Virus record (IMG/VR): IMGVR_UViG_3300028666_000043
Span: 1-51,077 of that record
Direction: 5' to 3' (one strand)
Length of the DNA: 51,077 nucleotides
DNA from: a virus
Part shown: positions 1 to 51,077 of the stretch, one piece after another
Position numbering within the stretch: position 1 is the first letter of the stretch
How the letters are laid out: every line of letters begins with the position of its first letter
The notes under the pieces: model-generated
The model's database searches: none
What the model saw: the letters and a program-made list of their open reading frames with translations, nothing else
Told to the model about the DNA's origin: nothing
Position numbers and translations under genes: made by a program

Positions 1-81
1 GACGTTATTTTGAAAGGACGTGTAAGATGTTATTGGTCGAATGTGAATCACTATCCTTACCCTGCTGATACACTTTAAAAT

Positions 82-126
82 AATCTACCATTAATTTGGT
101 AGATTCAGATATTTATCATATCTTTG
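82..126 (+). promoter_or_regulatory. Hairpin-promoter module driving the tRNA genes
   Basis: A 9-bp inverted repeat (82-90 with 97-105, 6-nt loop) contains the -33 box TTTG (95-98). The -7 box TAtcTTTG lies at 119-126 after a 20-nt spacer. This is the Bacteroidota primary-sigma pattern. The hairpin could end upstream transcription while its loop and 3' arm supply the next promoter. The start of transcription falls just before the sequence CAGTTCATTGA (129-139), which recurs at 454-464 after the next promoter. Confidence 0.8.
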
Positions 127-142
127 TGCAGTTCATTGAAAT

Positions 143-226
143 GCTTGGATGGTGGAATTGGTAGACACAAGGGACTTAAAATCCCTCGGCTCAACAGCTA
201 TGAGGGTTCGACTCCCTTTCCGAGTA
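143..226 (+). tRNA. tRNA-Leu (anticodon TAA)
   Basis: A complete class II cloverleaf is visible: acceptor 143-149 with 219-225, anticodon stem AGGGA/TCCCT around loop CTTAAAA (anticodon TAA), a long variable arm as expected for leucine, and a T arm with loop TTCGACT. The discriminator is A226. CCA is not encoded, since CTA follows. TTA is a frequent codon in this AT-rich genome, so the tRNA probably supports phage translation. Confidence 0.95.
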
Positions 227-229
227 CTA

Positions 230-303
230 GGGCTTGTAGCTCAATTGGTTAGAGCATCTGACTCATAATCAGAGGGTTTGGGGTTCAAGTCCCCACGAGC
301 CCA
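230..303 (+). tRNA. tRNA with CAT anticodon (Met or lysidine-type Ile)
   Basis: A class I cloverleaf: acceptor GGGCTTG (230-236) pairs with CGAGCCC (296-302), anticodon stem TCTGA/TCAGA holds loop CTCATAA, and the T loop is TTCAAGT. The discriminator is A303 and CCA is not encoded. A CAT anticodon can be elongator methionine or ATA-reading isoleucine after lysidine modification. I cannot separate these by eye. It lies 3 nt after tRNA-Leu and is presumably co-transcribed. Confidence 0.92.
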
Positions 304-312
304 CAACAATAT

Positions 313-404
313 AAGGTAAGTCGATAGTGGTACAAATGGCAGATCGGCACTGTCCGTAACAGGGTTCCCACGATGGAACTCGTGCCTGTTATGTAGACTA
401 CCTT
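313..404 (+). ncRNA. Compact structured RNA, class unknown
   Basis: The segment folds by eye into a closed, tRNA-sized structure. An outer stem pairs 313-318 with 399-404 and 320-322 with 396-398. A short arm closes at 323-325/343-345. A three-way junction without unpaired bases then follows: GGCAC/GTGCC (346-350/382-386), a small hairpin 351-361, and a 7-bp hairpin GGGTTCC/GGAACTC (362-368/375-381). The outer stem runs into T5 (403-407). It is not a tRNA because no anticodon arm with U33 can be drawn. It is in the tRNA transcript. Confidence 0.5.
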
Positions 405-418
405 TTTAGGAAATTAAA

Positions 419-450
419 TTTGGTAGATTCATTTATTTTTTCTACCTTTG
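419..450 (+). promoter_or_regulatory. Primary-type promoter of the large structured RNA
   Basis: TTTG at 419-422 and TAccTTTG at 443-450 are separated by 20 nt. The expected start lies near 455, in CAGTTCATTGA (454-464), the same initial sequence that follows the tRNA promoter at 129-139. Confidence 0.8.
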
Positions 451-547
451 TTTCAGTTCATTGATAAAGATATTCTGGTTCTGGTTCCCTCACAAGGGAC
501 GTAAGCTGGTGAGCAGTCGGGCTCATTGGTCCAACATGGCAGCGATG

Positions 548-616
548 CTTGTAGTAGTTTAATCAAAACACGGTGCCCAAAAGCACTGGTTGGAGGTCTC
601 GAATCCTCTCTACATA
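548..616 (+). other. tRNA-like domain inside the large RNA
   Basis: A degenerate cloverleaf: TGTAG (550-554) pairs with CTACA (610-614), followed by a GTTT/AAAC arm, an anticodon-like arm with GTGC/GCAC around CCAAAA, and a T-like arm whose loop TCTCGAAT has 8 nt. It lacks U33 and the D-loop GG, so it cannot act as an ordinary decoding tRNA. It may be a relic or a structural mimic within the larger RNA. Confidence 0.4.
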
Positions 617-860
617 ATACAAAGCTATGGAATCAGATAAGGTGCCACTGGTTAAACATACAATTTGAGCGTTGTATGGAGCGACTGGTCCTCCGTGAGC
701 GAGGGCCTTAGCGACCAGTGGAGCTCACACCTCTTGGACCAAAAGAAGGCCAAGCCAGGTAAGGCCAGAGCACTGGACCAAATAAAAGAACAAGGCCAGC
801 TTAAGCTGGATTAAAGATATGTTGCATGGCTGCAATAGGAGCTGGTAACTCCAAAGCGTT

Positions 861-894
861 GGACCCCTCGAAAGAGGTGGTCCTTTTGCTTTTT
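861..894 (+). terminator. GAAA-capped hairpin with T tract
   Basis: GGACC (861-865) and CCTC (866-869) pair with GAGG (74-77 of the 800s) and GGTCC (879-883) around a GAAA tetraloop, with one bulged T. TTTTGCTTTTT follows. It reads as an intrinsic terminator, although it could also be an internal helix of the RNA. Confidence 0.65.
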
Positions 895-912
895 ATACTG
901 GTCCTGTACACA

Positions 913-944
913 TTTGACATTTGTAAATATTATTCGTATATTTA
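913..944 (+). promoter_or_regulatory. Promoter of the HNH gene
   Basis: TTTG at 913-916 and TAtaTTTa at 937-944, spacer 20 nt. The last base of the -7 box deviates from consensus. The start codon follows 10 nt later. Confidence 0.55.
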
Positions 945-954
945 CAAATGAGTT

Positions 955-1449
955 ATGATAAAACGACAAAAATATCTTGAGGCTAATAAAGTAAGAATTG
1001 CTAAACAGAAAAGGGATTATTATGATACTAATAAAACTGATATGTTATCTAACCAAAGAGAATGGCGTGAAAATAATAAAGAAAAACAAACTCAATTCAG
1101 ACGAGATAAATTGAAGAACAATAATCTACATAAGATAAAATGTAGTATTAGAACATTGATAGGAAATTCATTTAGATACAAACGTATAAGAAAATCTTCA
1201 AACACTGAGTTAATTTTAGGTTGTTCATTTCCTCAGCTTAAACATCATATCGAATCTCAATTTGAGCCTTGGATGAATTGGAACAATAAAGGTTTATATA
1301 ATGGTGAATTTAATTATGGATGGGATATAGATCATATTATTCCATTATCAACTGCAACAACCGAAGCTGAATTAATTCAACTTAATCATTATAGCAATCT
1401 TAGACCACTTTGTAGTTATACCAATAGAGTTATTAAACGTAACGTATAG
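955..1449 (+). CDS. HNH homing endonuclease
   Basis: A 164-residue free-standing HNH nuclease that probably cuts DNA at its own insertion site. The first 60 residues are a lysine- and glutamine-rich helical DNA-binding segment. The catalytic core is visible as WDIDHIIPLS (123-132) followed by NHYSNLRPL (144-152), the H-N part of the beta-beta-alpha-metal fold. The zinc-binding cysteines of some HNH families are absent. It has its own promoter and sits between 9-bp direct repeats within a hairpin of the RNA locus, as homing genes often do. Product class is confident, target site is inferred. Confidence 0.88.
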   Translation: MIKRQKYLEANKVRIAKQKRDYYDTNKTDMLSNQREWRENNKEKQTQFRRDKLKNNNLHKIKCSIRTLIGNSFRYKRIRKSSNTELILGCSFPQLKHHIESQFEPWMNWNNKGLYNGEFNYGWDIDHIIPLSTATTEAELIQLNHYSNLRPLCSYTNRVIKRNV

Positions 1450-1518
1450 ACACATTTGTGTACATAGGTGGACCGAAGACTCATCTAAACAAAGATAATG
1501 CAACCAAGAGCCCCTAAA

Positions 1519-1553
1519 TAAGAAAGGCAACCCTTTCGGATCGCCTTTTCTTA
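1519..1553 (+). terminator. Terminator-like hairpin
   Basis: TAAGAAAGGC (1519-1528) pairs with GCCTTTTCTTA (1543-1553) with one bulge. An alternative AAAGG/CCTTT pairing exists inside. It could end either the HNH transcript or the ancestral uninterrupted RNA. Confidence 0.55.
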
Positions 1554-1589
1554 TACTCTAAGGTTTATAGCTGTACCTTCAACTTGCCG

Positions 1590-1646
1590 TTGCGAGAGAT
1601 GGAATCGAACCACCGACATTGCGCTCTACCACTGAGCTATCTCGCA
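1590..1646 (-). tRNA. tRNA-like element lacking the anticodon arm (degenerate tRNA)
   Basis: On the minus strand a perfect 7-bp acceptor stem TGCGAGA/TCTCGCA, a D arm GCTC-AGTGGTA-GAGC and a T arm GGTGG-TTCGATT-CCATC are intact, with A as discriminator. Only 8 nt (GCAATGTC) separate the D and T arms where about 23 are expected, so the anticodon loop and one side of its stem are missing. It begins 7 nt after the stop of the cysteine-rich gene at 1654, in the same direction, so it may form the 3' end of that mRNA. It could be a decayed tRNA or a kept mimic. Confidence 0.65.
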
Positions 1647-1653
1647 GTATAAT

Positions 1654-1872
1654 TTAACTACACTCACACGTACCATAATCACAGCAACAAGTACTTGACC
1701 ATACTTGACAACAACTACACCAACTCATATATCCATCACACATACTACACTTAGAGTCTCCATGTCCATATCGGTAATACTTATCCTTACGTTTAGCTTT
1801 ACGATTCTCCTTGCGTAGATAAGTACGCTTGAGTCGTTCAGCAATATAAGCAGAGTCTTTCGATTTTGACAT
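1654..1872 (-). CDS. Cysteine-rich small protein
   Basis: Seventy-two residues. The first half is strongly basic (KRTYLRKENRKAKRKDKYY). The last 32 residues contain ten cysteines, including CSMC, CSCC and CCC clusters, which suggests a compact metal-binding domain, most likely zinc, perhaps acting on nucleic acid. I do not recognise a family. Its promoter -7 box ends only 4 nt before the ATG, so the mRNA is probably leaderless. A tRNA-like element follows the stop codon at once. Confidence 0.8.
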   Translation of the reverse strand: MSKSKDSAYIAERLKRTYLRKENRKAKRKDKYYRYGHGDSKCSMCDGYMSWCSCCQVWSSTCCCDYGTCECS

Positions 1873-1876
1873 TTGA

Positions 1877-1908
1877 CAAAGATAGTAATTAATTTCTAAT
1901 AAAACAAA
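1877..1908 (-). promoter_or_regulatory. Promoter of the cysteine-rich gene
   Basis: On the minus strand TTTG (1908-1905) and TATCTTTG (1884-1877) with a 20-nt spacer. Only 4 nt separate the box from the ATG at 1872. Confidence 0.8.
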
Positions 1909-1920
1909 TTTGAAGTAAGG

Positions 1921-2166
1921 CTATTTAAGCCCTACCATTTTTTTCAATTCAGCTTTTATTTCACGAGCTTTATCACCTTTCCAAGTGGTTGCGTTTGACA
2001 AAAAGTACAACACAACACTTTTTGCCGTATCTTGGTAATACATATCCTCGATTGAGTTGAGGGTTTCCATTGCTTCCAAATAAGGCTTAGCCCCAAAGTA
2101 AAGCTTAACCCAATCCTTGCGGATTTCCTGAGCAATTTCAGATAAAGGACGATTTGTGTTTGTCAT
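1921..2166 (-). CDS. Conserved small phage protein, NRPLSEIA type
   Basis: Eighty-one residues, mostly helical. The opening RPLSEIAQEIRKDW, the central PYLEAMETL and the ending KAREIKAELKKM match a small protein I recall from many unrelated phages and actinobacteria, always of unknown function. It is transcribed leftward from its own promoter at 2193-2224, and a 49-nt gap separates it from the downstream cysteine-rich gene, which has a separate promoter. Family memory is moderately confident, function is unknown. Confidence 0.85.
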   Translation of the reverse strand: MTNTNRPLSEIAQEIRKDWVKLYFGAKPYLEAMETLNSIEDMYYQDTAKSVVLYFLSNATTWKGDKAREIKAELKKMVGLK

Positions 2167-2192
2167 AGATAAGTTGTTTTAATTGGTTGGTG

Positions 2193-2224
2193 CAAATATA
2201 GATTATCTTTACCAATCTACCAAA
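2193..2224 (-). promoter_or_regulatory. Promoter of gene 1921-2166
   Basis: Minus-strand TTTG (2224-2221) and TATATTTG (2200-2193), 20-nt spacer. Confidence 0.8.
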
Positions 2225-2254
2225 TTTATTTTTATTAATTATTTTACTGGATTA

Positions 2255-2285
2255 TTTGCAGAATCAAAATATTTGTTTATCTTTG
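2255..2285 (+). promoter_or_regulatory. Promoter of gene 2308
   Basis: TTTG at 2255-2258 and TAtcTTTG at 2278-2285, spacer 19 nt. It is divergent from the promoter at 2193-2224, so 2.2 kb is a two-way start region. Confidence 0.8.
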
Positions 2286-2307
2286 CCTCAACCAAATAAA
2301 CAAAGCC

Positions 2308-2475
2308 ATGAACTACTACGAAAATCAATTAAGCAACGTTAATACAAAAAGTGAATTTGCCCCTAAGATTAAAGTTAATAGTGGTGAAGGTAATGGTGAA
2401 ACCAAATGGATGGATGTTAATAAAGAAAGTGCTGAGGCTTTGGTAAAATGGCTTACTGCAAATTTTATCAAATAA
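2308..2475 (+). CDS. Small hypothetical protein (55 aa)
   Basis: A short frame starting 22 nt after a strong promoter box and ending with TAA. The product is hydrophilic, with a predicted helix SAEALVKWLTANF at the C terminus. No family recognised. The stop lies inside the loop of a 7-bp hairpin (2456-2462/2477-2483) that also holds the next gene's TTTG box, so gene end and next promoter are physically merged. Gene reality is supported by this regular promoter-gene-hairpin spacing. Confidence 0.6.
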   Translation: MNYYENQLSNVNTKSEFAPKIKVNSGEGNGETKWMDVNKESAEALVKWLTANFIK

Positions 2476-2507
2476 ATTTGCAGAATCAAAATAAAATACT
2501 ATCTTTG
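2456..2507 (+). promoter_or_regulatory. Hairpin-promoter module before gene 2535
   Basis: CTGCAAA (2456-2462) pairs with TTTGCAG (2477-2483). The 3' arm contains the -33 TTTG (2477-2480). TAtcTTTG is at 2500-2507 after 19 nt. Confidence 0.65.
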
Positions 2508-2534
2508 TCCCATACCAATTAATACTACTCAGTC

Positions 2535-2642
2535 ATGGAAAAACTTGAATTTATTATCGGATTTGAATTTGGAATGCCAATCGTACATACCATTTGGATA
2601 CCCAAACGACAAAAGAAAACTTATCAAAAATCTTCCAATTAA
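2535..2642 (+). CDS. Tiny hypothetical protein (35 aa)
   Basis: A 35-residue frame: a hydrophobic N-terminal half (IIGFEFGMPIVHTIWI) and a basic tail (KRQKKTYQK). This could be a short membrane-associated peptide. It has its own promoter, and its TAA is located within the hairpin 2632-2650 that carries the next promoter. No family recognised. Confidence 0.5.
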   Translation: MEKLEFIIGFEFGMPIVHTIWIPKRQKKTYQKSSN

Positions 2643-2674
2643 TTTGGAAGTTTCAAAATTAAGTACTACATTTG
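2632..2674 (+). promoter_or_regulatory. Hairpin-promoter module before gene 2696
   Basis: CTTCCAA (2632-2638) pairs with TTGGAAG (2644-2650), 5-nt loop. TTTG (2643-2646) overlaps the 3' arm, and TAcaTTTG is at 2667-2674 after 20 nt. Confidence 0.7.
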
Positions 2675-2695
2675 CTTCACATTAATAACACAGCC

Positions 2696-2764
2696 ATGAC
2701 AAGCCAAACACCTGATAAAAGTGGAGCAATTGCTCCAGTACGTGAAGTTAAACCACAACACTAA
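2696..2764 (+). CDS. Possible micro-ORF (22 aa)
   Basis: Twenty-two hydrophilic codons (MTSQTPDKSGAIAPVREVKP and two more) after a promoter, with the same spacing as neighbouring genes. Too short to judge coding by composition. The transcript continues about 100 nt without another frame, so it may equally be the leader of a small RNA. Confidence 0.35.
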   Translation: MTSQTPDKSGAIAPVREVKPQH

Positions 2765-2865
2765 AACCTAAAAGGTATGCCGAATAAAGGTCCCCCTAGT
2801 ATATAGCGAAGGCTTAACTACTATAAAATAATTAAAGATAACTTAGACTGAATAAAAACAAAAAT

Positions 2866-2910
2866 AACCCATCATTAATTTGGTGGGTTGTTTTATTTTA
2901 CTTATCTTTG
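2866..2910 (+). promoter_or_regulatory. Terminator hairpin overlapping a promoter
   Basis: AACCCATC (2866-2873) pairs with GGTGGGTT (2882-2889), followed by GTTTTATTTT, which is a plausible intrinsic terminator. TTTG (2879-2882) straddles the loop and 3' arm, and TAtcTTTG is at 2903-2910 after 20 nt. Confidence 0.75.
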
Positions 2911-2914
2911 CCTT

Positions 2915-2992
2915 GTTGATTGAGAGATCAACGGGACGACTAGAGTCGGAAGGTATACTCCACGCTACACATATCTCAAAAATACTTGAAGA
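2915..2992 (+). ncRNA. Short promoter-driven RNA without ORF
   Basis: The promoter at 2879-2910 starts a transcript that has no usable start codon before the next promoter (2997). The segment forms GTTGAT/ATCAAC (2915-2920/2927-2932), CGAC/GTCG (2937-2940/2945-2948) and a GGA/TCC stem around GTATAC. It is a candidate small RNA or a long leader for the gene at 3054. Confidence 0.4.
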
Positions 2993-2996
2993 TAAA

Positions 2997-3028
2997 TTTG
3001 GTGGATTCAAATATTATATCTATATTTG
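2997..3028 (+). promoter_or_regulatory. Promoter of gene 3054
   Basis: TTTG at 2997-3000 and TAtaTTTG at 3021-3028, spacer 20 nt. Confidence 0.8.
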
Positions 3029-3053
3029 TCTCACCAATCTAAACCACATAGCC

Positions 3054-3353
3054 ATGCACATTACAATCAATACTCCAAACCAAATTTTTAAAACCATTGG
3101 TCACACTGAAAAGTTTGAGCCAGTCCTTTATTTTAAAATTGGACAACGTAAACAAGCGATTAAAGACCTCACAGACTACTTTAATGAGTTTGATAAGGTA
3201 CTAGCTACTGGTATCCAATTTACCGAAAATGACTGGGAAAAATATGCTACTCAATTTGAAGAGAAAGCTAAGGTTAAAGCACTTGAAACGATTGAGCGTG
3301 TTGTAGAATTTAACAATAAATTTTTTACTTTTTTACCTGTTATTAAAAAATAA
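3054..3353 (+). CDS. Hypothetical protein (99 aa)
   Basis: The frame is open from 2880, but I choose ATG 3054 because it follows the promoter box by 25 nt, as in neighbouring genes. The upstream codons would lie in promoter and RNA sequence. The product has a strand-rich first third (MHITINTPNQIF) and a helical second half rich in Lys and Glu. No family recognised. Confidence 0.75.
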   Translation: MHITINTPNQIFKTIGHTEKFEPVLYFKIGQRKQAIKDLTDYFNEFDKVLATGIQFTENDWEKYATQFEEKAKVKALETIERVVEFNNKFFTFLPVIKK

Positions 3354-3458
3354 TACTTATATTTGTCTCATGGATAATACACTGATAATATCACAGCACA
3401 AGTAAGAGAGAACTATGGAACTCCTGAAAAACCACACTGGAAAAATAAGGGTGGACAA

Positions 3459-3674
3459 GTGTTTAGTCTCAATGTAGATAGCGATGCTTTTATGTACGTT
3501 GAAAAAGAGTGTATTGAAGCGATTAAAACCCTATTGGCGAAACGCTCCAATGCTATGTGTATTTATGAATACGTTGACCATGAATTGATTTTTACGGGTA
3601 TTGAAACCCTTAACGATAAAGACTTTGCTGAGGAACTGCAAAAGAATTGTGAAAAGAACTATAAACCAACATAG
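3459..3674 (+). CDS. Hypothetical protein, start unresolved
   Basis: The frame is open from 3378 and reads sensibly upstream of the GTG at 3459 (VRENYGTPEKPHWKNKGGQ), so the GTG is probably not the true start. No ATG, GTG or TTG exists between the in-frame stop at 3375 and 3459. A -7 box (3358-3365) is followed 4 nt later by an ATG (3370) in another frame, which would need a -1 shift. The product has an alternating helix-strand region and no recognised family. A small deletion, an unusual start or an assembly error are all possible. Confidence 0.6.
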   Translation: MFSLNVDSDAFMYVEKECIEAIKTLLAKRSNAMCIYEYVDHELIFTGIETLNDKDFAEELQKNCEKNYKPT

Positions 3675-3712
3675 ACACGAACTAGGACACTATGTCTATG
3701 TTAATGTCCTAG
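3671..3712 (+). other. Candidate H-type pseudoknot over a stop codon
   Basis: Two interleaved stems: ATAGACA (3671-3677) with TGTCTAT (3693-3699), and CTAGGACA (3682-3689) with TGTCCTAG (3705-3712). Connecting loops are 4, 3 and 5 nt, which is sterically reasonable. The TAG stop of the preceding gene (3672-3674) lies in the first stem. No T run follows, so it is not a simple intrinsic terminator. Confidence 0.5.
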
Positions 3713-3722
3713 TAAAATATAA

Positions 3723-3805
3723 GGTAGATCGGAGTATACTTCCCGACCCAAGTCGTAACGTCATCCATTGACAAGACAAATGTAGGTAAAAGATTTCAAT
3801 CTACC
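3723..3805 (+). ncRNA. Possible second small structured RNA
   Basis: GGTAGAT (3723-3729) pairs with ATCTACC (3799-3805), enclosing short hairpins such as CGG/CCG around AGTATACTTC and GTC/GAC. No reading frame is present in the 210-nt gap between genes. It has no promoter of its own and would be the tail of the upstream transcript. The support is weak. Confidence 0.3.
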
Positions 3806-3828
3806 AAATAAAAATAACACAAAATAAA

Positions 3829-3859
3829 TTTGGTAATTAGAATTATTTGTTTATCTTTG
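3829..3859 (+). promoter_or_regulatory. Promoter of gene 3886
   Basis: TTTG at 3829-3832 and TAtcTTTG at 3852-3859, spacer 19 nt. Confidence 0.8.
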
Positions 3860-3885
3860 CCTTAACCAATTAAAACATATCTACC

Positions 3886-4173
3886 ATGACACCATTTGAA
3901 CAAGCACAAGAAGACGTTAAAAATAAAAAACTTACTACTCCAAGTGTAACAGTAGGCGCAAAGCCAATTGATTATTTTGGTTATCAACTGGCTACCCACA
4001 AATTTAACCTTAGTCTTATGGCAAAAGGAATGAAATTTAGAGGTATCAAGTTTAGCGATATTAAACACTATTACGGTCTCAAAGGTCGCTCTGCTAAAGA
4101 CTGCCTAGAGCAATACGAAAAAATCATGGCAGACTACAAAGAAAAGTTTGAGAAAGCTAAAACAGAAGAATAA
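3886..4173 (+). CDS. Hypothetical protein (95 aa)
   Basis: A 95-residue soluble protein with its own promoter and a hairpin-promoter module directly after its stop. The middle contains FNLSLMAKGMKFRGIKFSDI and GLKGRSAKDC. The last 30 residues form a charged helix (EQYEKIMADYKEKFEKAKTEE region). Basic overall. No family recognised. Size and context resemble early host-takeover genes of large phages. Confidence 0.8.
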   Translation: MTPFEQAQEDVKNKKLTTPSVTVGAKPIDYFGYQLATHKFNLSLMAKGMKFRGIKFSDIKHYYGLKGRSAKDCLEQYEKIMADYKEKFEKAKTEE

Positions 4174-4180
4174 AAATAAT

Positions 4181-4222
4181 CCTCCATTTATTTGGAGGTT
4201 TCATTTATTTGATTTATCTTTG
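4181..4222 (+). promoter_or_regulatory. Hairpin-promoter module before gene 4256
   Basis: CCTCCA (4181-4186) pairs with TGGAGG (4193-4198). TTTG (4191-4194) overlaps the 3' arm. TAtcTTTG is at 4215-4222 after 20 nt. The hairpin starts 7 nt after the preceding stop codon. Confidence 0.8.
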
Positions 4223-4255
4223 CCCTATCAATTAACAACCTAAAAATACCAAGCC

Positions 4256-4426
4256 ATGTCACGTAGCAAAAATACCATGAAAATTACCAAAGAGCAAGTT
4301 TATACCTTTGAAAGGGCTGCTCGTAGAAATGCTGATATTGAAATGGGAACTCCTCATTTTAAACACAAGGCACACAAAACCGCTAAAGACTATAACCGTC
4401 AAAAGTATAAAAAATTTGAAGACTAA
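4256..4426 (+). CDS. Small basic protein (56 aa)
   Basis: Fifty-six residues, strongly basic (MSRSKNTMKITKEQVYTFE start, HKAHKTAKDYNRQKYKKFED end), which suggests nucleic-acid or acidic-partner binding. It has its own promoter 33 nt upstream and is followed 4 nt after the stop by a 7-bp hairpin module. No family recognised. Confidence 0.72.
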   Translation: MSRSKNTMKITKEQVYTFERAARRNADIEMGTPHFKHKAHKTAKDYNRQKYKKFED

Positions 4427-4430
4427 AATA

Positions 4431-4473
4431 TGTGCAATTAAATTTGCACATTCAAATTATTTGTCTATCTTTG
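4431..4473 (+). promoter_or_regulatory. Hairpin-promoter module before gene 4500
   Basis: TGTGCAA (4431-4437) pairs with TTGCACA (4444-4450). TTTG (4443-4446) sits at the loop edge. TAtcTTTG is at 4466-4473 after 19 nt. Confidence 0.8.
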
Positions 4474-4499
4474 CATCAACCAATTAACACATACCTCTT

Positions 4500-5045
4500 A
4501 TGAAATTTGTAACCGAAAAAGAATTAGCACAAATACTATTTGAAACCAAAATAATCAAAGGTATGCCACTCTTTGCAAGTGTACTCCAATACACAAGCGC
4601 AAAGTTGGTGCAAAAAAGCCGTACCAATAAGGAAATCAAAAATCCTTATCCTAAAGCAATGAAGGTATCTAAAGTATCTATCCTTTTGAATAGCAACTAC
4701 GAAGTTGCCGTAACCAATCAATTGGTACGTGAAGGGAAAGATGTTGCTGAATATCAAAAGGGCGAAAATACCATGCCCCTTATCTTTAGCGAGAATAACC
4801 AATTTATTGGTATCTTTAAAGGTGAATTTGTCCTCCAATATCGCCCAAACGATAACGTTAAACCACGTACCAAATATGTGGATAACGGTAAGATTATCGA
4901 CAAAGCGAAAATCGAAGAATTTTTACCAAAGGTAAGCGAAGCAGAAAATCAAGGCACTGACCGTGAAATCCTTTGGCGCAAATTGTACCTTAAAAACGTA
5001 CTTAAGTTGACACTGAACGGAGAAACATACAAGGTTATCCGTTAA
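4500..5045 (+). CDS. Hypothetical protein (181 aa)
   Basis: The largest product of the early cassette. It begins with a helix (KFVTEKELAQILFETKI), has a mixed centre with NPYPKAMKVSKVSILLNSNYE and strand-rich segments, then a charged linker and the C-terminal LYLKNVLKLTLNGETYKVIR. I do not recognise a family or catalytic motif. It has its own promoter and a 9-bp hairpin-promoter module right after the stop. Confidence 0.85.
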   Translation: MKFVTEKELAQILFETKIIKGMPLFASVLQYTSAKLVQKSRTNKEIKNPYPKAMKVSKVSILLNSNYEVAVTNQLVREGKDVAEYQKGENTMPLIFSENNQFIGIFKGEFVLQYRPNDNVKPRTKYVDNGKIIDKAKIEEFLPKVSEAENQGTDREILWRKLYLKNVLKLTLNGETYKVIR

Positions 5046-5050
5046 TAAAT

Positions 5051-5095
5051 AAACCTCCATTTATTTGGAGGTTTCAATTCTTTTATATATCTTTG
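5051..5095 (+). promoter_or_regulatory. Hairpin-promoter module before gene 5100
   Basis: AAACCTCCA (5051-5059) pairs with TGGAGGTTT (5066-5074), 6-nt loop TTTATT. TTTG (5064-5067) overlaps loop and arm. TAtcTTTG is at 5088-5095 after 20 nt. Only 4 nt remain before the ATG at 5100. Confidence 0.85.
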
Positions 5096-5099
5096 AGCC

Positions 5100-5405
5100 A
5101 TGAAAACAGCTATAACAAATTGGACCGAATTTGAACGTGACGATCTTAATATGATCCCTACGATGGTAGCGAATGGTTTTACCCCCGAATTTAATTATAG
5201 TGATAAAAATACTGGACGAACAACGCCACAAAACCCACCACTTGATGCGGTAAAATTTGTTAAAGGAAATTTATACGTTTGGAAGTGTTATAAAAATACT
5301 GGTGGGTTTTGGCAAACGGCTGAATTGATTGACGGGCAATACTCAAATCATAAACCTGTTGATAACTTGAATGATCTTTTTAACATAAAAGATTTGGTAG
5401 TCTAA
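5100..5405 (+). CDS. Hypothetical protein (101 aa), leaderless
   Basis: A 101-residue soluble protein rich in aromatic residues and Asn (NWTEFERDDLNMIP, LYVWKCYKNTGGFW). The promoter box ends 4 nt before the ATG, so the mRNA should start at or near the start codon. The promoter of the next gene lies inside the last codons (TTTG at 5393-5396). No family recognised. Confidence 0.78.
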   Translation: MKTAITNWTEFERDDLNMIPTMVANGFTPEFNYSDKNTGRTTPQNPPLDAVKFVKGNLYVWKCYKNTGGFWQTAELIDGQYSNHKPVDNLNDLFNIKDLVV

Positions 5406-5424
5406 AGTAATTTACTTATATTTG
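5393..5424 (+). promoter_or_regulatory. Promoter of gene 5429
   Basis: TTTG at 5393-5396 (inside the preceding CDS) and TAtaTTTG at 5417-5424, spacer 20 nt. The GTG start at 5429 follows after 4 nt. Confidence 0.75.
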
Positions 5425-5428
5425 TAAT

Positions 5429-5773
5429 GTGAAAGATAAACGGATCAGTACAACTACTACCATTGACGAAATTAAACAGAACCCAAAAAACGTTATCAAA
5501 TTATATCGTAGCAAATTAGGTAAAAGGTTTACCATTGAAATCGAAACCAAAAATCCTATTGCATTTACCAGTCTAATATACACAAAAGAAATTGATCGGG
5601 ATGCGGATTATTTGACACTGGACACAGAGGTATTTGAATTGCTGGACTTTAACCCCTATACCACCCCTCCCCATGTACCCCTCCCCCCGTTACCCCCCTT
5701 ATATACCCCCCCGTCTACCCCCTCCAATAGGGCCTATGATGATGTTCGCAAAATTTTTTTGGGAATTTTTTGA
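5429..5773 (+). CDS. Hypothetical protein with proline-rich low-complexity tail
   Basis: A 114-residue frame starting at GTG directly after its promoter box. An out-of-frame ATG at 5427 is closed at once by TGA. Residues 1-75 look like a normal small domain (KNVIKLYRSKLGKRFTIEIE). Residues 76-102 are Pro-rich because the DNA is a C-run tract, and the last residues come from an A/T-tract repeat. The original gene may have ended near 5650, with the tail gained by the arrival of these tracts. Confidence 0.6.
   Translation: MKDKRISTTTTIDEIKQNPKNVIKLYRSKLGKRFTIEIETKNPIAFTSLIYTKEIDRDADYLTLDTEVFELLDFNPYTTPPHVPLPPLPPLYTPPSTPSNRAYDDVRKIFLGIF
5653..5725 (+). repeat. C-run tract (G-quadruplex potential on minus strand)
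   Basis: Eight runs of four to seven C residues (5653, 5664, 5669, 5678, 5683, 5693, 5706 and 5718) lie within 70 nt, in a genome that is otherwise very AT-rich. The minus strand therefore has enough G runs for several quadruplexes. It is located within the 3' part of CDS 5429-5773, next to the A/T repeats. Confidence 0.85.
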
Positions 5774-5881
5774 CCTTTATTAAGGCCCTACCCCTTTTCA
5801 GAAAAAATTTTTCCCAGAATTTTTGGCTTAAAATATAAGAGACCTCTATTTTCAAAAAATTTTTCTGGGAAATTTTCGACC
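5749..5881 (+). repeat. Three A/T-tract repeats around a GGGAA core
   Basis: Copies at 5749-5775 and 5853-5881 are direct, and 5801-5826 is inverted. Each has the form A-tract, T-tract, (CT)GGGAA, T-tract, GACC or its variant. The unit spacing and phased A tracts imply bent DNA. The stretch 5774-5887 holds no gene. It could be a replication origin, a packaging-related site or a mobile miniature repeat. Only the repeat itself is seen directly. Confidence 0.75.
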
Positions 5882-5887
5882 AAATTA

Positions 5888-5919
5888 TTTGCTTCTTTAT
5901 CAAATAAGCAGTATCTTTG
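5888..5919 (+). promoter_or_regulatory. Promoter of gene 5925
   Basis: TTTG at 5888-5891 and TAtcTTTG at 5912-5919, spacer 20 nt. The ATG at 5925 is 5 nt downstream. Confidence 0.8.
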
Positions 5920-5924
5920 TGAAT

Positions 5925-6353
5925 ATGAAAAATCTTATGCTGGCCATAGCCATGCTGATTAGCCTATCTTGTATGGGCCAAAGCTATTTAATGCCTCATG
6001 AATTAACTCCTTATGAAAGGAAGGTAGATTCAATCGTATTCACTAGATCACTCACTCCAATGCAGTATAAGAAGCAAAGGGACATGATGCTAACATGGAT
6101 GCCATTGCATAAGATCAAGGTAACGGTAAAAACACGTGTAAACAAGGATATCATAAGCAAGATCGTTGTATCTGATGGATTAAACGACATGTTCGATAAC
6201 CTAGATACTGAGGACTTCTTAAGCCTTGGTGCTTATGATGTTAGAGTTAAGTTATATGTAAGTAGAGATATAAGACTGATTGGTAGGGTTTTAATCGCTG
6301 GTATTCAAACGCAGAAGTATTTTTATTCATTTGGAATTAATTTAAAATTCTAA
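5925..6353 (+). CDS. Exported protein of unknown function
   Basis: I set the start at ATG 5925 rather than further upstream because the promoter box lies at 5912-5919 and residues from 5925 form a clean signal peptide (MKNLMLAIAMLISLSC). The Cys could be lipidated, or cleavage could follow GQS as in many Bacteroidota exported proteins. The mature 120 residues are mixed strand and helix (KIKVTVKTRVNKDIISKIVV). A phage gene with an export signal may alter the host envelope. No family recognised. Confidence 0.8.
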   Translation: MKNLMLAIAMLISLSCMGQSYLMPHELTPYERKVDSIVFTRSLTPMQYKKQRDMMLTWMPLHKIKVTVKTRVNKDIISKIVVSDGLNDMFDNLDTEDFLSLGAYDVRVKLYVSRDIRLIGRVLIAGIQTQKYFYSFGINLKF

Positions 6354-6415
6354 AGGCTTGTAAATCAGGTTAAAAACTTATTTTCAGTTATATGTAGATG
6401 TAGCCATTAAAAGCT

Positions 6416-6423
6416 ATATTTAT
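6416..6423 (+). promoter_or_regulatory. ATATTTAT motif, proposed late promoter
   Basis: ATATTTAT ends 17 nt before the ATG of gene 6441 in a gap without a TTTG/TAnnTTTG promoter. Confidence 0.5.
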
Positions 6424-6440
6424 TAATAGGGGAATGAGTA

Positions 6441-6911
6441 ATGAGATACAGTTATACCAAGGCATTAGAGGTAATTAAAAATTGGGCATTGAAGGAGGGT
6501 TATGAGACCATTTCCTTCAATCACAATGATATTTCTTATATTGATTGGGAGACCAAGACGCTTAATACTCCAAGGGTGATTAAGATTGAAGGGAAGTATC
6601 CTATAGAGACGAAGGTTTATTTACTGCTTCATGAATTGGGTCATCATCAATTGCGTAAGGATTGGATCAAGTTCAAGAAGACGCTTCCTATTGTGGCATT
6701 TGCCGAACACATTCATATCTTCAAGAATGTAGGTAAGTATAAGAGAAGGGTTACATATAGTGTTTCGTGTATGGAGGAGGAATTCAAGGCATGGGAAGAG
6801 GGGGCTAAACTAGCTGAAAAGCTTGGTGTTAAGATCAACATGAAGAAGTGGAATGAGTTGAAGACGAAGTGCTTGATTAGTTATATGCGTTATTACGGAG
6901 CAAAGAAGTAA
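6441..6911 (+). CDS. HExxH metallopeptidase-like protein
   Basis: A 156-residue protein with the zinc-peptidase motif LLLHELGHHQL near residues 61-71, preceded by a strand segment (PRVIKIEGKYPIETKVY) as in small phage ImmA/IrrE-like and SprT-like peptidases. A second conserved stretch (CMEEEFKAWEEGAKLAEKLG) may hold the third, glutamate ligand of gluzincins. The substrate is unknown. It is preceded by an ATATTTAT motif and sits upstream of a PcfJ-like gene that has its own promoter. Confidence 0.75.
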   Translation: MRYSYTKALEVIKNWALKEGYETISFNHNDISYIDWETKTLNTPRVIKIEGKYPIETKVYLLLHELGHHQLRKDWIKFKKTLPIVAFAEHIHIFKNVGKYKRRVTYSVSCMEEEFKAWEEGAKLAEKLGVKINMKKWNELKTKCLISYMRYYGAKK

Positions 6912-6916
6912 ATAAA

Positions 6917-6948
6917 TTTGGTGGAGTTGAAAATCTTTTGTACCTTTG
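6917..6948 (+). promoter_or_regulatory. Promoter of the PcfJ-like gene
   Basis: TTTG at 6917-6920 and TAccTTTG at 6941-6948, spacer 20 nt. Confidence 0.8.
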
Positions 6949-6970
6949 TTGTTCAAACCAATTCATTCGT

Positions 6971-8428
6971 ATGAGTAAGTTATTAACGGAGCCACGCATT
7001 CCAAAAGCCATAAGTGAACCAAAGCCAAGAAGAAAGAAGTCACCTAAATCTGATGTGCCTGTAGAAGTCACCTTCAAGTTATTAAAGGAATCCAGCAAAA
7101 AGAGGGTTAATGAATTATTTCGTATATACAAGGAGAGTCCCTTGCATGCAAGGGTAAAGTTCTTCAATTCTGAAAAAAACATCTTTTCATTTAATAGACT
7201 AGTTGTCTTTGAATTTGGCAATGGGGAGTTTGAAATCAGTTATTTTAAGGTTAGTTTTGGTATCAGTGTTACAAATAGGATTTATTCTTCACAGAAAAAA
7301 GAATGTAGCATTACTTATAAGAAGGGAAAGTTTTATTATTTTAATCCTACTCGTAAAATGATCTTCCCATTAACCTATGGATCATTTATTAATTTCATTA
7401 GGGAAACAGAAAATGTGCATCTTAAGACCTTTAATCATAAAGGTTTTCACGAAGATGTCTTGGGAGAATTACAAGAAATATTTAACAAGTCTAGGGTTTA
7501 TACTTATTTCAAGGATCGTTTTCCATGGATAAGAATGCTTAGTGAACATCCATTATCAAATAGTGTTAATTTTAATGTTCTTATATCTAAGAAGCTTTAT
7601 GGTGGAAAGGATATCAACAGACATGTGATGAAGATTCCTAACAATATTGCAAAGTTGGTATTGAATAGTCAGCATCTTGATCATTTGAAAAACAATGAGC
7701 ATGAGTGTCCAATCAAGCAATGGTATGAAATCCTCAAGGTCCTTGAGCATGTTGATCATTTGAGAGAGGATATGCTCAATGATCATTTATTCATTGATAC
7801 TTGCAAGATGGCAAGAACGCTTGGTCGAAAGGTAAATTGCAAATGGGGACTTAAGCGATTGAAGGATGAGCATGATTCGTGGGTAATGGAAATTACCAAT
7901 ATCGTATTGGATTGTGAAGTTGAGTATGACTTGAAGATCAAACCTGTATTTGTTTCATTTGCTGAATTTAGCGGATACAAGCTGCTAAAGACCAATAAGG
8001 ATTTGCTACGTGAGGGTATGCTTCAACATCACTGTGTTGGAACGTATATTGATCAAGTTAATAATGGCTCATGTGGTATCTATCACGTAAATGGCTATAC
8101 ACTTCAAGTAAAGATGGATGCAGATCACAAACTAATTAGGGAGCGACCAAAACCTGATCCAGAGAATCCAGATAAAATATTAATGACTCAAAGCAGATAT
8201 GTGGATATTCCTAAACTGAGTAGCAATCAATTAAAGACTAATCAATTCAGAGGAATGTTTAATGATCCAGCACCAGTTGACTTAACATTAGAAGTTGAGA
8301 TGAAGATGGTAGAATTCAGACTTAGTGGTGAATTGGATAAAGCATTATTACCACAACCTAAAGTAGAGAAACTCTTTGAAGAAGACGAAAATGAAATTGG
8401 TGATTTTGAAGAAGTATTGGATTTTTAA
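6971..8428 (+). CDS. PcfJ-like protein
   Basis: A 485-residue protein. ATG 6971 is chosen because the frame upstream overlaps the promoter. The signature lies near residues 347-370: GMLQHHCVGTYIDQVNNG followed by CGIYHV, which matches the PcfJ family, named from a conjugative plasmid cluster and common in phages and mobile elements. The family function is not known. The HHC motif is conserved and may bind metal or nucleic acid. The N-terminal 40 residues are basic and disordered, and the C terminus is acidic. Followed by a small co-directional ORF. Confidence 0.8.
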   Translation: MSKLLTEPRIPKAISEPKPRRKKSPKSDVPVEVTFKLLKESSKKRVNELFRIYKESPLHARVKFFNSEKNIFSFNRLVVFEFGNGEFEISYFKVSFGISVTNRIYSSQKKECSITYKKGKFYYFNPTRKMIFPLTYGSFINFIRETENVHLKTFNHKGFHEDVLGELQEIFNKSRVYTYFKDRFPWIRMLSEHPLSNSVNFNVLISKKLYGGKDINRHVMKIPNNIAKLVLNSQHLDHLKNNEHECPIKQWYEILKVLEHVDHLREDMLNDHLFIDTCKMARTLGRKVNCKWGLKRLKDEHDSWVMEITNIVLDCEVEYDLKIKPVFVSFAEFSGYKLLKTNKDLLREGMLQHHCVGTYIDQVNNGSCGIYHVNGYTLQVKMDADHKLIRERPKPDPENPDKILMTQSRYVDIPKLSSNQLKTNQFRGMFNDPAPVDLTLEVEMKMVEFRLSGELDKALLPQPKVEKLFEEDENEIGDFEEVLDF

Positions 8429-8438
8429 TAAATAGAAT

Positions 8439-8594
8439 ATGCACAACGATATAGAACGATATGATTTTTGGCATCGAGAAAAAGATGCTTTTTTGAAACA
8501 AAGAGAAGAAGAAAAAGCTAATGAGGAATTGAGAAAGGTTATTTCTCAATTGGTAAAGACGAAGATATCTAAGATGAAAAAGTTTACGAACTAA
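8439..8594 (+). CDS. Small charged helical protein (51 aa)
   Basis: Starts 10 nt after the PcfJ-like stop and ends at 8594, exactly abutting the convergent stop at 8595. The product is a continuous charged helix (FLKQREEEKANEELRKVISQ), a possible coiled coil. No family recognised. The tight packing between two stops supports it as a real gene. Confidence 0.65.
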   Translation: MHNDIERYDFWHREKDAFLKQREEEKANEELRKVISQLVKTKISKMKKFTN

Positions 8595-9344
8595 TTATCT
8601 ATTGGTTCGTGCTTTCATTGCATCAATCTTAGCCTTGATCATCATTTGTCTTTTTTCAAATTCAGCTGCCTTTTCTGGATCAAGACTTATTTGAGATTTG
8701 CCTTTTGGTTCCATGCCAGTTTGTTGATAGGTGGACCATTCAGAATCTGAAATTCGTCTGCCTATTTTTCTTTCAAGGTCTTTCTTTTCTTTATGAAGAG
8801 ATTGTTTTGGTGACATCTTCTCTTTGGCTATATCTGCTGCTTTTTCATCGTTATAGCCAGAATCACCTAGGAAGTCTAGTATTTCATTTCTAAAGATCAC
8901 TAGGGCCTTATTAGCAGCATCTTCAGCTGGGCTAGCACCAACAGCTGACTTATTCTTTCCAGCTTTAACAAAGCAGTATCTAGCAATATTTTGAAAGGTC
9001 TTGCAAGTTCCAATATCACTTGGTTGGAATCTTCCACCTTCTTGATTCATATCACCACTTGCTTTGATATGCTTGGTTTTGATTTGACCATCATGTCTGA
9101 ATTCAACTTGATAGAATCCATCACCTTCCATTGGAGAAATGAAATAATTATCTTGAGGGTTTGTCGTTTTGAATTCATTTGCGATTGAAGCAGCTTTAGC
9201 TATTCTGAACTTTATCTTATTTAAATCCAACTTATGACTTGGTTCATTAAGACTGGAATATGAAGCTGCTTTCATTTCTGGTTTGGGATCGTATGGTAAG
9301 TGCTTGATTGCTTCTTGCAATCTTTTCTTGATGAAGTCTTTCAT
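8595..9344 (-). CDS. Putative virion-associated protein with LQE-type N terminus
   Basis: A 249-residue soluble protein. It opens with MKDFIKKRLQEAIKHL, a basic amphipathic start ending in LxE that recurs in other products of this window (23437, 43281, 45838) and resembles T4 capsid-targeting peptides cut by the prohead protease. The centre contains NYFISPMEGDGFYQVEFRHD and the C terminus is a charged helix. It follows gene 9346-10605 with a TAA-T-ATG junction, so the two are one transcript. No domain recognised. Confidence 0.8.
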   Translation of the reverse strand: MKDFIKKRLQEAIKHLPYDPKPEMKAASYSSLNEPSHKLDLNKIKFRIAKAASIANEFKTTNPQDNYFISPMEGDGFYQVEFRHDGQIKTKHIKASGDMNQEGGRFQPSDIGTCKTFQNIARYCFVKAGKNKSAVGASPAEDAANKALVIFRNEILDFLGDSGYNDEKAADIAKEKMSPKQSLHKEKKDLERKIGRRISDSEWSTYQQTGMEPKGKSQISLDPEKAAEFEKRQMMIKAKIDAMKARTNR

Positions 9345-9345
9345 A

Positions 9346-10605
9346 TTATCCTATCCATTTAATATTTGGCAATTTGAATATCTGTCCACTAATAGCATGA
9401 AGTGCTTGGCCGATATTATTATACTGAAGCGTTTCCCAATGCAATGGAGTCTTGTTGTTATTAAGACTAACAGCATTTTTAACCAAGCCTAACTTTTTAA
9501 GCATGATGCTTGGAGTTCCCCAAGCTACACCTTGTGCTTTTAATTTACCATCGATGATAGATAGACGATAGACTTGATTTCCAAGAACGGCCATTCTAGC
9601 TGGAACGCCTTTTGTCTGATCCATTTTATTTCTATTCAATTCTGATAGATTCTTTATGGTTGTGACATAGAGTCTTTGTTCATCGCCTTCTAACTTTTCT
9701 CCTAGGATAAGAAGCACACCACCTTGTTCCCATATCTTTCCTTCATCAATTCTTTCAACAACTGACATTAGGTTATCATAGGCTTTTGCTTTATAGCTAT
9801 CTAATTGGTCCATGAATGGAATTCTTCTAAGGACCTTGAAGACTAGATTTTCCAATGAGAGTTCGCCACCTTTTTCAAGTCCAGCTGTTCTCATATCATA
9901 AATCCTTTCTTTAAGCTTTTTAACCTTATCAACAACACTTTTATATTGTTTATCTCTATAATCTTGACGAATACCTCTAAGTTGATAGATGAATTTATCA
10001 GCTTTATCTTTAATGGCTGATTTATCCAATTCAAAAGCTTCACGTTTAGGTTTCTTAACCCATTTATTTTTCATTACAGAATAAACGGCTGTAGCTTGTA
10101 ATTCGGCATTTAAATCTTGTACATATATTTCTACTGGATATCCAAAAACGCTAATATCATGTTCTTCATTCCAGATTGCTTTTTGTCCATAGAAATAATC
10201 TTCTAGTATCTTAGGCTCAGCTTCGAATTGTTCAAAATCCAATACGATATGTAGATCAATATCTGAGTACTTGGACCAATTATAATTGGCTAGAGAACCT
10301 GTGAAGATGATATCGGATATCTTAACTTCTTGTGGAAGATCAAGGTCTTTGATAAAGTCCTTGGCTATTTGCATTAGCTTGGCTGTAATCTTTGGATTTA
10401 ATTCCTTATCGGTTGGCCAAATTTCAGGGTTAAGTGATTCTTTGATTTGGAAGCTGTTTAAGACATCTTTTGGAACGCTTATGTCTTTACTCATATTGGC
10501 TTCCATTGAATTGGCCAATTCGTCAATCTCATCCAGTTGAATGGGTGGAGTAACGTGGTTTGATTCAAAGATAAGACTTGGGTCAAGACGGTAAAAAAGC
10601 TTCAT
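9346..10605 (-). CDS. Nucleotidyltransferase-domain protein
   Basis: A 419-residue protein with a Pol-beta-type nucleotidyltransferase core: TGSLANYNWSKYSDIDLHI at residues 102-120 gives the GS motif and the two metal-binding aspartates (Asp115, Asp117), and a further strand (PVEIYVQD) could hold the third acidic residue. The rest is helical, then a C-terminal strand-rich domain (GGVLLILGEKLEGDEQRLY). The substrate could be a tRNA, protein or small molecule. Transcribed leftward from an ATATTTAT motif, upstream of gene 8595. Confidence 0.82.
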   Translation of the reverse strand: MKLFYRLDPSLIFESNHVTPPIQLDEIDELANSMEANMSKDISVPKDVLNSFQIKESLNPEIWPTDKELNPKITAKLMQIAKDFIKDLDLPQEVKISDIIFTGSLANYNWSKYSDIDLHIVLDFEQFEAEPKILEDYFYGQKAIWNEEHDISVFGYPVEIYVQDLNAELQATAVYSVMKNKWVKKPKREAFELDKSAIKDKADKFIYQLRGIRQDYRDKQYKSVVDKVKKLKERIYDMRTAGLEKGGELSLENLVFKVLRRIPFMDQLDSYKAKAYDNLMSVVERIDEGKIWEQGGVLLILGEKLEGDEQRLYVTTIKNLSELNRNKMDQTKGVPARMAVLGNQVYRLSIIDGKLKAQGVAWGTPSIMLKKLGLVKNAVSLNNNKTPLHWETLQYNNIGQALHAISGQIFKLPNIKWIG

Positions 10606-10620
10606 TAATGGTGATTTCTA

Positions 10621-10630
10621 TATAAATATT
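10621..10630 (-). promoter_or_regulatory. ATATTTAT motif, proposed late promoter
   Basis: Minus-strand AATATTTATA ends 15-16 nt before the ATG at 10605. It overlaps the TTTG box of the divergent plus-strand promoter (10629-10660). Confidence 0.5.
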
Positions 10631-10660
10631 TGGAAAATCGGAATAAGTTTATTACCTTTG
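10629..10660 (+). promoter_or_regulatory. Promoter of lipoprotein gene 10681
   Basis: TTTG at 10629-10632 and TAccTTTG at 10653-10660, spacer 20 nt. Confidence 0.8.
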
Positions 10661-10680
10661 CCTAAATAAACAACAAAACT

Positions 10681-10974
10681 ATGAAAAAGGTATTAATGAT
10701 TTTTATGTTAGCACTAGGTGCAATTATCTGTCAATCATGTAATGATGAGACTTATGAACAAAGAGCAGCTCGACTTAAAGAACAAGGTAACCTTTTACCT
10801 GAATCAACTTTTGAATACTCACCTTTAAATACTTATAAGGTAATTAAAATTGGTAATTGTGAGTATATTGCAGGGTGGGGTGGTCAAGGTAATGGTGGAC
10901 CTTATTTAACACATAAGGGAGACTGTAGTAATCCGATACACAAGTTCATGAATTCTGATTCACTTAAAAAGTAA
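10681..10974 (+). CDS. Lipoprotein (97 aa)
   Basis: MKKVLMIFMLALGAIICQSC is a lipoprotein signal peptide with Cys20 as the lipidated residue, followed by an acidic NDET as seen in exported lipoproteins of Bacteroidota. The mature part includes IKIGNCEYIAGWGGQGNGG and THKGDCSNPIHK, a pattern I have seen in hypothetical proteins of other phages infecting this phylum. Own promoter, and followed by genes 10979 and 11384 in the same direction. Possibly a superinfection-exclusion or envelope factor, by inference only. Confidence 0.85.
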   Translation: MKKVLMIFMLALGAIICQSCNDETYEQRAARLKEQGNLLPESTFEYSPLNTYKVIKIGNCEYIAGWGGQGNGGPYLTHKGDCSNPIHKFMNSDSLKK

Positions 10975-10978
10975 TCCA

Positions 10979-11362
10979 ATGAAGAAGCTGGTTAATATCA
11001 GACTTAAGGATGAGCCAAATGCTCGTTTGGTTGCCATGAAGAAATTCAAGGATGAATTTCATATTGGATTAGCTGAATCTAAAGATGAAGTTGATAAGTA
11101 TTTAAATGCTGGTGAATTTATCATTGATAAAACACATACATGTCTTTTTGAAAATGACCCATCATATATTGCTTATCGATTACAACAAATTTTTGATTGT
11201 GAAATTGAAGGAGAGGAAGAAGATGAATACTTTCCTAAACGTAAACAAGATGAAGCAACAAAAGAAGCATTAGCTTGGTATGAGGAACAATCAGATGATA
11301 TTAAGTCAAAGATTGATTTGATTGGCGTATGGAAAAATCCACAATTAATAGCAGTAGGTTAA
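10979..11362 (+). CDS. Hypothetical protein (127 aa)
   Basis: Begins 4 nt after the lipoprotein stop, so it is probably translated from the same mRNA. Soluble, with a very acidic stretch EIEGEEEDEYFPKRK in the centre and a helical C terminus (EATKEALAWYEEQSDDIKSK). No family recognised. Confidence 0.8.
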   Translation: MKKLVNIRLKDEPNARLVAMKKFKDEFHIGLAESKDEVDKYLNAGEFIIDKTHTCLFENDPSYIAYRLQQIFDCEIEGEEEDEYFPKRKQDEATKEALAWYEEQSDDIKSKIDLIGVWKNPQLIAVG

Positions 11363-11383
11363 ATTAAAAACAAATAATAAATC

Positions 11384-11755
11384 ATGGCAACTATCTTAGA
11401 TAAAGAATTGACACGTGAATCTACTGTTACAGTGAATGATCGTGTGATTAAGATTACGCTTACTGAAAAGCAAACCATCTTCATGTTATTGAAGGGAATG
11501 AAGTCTGGTGGTGTTGAAATCAGCATTGAGGATTTATACAAGCAATTGAAGGGTGATGTTGAGGAATCAGACCCTGACGAAAAGAAGAGCAAGCCAGTAA
11601 CCATTTCTCATGAGAACAGAGGTAAGGTTAAGGGTGATAATCCTATGATTTCACTACATGATTTGAGAACCAGATGCAATATATCTGGATTTGATTATGC
11701 TGTAACAGCAAAGCTTGATGGATTGATTAAATCGTTAATTGACGAAAATAAATAA
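11384..11755 (+). CDS. Hypothetical protein (123 aa)
   Basis: A soluble protein with an N-terminal strand pair (VTVNDRVIKITLTEKQTIF), a helical middle and a C-terminal segment ISLHDLRTRCNISGFDY that could be a small helical binding domain. It follows gene 10979 by 21 nt. A short C-rich patch (about 11780-11806) lies between its stop and the next gene. No family recognised. Confidence 0.8.
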   Translation: MATILDKELTRESTVTVNDRVIKITLTEKQTIFMLLKGMKSGGVEISIEDLYKQLKGDVEESDPDEKKSKPVTISHENRGKVKGDNPMISLHDLRTRCNISGFDYAVTAKLDGLIKSLIDENK

Positions 11756-11820
11756 GAGATTGTTAACTGCCGACATAATCGCCCTCCCCCAGCCCCCTCC
11801 CAATAAGAAAGGAATATATT

Positions 11821-12234
11821 ATGAACAAATATGAAGACTGTGAATTGATTGCTGAATGGATGGGTGGAGTCGTAACTCATGTAGAGGAATACGAAGCACC
11901 ACATGGCAGTCACAGTGATATTAAGATAAAGCATTGGAGACTTCCAGAAGGAATTCCTTCTGGAGATTATTATGCTAGCATTGGTCATTTCCGTTATGAT
12001 AAATCATGGGATTGGTTGATGCCAGTTATTCGCAAGATCAATGGTCTTGGGAAGGAGTATAGCTTTGCCATCTTCAAGACATATGTTGCTATGAGTGTTG
12101 AGAAGTCTGGAAAGATGTATAAGGATTTTTCATTTGCACATTCTGAATACATTACTGGTGAACAAACAGATATCCAAGCTGCGTTTAAATTGGTTGTGAA
12201 ATTTATTAACTGGGAAAAAGAAAGAGGAAAATAA
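11821..12234 (+). CDS. Conserved hypothetical protein of Bacteroidota phages (137 aa)
   Basis: A soluble, aromatic-rich protein. The segments LPEGIPSGDYYASIGHFRYD and SWDWLMPVIRKINGLGKEYS resemble a small family I recall from phages and prophages of this phylum, where the DWLMPV motif is typical. No function is known. It is separated from gene 12236 by only 1 nt, so the two are translationally linked. Confidence 0.8.
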   Translation: MNKYEDCELIAEWMGGVVTHVEEYEAPHGSHSDIKIKHWRLPEGIPSGDYYASIGHFRYDKSWDWLMPVIRKINGLGKEYSFAIFKTYVAMSVEKSGKMYKDFSFAHSEYITGEQTDIQAAFKLVVKFINWEKERGK

Positions 12235-12235
12235 T

Positions 12236-12640
12236 ATGAAGAATTGGGATGAATTATTTGTAACTCCTGAACTGGCAATTAAGCTTAAGGAAAAAGGATT
12301 TAATGAATGGTGTTTTGCCGTTTTTACACCTGAATTTAAATGTGTTTCACATTATGGTATTGGTGAAGAATTTACTGGTATGTGGAAAGCATCTGAATCT
12401 GATTCGTTAATACCAGCACCACTTTTTGATCAAATAGGTGCTTGGTTTAGAAAAAATCATAAGTTGAATATTTGGCTTGATTGTGATTCTAAAGAACGTT
12501 GGGTTTGGACTATCAATTTCATGACTAAAGGCGATTATATCCAATGTGATGATGAAGACAATGGAGTTGAAACGATTTGGTTTGATGATTATTATAAAGC
12601 TTATAATAATGCAATAGAAAAAGCCTTAACACTTATTTAA
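12236..12640 (+). CDS. Conserved hypothetical protein, paralogue A
   Basis: 134 residues. Shares with its neighbour at 12643 the plan ELAIKLKEKGFNEWCF, then APLFDQIGAWFRKNHKL, then a C-terminal helix YNNAIEKALTLI. This family is frequent in Bacteroidetes genomes and phages and has no assigned function. The pair arose by tandem duplication followed by strong divergence. Confidence 0.82.
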   Translation: MKNWDELFVTPELAIKLKEKGFNEWCFAVFTPEFKCVSHYGIGEEFTGMWKASESDSLIPAPLFDQIGAWFRKNHKLNIWLDCDSKERWVWTINFMTKGDYIQCDDEDNGVETIWFDDYYKAYNNAIEKALTLI

Positions 12641-12642
12641 TC

Positions 12643-13017
12643 ATGGAAGAATTTTTTGTACCATATAACTTATCACTTAAACTTAAAGAAAAAGGATTTG
12701 TTGATGTTTGTTTGACTTATTACAAAAAAGATAAATATTTGAATAAAGAAATTGTTTGTGTAACTGGGTCCGTTTTTTGGAATCTACAAGACATTGAAGA
12801 AATTGGAGCACCACTTTATGAACAAGTACTTGCTTGGTTTAGAAAAAAACATATTCATATATGTCCATCACATAAACCTACTTCTCAAAAATATGGATTC
12901 AGTATTACTGGAAAATATCAAGATAACGAAGGTAAAATAATTGATGCTTATTTTGAAAAATTGGAATATAATGAAGCTCTTAATAAAGCTATCGAAGAAG
13001 CACTTAAATTAATATAA
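12643..13017 (+). CDS. Conserved hypothetical protein, paralogue B
   Basis: 124 residues, homologous to gene 12236: NLSLKLKEKGFVDVCL, APLYEQVLAWFRKKHIHI and a final EALNKAIEEALKLI match its neighbour position by position. It starts 2 nt after the stop of paralogue A and ends 3 nt before the convergent HNH gene. No known function. Confidence 0.82.
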   Translation: MEEFFVPYNLSLKLKEKGFVDVCLTYYKKDKYLNKEIVCVTGSVFWNLQDIEEIGAPLYEQVLAWFRKKHIHICPSHKPTSQKYGFSITGKYQDNEGKIIDAYFEKLEYNEALNKAIEEALKLI

Positions 13018-13020
13018 ATT

Positions 13021-13620
13021 TTATTTCTTTTTTGGTGGGTGTTTACCCATTTTTTTCTTTGCTGTTTTTCTTGCAGATTTTCTAGTCTTGCGTTTTCTTT
13101 TTTTCTTATATCTCTTAACTTCAAAGATTCTTTTTTTTCCTTCTTTGATATCGATGCTATATGGTTCTTCCTTAAGAATTGATAGATCAAGGGTCCATTG
13201 ATGGAGTGAGCGTTCTTTATGTATTTCAAATGATGCTATTAAGTGTTCATTGATTTGTTGAATGGACCATCCATTTACCTTGGCCAACTGAGCGAAGCAT
13301 TCAGCTTGTTTTCCAATTATCATTGCTCGTCCAATATGTTTAACTTGATGACAAGTTGGACATAGGGAAATTAGACCAACCAATTTTTGGATATGATTCT
13401 CATCATCATATTCCCATATTTCATGACACTCAACGTTATGTTTATAACCTTGATCTTTTCCAGACTCTTTACATATTTCACATTTGTTATCAGCAGCTGC
13501 ATAGGATATGAATCTGATCTTATCCCATTCCTTTGGCTTAACGGTTGTTCTGACATTGCTGAAGTGACAAGTGGTTGGAATAAGTTCAACGAATAATGTA
13601 GGTTTTTTGGCGTTTTTCAT
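13021..13620 (-). CDS. HNH nuclease-like protein with basic tail
   Basis: 199 residues. The zinc-supported HNH core is visible: CEIC (about 48-51), VECHEIWEYDD (about 64-74, the H and partner acid) and LCPTCHQVKH (about 86-95). A long helical middle follows, and the last 40 residues are almost all Lys and Arg, as expected for non-specific DNA contact. Promoter box at 13626-13633 is 5 nt before the ATG, so it is leaderless. It could be a stand-alone homing or DNA-processing nuclease. Confidence 0.85.
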   Translation of the reverse strand: MKNAKKPTLFVELIPTTCHFSNVRTTVKPKEWDKIRFISYAAADNKCEICKESGKDQGYKHNVECHEIWEYDDENHIQKLVGLISLCPTCHQVKHIGRAMIIGKQAECFAQLAKVNGWSIQQINEHLIASFEIHKERSLHQWTLDLSILKEEPYSIDIKEGKKRIFEVKRYKKKRKRKTRKSARKTAKKKMGKHPPKKK

Positions 13621-13625
13621 TAAAA

Positions 13626-13655
13626 CAAATATAGGTTATGTTTGGTTAAAATCAA
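13626..13655 (-). promoter_or_regulatory. Promoter of HNH gene 13021-13620
   Basis: Minus-strand TTG (13655-13653) and TATATTTG (13633-13626), spacer 19 nt. It nearly touches the divergent ATATTTAT motif at 13657. Confidence 0.65.
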
Positions 13656-13656
13656 G

Positions 13657-13664
13657 ATATTTAT
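13657..13664 (+). promoter_or_regulatory. ATATTTAT motif, proposed late promoter
   Basis: The motif ends 10 nt before ATG 13675. Confidence 0.5.
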
Positions 13665-13674
13665 TATAAAAGTT

Positions 13675-14118
13675 ATGAAAATCAAAATAACAGAAGGTCA
13701 AGCTAATCGTCTTAAACTCATAAATGAGGATGTAAGTATTATCGCAAAATTTGAAGAGTTTTGCAATGCTAAGGTTAAAGAATTGAATGCTCTATATGTT
13801 AACATTGGAATGATTTCTATTATTGAAATTATCAACAATGAAATTAGTCTTGCTAAGATAAGCAATCGTTTAGATGCGATTGATTCTGCTTTGATGGATG
13901 GTGATAGAAAAGCTTATTCTGTCATTAATGATGCTAATGAAGGCGAAAATTTAGATATAAGAATAGATAATGCACATGATCTGGTATCTCAAAAATTAAG
14001 GCCCTTACAAATGATTGTATTGGACCTAGAGAAGCTTCAAGCATTATCTACTGAACATGGTTTAAATAAGTCATTTGATGACGTAAAACCGATAGATGTT
14101 ACACCTACAGAAAGTTAA
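13675..14118 (+). CDS. Hypothetical protein with ITE-type N terminus (147 aa)
   Basis: ATG 13675 is preferred over the upstream in-frame codons because the ATATTTAT motif lies at 13657-13664. The start MKIKITEGQANRLKLINED matches the beginning of gene 16173 (LIITEKQLHRLK), a recurrent opening in large-phage proteins. The remainder is helical (two long helices around residues 20-110). Function unknown. A virion or internal-head role is possible if ITE is a protease site. Confidence 0.75.
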   Translation: MKIKITEGQANRLKLINEDVSIIAKFEEFCNAKVKELNALYVNIGMISIIEIINNEISLAKISNRLDAIDSALMDGDRKAYSVINDANEGENLDIRIDNAHDLVSQKLRPLQMIVLDLEKLQALSTEHGLNKSFDDVKPIDVTPTES

Positions 14119-14157
14119 CCAAAGATTTGGTTATTAATATTTTTATTTGTACCTTTG
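14117..14157 (+). promoter_or_regulatory. Hairpin-promoter module before lipoprotein gene 14176
   Basis: AACCAA (14117-14122, overlapping the previous stop) pairs with TTGGTT (14127-14132). TTTG (14126-14129) is in the 3' arm. TAccTTTG is at 14150-14157 after 20 nt. It shows the same design as the modules of the first 5 kb. Confidence 0.7.
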
Positions 14158-14175
14158 TGAGTAAATACATAAACC

Positions 14176-14763
14176 ATGAAAAATATTCTAGTTTTACTTG
14201 CAGTATTGTTATTTTTGGTATCGTGTCGTAAAGAGGTGATTTATCCAACAGATCAATTGCCATCTAATGTGCCAAGTGTTAATAGCTCACCACGAGTTAG
14301 TGCTTGGGGTAAGTTTTTGATTACTGATGCTAAGCTTTATGTTGAAGATCATGAAACAGGAATAAAAACGGTTTATAATCATTTTGGTCCTAACAAGGAT
14401 ACATCCAGTCTAAGATGGGGTGGAAGTGAATTTGATATTGAAACCATTATCCGCAATCAAACAACTTATTCATTTTGGAAACCAGCTGGAAGTACAGGAA
14501 CTGGTTATGGTGATTTTGTTTTGAATGGTGATACCTCCAAGCATTACGCTGTTTATTATGTTGGTAGTAATACGACTATTGTTGAAGACCCAGTAAATCC
14601 ACAAGAATTACTGGGTGGGTCAAGCCGACCATTTAGTGGCCAAACTATTAGTTATGCTGATAGTACAGTAGCAATTGAAATTGAGGAAATGGAAGGAAGC
14701 ATTAATGGGCACAATTGTCATTATTGGACACAGTTGACTCTACAGAAAATAGAATCTTGGTAA
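14176..14763 (+). CDS. Lipoprotein (195 aa)
   Basis: MKNILVLLAVLLFLVSC is a lipoprotein signal with lipobox LVSC at residues 14-17. The mature domain is strand-rich with many Thr, Ser, Gly and Tyr residues (GKFLITDAKLYVEDHETGIK, TGYGDFVLNGDTSKHYAVYY), suggesting a beta-sandwich on the host outer membrane. Own promoter. Its TAA is followed without gap by the convergent stop at 14764. Family not recognised. A surface-masking or exclusion role is inference. Confidence 0.82.
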   Translation: MKNILVLLAVLLFLVSCRKEVIYPTDQLPSNVPSVNSSPRVSAWGKFLITDAKLYVEDHETGIKTVYNHFGPNKDTSSLRWGGSEFDIETIIRNQTTYSFWKPAGSTGTGYGDFVLNGDTSKHYAVYYVGSNTTIVEDPVNPQELLGGSSRPFSGQTISYADSTVAIEIEEMEGSINGHNCHYWTQLTLQKIESW

Positions 14764-15012
14764 TTAATCTAAACGTAAGAAGTTATTAAGAACGAGTCTA
14801 ATAGTTACATCATCACAATTAAATACTTGTTTAAGTATTTCAAATAAATTAAACATGAGTTGTGTTTGTGCTGATGGGTCACTAAGGACATAGATTGATC
14901 CATCATCTAAGACGATTGCACGTCTGAAACGCATTTTATATTTAACTCTTGAAACAGGATAATTTCGTTCAAGAAATTTAAACATCATTTTTATGTCTAC
15001 ATCACTATACAT
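14764..15012 (-). CDS. Hypothetical protein (82 aa)
   Basis: I start at ATG 15012, one base after the stop of the 30-codon ORF at 15014. Longer in-frame starts would run through that ORF. The sequence KMMFKFLERNYPVSRVKYKM, then RAIVLDDGSIYVLSDPS and a helical end, resembles in layout the product of 15474-15746 (MSDAELLDSQLIWKYLSRVYP). Both may belong to one divergent small family. Function unknown. Confidence 0.7.
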   Translation of the reverse strand: MYSDVDIKMMFKFLERNYPVSRVKYKMRFRRAIVLDDGSIYVLSDPSAQTQLMFNLFEILKQVFNCDDVTIRLVLNNFLRLD

Positions 15013-15013
15013 A

Positions 15014-15106
15014 TTAAAAGATGCAATGATCACCAAAATCGTCAAATTCATCGATTACAGGTATGATAACAGGAATACTAGGATCAATGATTAATTCTTC
15101 ATTCAT
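15014..15106 (-). CDS. Small acidic peptide (30 aa)
   Basis: MNEELIIDPSIPVIIPVIDE plus ten more residues, acidic and Pro/Ile rich. The stop is followed after 1 nt by ATG 15012, and a minus-strand ATATTTAT motif (15124-15131) lies 17 nt upstream, so it looks like the first cistron of a two-gene transcript. No family recognised. Confidence 0.55.
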   Translation of the reverse strand: MNEELIIDPSIPVIIPVIDEFDDFGDHCIF

Positions 15107-15123
15107 GATTACTTTGCTTTGCA

Positions 15124-15131
15124 ATAAATAT
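15124..15131 (-). promoter_or_regulatory. ATATTTAT motif, proposed late promoter
   Basis: Minus-strand ATATTTAT, 17 nt upstream of the ATG at 15106. Confidence 0.45.
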
Positions 15132-15168
15132 TTGAAAACGTTCAATAAATCATATTTTTAAATAGAAA

Positions 15169-15477
15169 ATGAGTAAATATGACAATTATATTTATTTGAC
15201 AATTTGTGAAGTTTCATTTGAACATTTCAAAAAAACAAATTTCTCAACATATACAAATTACTGCACATCATTTAAATCATCATTACTTGATGGGAAATTA
15301 TCAACATATGAAAAGAAATGTATCATACACGTTTCTGAAATGCTTGATAAGATTTATGGAATGAGTATATCAGAAACTGGTCGTTATATAAATGAATTTT
15401 TCCAATTGGAGAAGTTCAAGGTCTTTGAAAAGGTTGTTCGAACATTTAAAATGCTACCAAAGATGGGTGATTATTAA
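15169..15477 (+). CDS. Hypothetical protein (102 aa)
   Basis: A helical, aromatic-rich soluble protein (YIYLTICEVSFEHFKKTNF, then EMLDKIYGMSISETGRYINE). It overlaps the convergent gene 15474-15746 by 4 nt. There is no clear promoter, only an imperfect ATATTTTTAA-like segment upstream. No family recognised. Confidence 0.75.
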   Translation: MSKYDNYIYLTICEVSFEHFKKTNFSTYTNYCTSFKSSLLDGKLSTYEKKCIIHVSEMLDKIYGMSISETGRYINEFFQLEKFKVFEKVVRTFKMLPKMGDY

Positions 15478-15746
15478 TGGCCATAGATTGGTTTTATCTT
15501 AATCTCACCATTTATATGTTGTTTCTTCTTATACTCTAAGAAAGCTTTAATAACAATCTTAAGTAAATGTTCTTTCATTGGTGGACAAAATATTGACTGT
15601 ACTGAATCAATTACTCTTTCAACGGCAATACTAGGACTTCTGACATTACCACATGCGTATAAGTAAATGACTTGATGGTCATCTGGATATACACGAGATA
15701 GATATTTCCAAATTAATTGGGAATCTAATAATTCAGCGTCAGACAT
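15474..15746 (-). CDS. Hypothetical protein (90 aa)
   Basis: ATG 15746 is chosen because the longer frame would run antisense through the thioredoxin gene. The product has a helical N terminus (AELLDSQLIWKYLSRVYPDD), a central VRSPSIAVERVIDSVQSIF and a basic tail. Divergent from thioredoxin across a near-palindromic TTATATTTATAA that could serve both directions. No family recognised. Confidence 0.72.
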   Translation of the reverse strand: MSDAELLDSQLIWKYLSRVYPDDHQVIYLYACGNVRSPSIAVERVIDSVQSIFCPPMKEHLLKIVIKAFLEYKKKQHINGEIKIKPIYGH

Positions 15747-15767
15747 TGATTTTTGAAAAGGTTTTAT

Positions 15768-15779
15768 TATATTTATAAG
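15768..15779 (+). promoter_or_regulatory. Palindromic ATATTTAT motif between divergent genes
   Basis: TTATATTTATAA reads almost the same on both strands. It lies between gene 15474-15746 (minus) and the thioredoxin gene at 15811 (plus) and contains the proposed late-promoter motif at 15769-15776. Confidence 0.45.
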
Positions 15780-15810
15780 TATAACAAAAATAAAAATAGT
15801 AGTAAAGAAA

Positions 15811-16134
15811 ATGGCAATAGAAGTAACTGATGGAAACATCACAGAATTTTTAAATAAAAAAGGCATAAGTGTATTGGATTTTTGGGCTCCATGGTGTGGA
15901 CCTTGTAAGATGCTAGGACCCATCATTGAAGAATTGGCCAACGATAATAAGTCTAATGATAATGTTAGTATTGGGAAGATCAATGTTGATGATAATGCTG
16001 AAGCAGCTGTAAATTATGGTGTTAGAGGTATTCCTACTACCATATTTTTCAAGGATGGCAAGGTTGCTGATAAAATCATTGGAGCTCATAGCAAGGCTGA
16101 TTTTCAAGCGAAAATCAATGCTTTGTTATCATAA
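15811..16134 (+). CDS. trxA: Thioredoxin
   Basis: A 107-residue protein of standard thioredoxin length. The active site WAPWCGPCKM (residues 25-34) is intact with the CGPC pair, and the cis-proline loop RGIPT follows near residue 74. It reduces protein disulfides in the cytoplasm and may also supply electrons to nucleotide metabolism or, as in T7, act as a cofactor, although there is no evidence for the latter here. Preceded by an ATATTTAT motif 34 nt upstream and followed by a hairpin at 16139. Confidence 0.95.
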   Translation: MAIEVTDGNITEFLNKKGISVLDFWAPWCGPCKMLGPIIEELANDNKSNDNVSIGKINVDDNAEAAVNYGVRGIPTTIFFKDGKVADKIIGAHSKADFQAKINALLS

Positions 16135-16138
16135 TAAA

Positions 16139-16159
16139 CGAGTCTTTTAATTCGACTCG
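16139..16159 (+). terminator. Hairpin after thioredoxin
   Basis: CGAGTC (16139-16144) pairs with GACTCG (16154-16159). No long T run follows. The next ATATTTAT motif starts 1 nt after the stem, again placing terminator and promoter together. Confidence 0.5.
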
Positions 16160-16160
16160 A

Positions 16161-16168
16161 ATATTTAT
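16161..16168 (+). promoter_or_regulatory. ATATTTAT motif, proposed late promoter
   Basis: The motif lies 4 nt before ATG 16173, close enough to give a leaderless or near-leaderless transcript. Confidence 0.5.
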
Positions 16169-16172
16169 AGAT

Positions 16173-16514
16173 ATGAAAAAGAAGTTAATCATAACCGAAA
16201 AACAATTACATCGTTTAAAATCAACGATCACTGAGAATGCTGTTCATTCTAGCTTGGTAAAGCAAATGAAAGAAGAATTGGATGCCAATTACGAACCAAT
16301 AGAAAAATTTGTACGTGAGGGTGGAGAGTATTTTGAAAAGCCAATGGTTACGATTAAAGCAGATAATGAAGCCATTACACCAAAAGCCTTGTACGAATAT
16401 ATGAAGTTCAAGTATAAAACAGGTGATGAATTTACCAAACAAGTAATTAGAGATTGGATGTACGGAAATATTTCGGACAACTATCAGCTTTCGAAAAACA
16501 TACCAGTTAATTAA
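16173..16514 (+). CDS. Hypothetical protein with ITE-type N terminus (113 aa)
   Basis: Opens with MKKKLIITEKQLHRLKSTIT, like gene 13675 and many large-phage proteins. Two IxE sites (ITE) are present in the first 22 residues. The rest is helical with a basic centre and ends before an immediate ATG of gene 16515 (TAA-ATG, no gap). Function unknown. Possible head-packaged protein. Confidence 0.78.
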   Translation: MKKKLIITEKQLHRLKSTITENAVHSSLVKQMKEELDANYEPIEKFVREGGEYFEKPMVTIKADNEAITPKALYEYMKFKYKTGDEFTKQVIRDWMYGNISDNYQLSKNIPVN

Positions 16515-16835
16515 ATGACACTTAAAACCAAAATAAGAAAAGTTCTTAAGGAACATTATGGTGACTTTGACAGTGTATTGGAACATCAATATGAAACGAA
16601 GCTTACTGAAAATCTTATCATTGGTGATTTGCAAAAGAAAAAAGCTTGGGCCACATATAATCAAGTTATTTTAGAATTGAAACACTCCTTGAAGGATATG
16701 TTAAAGGTTAAAGAACTTCAATATAAACTTACTGATAATAATAATCCAAATGAAGTTATTATAGAAGTGATTGAAGATGTTAAGGGAACTACACCAGAAT
16801 TGGAAAGACTATATAATAAAATTAGAAATTTTTAA
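16515..16835 (+). CDS. Hypothetical protein, paralogue of 17926 (106 aa)
   Basis: MTLKTKIRKVLKEHYG is a basic helix ending in LKE. The C-terminal half (LKVKELQYKLTDNNNPNEVI) aligns with gene 17926 (FKEIKYRITDGENANRVILD), both ending with a charged helix, so the two genes flanking the glycosyltransferase are duplicates. Stop and next start overlap as TAATG at 16833-16837. Function unknown. Confidence 0.78.
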   Translation: MTLKTKIRKVLKEHYGDFDSVLEHQYETKLTENLIIGDLQKKKAWATYNQVILELKHSLKDMLKVKELQYKLTDNNNPNEVIIEVIEDVKGTTPELERLYNKIRNF

Positions 16836-17896
16836 TGGAAAATACATTTAAGGTAAGTTATGTTACCACATTACCAAAAGAAGGTAATGCACCAAGAATT
16901 ATTATTTCTGGTGATCAACCACATAAGTACAAGGTTAGCTTTTTTGAACGGCTTCCTGATCAATCAATGAATTTAATTTGCGAAGGTTTTTGTGAAGTAA
17001 ATCAAACACTTATTTGCAAGAGTAATCAATGGTTTACAAATTGGGTTGTTGAAGTGCGAGATGAATCTGATAAAATGATTTATAAAAATATTTTCTCATT
17101 GGAGGATAATATCGTCCAAATAAAAATGGATGCTTGGGCTTTAGGTGACAACATTGCTTGGATGCCATATGTTGATGAATTCAGAAAAAAATACAATTGC
17201 AAGGTTGTATGTTCAACATTTTACAATGATTTGTTTATCAATGTTTATCCAGAAGTGCTTTTTGTCAAGCCAAATACCATTATTGAAAATCTTTATGCTC
17301 AATACTATATTGGAGCTAGCAATGGAAATGTAATTTATTCTCCATTGAATACAAGTGAGAATCCGCTTCAAAGAATTGCATGTGCAATTCTTGGTCTGGA
17401 GTATCGTGAGATAACTCCAGATTTAACCATTAATTACGCACATATACCACCTAGAGTGAATAGAAAATATGTTACCTTGTCAGAGTATGGAAGTTCAGAT
17501 ACTAAGCACTGGAAGGCTGAAAATGGATGGCAAGCTATTGTTGATTATTTGAACAACAAGGGTTATTTGGTTTTCATTATCTCAAAAGAGCCTACCAATT
17601 TAATAAATGCTGTTGATTTGACTGGTGATATTAATTTGGGAATAAGGGCCAGTGATATACTTCATGCCGATTTTCATTTGGGTATTAGTTCTGGATTGAG
17701 TTGGTTGGCTTGGGCCTTGGGAAAACATGTAGTTATGATTAGTGATGTAACCCCTAATTGGCATGAATTTCAAACCAATATTACTAGGTTAAATGCTAAT
17801 GATTTAAGTAAGATAGATTATTCAGCTGAGGGTCAAACTACAATAGAAGAAGTCATCAAAAAACTAGAAGAATCGGTACTTCCAAGATATTTATAA
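16835..17896 (+). CDS. TibC-like O-heptosyltransferase / GT9-type glycosyltransferase
   Basis: A 353-residue protein. Residues about 95-120 (WALGDNIAWMPYVDEFRKKY) and 250-300 (HLGISSGLSWLAWALGKHVV) match the autotransporter strand-loop-strand O-heptosyltransferase family (TibC, Aah) that adds ADP-activated heptose to serines of autotransporter proteins. The N-terminal 90 residues form the strand-rich domain specific to that family. The acceptor could be a phage or host surface protein. It is embedded between two copies of a small paralogous gene. Family assignment is confident, the acceptor is not. Confidence 0.85.
   Translation: MENTFKVSYVTTLPKEGNAPRIIISGDQPHKYKVSFFERLPDQSMNLICEGFCEVNQTLICKSNQWFTNWVVEVRDESDKMIYKNIFSLEDNIVQIKMDAWALGDNIAWMPYVDEFRKKYNCKVVCSTFYNDLFINVYPEVLFVKPNTIIENLYAQYYIGASNGNVIYSPLNTSENPLQRIACAILGLEYREITPDLTINYAHIPPRVNRKYVTLSEYGSSDTKHWKAENGWQAIVDYLNNKGYLVFIISKEPTNLINAVDLTGDINLGIRASDILHADFHLGISSGLSWLAWALGKHVVMISDVTPNWHEFQTNITRLNANDLSKIDYSAEGQTTIEEVIKKLEESVLPRYL
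17887..17894 (+). promoter_or_regulatory. ATATTTAT motif inside the end of a CDS
   Basis: The motif overlaps the last codons of the glycosyltransferase and lies 31 nt before gene 17926. It may be chance, as it encodes the Tyr-Leu end. Confidence 0.25.
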
Positions 17897-17925
17897 GTAA
17901 ATAACGACTTACTTAAACAATACCG

Positions 17926-18267
17926 ATGAACGCTAATAATTTCTTATTTAAGGCTGGTCAAGGTAAAAAAACTACATTAGACAAGGCATATAACAAGCAC
18001 ATAAACAACATATTAGTTAGTATTGATGAAGAGGAAGAGGATCGATGGGAAACATACAGCTTAATAGTGCAAGAATTAATTAATCAAGGAAAAGGTGATT
18101 ATTTCAAAGAAATCAAATATAGGATAACTGATGGTGAAAATGCAAATAGAGTAATACTAGATATCATTGAAAGAGATGCTGAAGGTATGAATAATTTTGT
18201 ATGGTTTTTCAAAAGAAGAATAGAAGAGTATTTGGAAGAGGATTTTTTTAGACGATTTTATCTTTAA
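17926..18267 (+). CDS. Hypothetical protein, paralogue of 16515 (113 aa)
   Basis: The segment YSLIVQELINQGKGDYFKEI and the following KYRITDGENANRVILDIIE match gene 16515. The N terminus differs (NANNFLFKAGQGKKTTLDKA), and the C terminus is acidic with aromatic residues. It is separated from the glycosyltransferase by 29 nt. Function unknown. Confidence 0.78.
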   Translation: MNANNFLFKAGQGKKTTLDKAYNKHINNILVSIDEEEEDRWETYSLIVQELINQGKGDYFKEIKYRITDGENANRVILDIIERDAEGMNNFVWFFKRRIEEYLEEDFFRRFYL

Positions 18268-18271
18268 GCTC

Positions 18272-18302
18272 TTGTTTATTTGGAAAAATATCAGTACCTT
18301 TG
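18272..18302 (+). promoter_or_regulatory. Promoter of LRR gene 18315
   Basis: TTG at 18272-18274 and TAccTTTG at 18295-18302, spacer 20 nt. Confidence 0.65.
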
Positions 18303-18314
18303 TGAAAAAGTATA

Positions 18315-19751
18315 ATGCAAGAGACTAGTAACATAACTGATAGATTAACCTTCCTAGCCGAACAATTTGATGTCTTCGATATTTATCAAAGCAAAACAGC
18401 TGTTGAAGAAAAGATAGCTGAATTAGTTAAGGATGGTTATACTACTTCATTAATCAAATCACATAATGATTCGAATGATGAGTCAAGTCTTGTTATTGCT
18501 ATTTTATCATCAAAGATAAATGAAAAAAATCGTGTTCTGAAGAAAGTTAGTATTTCTTCTACCATATTTTCAAATATGATAGTTGCTGATCCAACAGAGA
18601 ATAAGATTTATTTGCAATGGATGTTAACTGTTTTCTCTAGACAATTAAAGGATACTAGAGAGAATAGTATTGAAGCAGCTATTAGATTTGTAAGTGAAGA
18701 CTTACCACAAGCAAATGTTTATCTGGTTTTATTTGAAGATAATAAGAGAAAGAAAAAGTTTAAAGAGTTATGTTTATCCAACTATAGTCTTAAACATGTT
18801 GGTGATCCTACAAACATTAATCAATACAAATCTCTTTCTCAATTATTTGATGCAGTTGATCCATTTATTGAAAGGGAACCAAGTGCTGTTGAGAGGACCA
18901 TGAATAAATTTGTTACTCTTGGTCAAGCAATAATACCAGTATCTGATAGGAAGTTTGTTTTATATATTCCTAAATCAACAGCTGCAAATGTTGTTTTTGA
19001 AAAGTTTGCCAATTGGTGTACTGCAAAAGAAGGAAATGGAATGTTTAAGAGCTATACTGAAGGTCATAAAAAGCCTAATGGTAAAAACTCGGATATTTAT
19101 ATTATAGTTGACAAGAAGTTCTTTATTGGTGAATCAGAAGAAATGTATCAAATACACTTCGAAACTGGCCAATTAAAGGATAGAAAAAATGGTCAAAACG
19201 TTAGCATATTTGAAAGTGTGTTAAATGAAAGCGAAGGCTTATCCAATTACTTCTATGAGGAATTAATGGGAATGGCTAAGGCTTATAATAAAGGAATTGA
19301 ATCAAACAAGTATTTGGATTACCTAATTCAATTTGGGTTTACTGAAAGCTTGTTTGAAATGTTTGATGAGAATGTGCCTATTTTAAGATTTATGAAAAGA
19401 GAAATACCAAAGTTACCAGATTTGAGCAGATTTAAAATGCTTGATCAGCTTATCATTTGTGATGCTAAGTTGGTTGAGTTACATCCGTCTATTGGTAGCT
19501 TAACGAAATTGGAGATGTTGGTATTATCGGATAATAAGATCAAATCATTACCAAAAGAAATAGGTGCATTGAAAAATTTAAATTTCTTGAACTTGGTCGG
19601 AAATCCGATTAAAGAATTCCCGTCTGAAATTGCCTATCTAGATAAAAGCAATGGTGGGTCGCTATACAGACTAGGAGTAAAACAAGATGAAATTGGAGCA
19701 GAAAATTATCGAAAATTAAAGAGGTTGTTACCACAAACTCAAATTGATTAA
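18315..19751 (+). CDS. Leucine-rich-repeat protein
   Basis: A 478-residue protein. The C-terminal third (about 385-450) holds three to four leucine-rich repeats: LSRFKMLDQLIICDAKL, IGSLTKLEMLVLSDNKIKSL, IGALKNLNFLNLVGNPIKEF. The centre (about 235-290) contains NWCTAKEGNGMF and QIHFETGQLKDRKN, a pattern I recall from other large-phage proteins. LRRs mediate protein binding, so it may target a host factor. It has its own early-type promoter and a strong terminator at 19759. Catalytic activity is not apparent. Confidence 0.85.
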   Translation: MQETSNITDRLTFLAEQFDVFDIYQSKTAVEEKIAELVKDGYTTSLIKSHNDSNDESSLVIAILSSKINEKNRVLKKVSISSTIFSNMIVADPTENKIYLQWMLTVFSRQLKDTRENSIEAAIRFVSEDLPQANVYLVLFEDNKRKKKFKELCLSNYSLKHVGDPTNINQYKSLSQLFDAVDPFIEREPSAVERTMNKFVTLGQAIIPVSDRKFVLYIPKSTAANVVFEKFANWCTAKEGNGMFKSYTEGHKKPNGKNSDIYIIVDKKFFIGESEEMYQIHFETGQLKDRKNGQNVSIFESVLNESEGLSNYFYEELMGMAKAYNKGIESNKYLDYLIQFGFTESLFEMFDENVPILRFMKREIPKLPDLSRFKMLDQLIICDAKLVELHPSIGSLTKLEMLVLSDNKIKSLPKEIGALKNLNFLNLVGNPIKEFPSEIAYLDKSNGGSLYRLGVKQDEIGAENYRKLKRLLPQTQID

Positions 19752-19758
19752 CGATAAG

Positions 19759-19785
19759 AAGACTCCTAAACAGGGGTCTTTTTAA
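19759..19785 (+). terminator. Intrinsic terminator
   Basis: AAGACTCC (19759-19766) pairs with GGGGTCTT (19773-19780), followed by TTTAATT. Confidence 0.85.
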
Positions 19786-19813
19786 TTAATAACAAGTTTT
19801 AAAACAAAATGAA

Positions 19814-20374
19814 ATGGAAAAAGTAAAATGGAAAAGAGGTGATGAAGTAATTGCAGAATTGACTACAAACGCACTTACTAACACAATAGATTGCAAGCCA
19901 ATCTTAGATTATTTGACAAAAATTCTTGATCATGAAATATCAAGAGGTTACAAGCTTAATGTTAGTATTGGTACTGACTCTCAAAAGGCTGGAAAACCAG
20001 GAGTTTATAAATTCGCAACCGTTATCCTTATCTCAACATATGAAGATTTGGGTGGTGGTGTCATTGTTGGTCGTGGAGGTATTGTATTACACACTATTCA
20101 CTATAACCAATTCAAATTGAGAAACAAAGAACTTGTTAACGAAAGAATGGTTTACGAAGTAGGTAAATCAATTGAAATCGCTTACGAGATTGCTCCTCTA
20201 TTGGATTTATACGAGATCAAGCTTGAAATCCACGCTGATATCAATCCTAACCCACAACACGAATCCAATAAGGCTTTACAACAAGCTGTTGGATACATTC
20301 TTGGTATGGGTTACGAATTCAAGATTAAGCCAGCTGCTATTTCAGCTTCATATGAAGCTGACCGTTTGTGTTAA
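19814..20374 (+). CDS. RNase H-like DUF458 (YkuK-type) protein
   Basis: A 186-residue protein with the layout of the YkuK/DUF458 family: a strand with VSIGTDSQKAG (about 51-61, first catalytic Asp), then FATVILISTYEDLGGGVIVG, a helix with ERMVYEVGKSIEIA, and IHADINPNPQHESNKAL (about 138-154, second acidic strand). This fold belongs to the RNase H superfamily, and activity on nucleic acids is likely but not proven. The codons contain more C-ending forms than those of its neighbours, suggesting strong expression. Confidence 0.82.
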   Translation: MEKVKWKRGDEVIAELTTNALTNTIDCKPILDYLTKILDHEISRGYKLNVSIGTDSQKAGKPGVYKFATVILISTYEDLGGGVIVGRGGIVLHTIHYNQFKLRNKELVNERMVYEVGKSIEIAYEIAPLLDLYEIKLEIHADINPNPQHESNKALQQAVGYILGMGYEFKIKPAAISASYEADRLC

Positions 20375-20387
20375 CCATTTATTTTAT

Positions 20388-20422
20388 GTGCTGGTTTGTT
20401 ATATTTATAATAAACCAAGCAC
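20388..20422 (+). promoter_or_regulatory. Hairpin with ATATTTAT in the loop
   Basis: GTGC (20388-20391) pairs with GCAC (20419-20422), continuing as GGTTT/AAACC and TTAT/ATAA. The motif ATATTTAT (20401-20408) is in the loop and inner stem. The ATG of gene 20423 follows at once, so hairpin and proposed late promoter coincide. Confidence 0.5.
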
Positions 20423-20578
20423 ATGGATAGATATGTTTTAACAACCAAAACTGGGGAAAAAATAGCACAAACCAAAGCTAATTGTTTAACTGAAGCCCAA
20501 GAATTCTTCTCAAAAATAAAACTTTTAACGATTAATCAATTGTTGGAGATATTTATAGTAGCAAGGGTTCAAAACTAG
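20423..20578 (+). CDS. Small protein (51 aa)
   Basis: MDRYVLTTKTGEKIAQTKAN is followed by a helix (TEAQEFFSKIKLLTINQLLE). It starts directly after a motif-bearing hairpin and ends at TAG 20576-20578. A further ATATTTAT (20549-20556) lies within its 3' end. It resembles small phage proteins with a beta-hairpin plus helix, but I cannot name a family. Confidence 0.6.
   Translation: MDRYVLTTKTGEKIAQTKANCLTEAQEFFSKIKLLTINQLLEIFIVARVQN
20549..20556 (+). promoter_or_regulatory. ATATTTAT motif
   Basis: It lies inside the end of CDS 20423-20578. A second copy at 20636 is nearer to gene 20682, so the role of this one is doubtful. Confidence 0.3.
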
Positions 20579-20635
20579 AAGATTAAGTCTATTCAAAATA
20601 TTTTGGATAAATTTAATCTTTTTGTTATTTGGCCT

Positions 20636-20643
20636 ATATTTAT
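20636..20643 (+). promoter_or_regulatory. ATATTTAT motif, proposed late promoter
   Basis: The motif lies 38 nt before ATG 20682. Confidence 0.5.
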
Positions 20644-20681
20644 TATTAAGAAAAATAAGATTTTTTTTAAACCTTAAAGAT

Positions 20682-20888
20682 ATGTCAAACACAAAACCAG
20701 TAGCAAAAAAAACAGTTAAAATCAAGGAAAATGATCTTGTTGATTTAATTGATGGATTAGTTACAGAAGCAGTTGCAGTTAAAAAAACTGAATGGCTTGC
20801 TGAACAAGCAAAAAAAGATGCTGACAAATCTGCTCTTTTAGAAAGCAGACTTAGTGCTTTAGAAGCAAAATTAATCGCTAAGAAGTAA
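20682..20888 (+). CDS. Small Lys/Ala-rich coiled-coil protein (68 aa)
   Basis: ATG 20682 is preferred because it follows the ATATTTAT motif and the upstream codons are noncoding in character. The N terminus is basic (NTKPVAKKTVKIKEND), then one long heptad-like helix (WLAEQAKKDADKSALLESRL) predicts a coiled coil. A strong terminator follows. Possibly a small virion or DNA-associated protein. No family recognised. Confidence 0.75.
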   Translation: MSNTKPVAKKTVKIKENDLVDLIDGLVTEAVAVKKTEWLAEQAKKDADKSALLESRLSALEAKLIAKK

Positions 20889-20903
20889 TAACTATTAATC
20901 AGT

Positions 20904-20946
20904 AATAGCTAGGGATATTTAACTATGTTCCTAGCTATTTTATTTT
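20904..20946 (+). terminator. Intrinsic terminator
   Basis: AATAGCTAGG (20904-20913) pairs perfectly with CCTAGCTATT (20930-20939), followed by TTATTTT. Confidence 0.85.
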
Positions 20947-20991
20947 CTAATCTTTCCGTTTACTTTATCATTATGACAAGTATAATTAAGC

Positions 20992-21681
20992 ATGGAAAAA
21001 GTGATAGAGAAACTGATCAGATCGTCAGAACCATTGACTTCAAGTGTTGAACGAGATGATTTTATTTGTGCCAGTGAAAAAGCATTTGATTGCAAATTTG
21101 ATGGCACATCTAAATTCTATCCTTGGGAACTACCAATCAAGTTACCATCTAAGTTTAAATTAGGTGTTATTGTTGGTTCAAGTGGTTCTGGTAAATCTAC
21201 ATTACTTTCTAAATTCGGTAAAGAAGAACAACCAATTTGGTCCTTAAATAAATCTATTGTTTCACATTTTGATTCTCCAGATGATGCTATTAATAAATTA
21301 GGATCAGTTGGATTGAATACAGTCCCATCTTGGTATAAATCCTATGATGTATTATCCAATGGTGAGAAGTTTAGAGCAGACTTAGCTAGGAAGCTTAAGT
21401 CAGGTGCTGTAATTGATGAATTTACATCAGTTGTAGATAGGACAGTTGCTAAGGCTGCATCTATTTCACTTTCTAGATATATTAAAAATAATGACTTGGA
21501 AAATGTTGTTATCTCTACATGTCATCATGATATTTTAGAATGGTTGGAACCAGATTGGGTTATTGATACAGATACTGGAGAATTTTTAAATGGTTTTTTT
21601 TTGTCCGACCAGAAATCATTATCAAGATATATCGCACAAAGTATGATACTTGGAGAGTGTTTAAAGACTATCATTATTTAG
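20992..21681 (+). CDS. ABC-type ATPase domain (N-terminal part of a frameshifted ATPase-GNAT protein)
   Basis: Walker A GSSGSGKST (62-70), ABC signature LSNGE (121-125), Walker B AVIDEFTS (139-146) and H-loop CHHD (177-180) are all intact, so the ATPase should be active. There are no membrane segments. After residue 201 the frame passes a T9 run (21594-21602). A -1 step there gives VRPEIIIKIYRTKYDTWRVF and continues in frame into the GNAT ORF at 21657, for a 363-residue fusion. Reading on in frame gives an unrelated 28-residue tail instead. Either slippage makes both products or one T is missing from the assembly. Confidence 0.85.
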   Translation: MEKVIEKLIRSSEPLTSSVERDDFICASEKAFDCKFDGTSKFYPWELPIKLPSKFKLGVIVGSSGSGKSTLLSKFGKEEQPIWSLNKSIVSHFDSPDDAINKLGSVGLNTVPSWYKSYDVLSNGEKFRADLARKLKSGAVIDEFTSVVDRTVAKAASISLSRYIKNNDLENVVISTCHHDILEWLEPDWVIDTDTGEFLNGFFLSDQKSLSRYIAQSMILGECLKTIII

Positions 21682-22082
21682 ACGGTAATATCAACAAGGC
21701 AGCACGATGTTATATTGGGGTGTGGGAAGATGAGGTTGTAGCTTTTGGAGCGTCTATAACGCTTCCTAATGGTGCTTTGAAGAATGCTTGGCGAGGACAT
21801 AGGACCGTAATTCTTCCAGATTTTCAAGGTATGGGTATTGGTGTAAGATTTTCAGATGCAATTGGCCAGCTTCACTTGGATCAAGGACATAGATACTTTT
21901 CTAGAACAGCCCATCCACGAATGATTTGGTATAGAGAGCATAGTCCGTTATGGAAACCAACAAGTAAACATAAAAAATTAAGAAAAGATATAACCCATAA
22001 TAACATATTTAAAGGTCATTATGCTGATAATAAGCGTATTTGTGGTTCATTTGAATACATAGGTTCTAAGAAAATTATTTAG
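21657..22082 (+). CDS. GNAT/Mom-like acyltransferase domain (C-terminal part of the fusion)
   Basis: 141 residues from the first ATG, but the true domain starts upstream in this frame after the T9 run. RGHRTVILPDFQGMGIGVR (about 46-64) contains the acyl-CoA-binding Q-x-x-G-x-G loop. The following SRTAHPRMIWYREHSPLWKP resembles the Mu Mom DNA-modification family, which I recall being found together with such ATPases. Adenine modification is thus a possible role. The last 57 codons were replaced by a copy linked to the homing endonuclease, and the old tail survives at 22814-22987. Confidence 0.78.
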   Translation: MFKDYHYLDGNINKAARCYIGVWEDEVVAFGASITLPNGALKNAWRGHRTVILPDFQGMGIGVRFSDAIGQLHLDQGHRYFSRTAHPRMIWYREHSPLWKPTSKHKKLRKDITHNNIFKGHYADNKRICGSFEYIGSKKII

Positions 22083-22775
22083 TTCATTTATTACATTATC
22101 TTTGTATCTGATCATTAATAATTGTATGTTATTATCTTTACAATAATTTAATTTTATTGAATCTCTTAATTGTATTTTCTTAAATTCTTTTTCACCACCA
22201 AATTTACTGCGTGGTTTAAAGTGTTGTATTCCTTGAAATTCAATACATATATTATAATCTGGTAAGTAAAAATCAAATGGTAATGGCAAAATATGTCTAC
22301 AATTTGAGAATCTTTTTTGTGAAATAAAATTAATATTTTTTTTATTTAAAAATTCATTAATTATTTTCTCACCTTTTGAATCTCTACAGTGTGGACAACC
22401 ATTACCAGCTAAATGATTATGTGGTGTTTGTTCAAAATTACCATGTTTTTCACAATTGATGATTATTTTATCGCCTCTACCAGTATAAACAACATTACTA
22501 TAATTATATTTAGTACCATGTATTTTAATAGCTTTATTTATAAATTCACTTGAATTGCTGCTGGCTAAATTACATCTAGATATGAAACCACATTTTGAAC
22601 AACCTTTTTTAGATAAATGTTTATTGTGAGATTGTTCAAATTCACCATGTATTGGACAAATGATTTTAACTTTTATTTTGCTATTAATAAACTTGGTCAA
22701 AGAATAATCATATTTATCACCATGTATTAATTTAGCTTTTTCAATAAATTGTTCAGTTGTTAATGTTCTTGGCAT
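22047..22775 (-). CDS. Homing endonuclease with DUF723 zinc fingers and PD-(D/E)xK-like core
   Basis: 242 residues. Two zinc-finger repeats of the DUF723 type are seen: IICPIHGEF with GCSKC (about 38-62) and INCEKHGNF with GCPHC (about 106-130). They bind the target DNA. The nuclease core FDFYLPDYNICIEFQGIQHF (167-186) gives D, then ExQ, as in PD-(D/E)xK or Vsr-related homing enzymes. Its end overlaps the GNAT stop by 36 nt. Preceded by an ATATTTAT motif. It lies between two copies of the GNAT tail, proving recent insertion. Confidence 0.88.
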   Translation of the reverse strand: MPRTLTTEQFIEKAKLIHGDKYDYSLTKFINSKIKVKIICPIHGEFEQSHNKHLSKKGCSKCGFISRCNLASSNSSEFINKAIKIHGTKYNYSNVVYTGRGDKIIINCEKHGNFEQTPHNHLAGNGCPHCRDSKGEKIINEFLNKKNINFISQKRFSNCRHILPLPFDFYLPDYNICIEFQGIQHFKPRSKFGGEKEFKKIQLRDSIKLNYCKDNNIQLLMIRYKDNVINELNNFLRTYVFK

Positions 22776-22788
22776 CTTGGTTTTAATA

Positions 22789-22796
22789 ATAAATAT
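22789..22796 (-). promoter_or_regulatory. ATATTTAT motif, proposed late promoter
   Basis: Minus-strand ATATTTAT, 13 nt upstream of the endonuclease ATG (22775). Confidence 0.5.
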
Positions 22797-22813
22797 CTAT
22801 AAAATAGCAAAAG

Positions 22814-22987
22814 CATCCACGTATGGGATTTTATAGAGAACATTCACCATTATGGAAACCTACAAGTAAGAATAAAAAATTAAGATTGGATATTGATCAC
22901 AAGAATGTTTTTAAGAATCATTATGCTGATAACAAACGAGTTTGTTTCAGTCATGAATATATTGGAGATATAAAATTAAAATCCTAA
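22814..22987 (+). pseudogene. Stranded 3' end of the original GNAT gene
   Basis: Fifty-seven codons with stop TAA read HPRMGFYREHSPLWKPTSKN and so on to HEYIGDIKLKS, homologous over their whole length to the current GNAT end at 21912-22082 (HPRMIWYREHSPLWKPTSKH). The homology stops abruptly near 22813, with an in-frame stop just upstream. Its last 12 nt overlap the convergent gene 22976-23425, showing that it marks the original gene border. Confidence 0.85.
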
Positions 22988-23425
22988 TCGTTCACGAATC
23001 AAACGTTTAATTAATGTTTTGGTATTTTCATTAACAGATTGTTTAATACCTTTGGCCATATCAAGTGCTTTTTTGTATTCTTCATTTTTTGGATTGAAAG
23101 AGATCAGCATGTTTATAGCTTCTATTATTTGTAATCTATTTTTATGAGAACGAATTCCTTTGCCAATTATTGTATAGGAAAAACCTTCATAAATTTCTTT
23201 AGCTGATAGATTAGCTTGATCAATTTCATTAAGGTCTTCTTGATTAGGAAGTCTATATGCTGTATATGTAAAAATTTTAGGTTCTTTTTTAGTTACTTCT
23301 TCTATCGATTCATTTGCATTAGCATGTAAAGCAGCTAGGTATTTTTGAACACTACCATTAGTACAACCAACCTTGGCTCCACCATCTTTTTTATAAACAC
23401 AATTTCCTTTAACTTTATAAGGCAT
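22976..23425 (-). CDS. KGNCVYKKD-motif protein
   Basis: 149 residues. The N terminus KVKGNCVYKKDGGAKVGCTN, then SVQKYLAALHANANE, is a short motif I recall from many phage and bacterial proteins with no known function. Two conserved Cys suggest metal or disulfide. The C terminus KTLIKRLIRERLGF is the same kind of basic peptide as found at the N terminus of the neighbour at 23838, here placed at the end. Probably a virion or head-associated protein, by inference. Confidence 0.78.
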   Translation of the reverse strand: MPYKVKGNCVYKKDGGAKVGCTNGSVQKYLAALHANANESIEEVTKKEPKIFTYTAYRLPNQEDLNEIDQANLSAKEIYEGFSYTIIGKGIRSHKNRLQIIEAINMLISFNPKNEEYKKALDMAKGIKQSVNENTKTLIKRLIRERLGF

Positions 23426-23436
23426 GACGATTAATA

Positions 23437-23838
23437 TTATTGGTAAATTTCTGGATGTAATTTTCCATACTTTCTTATTATGATTCCAGCGACAGCATTT
23501 GCTTCATTTTCAATTGGGCTACCATCTTCTCCATCTTTAAGTGCATCAACTAATCTACCTTCAATATTTTGCAAGTGATGAACCAATTCATGTGCAATGG
23601 ATCGACATACATCTACAATTGCTCTATTCTTAACATATATCTTTACAAAACCATTAAGACTATAATAAGCAGTTGTTTTAAGATCAGCTGTTCTTTCGAA
23701 TGCCAATGCTACTTTTACATCATCATCAATACCTAGATACTTCTTGGCAAAGTTAACAAAATCAGAAACAGTTTTGATATCTATTTCATCCTTGGTTAAA
23801 AGCCTTTCTCTAAGCAATTGTTTTATAAGTGGTTTCAT
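23437..23838 (-). CDS. HExxH metallopeptidase-like protein with LRE-type N terminus
   Basis: ATG 23838 is preferred over 23853 because the ATATTTAT-type motif (23843-23850) covers the upstream codons. 133 residues. MKPLIKQLLRERL is a candidate capsid-targeting peptide. IAHELVHHLQN (about 81-91) is a zinc-peptidase motif, and ENEANAVAG (about 109-117) could supply the third ligand. Such a phage peptidase may be injected with DNA or may process virion proteins. Substrate unknown. Confidence 0.8.
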   Translation of the reverse strand: MKPLIKQLLRERLLTKDEIDIKTVSDFVNFAKKYLGIDDDVKVALAFERTADLKTTAYYSLNGFVKIYVKNRAIVDVCRSIAHELVHHLQNIEGRLVDALKDGEDGSPIENEANAVAGIIIRKYGKLHPEIYQ

Positions 23839-23842
23839 ACTT

Positions 23843-23850
23843 ATAAATAC
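23843..23850 (-). promoter_or_regulatory. GTATTTAT motif, proposed late promoter
   Basis: Minus-strand GTATTTAT, 4 nt before ATG 23838 and directly after the terminator of the Clp gene. Confidence 0.45.
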
Positions 23851-23852
23851 CA

Positions 23853-23879
23853 AAAAGACCCGAAAAAATCGGGTCTTTT
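23853..23879 (-). terminator. Terminator of the Clp gene
   Basis: AAAAGACCCGA (53-63) and TCGGGTCTTTT (69-79) pair. On the minus strand the stem is followed by a T run that merges into the next promoter motif. The terminator could act on both strands. Confidence 0.85.
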
Positions 23880-23880
23880 A

Positions 23881-26397
23881 TTATTTAGTTTTAGGCTTTA
23901 TTGTTTTAATGATGATTTCCTCTTTTTCCTTGTCAAAGGTTACGTTGATTGTTTCACCTTCTCCAATGTTGCCATTTAGAATTTCATCTGCAACTGGGTC
24001 TTCAATATAGTGTTGAATGGCTCTACCTAGAGGTCTGGCTCCATAAGCTTCATCATATCCTTGTTTTGATAAGTATTCTATTGCATCTTTGCTGACTTTA
24101 AGCTTAAAATTCATCTCAGCGATACGTTTTTCAAGGTTTTCAATTTCAAGATAGATGATTTTATGTATGTCTTCTTCAGTAAGACCTCTAAAGATAATTG
24201 CTTCATCAATACGATTAAGGAATTCTGGACGGAATTTTTTCTTAAGGGCCTTTTCAATGATTTCACGAGATTTATTTTCTTCATTTACAATACTCAATGG
24301 AGTTTGGAATCCCATATTTTTACCAAATGAGTTAACTTCTCTTACACCAATATTTGATGTAAGGATGATCAATGCATTTTTGAAGTTAACCTTACGACCT
24401 AAGCCATCAGTTAACATACCTTCATCAAGTAATTGTAACAATAAGTTGAATACATCTTCGTGTGCTTTTTCTATTTCATCAAAAAGAATAACACAGTGTG
24501 GTTTTCTTCTAACCTTTTCTGTTAATTGACCACCTTGATCATACCCCACATATCCTGGCGGTGGACCAATAAGTCTAGATACCGAGTGTTTTTCCATGTA
24601 TTCAGACATATCCATTCTAATCAATGAATCTGAATCACCAAAAACATATTCAGCAAGCATTTTAGCTAGCATTGTTTTACCAACACCAGTTGGTCCCAAG
24701 AAGATAAACGAACCTACTGGTTTATTTTTATTCTTAATACCAATACGATTACGTTTGATTGCTTTAACGACTTTAGAAACAGCAGCATCTTGACCTATGA
24801 TCTTACCCATAAGTTCCTTATCCATATTCATAAGACGTTTGCTTTCTTGAGTTGATATCTTTGTTAATGGAATACCAGTCATCATAGATACGACTTCTGA
24901 AATCAATTCTACACCAACTTCAGTTACCTTTTTATCCAGACTGGAAATCCATTCTTTATGTGCGATATCCAATTCATCAACTAATTTTTTCTCTTCATCT
25001 CTAAGCTTGGCAGCTTCTTCATATTTTTGTTTAAGAACTACTTCTTTTTTTCGTTCATTAATTTCAATCTTTTGTTTCTCAAGACTCTTGATATTCTCAG
25101 GTTTTTCAACACTGACATTTGTTATAGCACCAGCTTCATCCAATACATCAATTGCTTTATCTGGCATTGATCTATCCATGATATATCTTGCTGCTAATTT
25201 AACACATTCATCAATAGCTTCATCTGTATATTTAACCTTATGGTGGGCTTCATATTTTTCTTTAATGTTCATAAGGATCACCTTGGTTTCTTCAAGAGTT
25301 GGTTCTACGACAAGAACTTGTTGGAAACGTCTGGTTAATGCTCCATCTTTTTCGATATTTTCTCTGTATTCATCAAGTGTTGTTGCACCAATGATTTGGA
25401 TTTCTCCACGAGATAATGCTGGCTTGAAAATATTTGATGCATCAAGTGATCCAGATGCATTACCAGCACCTACAATTGTATGTAATTCATCAATGAATAG
25501 AACAACATCTGGATTTGCTTTACACTCTTCTAGAATAGCTTTCATTCTTTCTTCAAATTGTCCACGATACTTGGTACCAGCAACAATTGATGCTAGGTCA
25601 AGAGTTAGGATTCTTTTACCAATAAGTGTTCTAGGTGCATTACCATTTTTAATGATTTGTGCTAGACCTTCAACAATGGAAGTTTTTCCAACTCCTGGTT
25701 CACCGATAAGAATCGGATTATTCTTTTTACGTCTTGATAGGATTTGTGAAACTCTTTTAATTTCAACTGATCTACCAACAACTGGGTCAATCTCTCCTTT
25801 ATCTACAGCTTTGGATATATCTCTGCAAAAATTATCAAGAACAGGTGTTTTACTCTTAGGGTCAATTTGTTTTTGTTTCTTTTTAAAGGCTTCACTATCT
25901 TCACCAGTATCATTTCCATCATCACCTTCATATGCACCATTTTTGAAATCGTCTTTCATTTCTTTCATTGTTTTTTTAAATAGATTATAATTTACACCGA
26001 ATGTTTCGTTTAGAATTTCGGTCACTGATGATTTTGTCAATAATATTGCCAACATGATATGTGTTGTATCTATCATTGTATCATTCATTTTTTCACACTC
26101 AGCATCCAATGCTTTCAACATCAATTTTGCTTCATCGGAAAAGGGAAGTGTTTTTCTCGACATGTTTATCATTCGAGGAGTCATATCATTTTTTCTTAGT
26201 TCATATGAAATTCTATCATATAAATCTGAAACATCAACATTCAAATTATTTAATACTTTGATACATTCATTGTCCATATCTATTAATATAGATAAGACGA
26301 TATGTTCTGGTCTTACTTTAACATCATCAAAAGCTTTTGCCTCTTTCATTGAATGATTGATGATTAATTTGACCTTGGGATATATTTCTCTATTCAT
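23881..26397 (-). CDS. clpC: ClpC-type AAA+ unfoldase
   Basis: 838 residues from ATG 26397. A TTG 15 nt upstream lies within the promoter and is rejected. Order of parts: double Clp N domain (1-140), acidic linker, AAA1 with GEPGVGKTS (232-240) and DELHT, a short middle domain with a UVR-like helix (KYEEAAKLRDEEKKL), and AAA2 with GPTGVGKTM (568-576). MGF (695-697) is located where ClpC and ClpA carry the ClpP-docking loop, which ClpB lacks. So it may feed proteins to host ClpP or act as a chaperone. No phage clpP is in the window. Confidence 0.95.
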   Translation of the reverse strand: MNREIYPKVKLIINHSMKEAKAFDDVKVRPEHIVLSILIDMDNECIKVLNNLNVDVSDLYDRISYELRKNDMTPRMINMSRKTLPFSDEAKLMLKALDAECEKMNDTMIDTTHIMLAILLTKSSVTEILNETFGVNYNLFKKTMKEMKDDFKNGAYEGDDGNDTGEDSEAFKKKQKQIDPKSKTPVLDNFCRDISKAVDKGEIDPVVGRSVEIKRVSQILSRRKKNNPILIGEPGVGKTSIVEGLAQIIKNGNAPRTLIGKRILTLDLASIVAGTKYRGQFEERMKAILEECKANPDVVLFIDELHTIVGAGNASGSLDASNIFKPALSRGEIQIIGATTLDEYRENIEKDGALTRRFQQVLVVEPTLEETKVILMNIKEKYEAHHKVKYTDEAIDECVKLAARYIMDRSMPDKAIDVLDEAGAITNVSVEKPENIKSLEKQKIEINERKKEVVLKQKYEEAAKLRDEEKKLVDELDIAHKEWISSLDKKVTEVGVELISEVVSMMTGIPLTKISTQESKRLMNMDKELMGKIIGQDAAVSKVVKAIKRNRIGIKNKNKPVGSFIFLGPTGVGKTMLAKMLAEYVFGDSDSLIRMDMSEYMEKHSVSRLIGPPPGYVGYDQGGQLTEKVRRKPHCVILFDEIEKAHEDVFNLLLQLLDEGMLTDGLGRKVNFKNALIILTSNIGVREVNSFGKNMGFQTPLSIVNEENKSREIIEKALKKKFRPEFLNRIDEAIIFRGLTEEDIHKIIYLEIENLEKRIAEMNFKLKVSKDAIEYLSKQGYDEAYGARPLGRAIQHYIEDPVADEILNGNIGEGETINVTFDKEKEEIIIKTIKPKTK

Positions 26398-26409
26398 GGG
26401 TTTGTTGTA

Positions 26410-26440
26410 CAAAGATACTGATTATTTTTAAAGACTACAA
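26410..26440 (-). promoter_or_regulatory. Promoter of the Clp gene
   Basis: Minus-strand TTG (26440-26438) and TATCTTTG (26417-26410), spacer 20 nt. The ATG follows after 12 nt. Confidence 0.7.
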
Positions 26441-26444
26441 GCAC

Positions 26445-26475
26445 TTGATTCTTTAGATAAATATTCGTATATTTG
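26445..26475 (+). promoter_or_regulatory. Promoter of the 26488-28474 gene group
   Basis: TTG at 26445-26447 and TAtaTTTG at 26468-26475, spacer 20 nt. Divergent from the Clp promoter. Confidence 0.75.
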
Positions 26476-26487
26476 TACAAAAAGTAA

Positions 26488-26724
26488 ATGATGAGCGCAA
26501 ATAGAGCACCAAAATTCGGAAAAGTAGAATTACTTTTAAAATCCACGACAAATGATCCATTAAATACGACAAAAGTTGAATTCGGAGACTGTGGATTGAT
26601 GATAACTGGTGATCATATCATTGTAATCATTGATGAGAAAGATGAGTTGAAGAATACGCTGACAAGTACTGGTAACATCTTCAACCTCAGAGATGTACAA
26701 GCGTATAAAACATATGCACAATAA
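26488..26724 (+). CDS. Hypothetical protein (78 aa)
   Basis: Two consecutive ATG codons (26488, 26491) can start it. The product is strand-rich (KVELLLKSTTNDPLNTTKVE, CGLMITGDHIIVIIDEKDEL), a probable small beta domain. First gene of a group with the KTSC protein, thymidylate synthase and a lipoprotein. No family recognised. Confidence 0.78.
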   Translation: MMSANRAPKFGKVELLLKSTTNDPLNTTKVEFGDCGLMITGDHIIVIIDEKDELKNTLTSTGNIFNLRDVQAYKTYAQ

Positions 26725-26746
26725 CAATAAAAAATAAATAAACAAA

Positions 26747-27223
26747 ATGATTGTAAAAAAACAAGAAAAAAACAACAAAATCAAAGCCATGTATTCGTCA
26801 TCAACGATCTGTGCATCTATCTTTGATACAGTAACGAGAGATTTGATCGTTATTTTCAATAACGGTGGACAGTATAAATATCCTAGTGTTGATCTTACAG
26901 ATTATACTAGATTTGAAATTGCAGAAAGCAATGGAATTGTATTTAATACTTACATCAAAAAGAAATATACCAATTTCGAAAAGATGGATAAAATGGATGT
27001 TTCTACTATCCTTAAAGAAGTTGAAGAATTGAAAGCGGTGGATGATAAGGTTGTTGTAACTGCTAAGACAAAAGATATGTTAGAAGGAATGACATTATTA
27101 ATTGCTAGTTATATTTCAACTGGAAATATCAATAAAGATTTATTAGCTAAGATTGAAGGAAAGATTGGTGCTTTTCAACAAGCTGCTTACCCAGAAGATT
27201 TTAAAACAGCTGTTGTTGCCTAA
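26747..27223 (+). CDS. KTSC-domain protein
   Basis: 158 residues. Positions 18-74 (SSTICASIFDTVTRDLIVIF to NGIVFNTYIKKKY) match the KTSC domain, a small beta-rich module common in phages and linked by some authors to RNA or lysyl-tRNA-related proteins. Its biochemical role is not settled. A helical C-terminal region follows (KDMLEGMTLLIASYIS). Its stop overlaps the thymidylate synthase start (TAATG at 27221-27225), implying coupled translation. Confidence 0.85.
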   Translation: MIVKKQEKNNKIKAMYSSSTICASIFDTVTRDLIVIFNNGGQYKYPSVDLTDYTRFEIAESNGIVFNTYIKKKYTNFEKMDKMDVSTILKEVEELKAVDDKVVVTAKTKDMLEGMTLLIASYISTGNINKDLLAKIEGKIGAFQQAAYPEDFKTAVVA

Positions 27224-28326
27224 TGAATAACTTAGATAAACAATATACAGATTTACTTCAAGATATCTTAGATAATGGAGTTAAAAAAGGTGATAGAACT
27301 GGAACAGGAACTATCAGTGTATTTGGAAGAACCATTAGACACAAGATGTCTGATGGTTTTCCTTTGCTCACAACCAAAAGAATGGCATGGAAAGGAATCG
27401 TAACTGAAATGTTATGGTTCTTGAGAGGAGATACCAACATAAAGTATCTTGTCGAAAACAATAATAACATTTGGACTGGTGATGCTTATAAAAATTATTT
27501 AAGCAAATTTGTTCCACCTGTTTGTCCACCTAACCTAGATGTTCAACCAGATTTCTATTCACCAATGACTAAAGAAATGTTTGTTAAATCCATATTGGAA
27601 GAATCAACAAGAGGTAATGAATTTGCTAAAAAATGGGGAGATTTGGGTCCTATTTATGGACGACAATGGAGACACTGGAGTGTGATGAATAAAGTAAATG
27701 AAATTACTGGTGAAATTTTTATTGGTAATCAGTGGATTGATCAAATAGCAATTTTAATTAACGATCTTAAAAATAATCCTAATTCAAGACGATTAATGGT
27801 TAATGCTTGGAATGTTGCTGATATTGACAAGATGGTTCTTCCTCCTTGTCATTATGGTTTCCAAGTTTATACTAGAGAATTAACATTATTAGAACGTCAT
27901 TCATTATCAAATGGAAATACAGATGTTGATGAACCTAATTTAATTGATAAGTTAGATCAATTAAATATCCCTAAAAGATCAATTTCTTTAATGTGGAATC
28001 AAAGAAGTGTTGATACATTCCTTGGATTGCCGTTCAATATAGCGAGTTATGGCTTGTTATTAGAAATGTTAGCCAAAGAAGTTAATATGGTCCCAGATGA
28101 GCTTATTGGAAGCCTAGGTGATACTCATTTGTATCTTGATCATATTGAACAAGCAAAAGAACAAATAACCAGAGAACCTTTTCAATTACCAATTTTAAAA
28201 ATTGATCCACATAATGTTGTTCCTAATGCAAATATAGAAACAAACCCACATTTTTGGGATTATGGAGATTTTCATATTGAAGGGTATCAATCACACACAA
28301 CAATAAAAGCAAACTTATCAAACTAA
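27223..28326 (+). CDS. thyA: Thymidylate synthase
   Basis: 367 residues, against about 264 in typical ThyA. It makes dTMP from dUMP with methylenetetrahydrofolate. RTGTGTISVFG (25-35), the catalytic Cys209 in LPPCHYGFQ, SRR (188-190), the folate region (LGLPFNIASYGLLLEMLAKE) and GDTHLYLDH are all present. The extra length comes mainly from an insertion around residues 95-165 and one after residue 218 (ELTLLERHSLSNGNTD). It probably supplies dTMP for AT-rich phage DNA. Confidence 0.96.
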   Translation: MNNLDKQYTDLLQDILDNGVKKGDRTGTGTISVFGRTIRHKMSDGFPLLTTKRMAWKGIVTEMLWFLRGDTNIKYLVENNNNIWTGDAYKNYLSKFVPPVCPPNLDVQPDFYSPMTKEMFVKSILEESTRGNEFAKKWGDLGPIYGRQWRHWSVMNKVNEITGEIFIGNQWIDQIAILINDLKNNPNSRRLMVNAWNVADIDKMVLPPCHYGFQVYTRELTLLERHSLSNGNTDVDEPNLIDKLDQLNIPKRSISLMWNQRSVDTFLGLPFNIASYGLLLEMLAKEVNMVPDELIGSLGDTHLYLDHIEQAKEQITREPFQLPILKIDPHNVVPNANIETNPHFWDYGDFHIEGYQSHTTIKANLSN

Positions 28327-28327
28327 A

Positions 28328-28474
28328 ATGAAAAAACTATTAACAATTTTACTAGCAGTATCAGTCTTGATTTCTTTCGACTCATGTCAACCAAAACATG
28401 CATGTGGAAGTAAGCATCAAAAGAAGGTTAGAAACCACAGAATTAAGCATAACACAACATTTATGACTTATTAA
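28328..28474 (+). CDS. Small lipoprotein (48 aa)
   Basis: MKKLLTILLAVSVLISFDSC is a lipoprotein signal ending in Cys20, then 28 basic, His-rich residues (QPKHACGSKHQKKVRNHRIK). It starts 1 nt after the thymidylate synthase stop and ends before the terminator at 28498. Size and cationic tail recall lysis-associated lipopeptides, but a lysis role is only a guess. Confidence 0.75.
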   Translation: MKKLLTILLAVSVLISFDSCQPKHACGSKHQKKVRNHRIKHNTTFMTY

Positions 28475-28497
28475 GTAACTCAGAATTATTTCAAACT

Positions 28498-28522
28498 AAA
28501 GCTCCCTAAAGGAGCTTTTTTT
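28498..28522 (+). terminator. Intrinsic terminator
   Basis: AAAGCTCC (28498-28505) pairs with GGAGCTTT (28511-28518), followed by T4. Confidence 0.9.
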
Positions 28523-28533
28523 GTGTTTCGTTA

Positions 28534-28541
28534 ATATTTAT
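28534..28541 (+). promoter_or_regulatory. ATATTTAT motif, proposed late promoter
   Basis: The motif lies 17 nt before ATG 28559, just after the terminator at 28498-28522. Confidence 0.55.
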
Positions 28542-28558
28542 AAGAAAACACTATTAAA

Positions 28559-28804
28559 ATGCCAAGAATTAACGATATACACAGCATTATTGTCCCAGCA
28601 CAAAGTGCTAACACATCTGCACACACATATACTGAAATTTATGGTGGATCAGCTGGTTGCACTATAAATGTTAACAACGTTTTCATCAATGTTGGTGCTA
28701 CTTCTAATATTCCTATTTGGGTTAAAACAGTAAGTGGTGGAACAGGTTGTTATTTACTAGGTGATAACATCGATGTAACACAAGGTAGTCCAACGGTTTA
28801 TTAA
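28559..28804 (+). CDS. Putative small virion protein (81 aa)
   Basis: A strand-rich protein without charged helices (IYGGSAGCTINVNNVFINVG, GCYLLGDNIDVTQGSPTVY). Thr, Asn and Gly dominate, as in phage decoration or fibre-like proteins. First gene after the terminator that opens the head module. A decoration role is an inference from composition and position. I do not recognise a family. Confidence 0.75.
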   Translation: MPRINDIHSIIVPAQSANTSAHTYTEIYGGSAGCTINVNNVFINVGATSNIPIWVKTVSGGTGCYLLGDNIDVTQGSPTVY

Positions 28805-28823
28805 TTTTTTGGCTAAAATTAGG

Positions 28824-28831
28824 ATATTTAT
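28824..28831 (+). promoter_or_regulatory. ATATTTAT motif, proposed late promoter
   Basis: The motif lies 34 nt before ATG 28866. Confidence 0.5.
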
Positions 28832-28865
28832 ATTAAAATAAAAGAAGAAAAACAAACTATATTAT

Positions 28866-29543
28866 ATGAAAAAATTAATCAAAATCAGTCCAGTTGGCCT
28901 TAAAGGTAATCAAATCAATGAACGTATGAAGGAATTGATGGGGATTGCTCCAATCAATGAAAACAAAACTTCAATAGTTATTGAATTGACTAAAGTTGGA
29001 CCAGATGGAAATGCTTATGCAATTGTAAGAGAAAATCATCAATGGTATATTAAAACAACAACAAAGAAAACAAACTTGGTTGCTGAAGATTTTAAATATA
29101 TCGGTGGATTGATGAACAAGAATTCAGAAGCTTATCCTTCTTACGCTAAAGCAATCAAGCACTTGAATCTTAAATTTAAGAGTCTTGCTGAAGCATATGA
29201 TTTCACAGGTGAAATTAATGTATTCCAAAACGACAATTTACTTGCTGAAGGTGGAGTTGCTGGTTTTGCTGAAATGACTGGTAACGGTTTTTCAGGTGAA
29301 GGTAACTTGGAAGAAAATAAACCAATGATGGAAGAAGAGGAAGTTGAATTGAGTGAAGCTGATGCTGCTGTTGATAAGATGATGGAAGAAACTGACAACA
29401 CAAATGAAGTTTCAGACAAACCAAAAGATCGTGAAATTAAAGAATCTAAATTGACTATTGTAAGAGCTTTAGAAAATATGGATGCTATTATTGATAGCTT
29501 AACTGAAGGCAAGGTAAAAAAAAAAGTATACCATCTAAGATAA
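28866..29543 (+). CDS. Putative structural protein, N-terminal part (frameshift at A10)
   Basis: 225 residues in the zero frame, ending VKKKVYHLR. At A10 (29516-29525) a -1 step gives VKKKSIPSKISEEKRYKLK and runs into the frame of 29564-30397, a 510-residue protein in total. The N terminus is basic (MKKLIKISPVGLKGNQINER), the next 80 residues look folded, then an acidic, disordered region starts. The run A-AAA-AAG resembles the dnaX slippery site. Either programmed slippage or a missing A in the assembly would explain the break. Confidence 0.8.
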   Translation: MKKLIKISPVGLKGNQINERMKELMGIAPINENKTSIVIELTKVGPDGNAYAIVRENHQWYIKTTTKKTNLVAEDFKYIGGLMNKNSEAYPSYAKAIKHLNLKFKSLAEAYDFTGEINVFQNDNLLAEGGVAGFAEMTGNGFSGEGNLEENKPMMEEEEVELSEADAAVDKMMEETDNTNEVSDKPKDREIKESKLTIVRALENMDAIIDSLTEGKVKKKVYHLR

Positions 29544-29563
29544 GCGAAGAAAAAAGATACAAG

Positions 29564-30397
29564 TTGAAGCTTGGAGGTTCGTCAGAACCAACACCAGAAG
29601 CTCCAGCTGCACCTATTGATACTCCACCAGCAGATGCTGGAATGGATGCAGAACCAATACCAAGTTCAGATGACAAGCCTTTTGATAAGGAACCATTTAA
29701 TGCTGGTGTAGAAGCTGATGAAAATTCAGACCCAAAAAAATATATTGAACAGCTAACTGGAAAGTTAGGACAATCACTTAGAAAATATACTGAGTCACAA
29801 GGACAACCAGATTATGAGTTGGAAAAATTCTCAATAAATTCTTTATTGTCAGCAACTCATACTTCAGAAATGGATGCAAATGATCAATCTGATATTATCA
29901 AAAAAGTAAAAAGTGCTGGTAATAAAGATGATGATAATTCAGATGCTGCTGATACAGATGCTGCTGATACAGATGTTGACCCAAATAATGATGATGCTGA
30001 ATCACCAGATTTAGGCGATGGTGGTAGTGAAAATGCTGGTGCTGCTAATGCAGGGGCAAGTGGAGGTGATTTCGGGGGAGATGTAAATGAGAATGATAAT
30101 CTTTTCATAAAGCCTAAGAAAAACAACATGTTTCAACCAAATTCTAATGATATCCTAGATAATCACTTGAAGGAATCAGAAAAAAGTAGTATCTTTGGTA
30201 AAATAAAGACCAGATTACGAGAAACTTTTAATCAAGAAGATAACATGAATGAACCAATGATTGAACCACAGGTTATGCCAAAACCAAGCACTAAACCAGC
30301 TCCAACAAAAGTAGAACCTAACATTGCACCAAGTAGAAAAAATAAACCATTTTTACCAATGCCAAGTGTAAAGCCAGACCCAAAAGCAAGTAAATAA
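29564..30397 (+). CDS. Putative structural protein, C-terminal part
   Basis: The apparent TTG start at 29564 is probably not real: this frame is open and continuous with the upstream ORF after a -1 shift. The product is mainly acidic and low-complexity (repeats of DAADTDAADTD, Gly/Ala runs), with one ordered island around KYIEQLTGKLGQSLRKYTES and FSINSLLSATHTSEMD. The C terminus is Pro/Lys rich. Such composition suits a head-associated or scaffolding role. The stop overlaps the next start as TAATG. Confidence 0.78.
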   Translation: MKLGGSSEPTPEAPAAPIDTPPADAGMDAEPIPSSDDKPFDKEPFNAGVEADENSDPKKYIEQLTGKLGQSLRKYTESQGQPDYELEKFSINSLLSATHTSEMDANDQSDIIKKVKSAGNKDDDNSDAADTDAADTDVDPNNDDAESPDLGDGGSENAGAANAGASGGDFGGDVNENDNLFIKPKKNNMFQPNSNDILDNHLKESEKSSIFGKIKTRLRETFNQEDNMNEPMIEPQVMPKPSTKPAPTKVEPNIAPSRKNKPFLPMPSVKPDPKASK

Positions 30398-30810
30398 TGA
30401 ACGAACTTTTTTTAATATATGTTAATATGGTTGGAAAGAATTATGAAGGAAAATTTCTTTATGAATTTATTTTTTCCGATACCACAAAAAACATTGATGG
30501 TGATGAATGGGATACATTTCCAGCTTCTGGAAGACCAGAAGCCCCTCATGATCATTTTATAAAAAAGGTTGGTAGACTAGAATCAGAATTGAAATTGGAT
30601 GTCGTTCAAAATAGTGATACGTTTGCAGTATGGGATGCAGTAGATGGTGTTATAGCTTTGGCTTGGGAAAATATAAATGCTTATGATTCTTATCCAGAAA
30701 AAAGACTCTGTTTTAAATTTGGAGATACAAATAAAGCTATTGAAGAAAAGTTATACGAGAAAGACCTAATATTGAATTATAATAAACAAAATCATGAACA
30801 ATCAAAATAA
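30397..30810 (+). CDS. Conserved phage protein (137 aa), structural locus
   Basis: A compact alpha/beta protein: LIYVNMVGKNYEGKFLYEFI, WDTFPASGRPEAPHDHFIKK and WDAVDGVIALAWENIN. I recall similar proteins next to head genes of other T4-like phages, with no known function. It overlaps the following gene by 17 nt, so their translation is linked. Confidence 0.82.
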   Translation: MNELFLIYVNMVGKNYEGKFLYEFIFSDTTKNIDGDEWDTFPASGRPEAPHDHFIKKVGRLESELKLDVVQNSDTFAVWDAVDGVIALAWENINAYDSYPEKRLCFKFGDTNKAIEEKLYEKDLILNYNKQNHEQSK

Positions 30811-31897
30811 AAAATTGGATGAGATCAATATGGATTATCAAACATACAAGAAAATTTCTGGTACGTTAAATCCTAAAGATAAAAAAGAGGTAACTATTAC
30901 TAGTCCAAACCCAAATCAACTTTCTACTGCTGATACAGTTGCTGCATCTAAATCAATGGCTTCTGCAATGGAAGAACAAGAAGTTGCAATTCAACCACAG
31001 GACCAAGCTACAATTAAATATCTTTCTAATGTAAAGGATTCTGAGTCTGGAGAAGTTTCAAAACCATTTACCATTGGTGATAAAAGATATCAAATGGTTA
31101 GAGGTACAACACCTTCAAAAGAAATTGTTATGGGTGTTTATTGTCATGATGATCTAAATGAAAATGGTGAAAACATAATTCATCCAGTTGATCATTTCGA
31201 AGAAAACATTGCTAAGCCAATGAAAGAAAGACTTGAAATGCAAGGTCAAGATATTGGTGTAGAACTAGCACCTAAGGTGAAAGAAGGTGGCTATGATCAT
31301 GCTGCTGCTGAAAGAGAACACCATGATAAAGAATCATTCATGGATTATTTAAACTTGACTGATATCGAACCAAATGCTAAACACTTTTTCGTTAATATCA
31401 AAACTGGTGCTGTTACAGCTCAATTCAAATCAACAAAAGAAATGGCTAAGTCAGGTGTCAAATTAGGTCCTGATGAAGATTATATGGATATCAAGGGATT
31501 AAAAAGATTTAGATTCGGTGATTATTTCAAACCAAATTTGAATGAAGATGATTTGACTCCAGCAGATGCTGGAACCAACATTCCAAAGCTTCAATCAGAT
31601 GTAAAGAAATTAGCTAACATGATTAAAAATAAATTTAGCATTTATTTAAGTAAGCTTGACAAACCAATTGAACAAGCACAATTTCTTACAGCTATGGCAA
31701 GCGAAATTGGTGTTCCTTTGAATAAGTTGAGTACCATCATTGCTAGCTATAAAGACATAGCTAAAGATGGACAATTGGACACTCAAAATGCCCCTGGTAT
31801 GAGAGCTGAATCAAAGGTAATCACAAAATCTGAATTGGAAGAAAGTCTTATTCCAAAAAAAGTAATAAAAATAGTAAAAGTTAAAGATATAAAATAA
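30794..31897 (+). CDS. Hypothetical structural-locus protein (367 aa)
   Basis: Soluble, with a disordered N terminus, a middle domain (KPFTIGDKRYQMVRGTTPSK, FVNIKTGAVTAQFKSTKEMA) and a helical C-terminal bundle (KLANMIKNKFSIYLSKLDKP). Contains HDDLNENGE and several acidic patches. Lies between gene 30397 and gene 31897, overlapping both (TAATG with the latter). No family recognised. Position suggests neck, completion or head function. Confidence 0.82.
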   Translation: MNNQNKKLDEINMDYQTYKKISGTLNPKDKKEVTITSPNPNQLSTADTVAASKSMASAMEEQEVAIQPQDQATIKYLSNVKDSESGEVSKPFTIGDKRYQMVRGTTPSKEIVMGVYCHDDLNENGENIIHPVDHFEENIAKPMKERLEMQGQDIGVELAPKVKEGGYDHAAAEREHHDKESFMDYLNLTDIEPNAKHFFVNIKTGAVTAQFKSTKEMAKSGVKLGPDEDYMDIKGLKRFRFGDYFKPNLNEDDLTPADAGTNIPKLQSDVKKLANMIKNKFSIYLSKLDKPIEQAQFLTAMASEIGVPLNKLSTIIASYKDIAKDGQLDTQNAPGMRAESKVITKSELEESLIPKKVIKIVKVKDIK

Positions 31898-33180
31898 TGA
31901 GCGATTACAGAAAGATAGCTGAAGAAGCTTTAAGAAAAGCAAGACTTGGAAAAAAAACCATTAATGAAAGTGTGTTATATCCAGAAGGTTTAGCTGAAAG
32001 AATGCATCCAAAATTGGAAGATGACTTGGCTAATCGTAGCCATTCATTGGGTAAACATCCAATCTTTCCAGAAGGTGATGAATCAAGCTTTGAAGAAAAG
32101 ATAATGGGTGAACGTTTTAATGAAGTAACAAAGCGTTACAAAAGAGCTTATGATGTTGATAGCGTAAATAATCAAAGTGTTATGTCAGAGATGATGCCAT
32201 TGGTTTATGAAACTATGGGACTAGAAGCTAAACATAAAAAAGCACTTGAAAAGATTGCAGTAGAGATGATTCGTGAAGAATATGATATGGGTGAAGATGT
32301 TGTTGAGATACATGCTGAATTAACTGATGAGATCAATATGGTTGGGACTAAAAAGAATCCTAAACCAATGAGTGTTGAAATGGAATTTAAAAATCATGAT
32401 GATTTGGTTAATGCCAATGAAGAAGTTTATAAGAGAAGATTCGTAAATGCAATGATACAAGGTGCTGCTAAAAAATGCAATCACATGTTTCACATGGCTG
32501 ATGATGAATTAACTGAACTTGATCCAAGACTTCCAAATAAGTATTCTAAGATGATGGCTGGAGCAGATTATGCTTATTACATTACATCTGGTTTAGAATC
32601 TGCTGTTAGTGGTGGTGTAGTTAAGGTTCAATTTCCAAGCAAATCAAATCCAAAAGCTGTGATATATGCACAAGCTATGGTATTACCAGTACTTATTCAT
32701 GAATTGGTTAAAGGTGTTATGGAATTAATTTCAGCACATGGATTACCTAAGAATAAAAAAGTTGGTGAGTATGTGATAAATAAAGCAGACTTTTTAGCTG
32801 CTGAACCTTGGGATATGAGATTAGGACCAGGATTATGGTCCCGTTTCACAAACTTAATCGAACCAGACGACTTCAAATTGAAGCATCAGATTTATACTGA
32901 ATTGGTATCATTGCCAGTAAGAGAATTTAATGTTAAAATGAGAGAGATCATGGCTGGAACCAAAGAAGGTAAAAAGATAATCGAGGATATTGTTAATGAA
33001 ATTAAAACTGGATTAAAAGAAGATGAATTTAATGAAGCAATGAATGAAGTAAGTAAAAATTCTTCTGTTGCTCCAGAGACATCCGATGATATAAAAGGGT
33101 TTGGTTTTGATGAACTCTTTGGTGGAAAGACAGATGATGATTCTGATGAAGGATATGATTTCGAAGACTTATTTAAATAA
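31897..33180 (+). CDS. Hypothetical structural-locus protein (427 aa)
   Basis: Opens with MSDYRKIAEEALRKARLGKK, again a basic helix with an xxE pair. The centre is helical with AVIYAQAMVLPVLIHELVKG, then a long charged domain and an acidic C terminus (KTDDDSDEGYDFEDLFK) that may contact a partner such as terminase or portal. Last gene before the terminator at 33194 and the terminase gene. No family recognised. Confidence 0.82.
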   Translation: MSDYRKIAEEALRKARLGKKTINESVLYPEGLAERMHPKLEDDLANRSHSLGKHPIFPEGDESSFEEKIMGERFNEVTKRYKRAYDVDSVNNQSVMSEMMPLVYETMGLEAKHKKALEKIAVEMIREEYDMGEDVVEIHAELTDEINMVGTKKNPKPMSVEMEFKNHDDLVNANEEVYKRRFVNAMIQGAAKKCNHMFHMADDELTELDPRLPNKYSKMMAGADYAYYITSGLESAVSGGVVKVQFPSKSNPKAVIYAQAMVLPVLIHELVKGVMELISAHGLPKNKKVGEYVINKADFLAAEPWDMRLGPGLWSRFTNLIEPDDFKLKHQIYTELVSLPVREFNVKMREIMAGTKEGKKIIEDIVNEIKTGLKEDEFNEAMNEVSKNSSVAPETSDDIKGFGFDELFGGKTDDDSDEGYDFEDLFK

Positions 33181-33193
33181 TCAATAAAAATAC

Positions 33194-33218
33194 AAAAAGG
33201 CCCTATTAGGGCCTTTTT
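33194..33218 (+). terminator. Intrinsic terminator
   Basis: AAAAAGGCCC (33194-33203) and GGGCCTTTTT (33209-33218) pair with loop TATTA. Confidence 0.92.
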
Positions 33219-33229
33219 CATTATATAGC

Positions 33230-33237
33230 ATATTTAT
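33230..33237 (+). promoter_or_regulatory. ATATTTAT motif, proposed late promoter of terminase
   Basis: The motif lies 11 nt before ATG 33249 and 12 nt after a strong terminator. Confidence 0.6.
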
Positions 33238-33248
33238 AATAAAAGGAT

Positions 33249-35054
33249 ATGCTAACAACACGAGAGATATTTAAAGAGTATGCTGCATGTTTAACCAACC
33301 CAATCTACGGAATTGAGACTTATTTGGTAACATTCGATAAGACTCAAGAAGGGTTTGTACCGTTTAAATTATTTCCTAGACAAAAGGATATCATTTATGC
33401 TTATGAAAAACATAGATTTAATTTAGTTACCAAACCTAGACAAGCTGGTGTATCAACAACAACAGCTGCTTATATGGCAATTAAAGTTGCTTTTGCTGAT
33501 GAAGAAAACCCAGAAGCTATTCTTATTATTGCCAACAAACAAGAATTGGCATTTGAATTCTTAGCCAAGATTAAAGACTTCTTATCACAATTACCAAGAT
33601 GGGTTTGGGGTAGTGAGTATTATGGTACATCTAAGAATGAAGGTAAAACAATCTTCTTAACTGATTCTAAAAAAGAAATCAAATTACCAAATGGTAGTCG
33701 TGTTAAAGCGGTTGCTACATCTAAAGATGCGTTACGTGGTTTTACACCAACATATCTTGTTATGGATGAAGCTGCATATATCGATAATGGTGCTGAAGTA
33801 TTTGGTGCTGCCTTAACAGCTCTTGGTACTGGTGGTAGAGCAACACTTATTTCTACTCCACGTGGTATGGATGCGTTATATTATAAGACATATGATCTAG
33901 CTAAGCAAAAAAAGAACGGATTTAATATCATTGAAATGAAATGGTATGAGGATTTACGTTACAATAAAGATTTAAAGTGGTATAGAAAGGATGAAGAGGC
34001 TGAAACAACTGAAGTAATTGAGGAAACTGAATTTACTTTTGATTCTTATCAAAGAAAAATAGATGATGGATGGAAACCAACATCATCTTGGTATGAAGAA
34101 ATGTGTCTAGGTATGAATAATGATTCTAAAATGATAGCACAAGAACTTGATGTGTCATTTATTGGATCAGGTGGTAACGTTATTGATGAAGAATACATTG
34201 AACTGCAAAATAAAAATAACGTAAGAGAACCAGCTTTCACACATGGTGTTGAAAACGAAACATGGATTTGGGAAGAACCAAAAGAAGGTCACCAATATAT
34301 CATGGGTGTTGACGTTTCTAGAGGAGATGGAGAAGACTCATCAACGATAACCATAGTTGATTTTACTACTATGGAACAAGTAATGGAGTATCAAGGTAAG
34401 ATTCAACCTGATTTATTAGCTCAAATAGTAGAAGAATATGGTGAATTATACAAAGCATATACAGTAGTCGATATTACTGGTGGTATGGGTGTATCAACTG
34501 TATTGAAATTGCTGGAGTTTGATTACAAGAGACTTCATTATGACACACCTAATGGTAAGATATTATCTTCTAAACAAAGAGAAATAGCTGCTTATGGTAA
34601 GGATAATAAGATTCCAGGCTTCCATGCAACTTCTGTTCGTCTTCCAATGATTTCAAATCTTGAATTCAAGATCAGAACCAATGGAATCAAGATCAGATCA
34701 ACTAGAATGACTTCAGAAATGAAGACCTTTATATACAAGAATGGCCGACCAGATCACATGGAAGGATATCATGATGATTTACTTATGGCATTGGGTATGT
34801 GTTTATGGGTTGTTGAACACTCATTTAAGAATCTAGAAAAATTAGAAAAGCAAACAAAAGCTATGTTAAGTAGTTGGGTTGTTGGTGTAAGTGCTGTACC
34901 ACAAGAATCTGATTTGGACCGTGGAACTGGCTTTGTATCAAAAGAAAATAGACATAAAAAAGCAACAGCAAAGCCTAAATTTAGCCCAATTGTATCAAAA
35001 AACATGCAAGACCCAACAGGCCGATATATGTGGTTATTTAGCGGATCAAAATAA
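33249..35054 (+). CDS. terL: Terminase large subunit (T4 gp17-like)
   Basis: 601 residues. This motor packages DNA into proheads. N-terminal ATPase: adenine-binding region with FPRQ (42-45), Walker A-like KPRQAGVST (62-70), Walker B TYLVMDEAAY (168-177), coupling motif LISTPRG (200-206). C-terminal RNase H-fold nuclease: GVDVSRGDGEDS (353-364), VVDITGGMG (about 412) and YHDDLLMALGM (about 550) provide the acidic metal ligands. Length matches T4 gp17. No small terminase is recognisable nearby. Confidence 0.96.
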   Translation: MLTTREIFKEYAACLTNPIYGIETYLVTFDKTQEGFVPFKLFPRQKDIIYAYEKHRFNLVTKPRQAGVSTTTAAYMAIKVAFADEENPEAILIIANKQELAFEFLAKIKDFLSQLPRWVWGSEYYGTSKNEGKTIFLTDSKKEIKLPNGSRVKAVATSKDALRGFTPTYLVMDEAAYIDNGAEVFGAALTALGTGGRATLISTPRGMDALYYKTYDLAKQKKNGFNIIEMKWYEDLRYNKDLKWYRKDEEAETTEVIEETEFTFDSYQRKIDDGWKPTSSWYEEMCLGMNNDSKMIAQELDVSFIGSGGNVIDEEYIELQNKNNVREPAFTHGVENETWIWEEPKEGHQYIMGVDVSRGDGEDSSTITIVDFTTMEQVMEYQGKIQPDLLAQIVEEYGELYKAYTVVDITGGMGVSTVLKLLEFDYKRLHYDTPNGKILSSKQREIAAYGKDNKIPGFHATSVRLPMISNLEFKIRTNGIKIRSTRMTSEMKTFIYKNGRPDHMEGYHDDLLMALGMCLWVVEHSFKNLEKLEKQTKAMLSSWVVGVSAVPQESDLDRGTGFVSKENRHKKATAKPKFSPIVSKNMQDPTGRYMWLFSGSK

Positions 35055-35123
35055 AACAAGCTTCTTGGTTGAAGGTAAAGCTTTATTTTTGACTGAAAGA
35101 CACTATAATTAAGAAAAAAGACT

Positions 35124-37187
35124 ATGGCAAATAAACCCTTAACAATATTTCAAAAACTTGGTCGAGTTATCGGCCCAGATTCTGTTAAACAAAAACAAAG
35201 ACAACCACAGCCACAAAGATTCAACATTGGAAACAATGAATTACTTAAAACACCAGATAAAGGTGAATATGAAAGAGCTAAATTACAAGCTCAACAAAAC
35301 AAGTATTTGGGTCAAATGTGGAAAAAGGTTGAAAATGGATTATTCCAACAATCTATTAATTATGAAACAACACGTATTGGTTCATATTCAGATTTTGAAG
35401 CAATGGAATTTTATCCAACAATTGCAGCTGCATTGGATGTAATGATGGAAGAATCAACAACACCTAACGACAAGGGTAGAATTTTAAATGTTTATTCAGA
35501 AAGTAATCGTGTCAAAGGTATACTAGAAGATTTATTTTTTAACAGACTTGACCTACATACATCATTACCTATGTGGACCAGAAATACATGTAAATATGGG
35601 GATAACTTTGTTTACTTAAACATTGATGAAAAACATGGTGTTTTAGGTGGTAAACAAATGCCTAATTATGAAATGGAACGCAGAGAAAGCGGTTTGTTTG
35701 ATATGATTGCTGGAAGAGATACTACTAATCCTCAAGAAAGTACTTCTGATAAAACAAAATTTTATTGGAGAGGACGTGACGTTGAATTTAATTCATGGCA
35801 GATAGCTCACTTCCGTTTATTGGGTGATGATAGACGTTTACCATATGGTACCAGTGTATTGGAAAAGGCTAGAAGAATTTGGAAACAATTAATCTTATCT
35901 GAAGATTCCATGTTGGTTTATCGTGTAACTAGAGCACCAGAAAGACGTGTTTATAAGATTTATGTTGGTAACATTGATGATGCCGATGTAGAAGCATATG
36001 TAAATACGATTGCTGATAGATTCAAACGTATGCCAATTGTTGACTCACAAACTGGTCAAATGGATTTACGTTATAATCAATTATCAAATGATCAAGATTA
36101 TTTCATTCCAGTAAGAACTGAAGATGCACCAAATCCAATTGATACATTACCAGGTGCAACAAACTTGGATCAAATTGCAGATATTGAATACTTGAGAAGC
36201 AATTTATTTACAGCATTGCGTGTACCTAAACCATTCTTGGGTTTTGATGAAACAACTGGTGATGGAAAGAATCTTGCATTACAAGATATTCGTTTCTCCC
36301 GAACAATTAATAGAATACAACAGTCTATGCTTCAAGAATTGAACAAGATTGCTATCATTCACTTATATATCTTAGGGTTTGAAGAAGATTTCGATAACTT
36401 CACTCTTACTCTTAACAACCCATCAACTCAAGCCGAAATGCTTAAGATTGAACACACACAATTGAAGGTTACACTTTATAAAGATGCTGTATCTGATGCT
36501 GGAAATGGTTTTGGTGCTATGTCTATGACACGTGCTAAGAGAGATATTCTTGGAATGTCTGATGATGATATCAAACAAGATTTACTTGAACAAAGAATGG
36601 AAAAAGCAGCAGCTGCTGAATTAATGAATTCTGCAAATGTTATTAAACATACTGGTATGTTTGATATTGTAGATAGAGTTTATGGTGATTACAAACTAGC
36701 ACTTCAAGGTGGTGGTGGAGCTGGTGAAGGTGGAGATGAAGAAGAAAAAGGTGGTGGAGGCGGTGGTGGCCTAGGTGGTTCATTTGGCGGTGGTGGAGCT
36801 GGTGGTGAAGACTTGGATTTTGGAGATGAATCAGAAGCAGCTACTGAAGCTGGTGGTGAAGAAGGGGCTGCAACAGAAGAAGGTGGAGCTGAAGAAACAG
36901 CTGCTGGAACTGAAAGTGCAACTGGTGAAGAAGGTGGAACGGAAAGTGTTGCTGAGACAATCAAGAAAATTGACAAGTTATTGGTGGAAGAAAAAGCTGT
37001 TTTAAGCAAGAAATTAAACGAAAGAAATAAAAAATATACAGGAAGATTTGTTGAACGATTGGTTGAGTCAATTAAGCCAGACCCAAAACAAATCATAGAG
37101 AAGACTAAGATATACGATAAAAATATCAAGATAAACAAGGATATTGATGAGATGATCAATGGAATTGATAAAATGTTGGACGAATAA
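35124..37187 (+). CDS. Portal protein (T4 gp20-like)
   Basis: 687 residues. It forms the dodecameric DNA channel at one head vertex. The N-terminal 500 residues include DVMMEESTTPNDKGRILNVY and WQIAHFRLLGDDRRLPYGTS followed by LEKARRIWKQL, as in gp20-type portals, and it follows terL as in T4. Residues about 530-610 form an unusual Gly- and Glu-rich low-complexity insert (GGGGAGEGGDEEEKGGGG and similar), before a charged helical C terminus. The insert may be a flexible internal extension. Confidence 0.93.
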   Translation: MANKPLTIFQKLGRVIGPDSVKQKQRQPQPQRFNIGNNELLKTPDKGEYERAKLQAQQNKYLGQMWKKVENGLFQQSINYETTRIGSYSDFEAMEFYPTIAAALDVMMEESTTPNDKGRILNVYSESNRVKGILEDLFFNRLDLHTSLPMWTRNTCKYGDNFVYLNIDEKHGVLGGKQMPNYEMERRESGLFDMIAGRDTTNPQESTSDKTKFYWRGRDVEFNSWQIAHFRLLGDDRRLPYGTSVLEKARRIWKQLILSEDSMLVYRVTRAPERRVYKIYVGNIDDADVEAYVNTIADRFKRMPIVDSQTGQMDLRYNQLSNDQDYFIPVRTEDAPNPIDTLPGATNLDQIADIEYLRSNLFTALRVPKPFLGFDETTGDGKNLALQDIRFSRTINRIQQSMLQELNKIAIIHLYILGFEEDFDNFTLTLNNPSTQAEMLKIEHTQLKVTLYKDAVSDAGNGFGAMSMTRAKRDILGMSDDDIKQDLLEQRMEKAAAAELMNSANVIKHTGMFDIVDRVYGDYKLALQGGGGAGEGGDEEEKGGGGGGGLGGSFGGGGAGGEDLDFGDESEAATEAGGEEGAATEEGGAEETAAGTESATGEEGGTESVAETIKKIDKLLVEEKAVLSKKLNERNKKYTGRFVERLVESIKPDPKQIIEKTKIYDKNIKINKDIDEMINGIDKMLDE

Positions 37188-37209
37188 TCGATTTTTACCT
37201 TAAATTGAA

Positions 37210-37217
37210 CTATTTAT
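37210..37217 (+). promoter_or_regulatory. CTATTTAT, weak late-promoter-like motif
   Basis: One mismatch to ATATTTAT, 15 nt before ATG 37233. Confidence 0.35.
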
Positions 37218-37232
37218 TAATTAAAAGAAATC

Positions 37233-38024
37233 ATGTCAGAATTAACACAAAATATGCAGAATTTCGGAAAGATTAAAGACTTGTTCAATTCAATATTAGT
37301 TGAGGGGATGATCACGAAAGATAAAGCCAAAAAACTAGTATTCAAAAATTATGTTGATGCAATAAATGAGAATGGTATTTTAAAAACACAATTCTTGGTT
37401 TATACAAACATAGAAAATAAAATTGAGACTGATGAGTCAAAAGCACTTCTTTTTGTAAAAGAGAATATCAATTTATTTTCAAAGTTCAAGAAAAAAGATA
37501 TCATTGAAGCTAATTTAAAGTTATCAAAATCAATCCTTTTCGATAAAGAAATACAAACTGAAAACGCTGAGCTTTATGAAAATATTTCTAAGCTTATCTT
37601 CACAAGTAAGAATCCAGATACTATTGATGTAATCGTGGATGCTACGAGCAATGTGGTTAAACACATTCTTAACAACAAACCAAAAGAAATTAATGAACGT
37701 ATTGATTTACCTAATAGTATGATAAGTACCATGATGGTTGATAAATACAATGAAAAATATTCAAGTTTAGATGAATCAGAAAAACAAGTTTTAAAGGTTT
37801 TAATTGATTCTAATGATGAGCAGAAGAAAAGTGTTTATTCTAGTACACTTAGAGAATGTATTGATTTGATTAATGAAAAACTTACTACTAGCGATTTAGA
37901 AGCTAAAGACAAATTATTAAGAGTGAAGGATAAATTGTTGAATGATAAACAAGATATCAATGAAGACTTCATAAAGAATATTTCTAAACTGGTTGAATTG
38001 AGGGGTAGTTTGAAAAATAATTAA
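37233..38024 (+). CDS. Putative prohead-associated helical protein (263 aa)
   Basis: Almost wholly helical and charged. The N terminus holds FGKIKDLFNSILVEGMITKD with an LVE site. It lies between portal and prohead protease, where T4 has the small core proteins gp67 and gp68. By position it may be a prohead core component. No sequence similarity to those is evident by eye. Confidence 0.8.
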   Translation: MSELTQNMQNFGKIKDLFNSILVEGMITKDKAKKLVFKNYVDAINENGILKTQFLVYTNIENKIETDESKALLFVKENINLFSKFKKKDIIEANLKLSKSILFDKEIQTENAELYENISKLIFTSKNPDTIDVIVDATSNVVKHILNNKPKEINERIDLPNSMISTMMVDKYNEKYSSLDESEKQVLKVLIDSNDEQKKSVYSSTLRECIDLINEKLTTSDLEAKDKLLRVKDKLLNDKQDINEDFIKNISKLVELRGSLKNN

Positions 38025-38042
38025 TCCAAAATTAAAAATGTT

Positions 38043-38270
38043 ATGGAAAAGGTTAGTGAAAATATTTTAAAGTTAAGAGAATTAACTGAAAAAATAAGTA
38101 AAACAGATCGAGAAGATGAGTATAAGATTCTTGTCAAAAAATTAAAACAAATCGTTGATGATGGAAAGAGCCAGATACATGAATCTACTTCATCACAATC
38201 AAAGATAAATTGTTACGAAAAAATGTGTTCAATGATAACATCAATGTTAAGTACCGTAAAAATTAAATAG
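38043..38270 (+). CDS. Small helical protein (75 aa)
   Basis: Charged helix (ENILKLRELTEKISKTDRED) and a Ser-rich linker, then CYEKMCSMITSMLS. It lies 18 nt after gene 37233 and 2 nt before gene 38273. A prohead core role is possible from position alone. Confidence 0.75.
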   Translation: MEKVSENILKLRELTEKISKTDREDEYKILVKKLKQIVDDGKSQIHESTSSQSKINCYEKMCSMITSMLSTVKIK

Positions 38271-38272
38271 TT

Positions 38273-38611
38273 ATGTCAGATGAAAAAGATAGCTGGGGAG
38301 ATTACAGCAAGCTTGTTCTAAAAGAATTAGAACGTCTTAATGAAAGTCATGAAAAAATGAGGGGTGATATGGATACTAAATTCACTGAACTTAATCAAAA
38401 ACTAAGTGAAGTTAAGAATATTGAACCTAAGCTTACCACTCAAGGAAATTGGATGGATAAGGTTAATGATGTTTGGTCACCTACTCAAATGAAAGAGGCT
38501 AAGGATGAGATATATAAACAAAAAACTCGTTGGGCTGCTGCCATAGCAATCATCACATTTGTACAAGTAGCAATTGGAATTGCTATAGCTGTGTGGGGTA
38601 AGGTAAGATAG
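38273..38611 (+). CDS. Coiled-coil membrane protein (112 aa)
   Basis: Residues 10-50 form a heptad coiled coil (LVLKELERLNESHEKMRGDM), then a linker with WSPTQMKEAKDEIY. Residues about 87-108 are one transmembrane segment (WAAAIAIITFVQVAIGIAIA). The soluble N terminus with C-terminal anchor would suit a lysis or membrane-bound assembly factor. I cannot decide between these. It is in the head gene group. Confidence 0.8.
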   Translation: MSDEKDSWGDYSKLVLKELERLNESHEKMRGDMDTKFTELNQKLSEVKNIEPKLTTQGNWMDKVNDVWSPTQMKEAKDEIYKQKTRWAAAIAIITFVQVAIGIAIAVWGKVR

Positions 38612-38614
38612 GGC

Positions 38615-38643
38615 TTGACACATTGAATTATTTTCACTATACT
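38615..38643 (+). promoter_or_regulatory. Sigma70-consensus-like sequence
   Basis: TTGACA (38615-38620), 17-nt spacer, TATACT (38638-38643). It fits the proteobacterial consensus, which is not the pattern used elsewhere here. It stands 21 nt before ATG 38665. It could be chance in AT-rich DNA. Confidence 0.3.
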
Positions 38644-38664
38644 TGTGTATAAATACCAGGTATT

Positions 38665-39108
38665 ATGAAGACAGGAAAAGAATTAAAAATCAGCAACTTT
38701 AAGAATTATAATATAGTTTTTGGAAGTGTCAATAACAAGCACCCAAAAGCTGTTTATATTAATATTTCAGCTTGGGCTGAACCCAATGATGAGAATGAAA
38801 TAAATTATACTAGAGTTATTAGAGATATAAATAAAAAAACCAAACAGGTATTATTTAATATCTTTGATGGGAATTTTCAAAGTGAGTTTTTAAAGGATAG
38901 AACAATCGTTGATCTTGATATACGAGAATCTGGTATACGATATGGAAAACGTAGCTTTATGAATTGTGAAATGACTTTATTTTTAAACACAGAAATACCA
39001 GTTAATTCAGAATTGATGAAGGATATGTTAGATGACATTGTTAAGTCAGTCATTTCACTGGTATTTGAGGATAATCGATCATTCAAATTCTATAAGAAAA
39101 AGAAATAA
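38665..39108 (+). CDS. Hypothetical protein (147 aa)
   Basis: Alternating strands (YNIVFGSVNNKHPKAVYINI, VDLDIRESGIRYGKRSFMNC) with a helical C terminus (ELMKDMLDDIVKSVISLVFE). A compact alpha/beta or beta-sandwich protein. Last gene before a terminator. Family not recognised. Located in the head module, so a virion or assembly role is likely. Confidence 0.8.
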   Translation: MKTGKELKISNFKNYNIVFGSVNNKHPKAVYINISAWAEPNDENEINYTRVIRDINKKTKQVLFNIFDGNFQSEFLKDRTIVDLDIRESGIRYGKRSFMNCEMTLFLNTEIPVNSELMKDMLDDIVKSVISLVFEDNRSFKFYKKKK

Positions 39109-39120
39109 ATCAATTAATTA

Positions 39121-39150
39121 AAGCCCTATTCATATGAATGGGGCTTTTTT
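39121..39150 (+). terminator. Intrinsic terminator
   Basis: AAGCCC (39121-39126) pairs with GGGCTT (39141-39146). The inner loop ATTCATATGAAT is itself palindromic. T4 follows. Confidence 0.88.
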
Positions 39151-39161
39151 ATTTATCTGGT

Positions 39162-39169
39162 ATATTTAT
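39162..39169 (+). promoter_or_regulatory. ATATTTAT motif, proposed late promoter
   Basis: The motif lies 19 nt before ATG 39189 and directly after a terminator. Confidence 0.55.
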
Positions 39170-39188
39170 ATCTATAAGCTAACAAATT

Positions 39189-39911
39189 ATGGATATCAAT
39201 TACGAAAAGATAAAAACGTTAAAACGTGGTGAAGTTGGATTTGGTTATCTAATTGAACATGATGCTGGTTATATCAGCCCTGATGAACCAAGAAATCAAG
39301 TTTTTATCAATGAGTTAAAGAAATTAGAAACTGGGAAACTGGTAATAGTTGAACCACTTGTTGTTTATGTAATTCTACAAAAATATGGAATCTTAAATCG
39401 TAACGGAAGAGTTTATCCAGAAGCCATTTTAAAAAGACAAAACGAACTCTATCAAAGAGTAATTAGAGAAAGAGGTGCAGTTGGAGAATTGGATCACCCA
39501 GAATCATCAATCATTTCTGGTGATAGAATATCACACAATATTATTGAAACATGGTGGGAAGGTCATACTCTTATGGGTAAGATGGAAATCCTTATGAGTC
39601 CTGGTTACATTAACCTTGGAATCATATCTTGTAAGGGTGATGCTGTTGCCGATCTATTAAGACATCGAATTAAAATTGGTGTTTCTTCTAGAGGTGTTGG
39701 AAGCTTAGTTGAAGGTAAGAATGGTGAACAAATTGTACAAGATGACTTTGAAATCATTTGTTGGGATGTTGTAACTGCTCCATCAACACCAGATGCTTGG
39801 ATATTCAAGAACATTGAGGATGCTAAACCATACGTTGAAGGCTTTGAGTCTAAGAAGTTGATGGTTAAGGAGAACTTAAAAGATAATTTAGATAAATTTT
39901 TACTTGATTAA
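39189..39911 (+). CDS. Prohead protease (T4 gp21-like, family S77)
   Basis: 240 residues. This maturation protease cleaves scaffold and head proteins inside the prohead, in T4 after (L/I)xE. Visible motifs: NGRVYP (72-77), GELDHP (99-104) with catalytic His103, SSRGVG (166-171) with catalytic Ser, and DVVTAPSTPDAWIF with the region of the third residue. The position directly before scaffold and capsid genes matches T4. This defines possible cleavage sites in the LxE-type N termini found in the window. Confidence 0.93.
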   Translation: MDINYEKIKTLKRGEVGFGYLIEHDAGYISPDEPRNQVFINELKKLETGKLVIVEPLVVYVILQKYGILNRNGRVYPEAILKRQNELYQRVIRERGAVGELDHPESSIISGDRISHNIIETWWEGHTLMGKMEILMSPGYINLGIISCKGDAVADLLRHRIKIGVSSRGVGSLVEGKNGEQIVQDDFEIICWDVVTAPSTPDAWIFKNIEDAKPYVEGFESKKLMVKENLKDNLDKFLLD

Positions 39912-39964
39912 TTAAGAAATTTTGAAAAAAAATACTGGAATTATGGTTTTTCGTAAAATAACAC

Positions 39965-39972
39965 ATATTTAT
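39965..39972 (+). promoter_or_regulatory. ATATTTAT motif, proposed late promoter
   Basis: The motif lies 60 nt before the scaffold ATG (40033), a longer leader than usual. Confidence 0.45.
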
Positions 39973-40032
39973 TATCAAATGAGGTAAATATCTCATTCAA
40001 TTATTTATCTAATAAATAAAATAAAAGAAAAA

Positions 40033-41295
40033 ATGGCAGAAAAAAAATCAATACTTGAAGAAGCGTTACTTGATATCAAAAATATCAACAATGCTTTAAA
40101 TGCCAACACAAAAGAAATACTTCGTAGCGTTGCTAGAGAAGAAATTGATAGTGTGGTGAAAGAATCTCTTGTTAAAGAGATTTATGAAGAAGAAGATTTA
40201 GATCAACCAGAAACAGACAATTTAGGAATGGATGCTGATGCAGCTACATCTGACGTTGCTGCTACAGGTGGAGAAGAATCTCAAGAAGGTGGCTTAGATG
40301 ACATCCAAGGCTCTGAAGAAGTGGCTCCAACAATGGAACCAGAAACTGGAATGAACGCTGATGCGTTAGGTGGATCAGAAATGGATATGACTACAGCATC
40401 TGATGATGACGTTATCGCAATCTACAAGAAATTGAGTGGCGAAGATGAAATCGAAATCGTTGGTGACGAAATTCACCTAAACATCTCTGAACCAGGAGAA
40501 TACGTTGTTAAAGCTGCTGATGCTGAATCGGCTGTTGGAGCAGAACCAGAAATGGGAATGGACCCAACTAGCGATGTAGACTACGAAATCGAAATGGGTG
40601 ATGAAGAAGGTGGTGCTGAACAAGCTCCAGCTGATTTAGTATCTGTTGATGATGAAGAAGGTGCAGGGGAAGAAGAAACTGGAGTAGATGCTGGTCAAGA
40701 ACCAGAAAATGCTTCAGGAGATGAAGAAGAAAAAGGAGAAGAATTAACAGAAGCAATTCCAGTTGGTTCAGGTCAAGCTCACAGAATGCCTTACAAAGCC
40801 AAAATTGGTCAACCAAAGGGTGCTGGTGCTGATAATCTTAAAGAATCAAAATCTTCAAATTTAGTTTTAGAAACTACAAAAAAATATAATGCTTTATTAA
40901 CTGAGTCTAAAAAAATGAAAGCTGAAAATGAACAATTCAGAGCAGCTTTAAAACAATTTAGAAACAAGTTGGTAGAAACAGTGGTGTTCAATTCAAATCT
41001 TACTTATGTAACGAAATTGTTTATGGAACATTCAACCACTAAAGGTGAAAAACAAAACATCATCAAGAGATTTGACGATGAAGTAAGCAGCCTTAAAGAA
41101 TCACAAAAGCTTTACAAAACTATTGTTAATGAATTGGGAAATAGAAAACCAATTAATGAATCAGTAGAAAACAAAATAATCAAAGAGGTTACAACTGGTG
41201 CTTCAAAACAATTAACTGAACACACTGCGTATGTTGACCCATCAACTAAAAGAATCATGGATTTGATTAATAGAGTTGAAAAAAGACAACAATAA
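40033..41295 (+). CDS. Prohead core scaffold protein (T4 gp22-like)
   Basis: 420 residues. N-terminal helix MAEKKSILEEALLDIKNINN, then about 200 very acidic, low-complexity residues (Glu, Asp, Gly, Ala), then a long coiled-coil domain (MKAENEQFRAALKQFRNKLV and onward). Acidic coiled-coil composition and location between protease and capsid gene are as in T4 gp22, which forms the core and is degraded by the protease. Several LxE and IxE sites are present. Similarity is by design and position. Confidence 0.85.
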   Translation: MAEKKSILEEALLDIKNINNALNANTKEILRSVAREEIDSVVKESLVKEIYEEEDLDQPETDNLGMDADAATSDVAATGGEESQEGGLDDIQGSEEVAPTMEPETGMNADALGGSEMDMTTASDDDVIAIYKKLSGEDEIEIVGDEIHLNISEPGEYVVKAADAESAVGAEPEMGMDPTSDVDYEIEMGDEEGGAEQAPADLVSVDDEEGAGEEETGVDAGQEPENASGDEEEKGEELTEAIPVGSGQAHRMPYKAKIGQPKGAGADNLKESKSSNLVLETTKKYNALLTESKKMKAENEQFRAALKQFRNKLVETVVFNSNLTYVTKLFMEHSTTKGEKQNIIKRFDDEVSSLKESQKLYKTIVNELGNRKPINESVENKIIKEVTTGASKQLTEHTAYVDPSTKRIMDLINRVEKRQQ

Positions 41296-41325
41296 GAATA
41301 ATAAAAATTAAAAACAAATAAAACT

Positions 41326-43206
41326 ATGTCACATTTATTAACATCTGGACAAGTGGGTAACATCGGATTGAACCACATGAAAGCTATCCGTAAAGAAACC
41401 CAAGCAAAATGGGATTCATTAGGATTCCTTGATGGTCTTAAAGGCCACGTAAAAGAAAACATCGCTCAATTATATGAAAACCAAGCGTCTACATTATTAA
41501 CTGAGTCTACAACAGCAACATCTTCTGGTTCTTTCGAAACAGTTGTGTTCCCAATTGTACGTAGAGTTTTCTCTAAATTATTAGCTAACGATATCGTATC
41601 TGTACAAGCTATGAACATGCCAATTGGTAAATTGTTCTACTTCGTTCCACAAACATCTAGCCGTGTTGACGCTGCTGGTGTTGCTGGTAGCGATTACTCT
41701 CCAGCTGCATCTACAGATGTATATGGCACAACATATTCAGCTCACACTGGATTGAATGGTGAACATAATGGAGTTGCTACTGCTGCTGCGTTGCCAGTTG
41801 CTGTAACAAAAGCTAGTACACCACTTACACAAATGCAAGCTAAAAACTTGTACGATGCATTCTACAATGATGGATTGTTCGACAATTCTAAAGGTACAAT
41901 GACAATCGTTGCTATCCACTCATCTTCACTTAATGCTTACACATTAGGAAACGATGGTTCATATTCAGCAGCTGCTGGCTCTTCAACATTGCCAACTTCA
42001 ACTGATGGATCAGTAAGAGAAATCATCATCGGTCTTTCTGGTTTTTCTGGCGGTGCTGGATCAAACGGAAGAGAAGTATTAACTGGTCCAGACGGTAACA
42101 ACATGGATACAGAATCATTCTTAGCTTCATTGCACGTTACAACAACAAATGCAATTAAAGATCAAGATAACAACGTTATCATCGCTGCTAACAGAGAAGT
42201 TCCATTCAGATTGGTAACTCAACAATACGGTAAAGGTATCGTAACAGGTTCTGGTGCTTTAACAGACGGAACAGGTGTTTGCTACCTTGCATTAGACTTG
42301 AGACACCCAGTTGGAACAACTGCAAGTGGAACAGTTAACGCTGGAACTGCTACATATGACGGATATGTTGGTGCATCTGCAACTACAGTATCTGCTTTCA
42401 CAACCACAGCTGACTTAGTGTTCGCTTGGGCTGAATACAAATCATTAGAACTTGAAACTGAATTGGGTGAAGTATCATTCAAATTGGATGAAGTTGTTGT
42501 AGCTGTAGAAGAAAGAAAATTACGTGCTACATGGTCACCAGAATTAGCGCAAGACGTTAGTGCATTCCACAACATCGATGCTGAAGCTGAATTAACAGCA
42601 ATGTTATCAGAACAAGTAGCTGCCGAAATTGACCGTGAAATCCTTAGAGATTTACGTAAAGCTGCTGCATGGCAATTACGTTGGGATTACAATGGATGGA
42701 GAAGAGCTGCTACATCTGCAAACCCATACACACAAAAAGATTGGAATCAAACACTTATCACAAGAGTTAACCAAACTTCTGCTCAAATCCACAAATCAAC
42801 CTTAAGAGGTGGTGCTAACTTCATCGTTGTATCTTCTGAAATCTCAGCTATCTTTGATGATTTAGAATACTTCCACGTAAGTGATGCTAACCCAGAACAA
42901 GACCAATATAACATGGGTATCGAAAGAATTGGTACATTAAGTGGACGTTACCAAGTGTACCGTGATCCTTATGCTCCAGCATACTCTGTAATCATCGGTC
43001 ACAAAGGTAAATCATTATTGGATACAGGTTACATTTACGCACCATACGTGCCATTGCAACTTACACCAACAATGTATAACCCTTTCAACTTTGCTCCAGT
43101 TAAAGGTATCATGACACGTTACGCTAAGAAAGTTGTAAACAACAGATTCTACGGTCACGTAAGAGTTGACGGTGTACCAACATTCAACGTAAACGAATTA
43201 AGATAA
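41326..43206 (+). CDS. Major capsid protein (T4 gp23-like)
   Basis: 626 residues. The N terminus (GLKGHVKENIAQLYENQAST, TVVFPIVRRVFSKLLANDIV) and SVQAMNMPIGKLFYF match T4-type capsid proteins with the HK97 fold. The C-terminal part (DPYAPAYSVIIGHKGKSLLD, GYIYAPYVPLQLTPTMYNP) is equally typical. An extra Ser/Gly/Thr-rich region (about 120-340) looks like an inserted surface domain. C-ending codons are more frequent than in the neighbours, consistent with very high expression. Ends before a 12-bp terminator. Confidence 0.96.
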   Translation: MSHLLTSGQVGNIGLNHMKAIRKETQAKWDSLGFLDGLKGHVKENIAQLYENQASTLLTESTTATSSGSFETVVFPIVRRVFSKLLANDIVSVQAMNMPIGKLFYFVPQTSSRVDAAGVAGSDYSPAASTDVYGTTYSAHTGLNGEHNGVATAAALPVAVTKASTPLTQMQAKNLYDAFYNDGLFDNSKGTMTIVAIHSSSLNAYTLGNDGSYSAAAGSSTLPTSTDGSVREIIIGLSGFSGGAGSNGREVLTGPDGNNMDTESFLASLHVTTTNAIKDQDNNVIIAANREVPFRLVTQQYGKGIVTGSGALTDGTGVCYLALDLRHPVGTTASGTVNAGTATYDGYVGASATTVSAFTTTADLVFAWAEYKSLELETELGEVSFKLDEVVVAVEERKLRATWSPELAQDVSAFHNIDAEAELTAMLSEQVAAEIDREILRDLRKAAAWQLRWDYNGWRRAATSANPYTQKDWNQTLITRVNQTSAQIHKSTLRGGANFIVVSSEISAIFDDLEYFHVSDANPEQDQYNMGIERIGTLSGRYQVYRDPYAPAYSVIIGHKGKSLLDTGYIYAPYVPLQLTPTMYNPFNFAPVKGIMTRYAKKVVNNRFYGHVRVDGVPTFNVNELR

Positions 43207-43227
43207 TCAATAATCTTATATAAACTC

Positions 43228-43257
43228 AAAAGCCTAGTCGAAAGATTAGGCTTTTTT
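43228..43257 (+). terminator. Strong intrinsic terminator after capsid gene
   Basis: AAAAGCCTAGTC (43228-43239) pairs with GATTAGGCTTTT (43244-43255), GAAA loop, then TT. Confidence 0.93.
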
Positions 43258-43268
43258 GTTTTATTAAA

Positions 43269-43276
43269 ATATTTAT
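43269..43276 (+). promoter_or_regulatory. ATATTTAT motif, proposed late promoter
   Basis: The motif lies 4 nt before ATG 43281 and 12 nt after the capsid terminator. Confidence 0.5.
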
Positions 43277-43280
43277 TAAT

Positions 43281-43745
43281 ATGAGTACCATAAAATTTTT
43301 ACTTAGAGAAGCTTTAAATAATTTAGAACAAAATAAAGATATTTCTATCGCAAATAATATTGCTGATAGTATTATTAGTAATCTCTCTTCTCAACAGTTA
43401 TCAATGTTATCCAATGAATTAAATAAAATTAAAAATATTTCTATTGATGAGAATATTTTTGAGGAAGGAAAAATAGATGCTGACACTAAATTCAAAAATG
43501 TTTTAAAAGGTATTGGTATTGATCTTGGTGTTTCTGCTATAATTATTGGAGCTATTACAGCATTTATTGAATCAAAATATGGTCAACAAGCTCATGTTAC
43601 ATTTAATGATATGTTAAAAATTCTACCTTTTATAAGTGGTATTTTAGTGAAAAGAGTTTATTCAAAAGTTGATAAGGAATATGGGAAATCAAAAAACGAA
43701 AAAGAATTTGATTTAGGGTCAAAAGTAAATACAGTTAATAAATGA
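43281..43745 (+). CDS. Membrane-associated protein with LRE-type N terminus (154 aa)
   Basis: MSTIKFLLREALNNLEQNKD opens with the basic-hydrophobic LxE signature. A helical domain follows, then one or two hydrophobic segments (IGIDLGVSAIIIGAITAFIE, MLKILPFISGILV) and a charged tail. It may be a head-packaged protein that reaches the host membrane after injection. It overlaps the next gene by ATGA (43742-43745). No family recognised. Confidence 0.78.
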   Translation: MSTIKFLLREALNNLEQNKDISIANNIADSIISNLSSQQLSMLSNELNKIKNISIDENIFEEGKIDADTKFKNVLKGIGIDLGVSAIIIGAITAFIESKYGQQAHVTFNDMLKILPFISGILVKRVYSKVDKEYGKSKNEKEFDLGSKVNTVNK

Positions 43746-44059
43746 TTAAAGTAATTCTATTCCTAAGTTGTATACTTGCTGTTATTGCTGACATGATGCT
43801 TGTATGGTATGCAAAGCATGCACACTCATCAATATGGTTTTTTATCATTGCATTCTTAATCAATGCACTTGGTATCTATATTTGGCAATATAGCATGAAG
43901 GTAGGAATTGAATCATCAATGGCCATAACAACATATTGTTTACTGACAACACTTGGATGTACAGTACTGGGATACTTTATATTCGGAGAGGTCCTATCAC
44001 TGGTTAATTGGATAGGTATCTTCTTATCAATAATAGCACTGATCCTGATTACAATTTAA
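43742..44059 (+). CDS. SMR/EamA-like four-helix membrane protein
   Basis: 105 residues with four hydrophobic segments (about 3-20, 32-48, 58-78 and 86-104), the size and topology of small multidrug resistance or half-EamA transporters. The ending GYFIFGEVLSLVNWIGIFLS resembles the last two helices of SMR proteins. The essential membrane-embedded Glu of SMR pumps is not evident in helix 1 (LSCILAVIADMMLVWY has Asp instead). A metabolic transporter or a membrane modifier are both possible. Confidence 0.75.
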   Translation: MIKVILFLSCILAVIADMMLVWYAKHAHSSIWFFIIAFLINALGIYIWQYSMKVGIESSMAITTYCLLTTLGCTVLGYFIFGEVLSLVNWIGIFLSIIALILITI

Positions 44060-44263
44060 TTACTCTTCATCTTCTAGATAAGAATATCTGATTCGTAAAT
44101 CATCAATATCCATATCTGAAACATATTCATGAACAACTAACCATCCACCTTCATCTAATTCATGCGCCTCTTCTTCATCACCATCGCAAATTTCTTCAAA
44201 CCCACACCAACCCAATTGAATAATATGCTTAGTTACTTCATTAATGAAATCTTCATCATTCAT
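44060..44263 (-). CDS. Small acidic protein (67 aa)
   Basis: ATG 44263 lies 1 nt after the stop of the upstream ORF (44265-44438), so it is preferred over a longer in-frame start that overlaps that gene. The product is very acidic (ICDGDEEEAHELDEGGWLVV), with a C-terminal YLEDEE. The stop abuts the convergent membrane protein gene. No family recognised. Confidence 0.75.
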   Translation of the reverse strand: MNDEDFINEVTKHIIQLGWCGFEEICDGDEEEAHELDEGGWLVVHEYVSDMDIDDLRIRYSYLEDEE

Positions 44264-44264
44264 A

Positions 44265-44438
44265 TTAAACCCTTTTATTTGAGGAATTATCATCTGGAAT
44301 TATGCATTTATTATATTCTTTAATTATCTTTCTGATTTCACGACCATAGTCAGCATCATTTGGTAAAGCTTTTTCCAATGTTACTATATCACGCATTGTT
44401 AGAAAATGCTTTTTTAATAATTCATTTTTTGGGTCCAT
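44265..44438 (-). CDS. Small helical protein (57 aa)
   Basis: MDPKNELLKKHFLTMRDIVT followed by LEKALPNDADYGREIRKIIK and a short polar tail. Starts 2 nt after the zinc-ribbon gene stop and is followed by TAA-T-ATG. The regular junctions on both sides show that it is a real gene of a three-gene transcript. Family unknown. Confidence 0.7.
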   Translation of the reverse strand: MDPKNELLKKHFLTMRDIVTLEKALPNDADYGREIRKIIKEYNKCIIPDDNSSNKRV

Positions 44439-44440
44439 GA

Positions 44441-44743
44441 TTACTTTTGTTTTGGCATTCGTTCATGACATGTATGTCTATCGCCACAATTACTACAAAC
44501 ACAATCATTTAAATCTTTATAGTTTTCTGGATGATCTGTATCTAGAATAAAACCAGCTAATGTACTTGTATGACCTTCAGAACCACATTTAGGACATAAC
44601 GCATGATTATCACGATATTCTTTTCTTAACTGTTTAGCTTTAATATCGTGTTCTAAAAAGATAGCATCACATTCTAGACATACCTTATCTGTATATCTTT
44701 CACTGAATTCATCAGCATCTTTTTTGCATATATAACATTCCAT
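44441..44743 (-). CDS. Zinc-ribbon protein (100 aa)
   Basis: ATG 44743 is chosen since its promoter box (44748-44755) covers the longer frame. Four Cys pairs: CYIC, CLEC, CPKC and CSNC with a nearby His-rich end (RHTCHERM). Together they would form two zinc ribbons, suggesting nucleic-acid or protein binding. The mRNA is leaderless (4 nt). First of a three-gene leftward group. Confidence 0.82.
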   Translation of the reverse strand: MECYICKKDADEFSERYTDKVCLECDAIFLEHDIKAKQLRKEYRDNHALCPKCGSEGHTSTLAGFILDTDHPENYKDLNDCVCSNCGDRHTCHERMPKQK

Positions 44744-44747
44744 TATG

Positions 44748-44790
44748 CAAATATACATAAAAAAACCCATGGTATCAAGTACCATAGGTT
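44748..44790 (-). promoter_or_regulatory. Terminator-promoter module between 44815 and 44743 genes
   Basis: On the minus strand, AACC-mismatch-TATGGT-type arms (44764-44774 with 44780-44790) form a hairpin followed by a T run (44763-44758): a terminator for gene 44815-45699. TTG (44778-44776) is in the loop, and TATATTTG (44755-44748) follows after 20 nt. The same design as in the first 5 kb recurs here. Confidence 0.75.
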
Positions 44791-44814
44791 AGTTTTATGC
44801 GTTAACTTTTATTT

Positions 44815-45699
44815 TTATTTTTTATGACCACAATTAGCACAGAATTTATCTGTTTTACCAAACTTAGCACTACAATTTGTACAGTATACCTTTACGTTGA
44901 TATCCTCAGTTGTGTTAACCTTTTGGGATACAGGTAATAGTTTGTATTCAATTGTATGGAAAGCCCAGCTCTCAAACGATTTATTTACATATTTGAAGCT
45001 TTGATCAGAGTGACTTCCTTCTTCAACTCGTCCAGTTTCAATGCTTTTACTTTTCAAGCTTTTTGATCTAAGAGAATTTACACTTGATTTTTTAAGATCA
45101 AATGATTTGTCTGATAAGAAATCCATTGACGGACCTGAATCAGAACAATTGAAAGATGCTGAGCTTGTTAGTGTTGAATTGTTAGTTGCACCAGCTGATG
45201 TTGATAAGGTACCAGATTCATAACCAAGACTTCCACGTAAAAAGTCTTTTGGTATACCATTATAGTAATTACCAAGGCCATTTCTATAATAGATTCGTGG
45301 TGTGTGAATAGGGAAGATATATTCTTGTTTCTTTTCTTCTCTGAAGAATTCAACTTTAATATCACCATTATTTGCGATGGCTTCTTTTACTTCATCAGTA
45401 TTTGATACTTCATAGGTATCAAATAAAAATTTCTTAGCCACATCCAAATAGCGATCTAGAAATACTCTTTGACCTGGATTCAATACTAAGCCACCCTGTG
45501 AAATAACAGTGTTGTTCATACTGATCTTAGCCAATACAACATCTCGTGTTGGGTTGAATAATTCAATTTGGAATTCTTGTCCTTTTTGTAGGTAATAAGT
45601 TGGCATTTCACCAGCTTTTGTGTAGAGCTTCATTCGGCTCTTGTTGACAGCTATACCAGCTGTTGGCACCGTGTTCGGTGCGAGGATTGTTTGTTTCAT
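44815..45699 (-). CDS. Conserved phage protein with C-terminal zinc ribbon (294 aa)
   Basis: The N-terminal domain (YLQKGQEFQIELFNPTRDVV, GGLVLNPGQRVFLDRYLDVA) is a beta-sandwich-like unit that I recall from hypothetical proteins of T4-like phages. A Ser-rich linker (about 170-225) follows. A final zinc ribbon CTNC/CANC closes it (about 274-291). A virion surface protein with flexible stalk is one possibility. A primary-type promoter and a 98-nt structured leader precede it. Confidence 0.82.
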   Translation of the reverse strand: MKQTILAPNTVPTAGIAVNKSRMKLYTKAGEMPTYYLQKGQEFQIELFNPTRDVVLAKISMNNTVISQGGLVLNPGQRVFLDRYLDVAKKFLFDTYEVSNTDEVKEAIANNGDIKVEFFREEKKQEYIFPIHTPRIYYRNGLGNYYNGIPKDFLRGSLGYESGTLSTSAGATNNSTLTSSASFNCSDSGPSMDFLSDKSFDLKKSSVNSLRSKSLKSKSIETGRVEEGSHSDQSFKYVNKSFESWAFHTIEYKLLPVSQKVNTTEDINVKVYCTNCSAKFGKTDKFCANCGHKK

Positions 45700-45798
45700 T
45701 TTTATTAACTTTTAATTTTTGTTATTTGTACTAATGCCTTTGTTGCCTAAACAACTCTAAACCTTTTAAGGGGTCGGAACTAATACGTTAGTTAACGC
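45700..45798 (-). promoter_or_regulatory. Structured 5' leader of gene 44815-45699
   Basis: An unusually long leader of about 98 nt. It contains AACTAA/TTAGTT (45778-45793), CCTT/AAGG (45762-45771) and GTTG/CAAC hairpins. No ORF is seen. It could stabilise the mRNA or control translation. Confidence 0.4.
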
Positions 45799-45802
45799 AA
45801 TA

Positions 45803-45832
45803 CAAATATACGAAACTTATTTAAATTGTCAA
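45803..45832 (-). promoter_or_regulatory. Promoter of gene 44815-45699
   Basis: Minus-strand TTG (45832-45830) and TATATTTG (45810-45803), spacer 19 nt. Confidence 0.7.
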
Positions 45833-45837
45833 GTACT

Positions 45838-46170
45838 TTATTGAAAATTTGGTCCTTGTTCACAAATACTTGATTGAATTGCTGTCCACCAAGTGTTAGA
45901 TTCATCAACCATTGAATCACCAGACATACCTTTTTGTTTAATTTCATTACCAATTAGGGTATTTTCTTGTTTCCAATTATTTAATGGTTTTTTAATACGC
46001 TCCCACATAGCTGGATTTTCTTGAGGTGTTCCAATAGCATTTACAATAAGCTGGATACCTTCTTTATAAGTAGCTACGCTCATTTTATTACAAGCAGTTT
46101 CAGTACCTTGATTCATGTTTTGTCCATCAATCATTTGTTCACGAAGTCGCTTACGGATAAAGTTTTTCAT
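45838..46170 (-). CDS. Putative virion protein with LRE-type N terminus (110 aa)
   Basis: MKNFIRKRLREQMIDGQNMN strongly resembles the start of gene 8595-9344 (MKDFIKKRLQEA). The rest is soluble and helical (YKEGIQLIVNAIGTPQENPA). It overlaps the stop of gene 46170 (TAATG), so it is made with the virion module. The similarity of the first 11 residues in otherwise unrelated proteins argues for a targeting peptide. Family unknown. Confidence 0.8.
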   Translation of the reverse strand: MKNFIRKRLREQMIDGQNMNQGTETACNKMSVATYKEGIQLIVNAIGTPQENPAMWERIKKPLNNWKQENTLIGNEIKQKGMSGDSMVDESNTWWTAIQSSICEQGPNFQ

Positions 46171-47576
46171 TATTGGGAATTTCTAAGTTCTACTTGACTT
46201 ATTATATCGAATTGAATTGAATTCTTAAGGGTGGTTACCTCCAAGTTAGATGTAACCAATACATCTAAATAATAAGTATTTGGAAGAAGACTAGCAGTGT
46301 CCAATAAGAAATAGTAATAATTATTAGCCATCTCCACTGGTTGAAAATCGATAACGGTTAATTCACTTGTTCCTTCTGAAACATAAAGTCTATATTTAAT
46401 ATCACTTATAAATTGAGTCTGTTCTATTGTATATGGAATTCTAGCTGAAACCATAACCTTACGAATATCACCACGTTTTATTCTTTCCTTGTTTTGAAGG
46501 CCAGCTATTGAAACAGCCACTTTTTTAGGTAGATTATCACTATTTCCGATGTTGTAATACTCCAATGAATCTTTAACCACAAAATCAAGCGTTATATTTG
46601 GCCTAGAAACGCTGTTAATGGTAATTCCAGTCCAGACATCAGTATACATGGTAGAAACGTTTGTAAGCGTTGTAGGGACCTTTATATCGATGGAATAAAC
46701 ACCAAGTGTTACATGTGTAACTGCTGAAGAAGTATAAGCTGAAAATAATGCATCATTTTCATCATAAATGTTGACACTAGGAATTGAATCCAAGTTAGTT
46801 GGATTTCCAGCTAGATTAACATAAAGGTATAACTTATTTGGCTTATCCAAAAAGAAGTTATTTCGATCATCTTGAATATGGTTATTATATATAGACTCAA
46901 TGAATGGTTCATAAAATGTTTGTGTGTTATTAGTGAAAAACCCTACATATTGTAATTTAGTTGTGTTCATTTGTTCAAAGCCTCTAGCATACGCTAATCC
47001 AAGACCATAGTTGGTGCTTCCAGTAAGAATGCCATTAACATAATTGGTGACATCCATTTCAATGTTCTCGTTACCCTTGTCAAAATGTTGCATGGTAACA
47101 GTAATAGCACTTGCAGAACCAGAATAAACACCTGTTCCACCAGACCAAGAAATAGCTGTTTGAGAATTGATCCAATTGGATGGACCATTGGAAAAAGCAC
47201 AATCACCATTTAATGCTTCGCAAATACTATAATCATAACCAACACCATTATCCCAATCTTGATCAATTCTGAATAAGATAATATCGAAAGATGATGCTCT
47301 ATCTTTACCACCCATAGTTCCATTTAACAAGTCAGTATCAAAAGATGCTGTATTGGTAAGTCTAAGAGTATGTTTAAGTTTTGTCAGATCAACAAATGTT
47401 CCACCAGTATATAAAGACCTTAATCTGGTTTCGTCAAAATGAAATAGAAATCTGCTGTATTGTTGTTCACCAATAGCACCACCATAAAACAATTCAGACA
47501 CTGGATTTAAGCCAGTATTGACGTTTAAGTTGCTTACTATTGTATTGTTTTTATCAAAAAATGTGCGAACTACCAT
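46170..47576 (-). CDS. Putative virion structural protein (468 aa)
   Basis: A beta-rich protein with a carbohydrate-binding-like first half (SRFLFHFDETRLRSLYTGGT, SSFDIILFRIDQDWDNGVGY) similar in style to DNRLRE-type surface modules, then Ig-like segments (PNKLYLYVNLAGNPTNLDSI). Thr, Ser and Asn are abundant. It lies between gene 45838 and the gp5-like baseplate gene, with an ATATTTAT motif upstream. A tail, baseplate or fibre component is likely. Confidence 0.78.
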   Translation of the reverse strand: MVVRTFFDKNNTIVSNLNVNTGLNPVSELFYGGAIGEQQYSRFLFHFDETRLRSLYTGGTFVDLTKLKHTLRLTNTASFDTDLLNGTMGGKDRASSFDIILFRIDQDWDNGVGYDYSICEALNGDCAFSNGPSNWINSQTAISWSGGTGVYSGSASAITVTMQHFDKGNENIEMDVTNYVNGILTGSTNYGLGLAYARGFEQMNTTKLQYVGFFTNNTQTFYEPFIESIYNNHIQDDRNNFFLDKPNKLYLYVNLAGNPTNLDSIPSVNIYDENDALFSAYTSSAVTHVTLGVYSIDIKVPTTLTNVSTMYTDVWTGITINSVSRPNITLDFVVKDSLEYYNIGNSDNLPKKVAVSIAGLQNKERIKRGDIRKVMVSARIPYTIEQTQFISDIKYRLYVSEGTSELTVIDFQPVEMANNYYYFLLDTASLLPNTYYLDVLVTSNLEVTTLKNSIQFDIISQVELRNSQ

Positions 47577-47589
47577 GATTTCTTTTATT

Positions 47590-47597
47590 ATAAATAT
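47590..47597 (-). promoter_or_regulatory. ATATTTAT motif, proposed late promoter
   Basis: Minus-strand ATATTTAT, 13 nt before ATG 47576. Confidence 0.55.
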
Positions 47598-47606
47598 CTA
47601 AAAATC

Positions 47607-48638
47607 TTAATTAATTCTAATGTTTTTAGATAACATGGTTTTTTCTAAATCATCAGCTTTTGCCTTGAAAACAGCCAGTGCTTGTTTATCACCAGAAGCA
47701 GTTAAATCAGTTGCTGAATTTCCATTTCCATTATGAACATGACTAAATAACGCATCCTTCATAAGTCTTAAATACTCCAATACAAGATCACCAAATAATA
47801 ATGGATGTGCTTGATCTAGGATATTGGCCAATTCTTCATCACTGATTAAATTATCTTGATTGGTAACATTGAATCTTGGACTTCCGTCTTCATGTGTGAT
47901 AAGATTAATCTTATTGGCAACAATATTTGTTACGCTTCCTTTTTTAGCTTCTTGTTGATCTGTCTTGTTAACTACTACAACATCATTCTTGATTTGAATG
48001 AAAGCTTGAGTCTTAGCATTAAAGCTAAATGGATATGGATTGTTAGTGTCTGGTGTAGTCAATTCAAATTTTCCAGCTCTTAATATTATCTCATTTGTTT
48101 TTTGTGTGATATCAGTATTATATCTTCCTTGAACGGAGACATCTTGACTATCTGGGAATACACCTTTCAATTGTGAAATTTGTGTTGGACTTATTTTTGG
48201 TTCTTGTGGACCAAATGTAAATCCAGCCAATGCTGAATATTGAAATGGGTCTTTATCTAAAAGAGGTAATTGTGATATGATTGGACCGATATATAATCTA
48301 TCTGCATGTTGTGAATTTTTGCTTAGTGTAAATATCCAAACAACTTCACCAACTTTTGGTTGTGAAGAAAAAGGTTTTGGTAATAAAGGAAAACACCAAG
48401 GTAATTCATTTATCTTAGTTGAATCAATTGATGTATCTGGTGTGTCACCATCACCACCAGTTGATATTGGACCTTTTATATAAACCTTGATTCGACCTAA
48501 TCCAGTATCCTTAGCACCAGTTTCACTTTCTAAAAGCTTAACTACTCCATATCTTATTTGAAGATATGTGTCGTTACCTTCATATAAATTATTATATCCA
48601 CTTGCTGCTTTAACGGAACTATTATCAATAAAATACAT
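47607..48638 (-). CDS. Baseplate hub protein with gp5-type OB fold
   Basis: 343 residues. The N-terminal part (TGLGRIKVYIKGPI, LPWCFPLLPKPFSSQPKVGE, VVWIFTLSK) matches the OB-fold domain of T4 gp5 and related baseplate hub proteins, where it links the spike to the tail tube. No lysozyme domain is seen. The C terminus has strand repeats, then a helix and SHVHNGNGNSATDL, a His-rich motif typical of spike-carrying baseplate proteins. Its start overlaps the stop of gene 48638 (TAATG). Confidence 0.85.
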   Translation of the reverse strand: MYFIDNSSVKAASGYNNLYEGNDTYLQIRYGVVKLLESETGAKDTGLGRIKVYIKGPISTGGDGDTPDTSIDSTKINELPWCFPLLPKPFSSQPKVGEVVWIFTLSKNSQHADRLYIGPIISQLPLLDKDPFQYSALAGFTFGPQEPKISPTQISQLKGVFPDSQDVSVQGRYNTDITQKTNEIILRAGKFELTTPDTNNPYPFSFNAKTQAFIQIKNDVVVVNKTDQQEAKKGSVTNIVANKINLITHEDGSPRFNVTNQDNLISDEELANILDQAHPLLFGDLVLEYLRLMKDALFSHVHNGNGNSATDLTASGDKQALAVFKAKADDLEKTMLSKNIRIN

Positions 48639-48817
48639 TATGCTTCTCCTTTTAATCTTTTTACCAGTATTTTATTTGCCTTATCAAAACGTTTTTCAAT
48701 TTCAATCATCTTGTCATAGTCCTTAAGCATTTTTAATTTCAATGCCTCATAGTCAGCTTCCATTTGTTTTACTTCAAACAATATTTCATTGTTTGATTTG
48801 TTTTCTAAATCATTCAT
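48638..48817 (-). CDS. Small coiled-coil protein (59 aa)
   Basis: MNDLENKSNNEILFEVKQME and onwards forms one charged helix with heptads and ends KRLKGEA. It starts 4 nt after the stop of gene 48822 and shares TAATG with the baseplate hub gene, so it is clearly part of the operon. A baseplate assembly chaperone is possible, inferred from size and place. Confidence 0.75.
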   Translation of the reverse strand: MNDLENKSNNEILFEVKQMEADYEALKLKMLKDYDKMIEIEKRFDKANKILVKRLKGEA

Positions 48818-48821
48818 AATA

Positions 48822-49259
48822 TTATCTAATTATACCATTACCACTGCCGATTTGTGTTGTTGTACCTTGAGACACAACTGGTGCTCCTAAGTTTCCAACA
48901 CCAACAGTTGTCACTTTAACACCTGGATCGATTGCCACATTTACAACCGCTTCAGTTAAAAAAGCATTTATTATTTCTTCAAGCCTGATTAATTCCATTG
49001 TTTCTTCAACATTAGGACCATCAGCAAAAACACTCCCTACCTGTCTACCAGCTTCAGATTGTCTTGAAATTATTCTTGCAGCAATTGCTTTAGCAGATAA
49101 CCCACTTCTAAGTCTAGCCCCACTTAAAATTAATTGTGGTGGCAAAGGAGCAATTGGTGGTTCTGGGACTGAAAAGGCAGTCAATATGGTGTTTAAAACA
49201 CCACCCATTGATCCGATATTTAGTCCTGAACTAGGAATTGGTTTGTCATTTGTCGCCAT
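48822..49259 (-). CDS. Putative baseplate or spike-associated protein (145 aa)
   Basis: Gly/Pro/Ala-rich with little charge in the first 50 residues (IGSMGGVLNTILTAFSVPEP), a helical middle (ELIRLEEIINAFLTEAVV-like) and a strand-rich Gly end (VTTVGVGNLGAPVVSQGTTT). It overlaps the next upstream gene by a TAATG-like junction at 49259. Position between structural proteins supports a tail role. Family unknown. Confidence 0.78.
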   Translation of the reverse strand: MATNDKPIPSSGLNIGSMGGVLNTILTAFSVPEPPIAPLPPQLILSGARLRSGLSAKAIAARIISRQSEAGRQVGSVFADGPNVEETMELIRLEEIINAFLTEAVVNVAIDPGVKVTTVGVGNLGAPVVSQGTTTQIGSGNGIIR

Positions 49260-50677
49260 TATGATAATCCTTTTATTATTCTAAGAGTTTCTTGAGGGAT
49301 GCCGACAAGACTCAGTAGTTGTGTTAATTTATTTTTGCTTTTTTCAATTTCTTTTTCAGCAATAGATGCAGCAACTAATTCACTTATTCTTTTCAAAGCA
49401 ATCCTTAAAAGTATTTTAACAATTTCTTCTGTTACTTTTTTAATTATATTATGAAAAAGATTCTTATTCTTTTTGATAAAATCCACACCATCATCAAATG
49501 ATGCTGTTGGACCATATATGATTTTATAATTAACAATGAAGATAGCAATTACTTTAGGTGATATAATCATTCCAATAATTGACTTGATAAGGTTATTGAC
49601 TATTTGTTGTATAAATTCTAATTTAACTGATTTAAGGTTAGCTTTGTTTCTAAGATTAAGGCTACTGGAATTAGCCATTTTATTTAAATTATTTGAAATG
49701 ACATCTTTCTTTTGCAGTGTTGTTGTTGCACCAGTTAATTCGTCATTGAAGGTTGTTAAATTTGAAATTGGAATCGATGATGAGACATTAGTTGATAGGT
49801 TTAAAACTCTATTACCTTTTTTTCGATTAGCAGCATCCAATTGATTCTTATATGTTTCTTCATTTGTAAATGTGAAAGCATCGTCTGATATAGGATTTTT
49901 ATTATCGTTATCAATCATCTTATCAACGATATTATTTATCTTAGCCTCGTTTTCCAATTGCTTTAAACTCTTTCCAATATTTGAAGAGATTGATCCATAT
50001 ATGGTATCAATTAATTGATTAACTATGTTCTCTGTTTTGAATAAAGTTAAACTATCAACAAAATTATTATTTAAATCAGTAAGTGTTTTTGTATTATAAC
50101 TGGAATTAGCTTTGATTGTGATAGTGTTGTTTGGTGTACTACCAGTTCCCAATGAATTGAATGTGACATCAATTATATTATTCCAAGTATATGTGTTGCC
50201 ATCATCTTGAATAACTCCATATAAAAATGTATTAAAGTCGCTGCTATTTGTTAATGGAGAGGTAATATCATTATATAATAATCTACCAGCTGTTGATATT
50301 GGATCAACCTTGAATTGATCTAGGAAATCAATTTTATTTACTTCAATGATGATTCCTGTTCCTGTTGATTGAATCCAAGAAGGTAAATGTGGATCAACAC
50401 CACAACTGACAATATCTTTTAATTCTGTCTTAAGTGCAATCTTAACTTCACGTTCAATATCTGATAAAGAATGAGTCAGGATATCAACTACAGAACCAAC
50501 CAATGCTTCATACCCTATCAATGATTTGATAAGGTCTGAAAGAAAACTGATTGAGTTTCCTCCTGTGTTGATAGAAGAGAATGACGAGCTTAGCTTTAAA
50601 TTAGGTAATCCTTCAGTTAAAGTTCTTGCTGCTGCAATATTGCCAAAAATCTTCTTTTTTTTGTCTAATATTGACAT
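49259..50677 (-). CDS. Putative virion or baseplate structural protein (472 aa)
   Basis: Large, Ser/Asn/Ile-rich protein. The N-terminal part is helical (SFLSDLIKSLIGYEALVGSV), the centre has strand-rich segments (TITIKANSSYNTKTLTDLNN), and the C-terminal part has a long hydrophobic helical region (LIKSIIGMIISPKVIAIFIV) and charged helix. Likely a tail or baseplate component from the gene context. No family recognised. Confidence 0.78.
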   Translation of the reverse strand: MSILDKKKKIFGNIAAARTLTEGLPNLKLSSSFSSINTGGNSISFLSDLIKSLIGYEALVGSVVDILTHSLSDIEREVKIALKTELKDIVSCGVDPHLPSWIQSTGTGIIIEVNKIDFLDQFKVDPISTAGRLLYNDITSPLTNSSDFNTFLYGVIQDDGNTYTWNNIIDVTFNSLGTGSTPNNTITIKANSSYNTKTLTDLNNNFVDSLTLFKTENIVNQLIDTIYGSISSNIGKSLKQLENEAKINNIVDKMIDNDNKNPISDDAFTFTNEETYKNQLDAANRKKGNRVLNLSTNVSSSIPISNLTTFNDELTGATTTLQKKDVISNNLNKMANSSSLNLRNKANLKSVKLEFIQQIVNNLIKSIIGMIISPKVIAIFIVNYKIIYGPTASFDDGVDFIKKNKNLFHNIIKKVTEEIVKILLRIALKRISELVAASIAEKEIEKSKNKLTQLLSLVGIPQETLRIIKGLS

Positions 50678-50679
50678 GA

Positions 50680-51066
50680 TTATTCATTTTCTGTTTCTAG
50701 ATTATTATCTTTGTTTTTAAGCATTTCTCTTATTGATTTAAAGTCGCTAAGAGAAGCAGAACCCTTGCTTCTTTCTGTAATTGCTGTTTCAGCATCACCA
50801 CGATTTTTGATGATATCACTTTGAAGCTTGGCCAATTCTAACTTGATTCTAATTGCAGAATCTTTGATTTTTAAAAGGCCACCTTTTTCCTTGGCAATTT
50901 TTGTAAGATCATCAACGTCTGTTGGTGTTGCACTTGTAGCTAATTCATTAATGGTCTTTTGTGCATCGTTGATTTGTAGACAAGCATCATTATAGGTTTC
51001 TTGCATAAGGCCCTCTAATGAATCTGTATTGTTGACTTTTACGTCTTGTTTCTTTTTTCTTGGCAT
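50680..51066 (-). CDS. Small coiled-coil protein (128 aa)
   Basis: A basic start (MPRKKKQDVKV), then a continuous helical protein (DACLQINDAQKTINELATSA, IRIKLELAKLQSDIIKNRGD) with a charged tail. It lies 2 nt from gene 49259-50677, at the upstream end of the leftward module in this window. Possible small terminase, assembly chaperone or baseplate wedge partner. None can be chosen from the sequence alone. Confidence 0.78.
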   Translation of the reverse strand: MPRKKKQDVKVNNTDSLEGLMQETYNDACLQINDAQKTINELATSATPTDVDDLTKIAKEKGGLLKIKDSAIRIKLELAKLQSDIIKNRGDAETAITERSKGSASLSDFKSIREMLKNKDNNLETENE

Positions 51067-51077
51067 GATTTCTATTT

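Follow-up and report, generated by a model that had tools for sequence, protein, structure and literature searches.

Hairpins at the -33 box of host-type promoters as probable terminators of the preceding genes in a phage with T4-like genes and in related viral contigs

The analyzed DNA (the window) is a viral record of 51,077 bases in which T4-like terminase, portal and capsid genes are present. The nearest isolates are distant, e.g. Flavobacterium phage immuto with 41% capsid and 28% terminase identity to the window phage. The promoters of the window carry TTTG at -33 and TAnnTTTG at -7 with 19-20 nt between the two boxes and match the consensus of the primary sigma factor of Bacteroidota, sigma-ABfr (PMC7366714). 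The -33 TTTG element was not revealed by RNA-seq in Flavobacterium (PMC7366714). This promoter consensus points to a host among the Bacteroidota and is the sole basis of the assignment. A tRNA-Leu/tRNA-Met pair is located downstream of the first promoter described below. Another tRNA was found with Rfam at 1590-1646 on the minus strand and missed by ARAGORN, and a tRNA-Val at 10873-10966 on the plus strand was called by ARAGORN alone. The region 955-1449 near the tRNAs gave a weak HNH endonuclease match under the Pfam cut-off and is likely a homing-type gene. Two promoter-led stretches (460-960 and 2910-3000) contain many short repeats (CTGGTCC, GGCC) without clear ORFs and are possibly non-coding RNAs; no Rfam family was found for either. 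At 5680-5880, inverted repeats resembling AAAATTTTTTTGGGAATTTTTT recur after a C-rich run.

Nine hairpins had been proposed in the initial annotation to carry the -33 box of the next gene, and all nine were found, each overlapping the TTTG or TTG of a TTTG-N19/20-TAnnTTTG promoter (Table 1). TAnnTTTG follows 19-20 nt past TTTG in eight of these modules and past TTG in the module on the minus strand. Stems measure 6-14 bp and loops 4-6 nt, with the exception of the 14-nt loop at 2456-2507. Eight modules form more stable folds than shuffles of matched composition (p<=0.003), while the result for 14117-14157 was marginal (p about 0.09). Folding of eleven other window promoters of the same form was no better than that of their shuffles (p 0.11-1.0). 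An intrinsic terminator is expected to have a T-rich tail, which is good in five of the nine modules (2866, 4181, 5051, 14117 and minus 44790) and weak or absent in four (82, 2456, 2632 and 4431). The small genes adjoining the modules yielded no confident Pfam family. At 5088-5105, an ATG (5100) lies only 4 nt past the -7 box of module 7, and the mRNA of gene 5100-5405 may thus be leaderless. The listed start of ORF 44441-44785 on the minus strand falls within the hairpin of module 9, whose promoter would place the start later, near 44742.

Table 1. Hairpin-promoter modules and promoters without a hairpin in the window.
Feature	Position	Strand	Stem	-33 box	-7 box	Remarks
Module 1	82..126	+	82-90/97-105 (9 bp), loop TTAATT	TTTG 95-98	TATCTTTG 119-126	drives tRNA-Leu/tRNA-Met pair; weak T-tract; R1 match 79-128
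Module 2	2456..2507	+	2456-2462/2477-2483 (7 bp), 14-nt loop	2477-2480	2500-2507	no T-tract; overlaps 3' end of ORF 2308-2475
Module 3	2632..2674	+	2632-2638/2644-2650 (7 bp)	2643-2646	TACATTTG 2667-2674	weak T-tract
Module 4	2861..2910	+	2861-2874/2881-2894 (14 bp, two G-U included)	2879-2882	2903-2910	T-rich spacer; strongest of the window, -18.2 kcal/mol; R1 match
Module 5	4181..4222	+	4181-4186/4193-4198 (6 bp)	4191-4194	4215-4222	T-rich spacer; 17 nt from stop of ORF 3886-4173 to -33; R1 match
Module 6	4430..4473	+	4430-4437/4444-4451 (8 bp)	4443-4446	4466-4473	weak T-tract
Module 7	5051..5095	+	5051-5059/5066-5074 (9 bp)	5064-5067	5088-5095	T-rich spacer; flanked by ORFs 4500-5045 and 5100-5405; R1 match
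Module 8	14116..14157	+	14116-14122/14127-14133 (7 bp)	14126-14129	TACCTTTG 14150-14157	T-rich spacer; p about 0.09; R1 match
Module 9	44748..44790	-	44790-44780/44774-44764 (11 bp)	TTG within loop	TATATTTG 44755-44748	tail GGGTTTTTTTATG; classic terminator
Divergent promoter without hairpin	2193..2224	-		2224-2221	2200-2193	faces promoter at 2255
Divergent promoter without hairpin	2255..2285	+		2255-2258	2278-2285	
Divergent promoter without hairpin	10629..10660	+				upstream of ORF 10681-10974

Related viral contigs were gathered by promoter patterns that left the 5' arm unspecified. Among 628 promoters, 80 strong stems (>=9) over the -33 box were detected, compared with 7.7 in a half-swap control in which the 5' halves were exchanged between promoters; these counts are subject to enrichment by loop-containing patterns, to the non-independence of related phages and to mechanical ORF calling. 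The start of the 3' arm of strong stems, analyzed in 738 promoters, has its maximum between 0 and +6 of TTTG and drops on either side, with about 400 counts across offsets 0-8 and 1-41 per 3-nt bin elsewhere. Across the phages, hairpins with a T-tract (90 versus 5.2 expected) and U-poor hairpins (23 versus 8.2 expected) both exceeded expectation. The -33 and -7 boxes were nearly absent at wrong spacing: viral scans with the pattern CATTTATTTGGT-N17/18-TATnTTTG returned 57 stretches with the correct spacing and 6 with a spacing two bases shorter, which served as the negative control.

The stem sequences differ between modules, as had been noted initially, and they covary across related phages; even within one genome, the copies have different stems in which complementarity is kept. 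In an alignment of 31 modules (A1), 90.9% of stem positions were paired versus 73.5% after shuffling and at most 53% with the arms slid, and changes on both sides were present in 9 of 12 stem pairs. As the modules of A1 were picked for having hairpins, an unbiased scan of the whole viral collection with CATTTATTTGGT-N17/18-TATnTTTG, which fixes the stem at the closing CA/TG only, is the fairer test. Of its 48 sites, 27 paired at 7 or more of the 8 further register positions versus 7.0 by swapping, and the swap control never exceeded 13 in 200 trials. G-U pairs form in the sense RNA, whereas DNA and the antisense RNA have mismatches there. Stem scoring assigned equal cost to G-U and A-C mismatches, and real stems contained 123 G-U and 7 A-C, whereas the ratio in chance (control) stems was 348:152. 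The excess of G-U and near absence of A-C indicate selection on the sense RNA, i.e. the RNA of the upstream gene, and not on promoter DNA or a DNA palindrome.

The recurrence of the loops ATTTATTTGG and ATTAATTTGG, pointed out in the initial annotation, was verified, but they do not constitute a separate signal. Promoters without a hairpin share the same (A/T)AATTTGG core, and the recurrent loop is thus the -33 box itself; a distinct conserved loop signal was accordingly rejected. Most promoters sharing the core lack a hairpin, as a hairpin score of at least 14 was reached in only 12 of 135. On one related contig (L006), the ortholog of the gene end preceding module 7 has a stand-alone terminator with the loop TTAA, which is not a -33 sequence. 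The ATTTATTTGG loop is thus a part of the promoter. Promoter variants with TTAG in place of TTTG at -33 were observed on the same contig (L006:980-1030, 3100-3130 and 8616).

A second geometry was identified at a relative of window gene 3886-4173, where a different hairpin, AGATTTGGAnnnnnGAAAnnnnnTCCTTATCTTTG, follows the stop by an equal interval. In this arrangement (type B, as opposed to type A, the hairpin over the -33 box), an 8-bp stem starting from the G of TTTG and closed by a GAAA tetraloop fills the spacer between -33 and -7, and the candidate U-tract is the -7 box TTATCTTTG. The outer A-rich flank is also able to pair with the -7 box. A viral scan with both arms unspecified retrieved 69 distinct type B sites (examples are L121, L032, L006:4095 and 6727, and L285), 60 of which were fully paired versus 9.5 by swapping. 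Pairing amounted to 98.3% versus 72.7% after shuffling, with 10 G-U and zero A-C, and 65 of the 69 sites lie at most 60 nt from a co-directional stop. Representative hairpins of types A and B have energies of -9.7 to -16.9 kcal/mol. Type A was present at 79 loci, type B at 55 and both at 24, although some of these loci are parts of a single contig that overlap. Type A in one phage corresponds to type B in another at orthologous gene ends, with the -33 box 17 nt past the stop in both. No clear type B site was found in the window; an antisense promoter at 3784-3808 on the minus strand has a degenerate, type B-like GAAA hairpin in its spacer.

The gene context of the modules follows transcription direction. 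In module-rich phages, hairpins were fused to 49 of 188 co-directional promoters and to 1 of 23 divergent promoters (p=0.012), and any terminator, fused or separate, was detected at 82 and 3 of these promoters, respectively (p=0.003). The separate terminators account for 33 co-directional and 2 divergent cases. The -33 box is mostly positioned 15-42 nt past the stop of the upstream co-directional gene, and the longest T-run in the spacer is 5.6 with a hairpin versus 3.0 in hairpin-less promoters. The suggestion that each tiny gene is insulated in this way was overstated, as 106 of the 188 co-directional promoters had no detectable terminator and 33 had a separate one.

Judged from sequence comparison, a module very probably superimposes two elements, the intrinsic terminator that ends the upstream transcript and the host-type promoter of the following gene. 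The compact terminator-promoter fusion envisaged in the initial annotation is thereby supported by overlap, register, covariation, strand asymmetry and gene context; the proposed dependence of initiation on hairpin structure was not borne out. According to the favored model, the transcript of the upstream gene would fold into the hairpin as the polymerase reaches the U-tract. The 3' arm would start in the -33 box, with the rest of the arm and the U-tract taking up the spacer, so that polymerase would be released at the -7 box of the next gene or immediately ahead of it; transcription of that gene would then be initiated from the same bases. Transcripts are predicted to end at the modules, and the gain would be compactness and insulation. 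The -33 core (A/T)TTTGG would provide one arm for free, and a complementary 5' arm (CCA or TCA...) together with a T-rich spacer would be all that is still required. For this reason, the arrangement can evolve again and again where co-directional genes adjoin in small-gene arrays.

Recognition of extruded DNA or a cruciform by the polymerase, or by a factor of the phage, to start transcription would likewise explain why hairpin and -33 box keep a constant register. A variable stem with a constant loop recalls the promoters of the N4 virion RNA polymerase, which have a hairpin at the promoter with a variable stem. However, most promoters with the same core lack a hairpin, as do divergent ones, the -7 element is of the normal host type, and a DNA hairpin would not discriminate between G-U and A-C mismatches. 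The RNA-level selection indicated by the G-U bias and the hairpin-less promoters led to the rejection of a cruciform or N4-like promoter, and dependence of initiation on the hairpin is considered extremely unlikely; the promoter's own transcript would begin downstream of the hairpin and would not contain it. It is similarly very unlikely that the inverted repeats are operators for a dimeric repressor or activator. Their position across -33 would suit a repressor, and near-identical U-poor dyads occur at two promoters of contig L039, but the G-U bias and the preference for co-directional junctions just past stops argue against this function. A common operator was rejected, as stems differ among copies in one genome yet stay complementary.

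The hairpins could alternatively stabilize mRNA 3' ends against exonucleases or mark a cleavage site, with read-through continuing. This would be compatible with RNA-level selection and would account for the U-poor hairpins at 82, 2456, 2632 and 4431, but the strong T-tract directly past the arm in most modules across phages renders it an unlikely general explanation. Plain intrinsic termination does not account for the U-poor hairpins (four of nine in the window, and 23 versus 8.2 expected across phages), and these hairpins, present in excess over expectation, may be weak terminators or mRNA-end stabilizers. Some weak stems are expected by chance, since AT-rich TTTGG promoters readily form short stems (7.7 of 628 in the half-swap control). 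The ten-fold excess, the register peak and the covariation leave a negligible probability for composition as the cause, which was refuted by the controls.

A covariance model of the modules (R1) matched 17 sites in a 233-kb relative and 14 and 11 sites in two others. Applied to 296 Bacteroidota genomes with 20 candidates scored per genome, R1 had 7 hits on a single phage-like contig plus two weak hits. The motif occurred once on a genome contig, namely on a contig of 27 kb that belongs to a metagenome bin, carries all 7 R1 matches of this bin and looks like a phage. R1 had no match in Flavobacterium phage immuto, crAss001, phi14:2, Rhodothermus RM378 and LR756508. Host chromosomes provided just 7 strict promoters in 700 kb, so this comparison is of little use. 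Within the sensitivity used, type A looks phage-borne and limited to some lineages.

Terminators and sigma-ABfr promoters are already known; for their systematic overprinting in phages in two geometries, a limited search of open-access literature gave no precedent. The modules share with intrinsic terminators a short stable RNA hairpin past the stop with covarying stems, A-rich sequence before it and, in type B, a GAAA tetraloop; T-rich sequence after the stem is shared by most modules across phages and by five of nine in the window. Unlike in these terminators, the 3' half also serves as the spacer between the -33 and -7 boxes of the following promoter. Both boxes and the 19-20 nt spacing are those of sigma-ABfr promoters, whereas in the modules the -33 box sits in a terminator arm and its core is extended to (A/T)AATTTGG. 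In contrast to N4 hairpin promoters, the module hairpin is optional, being found in a minority of same-core promoters, acts as sense RNA and is placed on a normal host promoter. The window phage has small-gene arrays and T4-like terminase, portal and capsid genes in common with T4 and its early gene arrays; no comparable overlap of a -35 box and a hairpin was found in 50 kb of T4 (2 of 208 loose promoter-like sites).

The arrangement would represent a natural, repeatedly evolved bifunctional element of about 45 bp with two geometries, in which the end of one gene is combined with the start of another. The modules are ready-made short parts for Bacteroidota genetics, improve operon and promoter prediction in uncultured phages and support the -33 TTTG element by independent evidence at the sequence level. 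They are also an ideal substrate for testing polymerase recycling after termination. With E. coli RNA polymerase in vitro, 37-55% of terminated polymerase re-initiated downstream (PMC6978380, PMC6978322); a terminator is near a downstream promoter in both systems, as separate units in E. coli and with shared bases in the modules. By analogy, the overlap might couple termination to re-initiation, as the polymerase that releases the upstream RNA at the U-tract would already be on the next promoter and would re-initiate after a slide of less than 40 bp, although this is rather doubtful. If true, a row of modules would relay polymerases along the gene array with little return to solution, which would favor phage genes when polymerase is scarce.

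Follow-up and report, generated by a model that had tools for sequence, protein, structure and literature searches.

Free-standing homing endonuclease genes of phages usually insert between genes, with segB located in a tRNA spacer (PMC2988022). The T4 enzymes of this kind cut hundreds of base pairs or more from their own gene, and the operator of I-TevI resembles its homing site (PMC2988022). Here we describe a comparable locus in IMG/VR virus record IMGVR_UViG_3300028666_000043, analysed over a stretch of 51,077 nt that we call the window, where a free-standing HNH homing-type gene has probably inserted in a pre-existing copy of a dispersed intergenic palindrome, or dyad. Like the T4-like free-standing enzymes (the HNH Mob and GIY-YIG Seg enzymes), the window gene is intergenic rather than intron-borne and has its own phage promoter with a leader hairpin (PMC2988022). 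The locus comprises the following features.

419-450, plus strand: Bacteroidetes-type predicted promoter (TTTGGTAGATT...TACCTTTG) of a structured RNA, read in the sequence
455-894, plus strand: structured non-coding RNA, itself uninterrupted, with diverged homologues in L161 and L240
861-894, plus strand: intrinsic terminator GGACCCCTCGAAAGAGGTGGTCC-TTTTGCTTTTT (-16.4 kcal/mol, z -4.4), ending the RNA at about 894
900-904, plus strand: left outer arm GGTCC, pairing with 1470-1474; window-specific, absent in relatives
905-916, plus strand: left dyad remnant TGTACACATTTG, dyad positions 1-12, from the sequence and comparison with relatives
908-916, plus strand: left 9-bp direct repeat ACACATTTG, read in the sequence
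914-944, plus strand: promoter-like site of the HNH gene, TTGACA-17-TATATT (11/12 match)
917-1449, plus strand: insert of 533 bp, missing in HNH-less relatives (alignment with L161)
918-950, plus strand: leader hairpin, a 13-bp perfect inverted repeat overlapping the HNH promoter (fold z -2.6)
937-944, plus strand: phage-type motif TATATTTA in the HNH promoter
955-1449, plus strand: HNH endonuclease-like ORF of 164 aa with conserved D126-H127, N148 and N157
1447-1465, plus strand: right, nearly whole dyad TAGACACATTTGTGTACAT, overlapping the HNH stop codon
1450-1458, plus strand: right 9-bp direct repeat ACACATTTG, beginning directly 3' of the TAG stop of ORF 955-1449
1450-1465, plus strand: intact core ACACATTTGTGTACAT of the right dyad
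1470-1474, plus strand: right outer arm GGACC, absent in relatives
1519-1553, no strand assigned: terminator-like hairpin, listed on the minus strand only and probably serving converging minus-strand genes
1921-2166, minus strand: conserved 81-aa gene, the synteny anchor of the dyad site

The original prediction, made from the letters of the window, described an HNH gene flanked by 9-bp direct repeats and nested in an interrupted GGTCC...GGACC hairpin. Both repeats are where it placed them, the right copy directly after the stop codon, and comparison with relatives identifies them as overlapping pieces of a dyad, positions 1-12 on the left and 4-18 on the right. Without the insert and one repeat, the junction reads CTGGTCCTGTACACATTTGTGTACATAGGTGGACCGAAG, and its fold (-16.6 kcal/mol) has stems of 7 and 6 bp separated by a 5-nt bulge, the rejoined flanks restoring the inner palindrome TGTACACATTTGTGTACA inside the GGTCC/GGACC outer stem. 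Of 5000 dinucleotide shuffles, 69 give a shared word of at least 9 nt between the 55 nt upstream and the 25 nt downstream, and 22 of 2000 give an equally good junction fold. Repeat and fold are thus each chance events of about 1%, neither decisive by itself, and the pattern alone is only suggestive. The HNH gene is the sole ORF of at least 60 aa within 917-1449, and the leader hairpin is the only inverted repeat seen inside the insert.

Relatives lacking the gene provide the stronger evidence. In four near-identical contigs (L156, L157, L158 and L161), which have the RNA locus and the 81-aa gene in common with the window, the HNH gene is missing there and an unbroken dyad, TATACACATTTGTGTACAT, stands exactly at the insertion point of the window. 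The order in record G015 (L150/L161) is diverged RNA, terminator, intact TATACACATTTGTGTACAT and 81-aa gene homologue; the terminator tract is followed by the dyad after 13 nt in L161 and by the left stub after 10 nt in the window. G015 has an HNH gene elsewhere, about 1 kb off on the opposite side of the RNA. An intact dyad 3' of the same 81-aa gene is also present in more distant phages: in G018 (L240), which keeps recognisable parts of the structured RNA, and in G038 (L236), G013 (L075) and G026 (L300). The site is therefore occupied in the window and in G001, and empty with an intact dyad in the G015 group, G018, G038, G013 and G026. At this site in HNH-less relatives the dyad spans 18 bp and reads TGTACAC(N)(W)TTGTGTACA or close variants. 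This comparison shows that the site existed without the HNH gene, whose arrival it probably pre-dates.

The unbroken dyad bears out the proposed insertion into a palindrome, with one repeat as the duplicated target. Unrelated sequence at this point in HNH-less relatives, or carriers devoid of the repeats, would have spoken against it; the dyad is found in the former, and the same-locus carrier G001 has a split dyad. The hairpin expected to be intact in HNH-less relatives is there in part, its inner dyad being unbroken and its outer GGTCC/GGACC arms not conserved. Modest as the repeats are alone, the intact dyad of relatives at the same spot gives the locus the look of a landing site with its homing gene still in place.

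The dyad itself is widespread. Its general form, ATGTACAC(N)(W)TTGTGTACAT, is 18-20 bp long and recurs between genes in related phages. Scanning IMG/VR for GTACACATTTGTGTAC returned 44 stretches, some within one conserved coding gene; most matches are intergenic, where a record holds several copies of the form (A)TGTACACATTTGTGTACA(T). Set against other phages, the inner palindrome is highly significant. When up to 3 mismatches are allowed, dyad matches, counted as places seen on both strands, occur in all 29 dyad-bearing records, compared with 4 matches for a reversed-pattern control; since the records were mostly picked for holding the dyad, only the contrast with the control counts. In eight records the inner core ACACNWTTGTGT has 33 matches; every one of them belongs to a whole dyad, and conservation is similar in the two arms. 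An asymmetry between the arms, strong with a biased core, mostly disappeared with the unbiased inner core (left 0.73, right 0.82). The pattern GTTGCATGNCTGCAAT proved unspecific as a search probe, and a literature search for the dyad string gave no match. The dyad 20-mer has a single match in 84,980 bacterial and archaeal genomes, indicating that the dyad is phage-specific.

Nine records (eight whole records and the window) hold 49 dyads, of which 38 (78%, versus 20% at random) are non-genic and 10 (20%, versus 1.9% at random) follow a stop codon on the same strand by at most 25 nt. The dyad lies 3' of a terminator in five different contexts, and in several phages it is often found 26-39 nt upstream of a phage promoter motif. 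These positions, after stops and terminators and upstream of the promoter motif, suggest a role in regulation or at 3' ends. In L078, L079, L087, L088, L089, L091, L094, L099, L100, L059 and L066 the dyad is retained 50-75 bp upstream of one conserved small gene (MEKNIIKEKLRESLF...), usually 26-39 bp before the phage promoter motif ATATTTAT, and these loci are a good place for asking what the dyad does. A recurring GTACCCacgttaGCACGTTnnGCnTTTTT, which looks like a second shared, terminator-type element, lies 10-40 nt after the dyad in L064, L072, L083 and L086. On the minus strand of L094, near 620, a perfect terminator hairpin has the dyad as its tip (AACCTCG-dyad-CCGAGGTTTTTT), an arrangement that parallels the outer GGTCC/GGACC arms of the window.

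Upstream of the dyad, the 661-nt RNA region folds with a z-score of -6.2, and the same promoter type precedes the RNA in L161 and L240. Rfam scans of the region found no family beyond tRNA, and BLASTN of the RNA against phage records retrieved promoter fragments only. The L161-group RNA is a diverged version of that in the window, recognisable by TTTGAGCGTT, CCAGnGGAGCTCACAC, TTGCATGnCTGCAAT and a terminator ending in CCCTTTTGCTTTTT. Counterparts of the terminator stand before the dyad in L161, where the stem sequence differs, and in L240, L236 and L075. The structured RNA sits downstream of tRNA-Leu/tRNA-Met, with homologues on the minus strand of L161 and on the minus strand of L240 at about 2870-3560; GGGACGYAAG..GGTGRG and TTTGAGC are common to the diverged homologues of at least two other phages, and L161 also has the GGAGCTCACAC and TTGCATGnCTGCAAT blocks. 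A weak tRNA-like match lies inside the RNA at window positions 548-617 (20.4 bits, below threshold). A 57-nt tRNA-like sequence at 1590-1646 on the minus strand of the window (Rfam tRNA, 48.7 bits; not called by ARAGORN) has D- and T-arms and apparently no anticodon arm.

W123, D126, H127, N148, N157 and K161 of the window protein are invariant across 26 homologues, giving it the catalytic residues of an HNH/His-Me enzyme. Its Pfam HNH match falls below the cut-off (E 0.0051), and PHROG 1035, 'endonuclease VII', matches at 1.4e-6. The predicted structure has a mean pLDDT of 83.5 and a pTM of 0.40; a Foldseek search of the PDB with this model gave no match, and a search for solved structures by sequence returned nothing. 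With a model that has no PDB match, the HNH assignment rests on sequence, by which the protein is a diverged HNH. ATATTTA(T/C) occurs shortly upstream of the start codon in many homologues. The leader hairpin is stronger than shuffles in the window and in most other dyad-associated HNH genes (z -1.6 to -3.4), with L115 as the exception (z -0.2), and z is near 0 in most of the remaining homologues, a small sample. A group I or II intron with an HNH ORF was considered and rejected, Rfam cmscan at the gathering threshold and at E values up to 10 finding no such intron core. The insertion is non-coding and lies 3' of a terminator, which places the gene outside an intron or intein.

The 81-aa-gene site is also occupied in G001 (L003/L126/L283), by an HNH gene 56% identical to that of the window; its dyad is split into GTACACTTT on the left and TACACTTTTGTGTACA on the right, a nearly whole dyad following the stop codon. 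A minus-strand HNH gene of G005 has TGTACACTTT on its left and a whole dyad on its right (TGTACACTTTTGTGTACA), and a plus-strand one in the same record has the whole dyad on its left and TGTACACAAAAGTG on its right, inside the HNH 3' end. The G016 gene has AAATGTGTAC on both sides, and a dyad follows the HNH stop in L148 and L085. Altogether, dyad-derived direct repeats, 8-14 bp long, flank five HNH insertions, and the stop codon often has a nearly whole dyad left beside it. These cases show the same HNH family occupying or abutting dyads in other phages, in either orientation.

A dyad within 50 nt accompanies 7 of 20 HNH genes (6 of 19 when the window is left out), compared with 0.7 expected at random (0/2000 shuffles) and with 35 of 1484 ORFs overall, in a test biased in that three of its eight records had been picked up earlier for HNH-dyad pairs. 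Of 26 records selected mainly because they hold the dyad, 17 have HNH homologues, and 52 of 60 homologues lie away from dyads. A separate scan for TTTT-variant dyads found no further dyad abutting a homologue of the window HNH beyond the known cases. A dyad-specific HNH clade was rejected, the tree showing no clustering (7 changes; shuffled mean 7.6). This scatter of dyad-adjacent genes indicates that the dyad is not one clade's private target and that its occupation arose several times or was often lost. A second HNH family (MKYNEKKRLQ...), in L069, L083, L084/L272, L096 and L315, has dyads in or near the C-terminal coding end, often with another dyad 300-400 bp downstream.

Could the dyad instead be the border of a transposon- or MITE-like element, with solo dyads as scars or non-autonomous copies and the 9-bp repeat as a target-site duplication? 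Solo dyads do recur 1-8 times per record, dyad pairs 200-400 bp apart are common, the nearly whole dyad tends to sit at the HNH 3' end, and repeats surround five HNH insertions. However, the insert has no transposase gene and no terminal inverted repeats around it, and the repeats are not of constant length. In many diverged phages the dyad keeps its syntenic position, next to the 81-aa gene and 5' of a second conserved gene, a placement more in keeping with a resident element than with scars. We consider such an element improbable. Distinctly improbable, and already weakened, is the proposal of an ordinary gene-end or operator function for the dyad, with HNH genes carrying one after their stop, as many genes do, and the left half copies being coincidental. 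The 38 non-genic dyads, the 10 that closely follow a same-strand stop and the many that precede the phage promoter motif by 26-39 nt agree with it, but it leaves unexplained the unbroken dyad at the insertion point in HNH-less relatives, the collinear left stub of the window, at 10 nt from the terminator against 13 nt for the L161 dyad, and the split dyads around other HNH genes; closeness to a dyad is also far commoner among HNH genes than among ORFs overall.

The original prediction also had the gene homing into a stem-loop of the structured RNA, with that RNA running through to 1519-1553; the gene might on that view be an intron-like insert in an RNA. An RNA does lie directly upstream, and the GGTCC/GGACC arms lengthen the palindrome. 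Yet the terminator at 861-894 ends the RNA before the dyad, as its counterparts stand before the dyad in relatives; the outer arms are missing there, both dyads and HNH insertions are also found where the RNA is absent, no intron family matches, and the hairpin at 1519-1553 is scored as a terminator on the opposite strand only. We regard this account as very improbable overall, and we reject an RNA stem or intron on account of the terminator and the Rfam scans. Since the dyad follows terminators here and stands between ordinary protein genes elsewhere, the target is better described as a dispersed DNA palindrome than as part of an RNA.

Insertion of a free-standing HNH gene in a resident dyad, the reading we hold to be probable, would proceed by break repair. 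The HNH enzyme or a relative would break the dyad or nearby DNA, and repair would copy the HNH gene into the broken site. With donor genes bordered by dyad sequence, repair could be guided by a copy of the same dyad on one side and leave a stub on the other, and such one-sided repair would give direct repeats of 8-14 bp. Target duplications are not a normal product of classical homing; the repeats would then stem from fill-in of a staggered break, or from dyad sequence that travels with the gene and aligns with the target dyad on one side. The insert brings its own phage-type promoter-like site and leader hairpin, and its insertion point has the RNA terminator on one side and convergent genes on the other, so that no gene is broken. 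Given that T4 free-standing enzymes cut far from their own gene (PMC2988022), the dyad may be the insertion point only. A dual use is conceivable though rather unlikely: a regulatory palindrome resident in a large phage group would serve the HNH family both as homing target and, in the half or whole copies left upstream of the HNH promoter, as its own operator. Were this true, any dispersed dyad might offer a landing place, and repair driven by the HNH enzyme from one dyad to another could carry genes and dyads through these genomes. The landing sites of intergenic homing genes are seldom visible. At this syntenic locus both occupied and empty alleles exist, and what looks like the target is a recurring 18-bp palindrome, making recognition, cutting and transfer between sites directly testable, and the locus exposes an apparently undescribed, dispersed and regulatory-looking element of large phages.

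With the T4-like enzymes, the present HNH genes share presence or absence at orthologous sites, several paralogues per genome and occasional transposition-like spread (PMC2988022). The insertion points described here differ in that they include a recurring short palindrome, partly duplicated, whereas the T4 enzymes usually cut at a distance; the parts of PMC2988022 consulted describe no dispersed insertion motif like the dyad for them. By sequence family the window HNH belongs with the endonuclease VII-like proteins (PHROG 1035) and may not be a Mob enzyme. I-TevI, I-TevII and I-TevIII repress themselves through an operator that resembles the homing site beside a late promoter, and dyad-associated HNH genes similarly have half or whole dyads, candidate operators, 3-35 nt upstream of a phage-type promoter; the window HNH, in contrast to those enzymes, is not intron-encoded. 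Short direct repeats flank the window insert as they do insertion sequences with target-site duplications, from which it differs in having neither transposase nor terminal inverted repeats, and the present HNH cases differ in combining a variable repeat length with a fixed palindromic target. What is unusual is a dispersed palindromic landing site together with occupied and empty alleles at one locus.

Follow-up and report, generated by a model that had tools for sequence, protein, structure and literature searches.

A probable end-replacing homing element in a phage ABC-ATPase/GNAT gene

Yeasts of the genera Torulaspora and Lachancea carry WHO elements at FBA1, which are defined as an endonuclease gene plus a resistance-conferring 3' region (Coughlan et al., 2020; PMC7282813). 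On homing, the 3' end of the host gene is replaced and the old fragment serves as the right homology arm; with further rounds of homing, clusters build up in layers. Sensitivity and resistance are allelic, and cleavage was tested (PMC7282813). In the mitochondria of Glomus (atp6, atp9, cox2 and nad3) and Allomyces (atp6), mobile ORFs form hybrid genes (PMC3630166). In the intronless homing of the T4 Seg and Mob enzymes, cleavage takes place at a distance from the endonuclease gene, and duplicated target ends have not been reported; in the mobE and mobA cases the host gene is split rather than repaired (reviewed in PMC2988022). Phage homing endonucleases of the DUF723/CapR type contain repeated DUF723 zinc-finger units, lie at boundaries of genetic exchange and mostly carry T5orf172 nucleases (PMC10448857). 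No end replacement was found in the passages of that paper bearing on it, and no phage precedent was found in the open literature searched (most subscription papers lie outside it).

The window analysed here is the whole of a 51 kb (51,077-nucleotide) IMG/VR virus record. It encodes a terminase, a portal and a major head protein of the T4 type; the terminase is only ∼30% identical to those of the closest named phages. The target gene (20992–22082) encodes an ABC-ATPase/GNAT protein (phrog_11143), the halves of which lie in different frames and are joined at a run of nine T. What an earlier note, made from the letters of the window, had called a GNAT gene is more precisely the downstream half of this protein. 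A second IMG/VR contig (L001) is identical to the window across the whole arrangement, the features of which are listed below (related loci carry the prefix L).

20992–21681, plus strand: ABC-ATPase half (frame 1), with a normal stop at 21681 if no frameshift occurs (Pfam ABC_tran, 2.3e-5; phrog_11143, 6.5e-58)
21594–21602, plus strand: T9 run, putative −1 slippery site (T_TTT_TTT) joining the ABC and GNAT frames; nine T and the −1 offset are kept in most relatives
21600–22082, plus strand: GNAT acetyltransferase half, closing with the foreign replacement end (phrog_11143, 1.5e-36; Pfam Acetyltransf_1, 1e-3)
21912–22082, plus strand: fused gene end, carried in and foreign, which forms the left part of the mobile unit; groups with the L006 and L053 carried ends in one clade
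22047–22775, minus strand: homing endonuclease gene, 242 amino acids, with two DUF723/treble-clef units and a probable C-terminal Vsr-like PD-(D/E)XK nuclease (profiles and structure model)
22776–22813, minus strand: endonuclease upstream region with the motif ATATTTATTA (22787–22796), which is common to other end-replacing units; a promoter role is inferred only
22814–22987, plus strand: stranded native gene end, starting exactly at the insertion point CATCC (HP..), from the repeat and the insertion-point comparison; the native copy in L009/L014 is the stranded one
22976–23425, minus strand: next gene, convergent, whose 12 nt overlap with the stranded end is the original junction (ORF positions; empty relatives)

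The longest direct repeat found by a repeat search of the region pairs 21912–22043 with 22814–22945 (75% identical, ungapped). At the protein level, an all-against-all search of the window aligned 55 residues of both ends with 74.5% identity and an E value of 7e-27, which excludes chance; overall, the fused and the stranded end are 75% identical in both nucleotides and amino acids. The fused copy comprises 56 sense codons and TAG, in frame with the acetyltransferase, and the stranded copy 57 sense codons and TAA, with no internal stop and with an ATG four codons in. The 12 nt overlap with the next gene is also made by the single end of the empty relatives L002 and L009. The claims of the earlier note that the last 57 codons occur twice (fused and stranded), that the copies are homologous but diverged and that the overlap of the stranded copy with the next gene marks the original junction all held, the first being confirmed by alignment. 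Judged from sequence alone, the mobile unit is probably best drawn as 21912–22813, consisting of the replacement end, the endonuclease gene and its upstream region.

The endonuclease gene is antisense to its target, and its 3' end covers the final 36 nt of the fused copy. Its product matched Pfam DUF723 (4.4e-7, above the cut-off), phrog_559 (3.1e-66) and phrog_9084 ('homing endonuclease', 2.7e-33); with its zinc-binding repeats and the family profile it qualifies as a member of the DUF723/phrog_559 phage endonucleases, a family that is widespread in phages (1029 records). The best PDB match of the structure model (mean pLDDT 80.5) was 1VSR (Foldseek probability 1.00, E = 7.9e-3, TM score 0.51 by target length), and a sequence-profile search of the PDB with the endonuclease gave no match. 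The Vsr-like assignment is therefore a prediction, likely to be right, that rests on the modelled fold and the conserved residues D168, E179, Q184 and H185.

The arrangement resembles the WHO elements in consisting of an endonuclease and a replacement 3' end, with the old end stranded and with layered insertions. WHO elements, however, are built on an intein-derived endonuclease with a zinc finger and reside in yeast chromosomes, whereas the unit described here combines DUF723 units with a Vsr-like nuclease, is antisense, overlaps the target end and is found in phages; the phage elements also have two insertion points in one gene and a mirror-image form that replaces gene starts. Membership of the WHO/HO protein family was rejected, the domains being DUF723/treble clef and a Vsr-like fold. 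As in Glomus and Allomyces, foreign coding sequence for a C terminus travels with the endonuclease ORF and is fused to the host gene, while the native part stays downstream; in those mitochondria the nucleases are of the LAGLIDADG or GIY-YIG type and the mobile ORF is sometimes in phase with the hybrid gene, whereas that of the window is antisense. The mechanism is thus not unique in principle, since the yeast WHO (PMC7282813) and fungal mitochondrial (PMC3630166) elements do the same. With the T4-type enzymes the window shares a free-standing phage endonuclease beside its target, which would likewise spread by double-strand-break repair and co-conversion. T4-type intronless homing was nevertheless rejected for the window because the end is duplicated and the insertion codon is fixed for each class, although the actual cut site is inferred. 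Homing of a group I intron or intein was also rejected, as the target frame reaches its own stop (22080–22082) before the insert; splicing is unnecessary because the carried end completes the target gene. Compared with the DUF723/CapR-type enzymes, the DUF723 units are alike and the nuclease domain is Vsr-like instead of T5orf172.

Viral contig scans yielded 80 GNAT-gene loci (IMG/VR relatives) and 79 endonuclease loci. In profile searches of the 80 GNAT loci a second full end was present in 7/7 loci with the endonuclease (L032, the twin of the window, L040, L051, L052, L053, L065 and L088) and in 0/73 without it. The earlier note had named as its refutation relatives that lack the endonuclease and still show two tail copies; no such relative was seen. 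One of the seven (L006 = L040) has three ends and two endonucleases, and two endonuclease-less lineages retain only a scrap of a second end, ∼23–25 codons long. These counts are not independent, as some loci are duplicates or close relatives. The window relatives compared are all metagenomic contigs; in cultured phages the ABC-GNAT relatives are only distant (<45% identity), and when 50,697 phage records were searched with the DNA of the locus, the endonuclease alone was matched.

Which of the two ends is native was read from the close relatives L009 (empty) and L014 (occupied). These are nearly identical up to GG(T/C)CATAG, beyond which the fused end of L014 is clearly diverged from L009; the stranded end of L014 starts at ATACTACCAGATTTCC and is nearly identical to L009, with high identity running on into the next gene. 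By segment, L014 and L009 are 93.1% identical in the gene body, 98.0% and 92.6% in the stranded pieces and 75.9% and 83.0% in the fused pieces. In this pair, therefore, it is the stranded end that is native, the fused one being foreign. The stranded part of L014 differs from L009 by 11 synonymous and two non-synonymous changes, as expected if the stranding is recent. No near-identical empty relative of the window itself was found, the best single-end match being ∼79% identical in the body, so its polarity rests on L014/L009, on L006/L004, on the tree and on the shared types of fused and stranded end.

The locus with three ends records more than one event. The L006 gene body is L004-like (95.6%) up to GHR, and its first stranded piece has an L004-like core (93.1%; seven synonymous and no non-synonymous differences) that gives way at RTA|HPRM to an end sharing 94% protein identity with the fused end of the window; an endonuclease 76% identical to that of the window and then a third end follow. 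The simplest reading, inferred but likely, has a window-type element inserting at RTA|HPRM and, at a later time, an element of the second class inserting ∼100 nt upstream at GHR|..ILPD. The later insertion would then have displaced the earlier end downstream, and successive elements probably stack with the newest beside the host gene. Loss can also be recognized. In L004 an FSH-type end is followed by ∼35 nt reading in reverse as KYDENIIERLNHI, which aligns with the 3' end of the endonuclease gene of L014 (0/2000 shuffles scored as well), and then by a ∼23–25-codon scrap of a GSF-type end that overlaps the end of the next gene; L004 is thus inferred to be, in all likelihood, the relic of a past invasion from which the endonuclease has been deleted. 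L058 has an end 97% identical to the carried end of L051 and no endonuclease, and its downstream DNA aligns with that beyond the stranded copy of L051.

The carried ends were more alike than the stranded ends in all five class-A comparisons (carried versus stranded identity: window–L006, 88.9 versus 75.6%; window–L053, 81.2 versus 71.9%; L006–L053, 80.5 versus 68.1%; window–L051, 77.0 versus 71.9%; L053–L051, 72.6 versus 67.4%). The carried ends of the window, L006 and L053 form one clade (support 98/90), which the host (gene-body) tree rejects (AU p = 0.0014); a sister relationship of the two ends of the window is also rejected (AU p = 0.016), and the stranded class-A ends as one clade gave p = 0.32. 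The clades were named after the identities had been seen, the end alignment has only 150 columns and the bootstrap of the body tree had not fully settled. With these caveats, it is likely that the carried ends follow the endonuclease and not the virus.

There are two insertion points in the one gene, each a fixed codon for one endonuclease class. In class A (window, L006, L051/L052 and L053) the stranded copy begins exactly at CATCC, after the upstream region of the endonuclease; in class B (L006, L010 and L014) it begins just before ILPD, ahead of the stretch QGMGIG, which we take to resemble the acetyl-CoA loop of GNAT enzymes. Immediately 3' of the class-A insertion point, HP(R/K)M-I is found in the fused end of 4/4 genomes and HP(R/K)M-G in their stranded end (4/4); among 55 distinct single ends the same residue is G in 40 and I in ten. 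This residue is tightly linked to a second motif, I occurring with GSF/GSH and G with FSH/YSH/WSH/FSY, so the ends form haplotypes. A GSF end is carried over an FSH end in the window, L010 and L053, and FSH over GSF in L014. The change from G to I at the junction is plausibly the one that confers resistance, an inference from sequence alone.

The remaining claims of the earlier note can be judged against these results. That a homing endonuclease replaced the end of its target and left the old end behind is supported by the survey (7/7 versus 0/73), by L009/L014 and by the relic. That the insert probably came from a related phage together with a target end is also supported, for the window itself only indirectly. 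The proposed resistance of the replaced end has nothing behind it but the M-I versus M-G difference at the insertion site in the 4/4 class-A genomes.

Taken together, the unit 21912–22813 is very likely an end-replacing homing element. Sequence comparison shows that insertion is at a fixed codon, that the fused end is foreign and the stranded end native, that end and nuclease are inherited together, and that invasion can recur and be followed by loss; cleavage, specificity, resistance and mixed infection are inferred. The element would pair a gene end that the enzyme probably leaves intact with the endonuclease gene, the two overlapping tail-to-tail. During mixed infection the endonuclease would cut an unoccupied ABC-GNAT gene at ..SRTA|HPRMG.., and the break would be repaired from the occupied genome, with the shared gene body as left homology and the stranded end of the donor as right homology. 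The replacement end and the endonuclease would thereby be copied into the break and the body of the recipient joined to the foreign end, restoring the gene with an altered site; the recipient's own end would be stranded past the endonuclease, where it could act as the right homology arm in the next round. Conversion to the left may extend further, as in the Lak-B phages described below.

Three other explanations were considered. A tandem duplication of the gene end within one genome, with an endonuclease inserted between the copies later by chance, would account for direct repeats at a single locus. It is very hard to reconcile with the two copies of the window not being sisters (AU p = 0.016), with the absence of two full copies from all 73 endonuclease-less relatives and with L014, where only the stranded copy matches the empty relative. 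The stranded end might instead be a maintained silent cassette or a separate short protein, the endonuclease acting as a recombination switch for the acetyltransferase end. In favour of this, all stranded copies are open frames, that of the window with its early ATG, and switching between the two linked haplotypes (I..GSF/GSH and G..[FYW]S[HY]) would alter the protein. Against it, endonuclease-less relatives have no cassette apart from the two ∼23–25-codon scraps, the carried end tracks the endonuclease across hosts and the layering in L006 is in the order expected of successive invasions; we consider this explanation very improbable as well. The open frames may nevertheless count against the main reading, since strict neutrality would not keep them for long; compared with empty relatives the stranded ends show few differences, mostly synonymous, as expected if stranding is recent.

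The third explanation is ordinary intronless homing of the T4 kind, with a cut elsewhere in the neighbouring gene and long co-conversion, the stranded end being an accident of one old event. The endonuclease is indeed free-standing, it belongs to a widespread family and most members of that family have no end duplication. However, in several lineages the stranded copy always starts at the same codon for a given endonuclease class, which places the insertion at the putative cut site, unlike in the T4-type free-standing enzymes (PMC2988022), and the arrangement recurs in unrelated genes; this account too is thus very unlikely. End replacement by a homing element remains the preferred reading. 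A bolder version of it, towards which the balance does not quite tip, holds that end replacement is a recurrent and overlooked mode of phage homing, in which endonucleases travel with an alternative gene start or end as antidote, and that the enzyme going with either of the linked ABC-GNAT end types (I..GSF/GSH and G..FSH) cuts the other type, so that the gene is repeatedly rewritten back and forth.

The same arrangement was found in unrelated genes. Among the 79 related endonucleases, copies of a gene end lay on both sides at five loci, four of them distinct. L117 has a 39-residue and L118 a 25-residue end copy, in both cases with the endonuclease antisense, the L118 gene having a weak head-tail-adaptor profile match; which end is native and which foreign was not determined. 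In L121/L124 (a PTH2 gene) and L181 the gene starts, not the ends, are duplicated as a mirror image, again without the native and foreign copies being determined. A pair at L154 (17 residues, E = 2e-5) was weak and probably due to chance, and was left out of the count. As only ∼5/79 related endonuclease loci outside ABC-GNAT show end duplication, homing in most of the family is probably of the ordinary intergenic kind and end duplication is likely to be a minority arrangement. One endonuclease neighbourhood per phage was checked for flanking end copies in ten phages (Flavobacterium FpV4; Klebsiella KP13-7, phiKp_21 and RCIP0023; Salmonella Munch; Escherichia coli EC22.5-2 and 121Q; Cronobacter GAP32; Lak-B7; and an uncultured 735 kb phage), and only Lak-B7 was positive.

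The Prevotella Lak-B phages are named and, like the other Lak phages, are complete metagenome-assembled genomes. In Lak-B an ABC-ATPase gene is followed by an endonuclease and then by a stranded 115-residue end. Lak-A1, A2 and C1 have just one ABC-ATPase; the stranded end shares 93–94% identity with it, against only ∼40% for the fused gene taken in full. Neither Lak-A1 nor Lak-C1 has an insertion at this site. When the DNA of Lak-B1 is aligned with that of Lak-A1, the match ends ∼20 codons into the gene and restarts at the stranded end. The endonuclease frames of Lak-B1 and Lak-B7 contain in-frame TAA codons.

If the reading is correct, a free-standing homing gene needs neither intron nor intein to invade coding sequence, since it brings a spare end along, and in phages the full cycle (empty, occupied, doubly occupied and relic) can be read from natural genomes. 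Comparison of carried with stranded ends points to the bases that should decide between cutting and resistance. The 3' part of a phage gene can also differ in history from the rest, giving disturbed gene trees and apparent pseudogene fragments beside endonucleases.

The motif ATATTTATTA or its variant TATTTATA precedes the endonuclease in nearly all of the compared end-replacing units, and also lies shortly before several of the phage's own genes (e.g. at 33231, 39965 and 28825). It is possible that it is a late promoter also used by the endonuclease, although this is only an inference.

The junction between the halves of the target gene was also compared. A GG-T9-G site with a −1 offset between the ABC-ATPase and GNAT frames is conserved in the window (21590–21604) and in relatives L002–L015, L022 and L033–L092. 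The run is exactly nine T long in most relatives; a few (L043/L044, L060 and L085) have GGAAATTTTA, which gives the classic heptamer A_AAT_TTT in phase, and L063/L066 have ten T, with ABC and GNAT fused in frame. The halves are likewise fused in frame in the outgroups L090, L091, L093–L097 and L099–L111. The ABC-GNAT fusion is thus apparently, and on sequence alone probably, made by conserved programmed −1 ribosomal frameshifting. No consistent signal of a stimulatory RNA structure was found 3' of the T9 slippery site (z = +1.2, −0.3, +0.2 and −2.5).

Several further observations were made at these loci. In L058 (1495–1815) the ABC-ATPase half lacks its middle, including the P-loop, and the GNAT half is intact. 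In L013/L015 (4469–6730) two plus-strand genes, without an endonuclease, separate the GNAT end from a 23-codon remnant of a further end; these genes might be cargo that was brought in or mark an old insertion that has lost its endonuclease. The two gene starts of L121 (3873–5583; MKQVKNNEKL... and MKNLQINNSKL...) are readable only with TAG as glutamine, and this virus is likely to use a recoded TAG. The downstream ClpB-like ATPase gene of L010 (6396–8243, minus strand) has an intein-like insertion at the Walker A region (VGKC...NGILSHNTYL). The thymidylate synthase of the window (27220–28320) is ∼90 residues longer than the matched profile stretch, which suggests an in-frame insertion.
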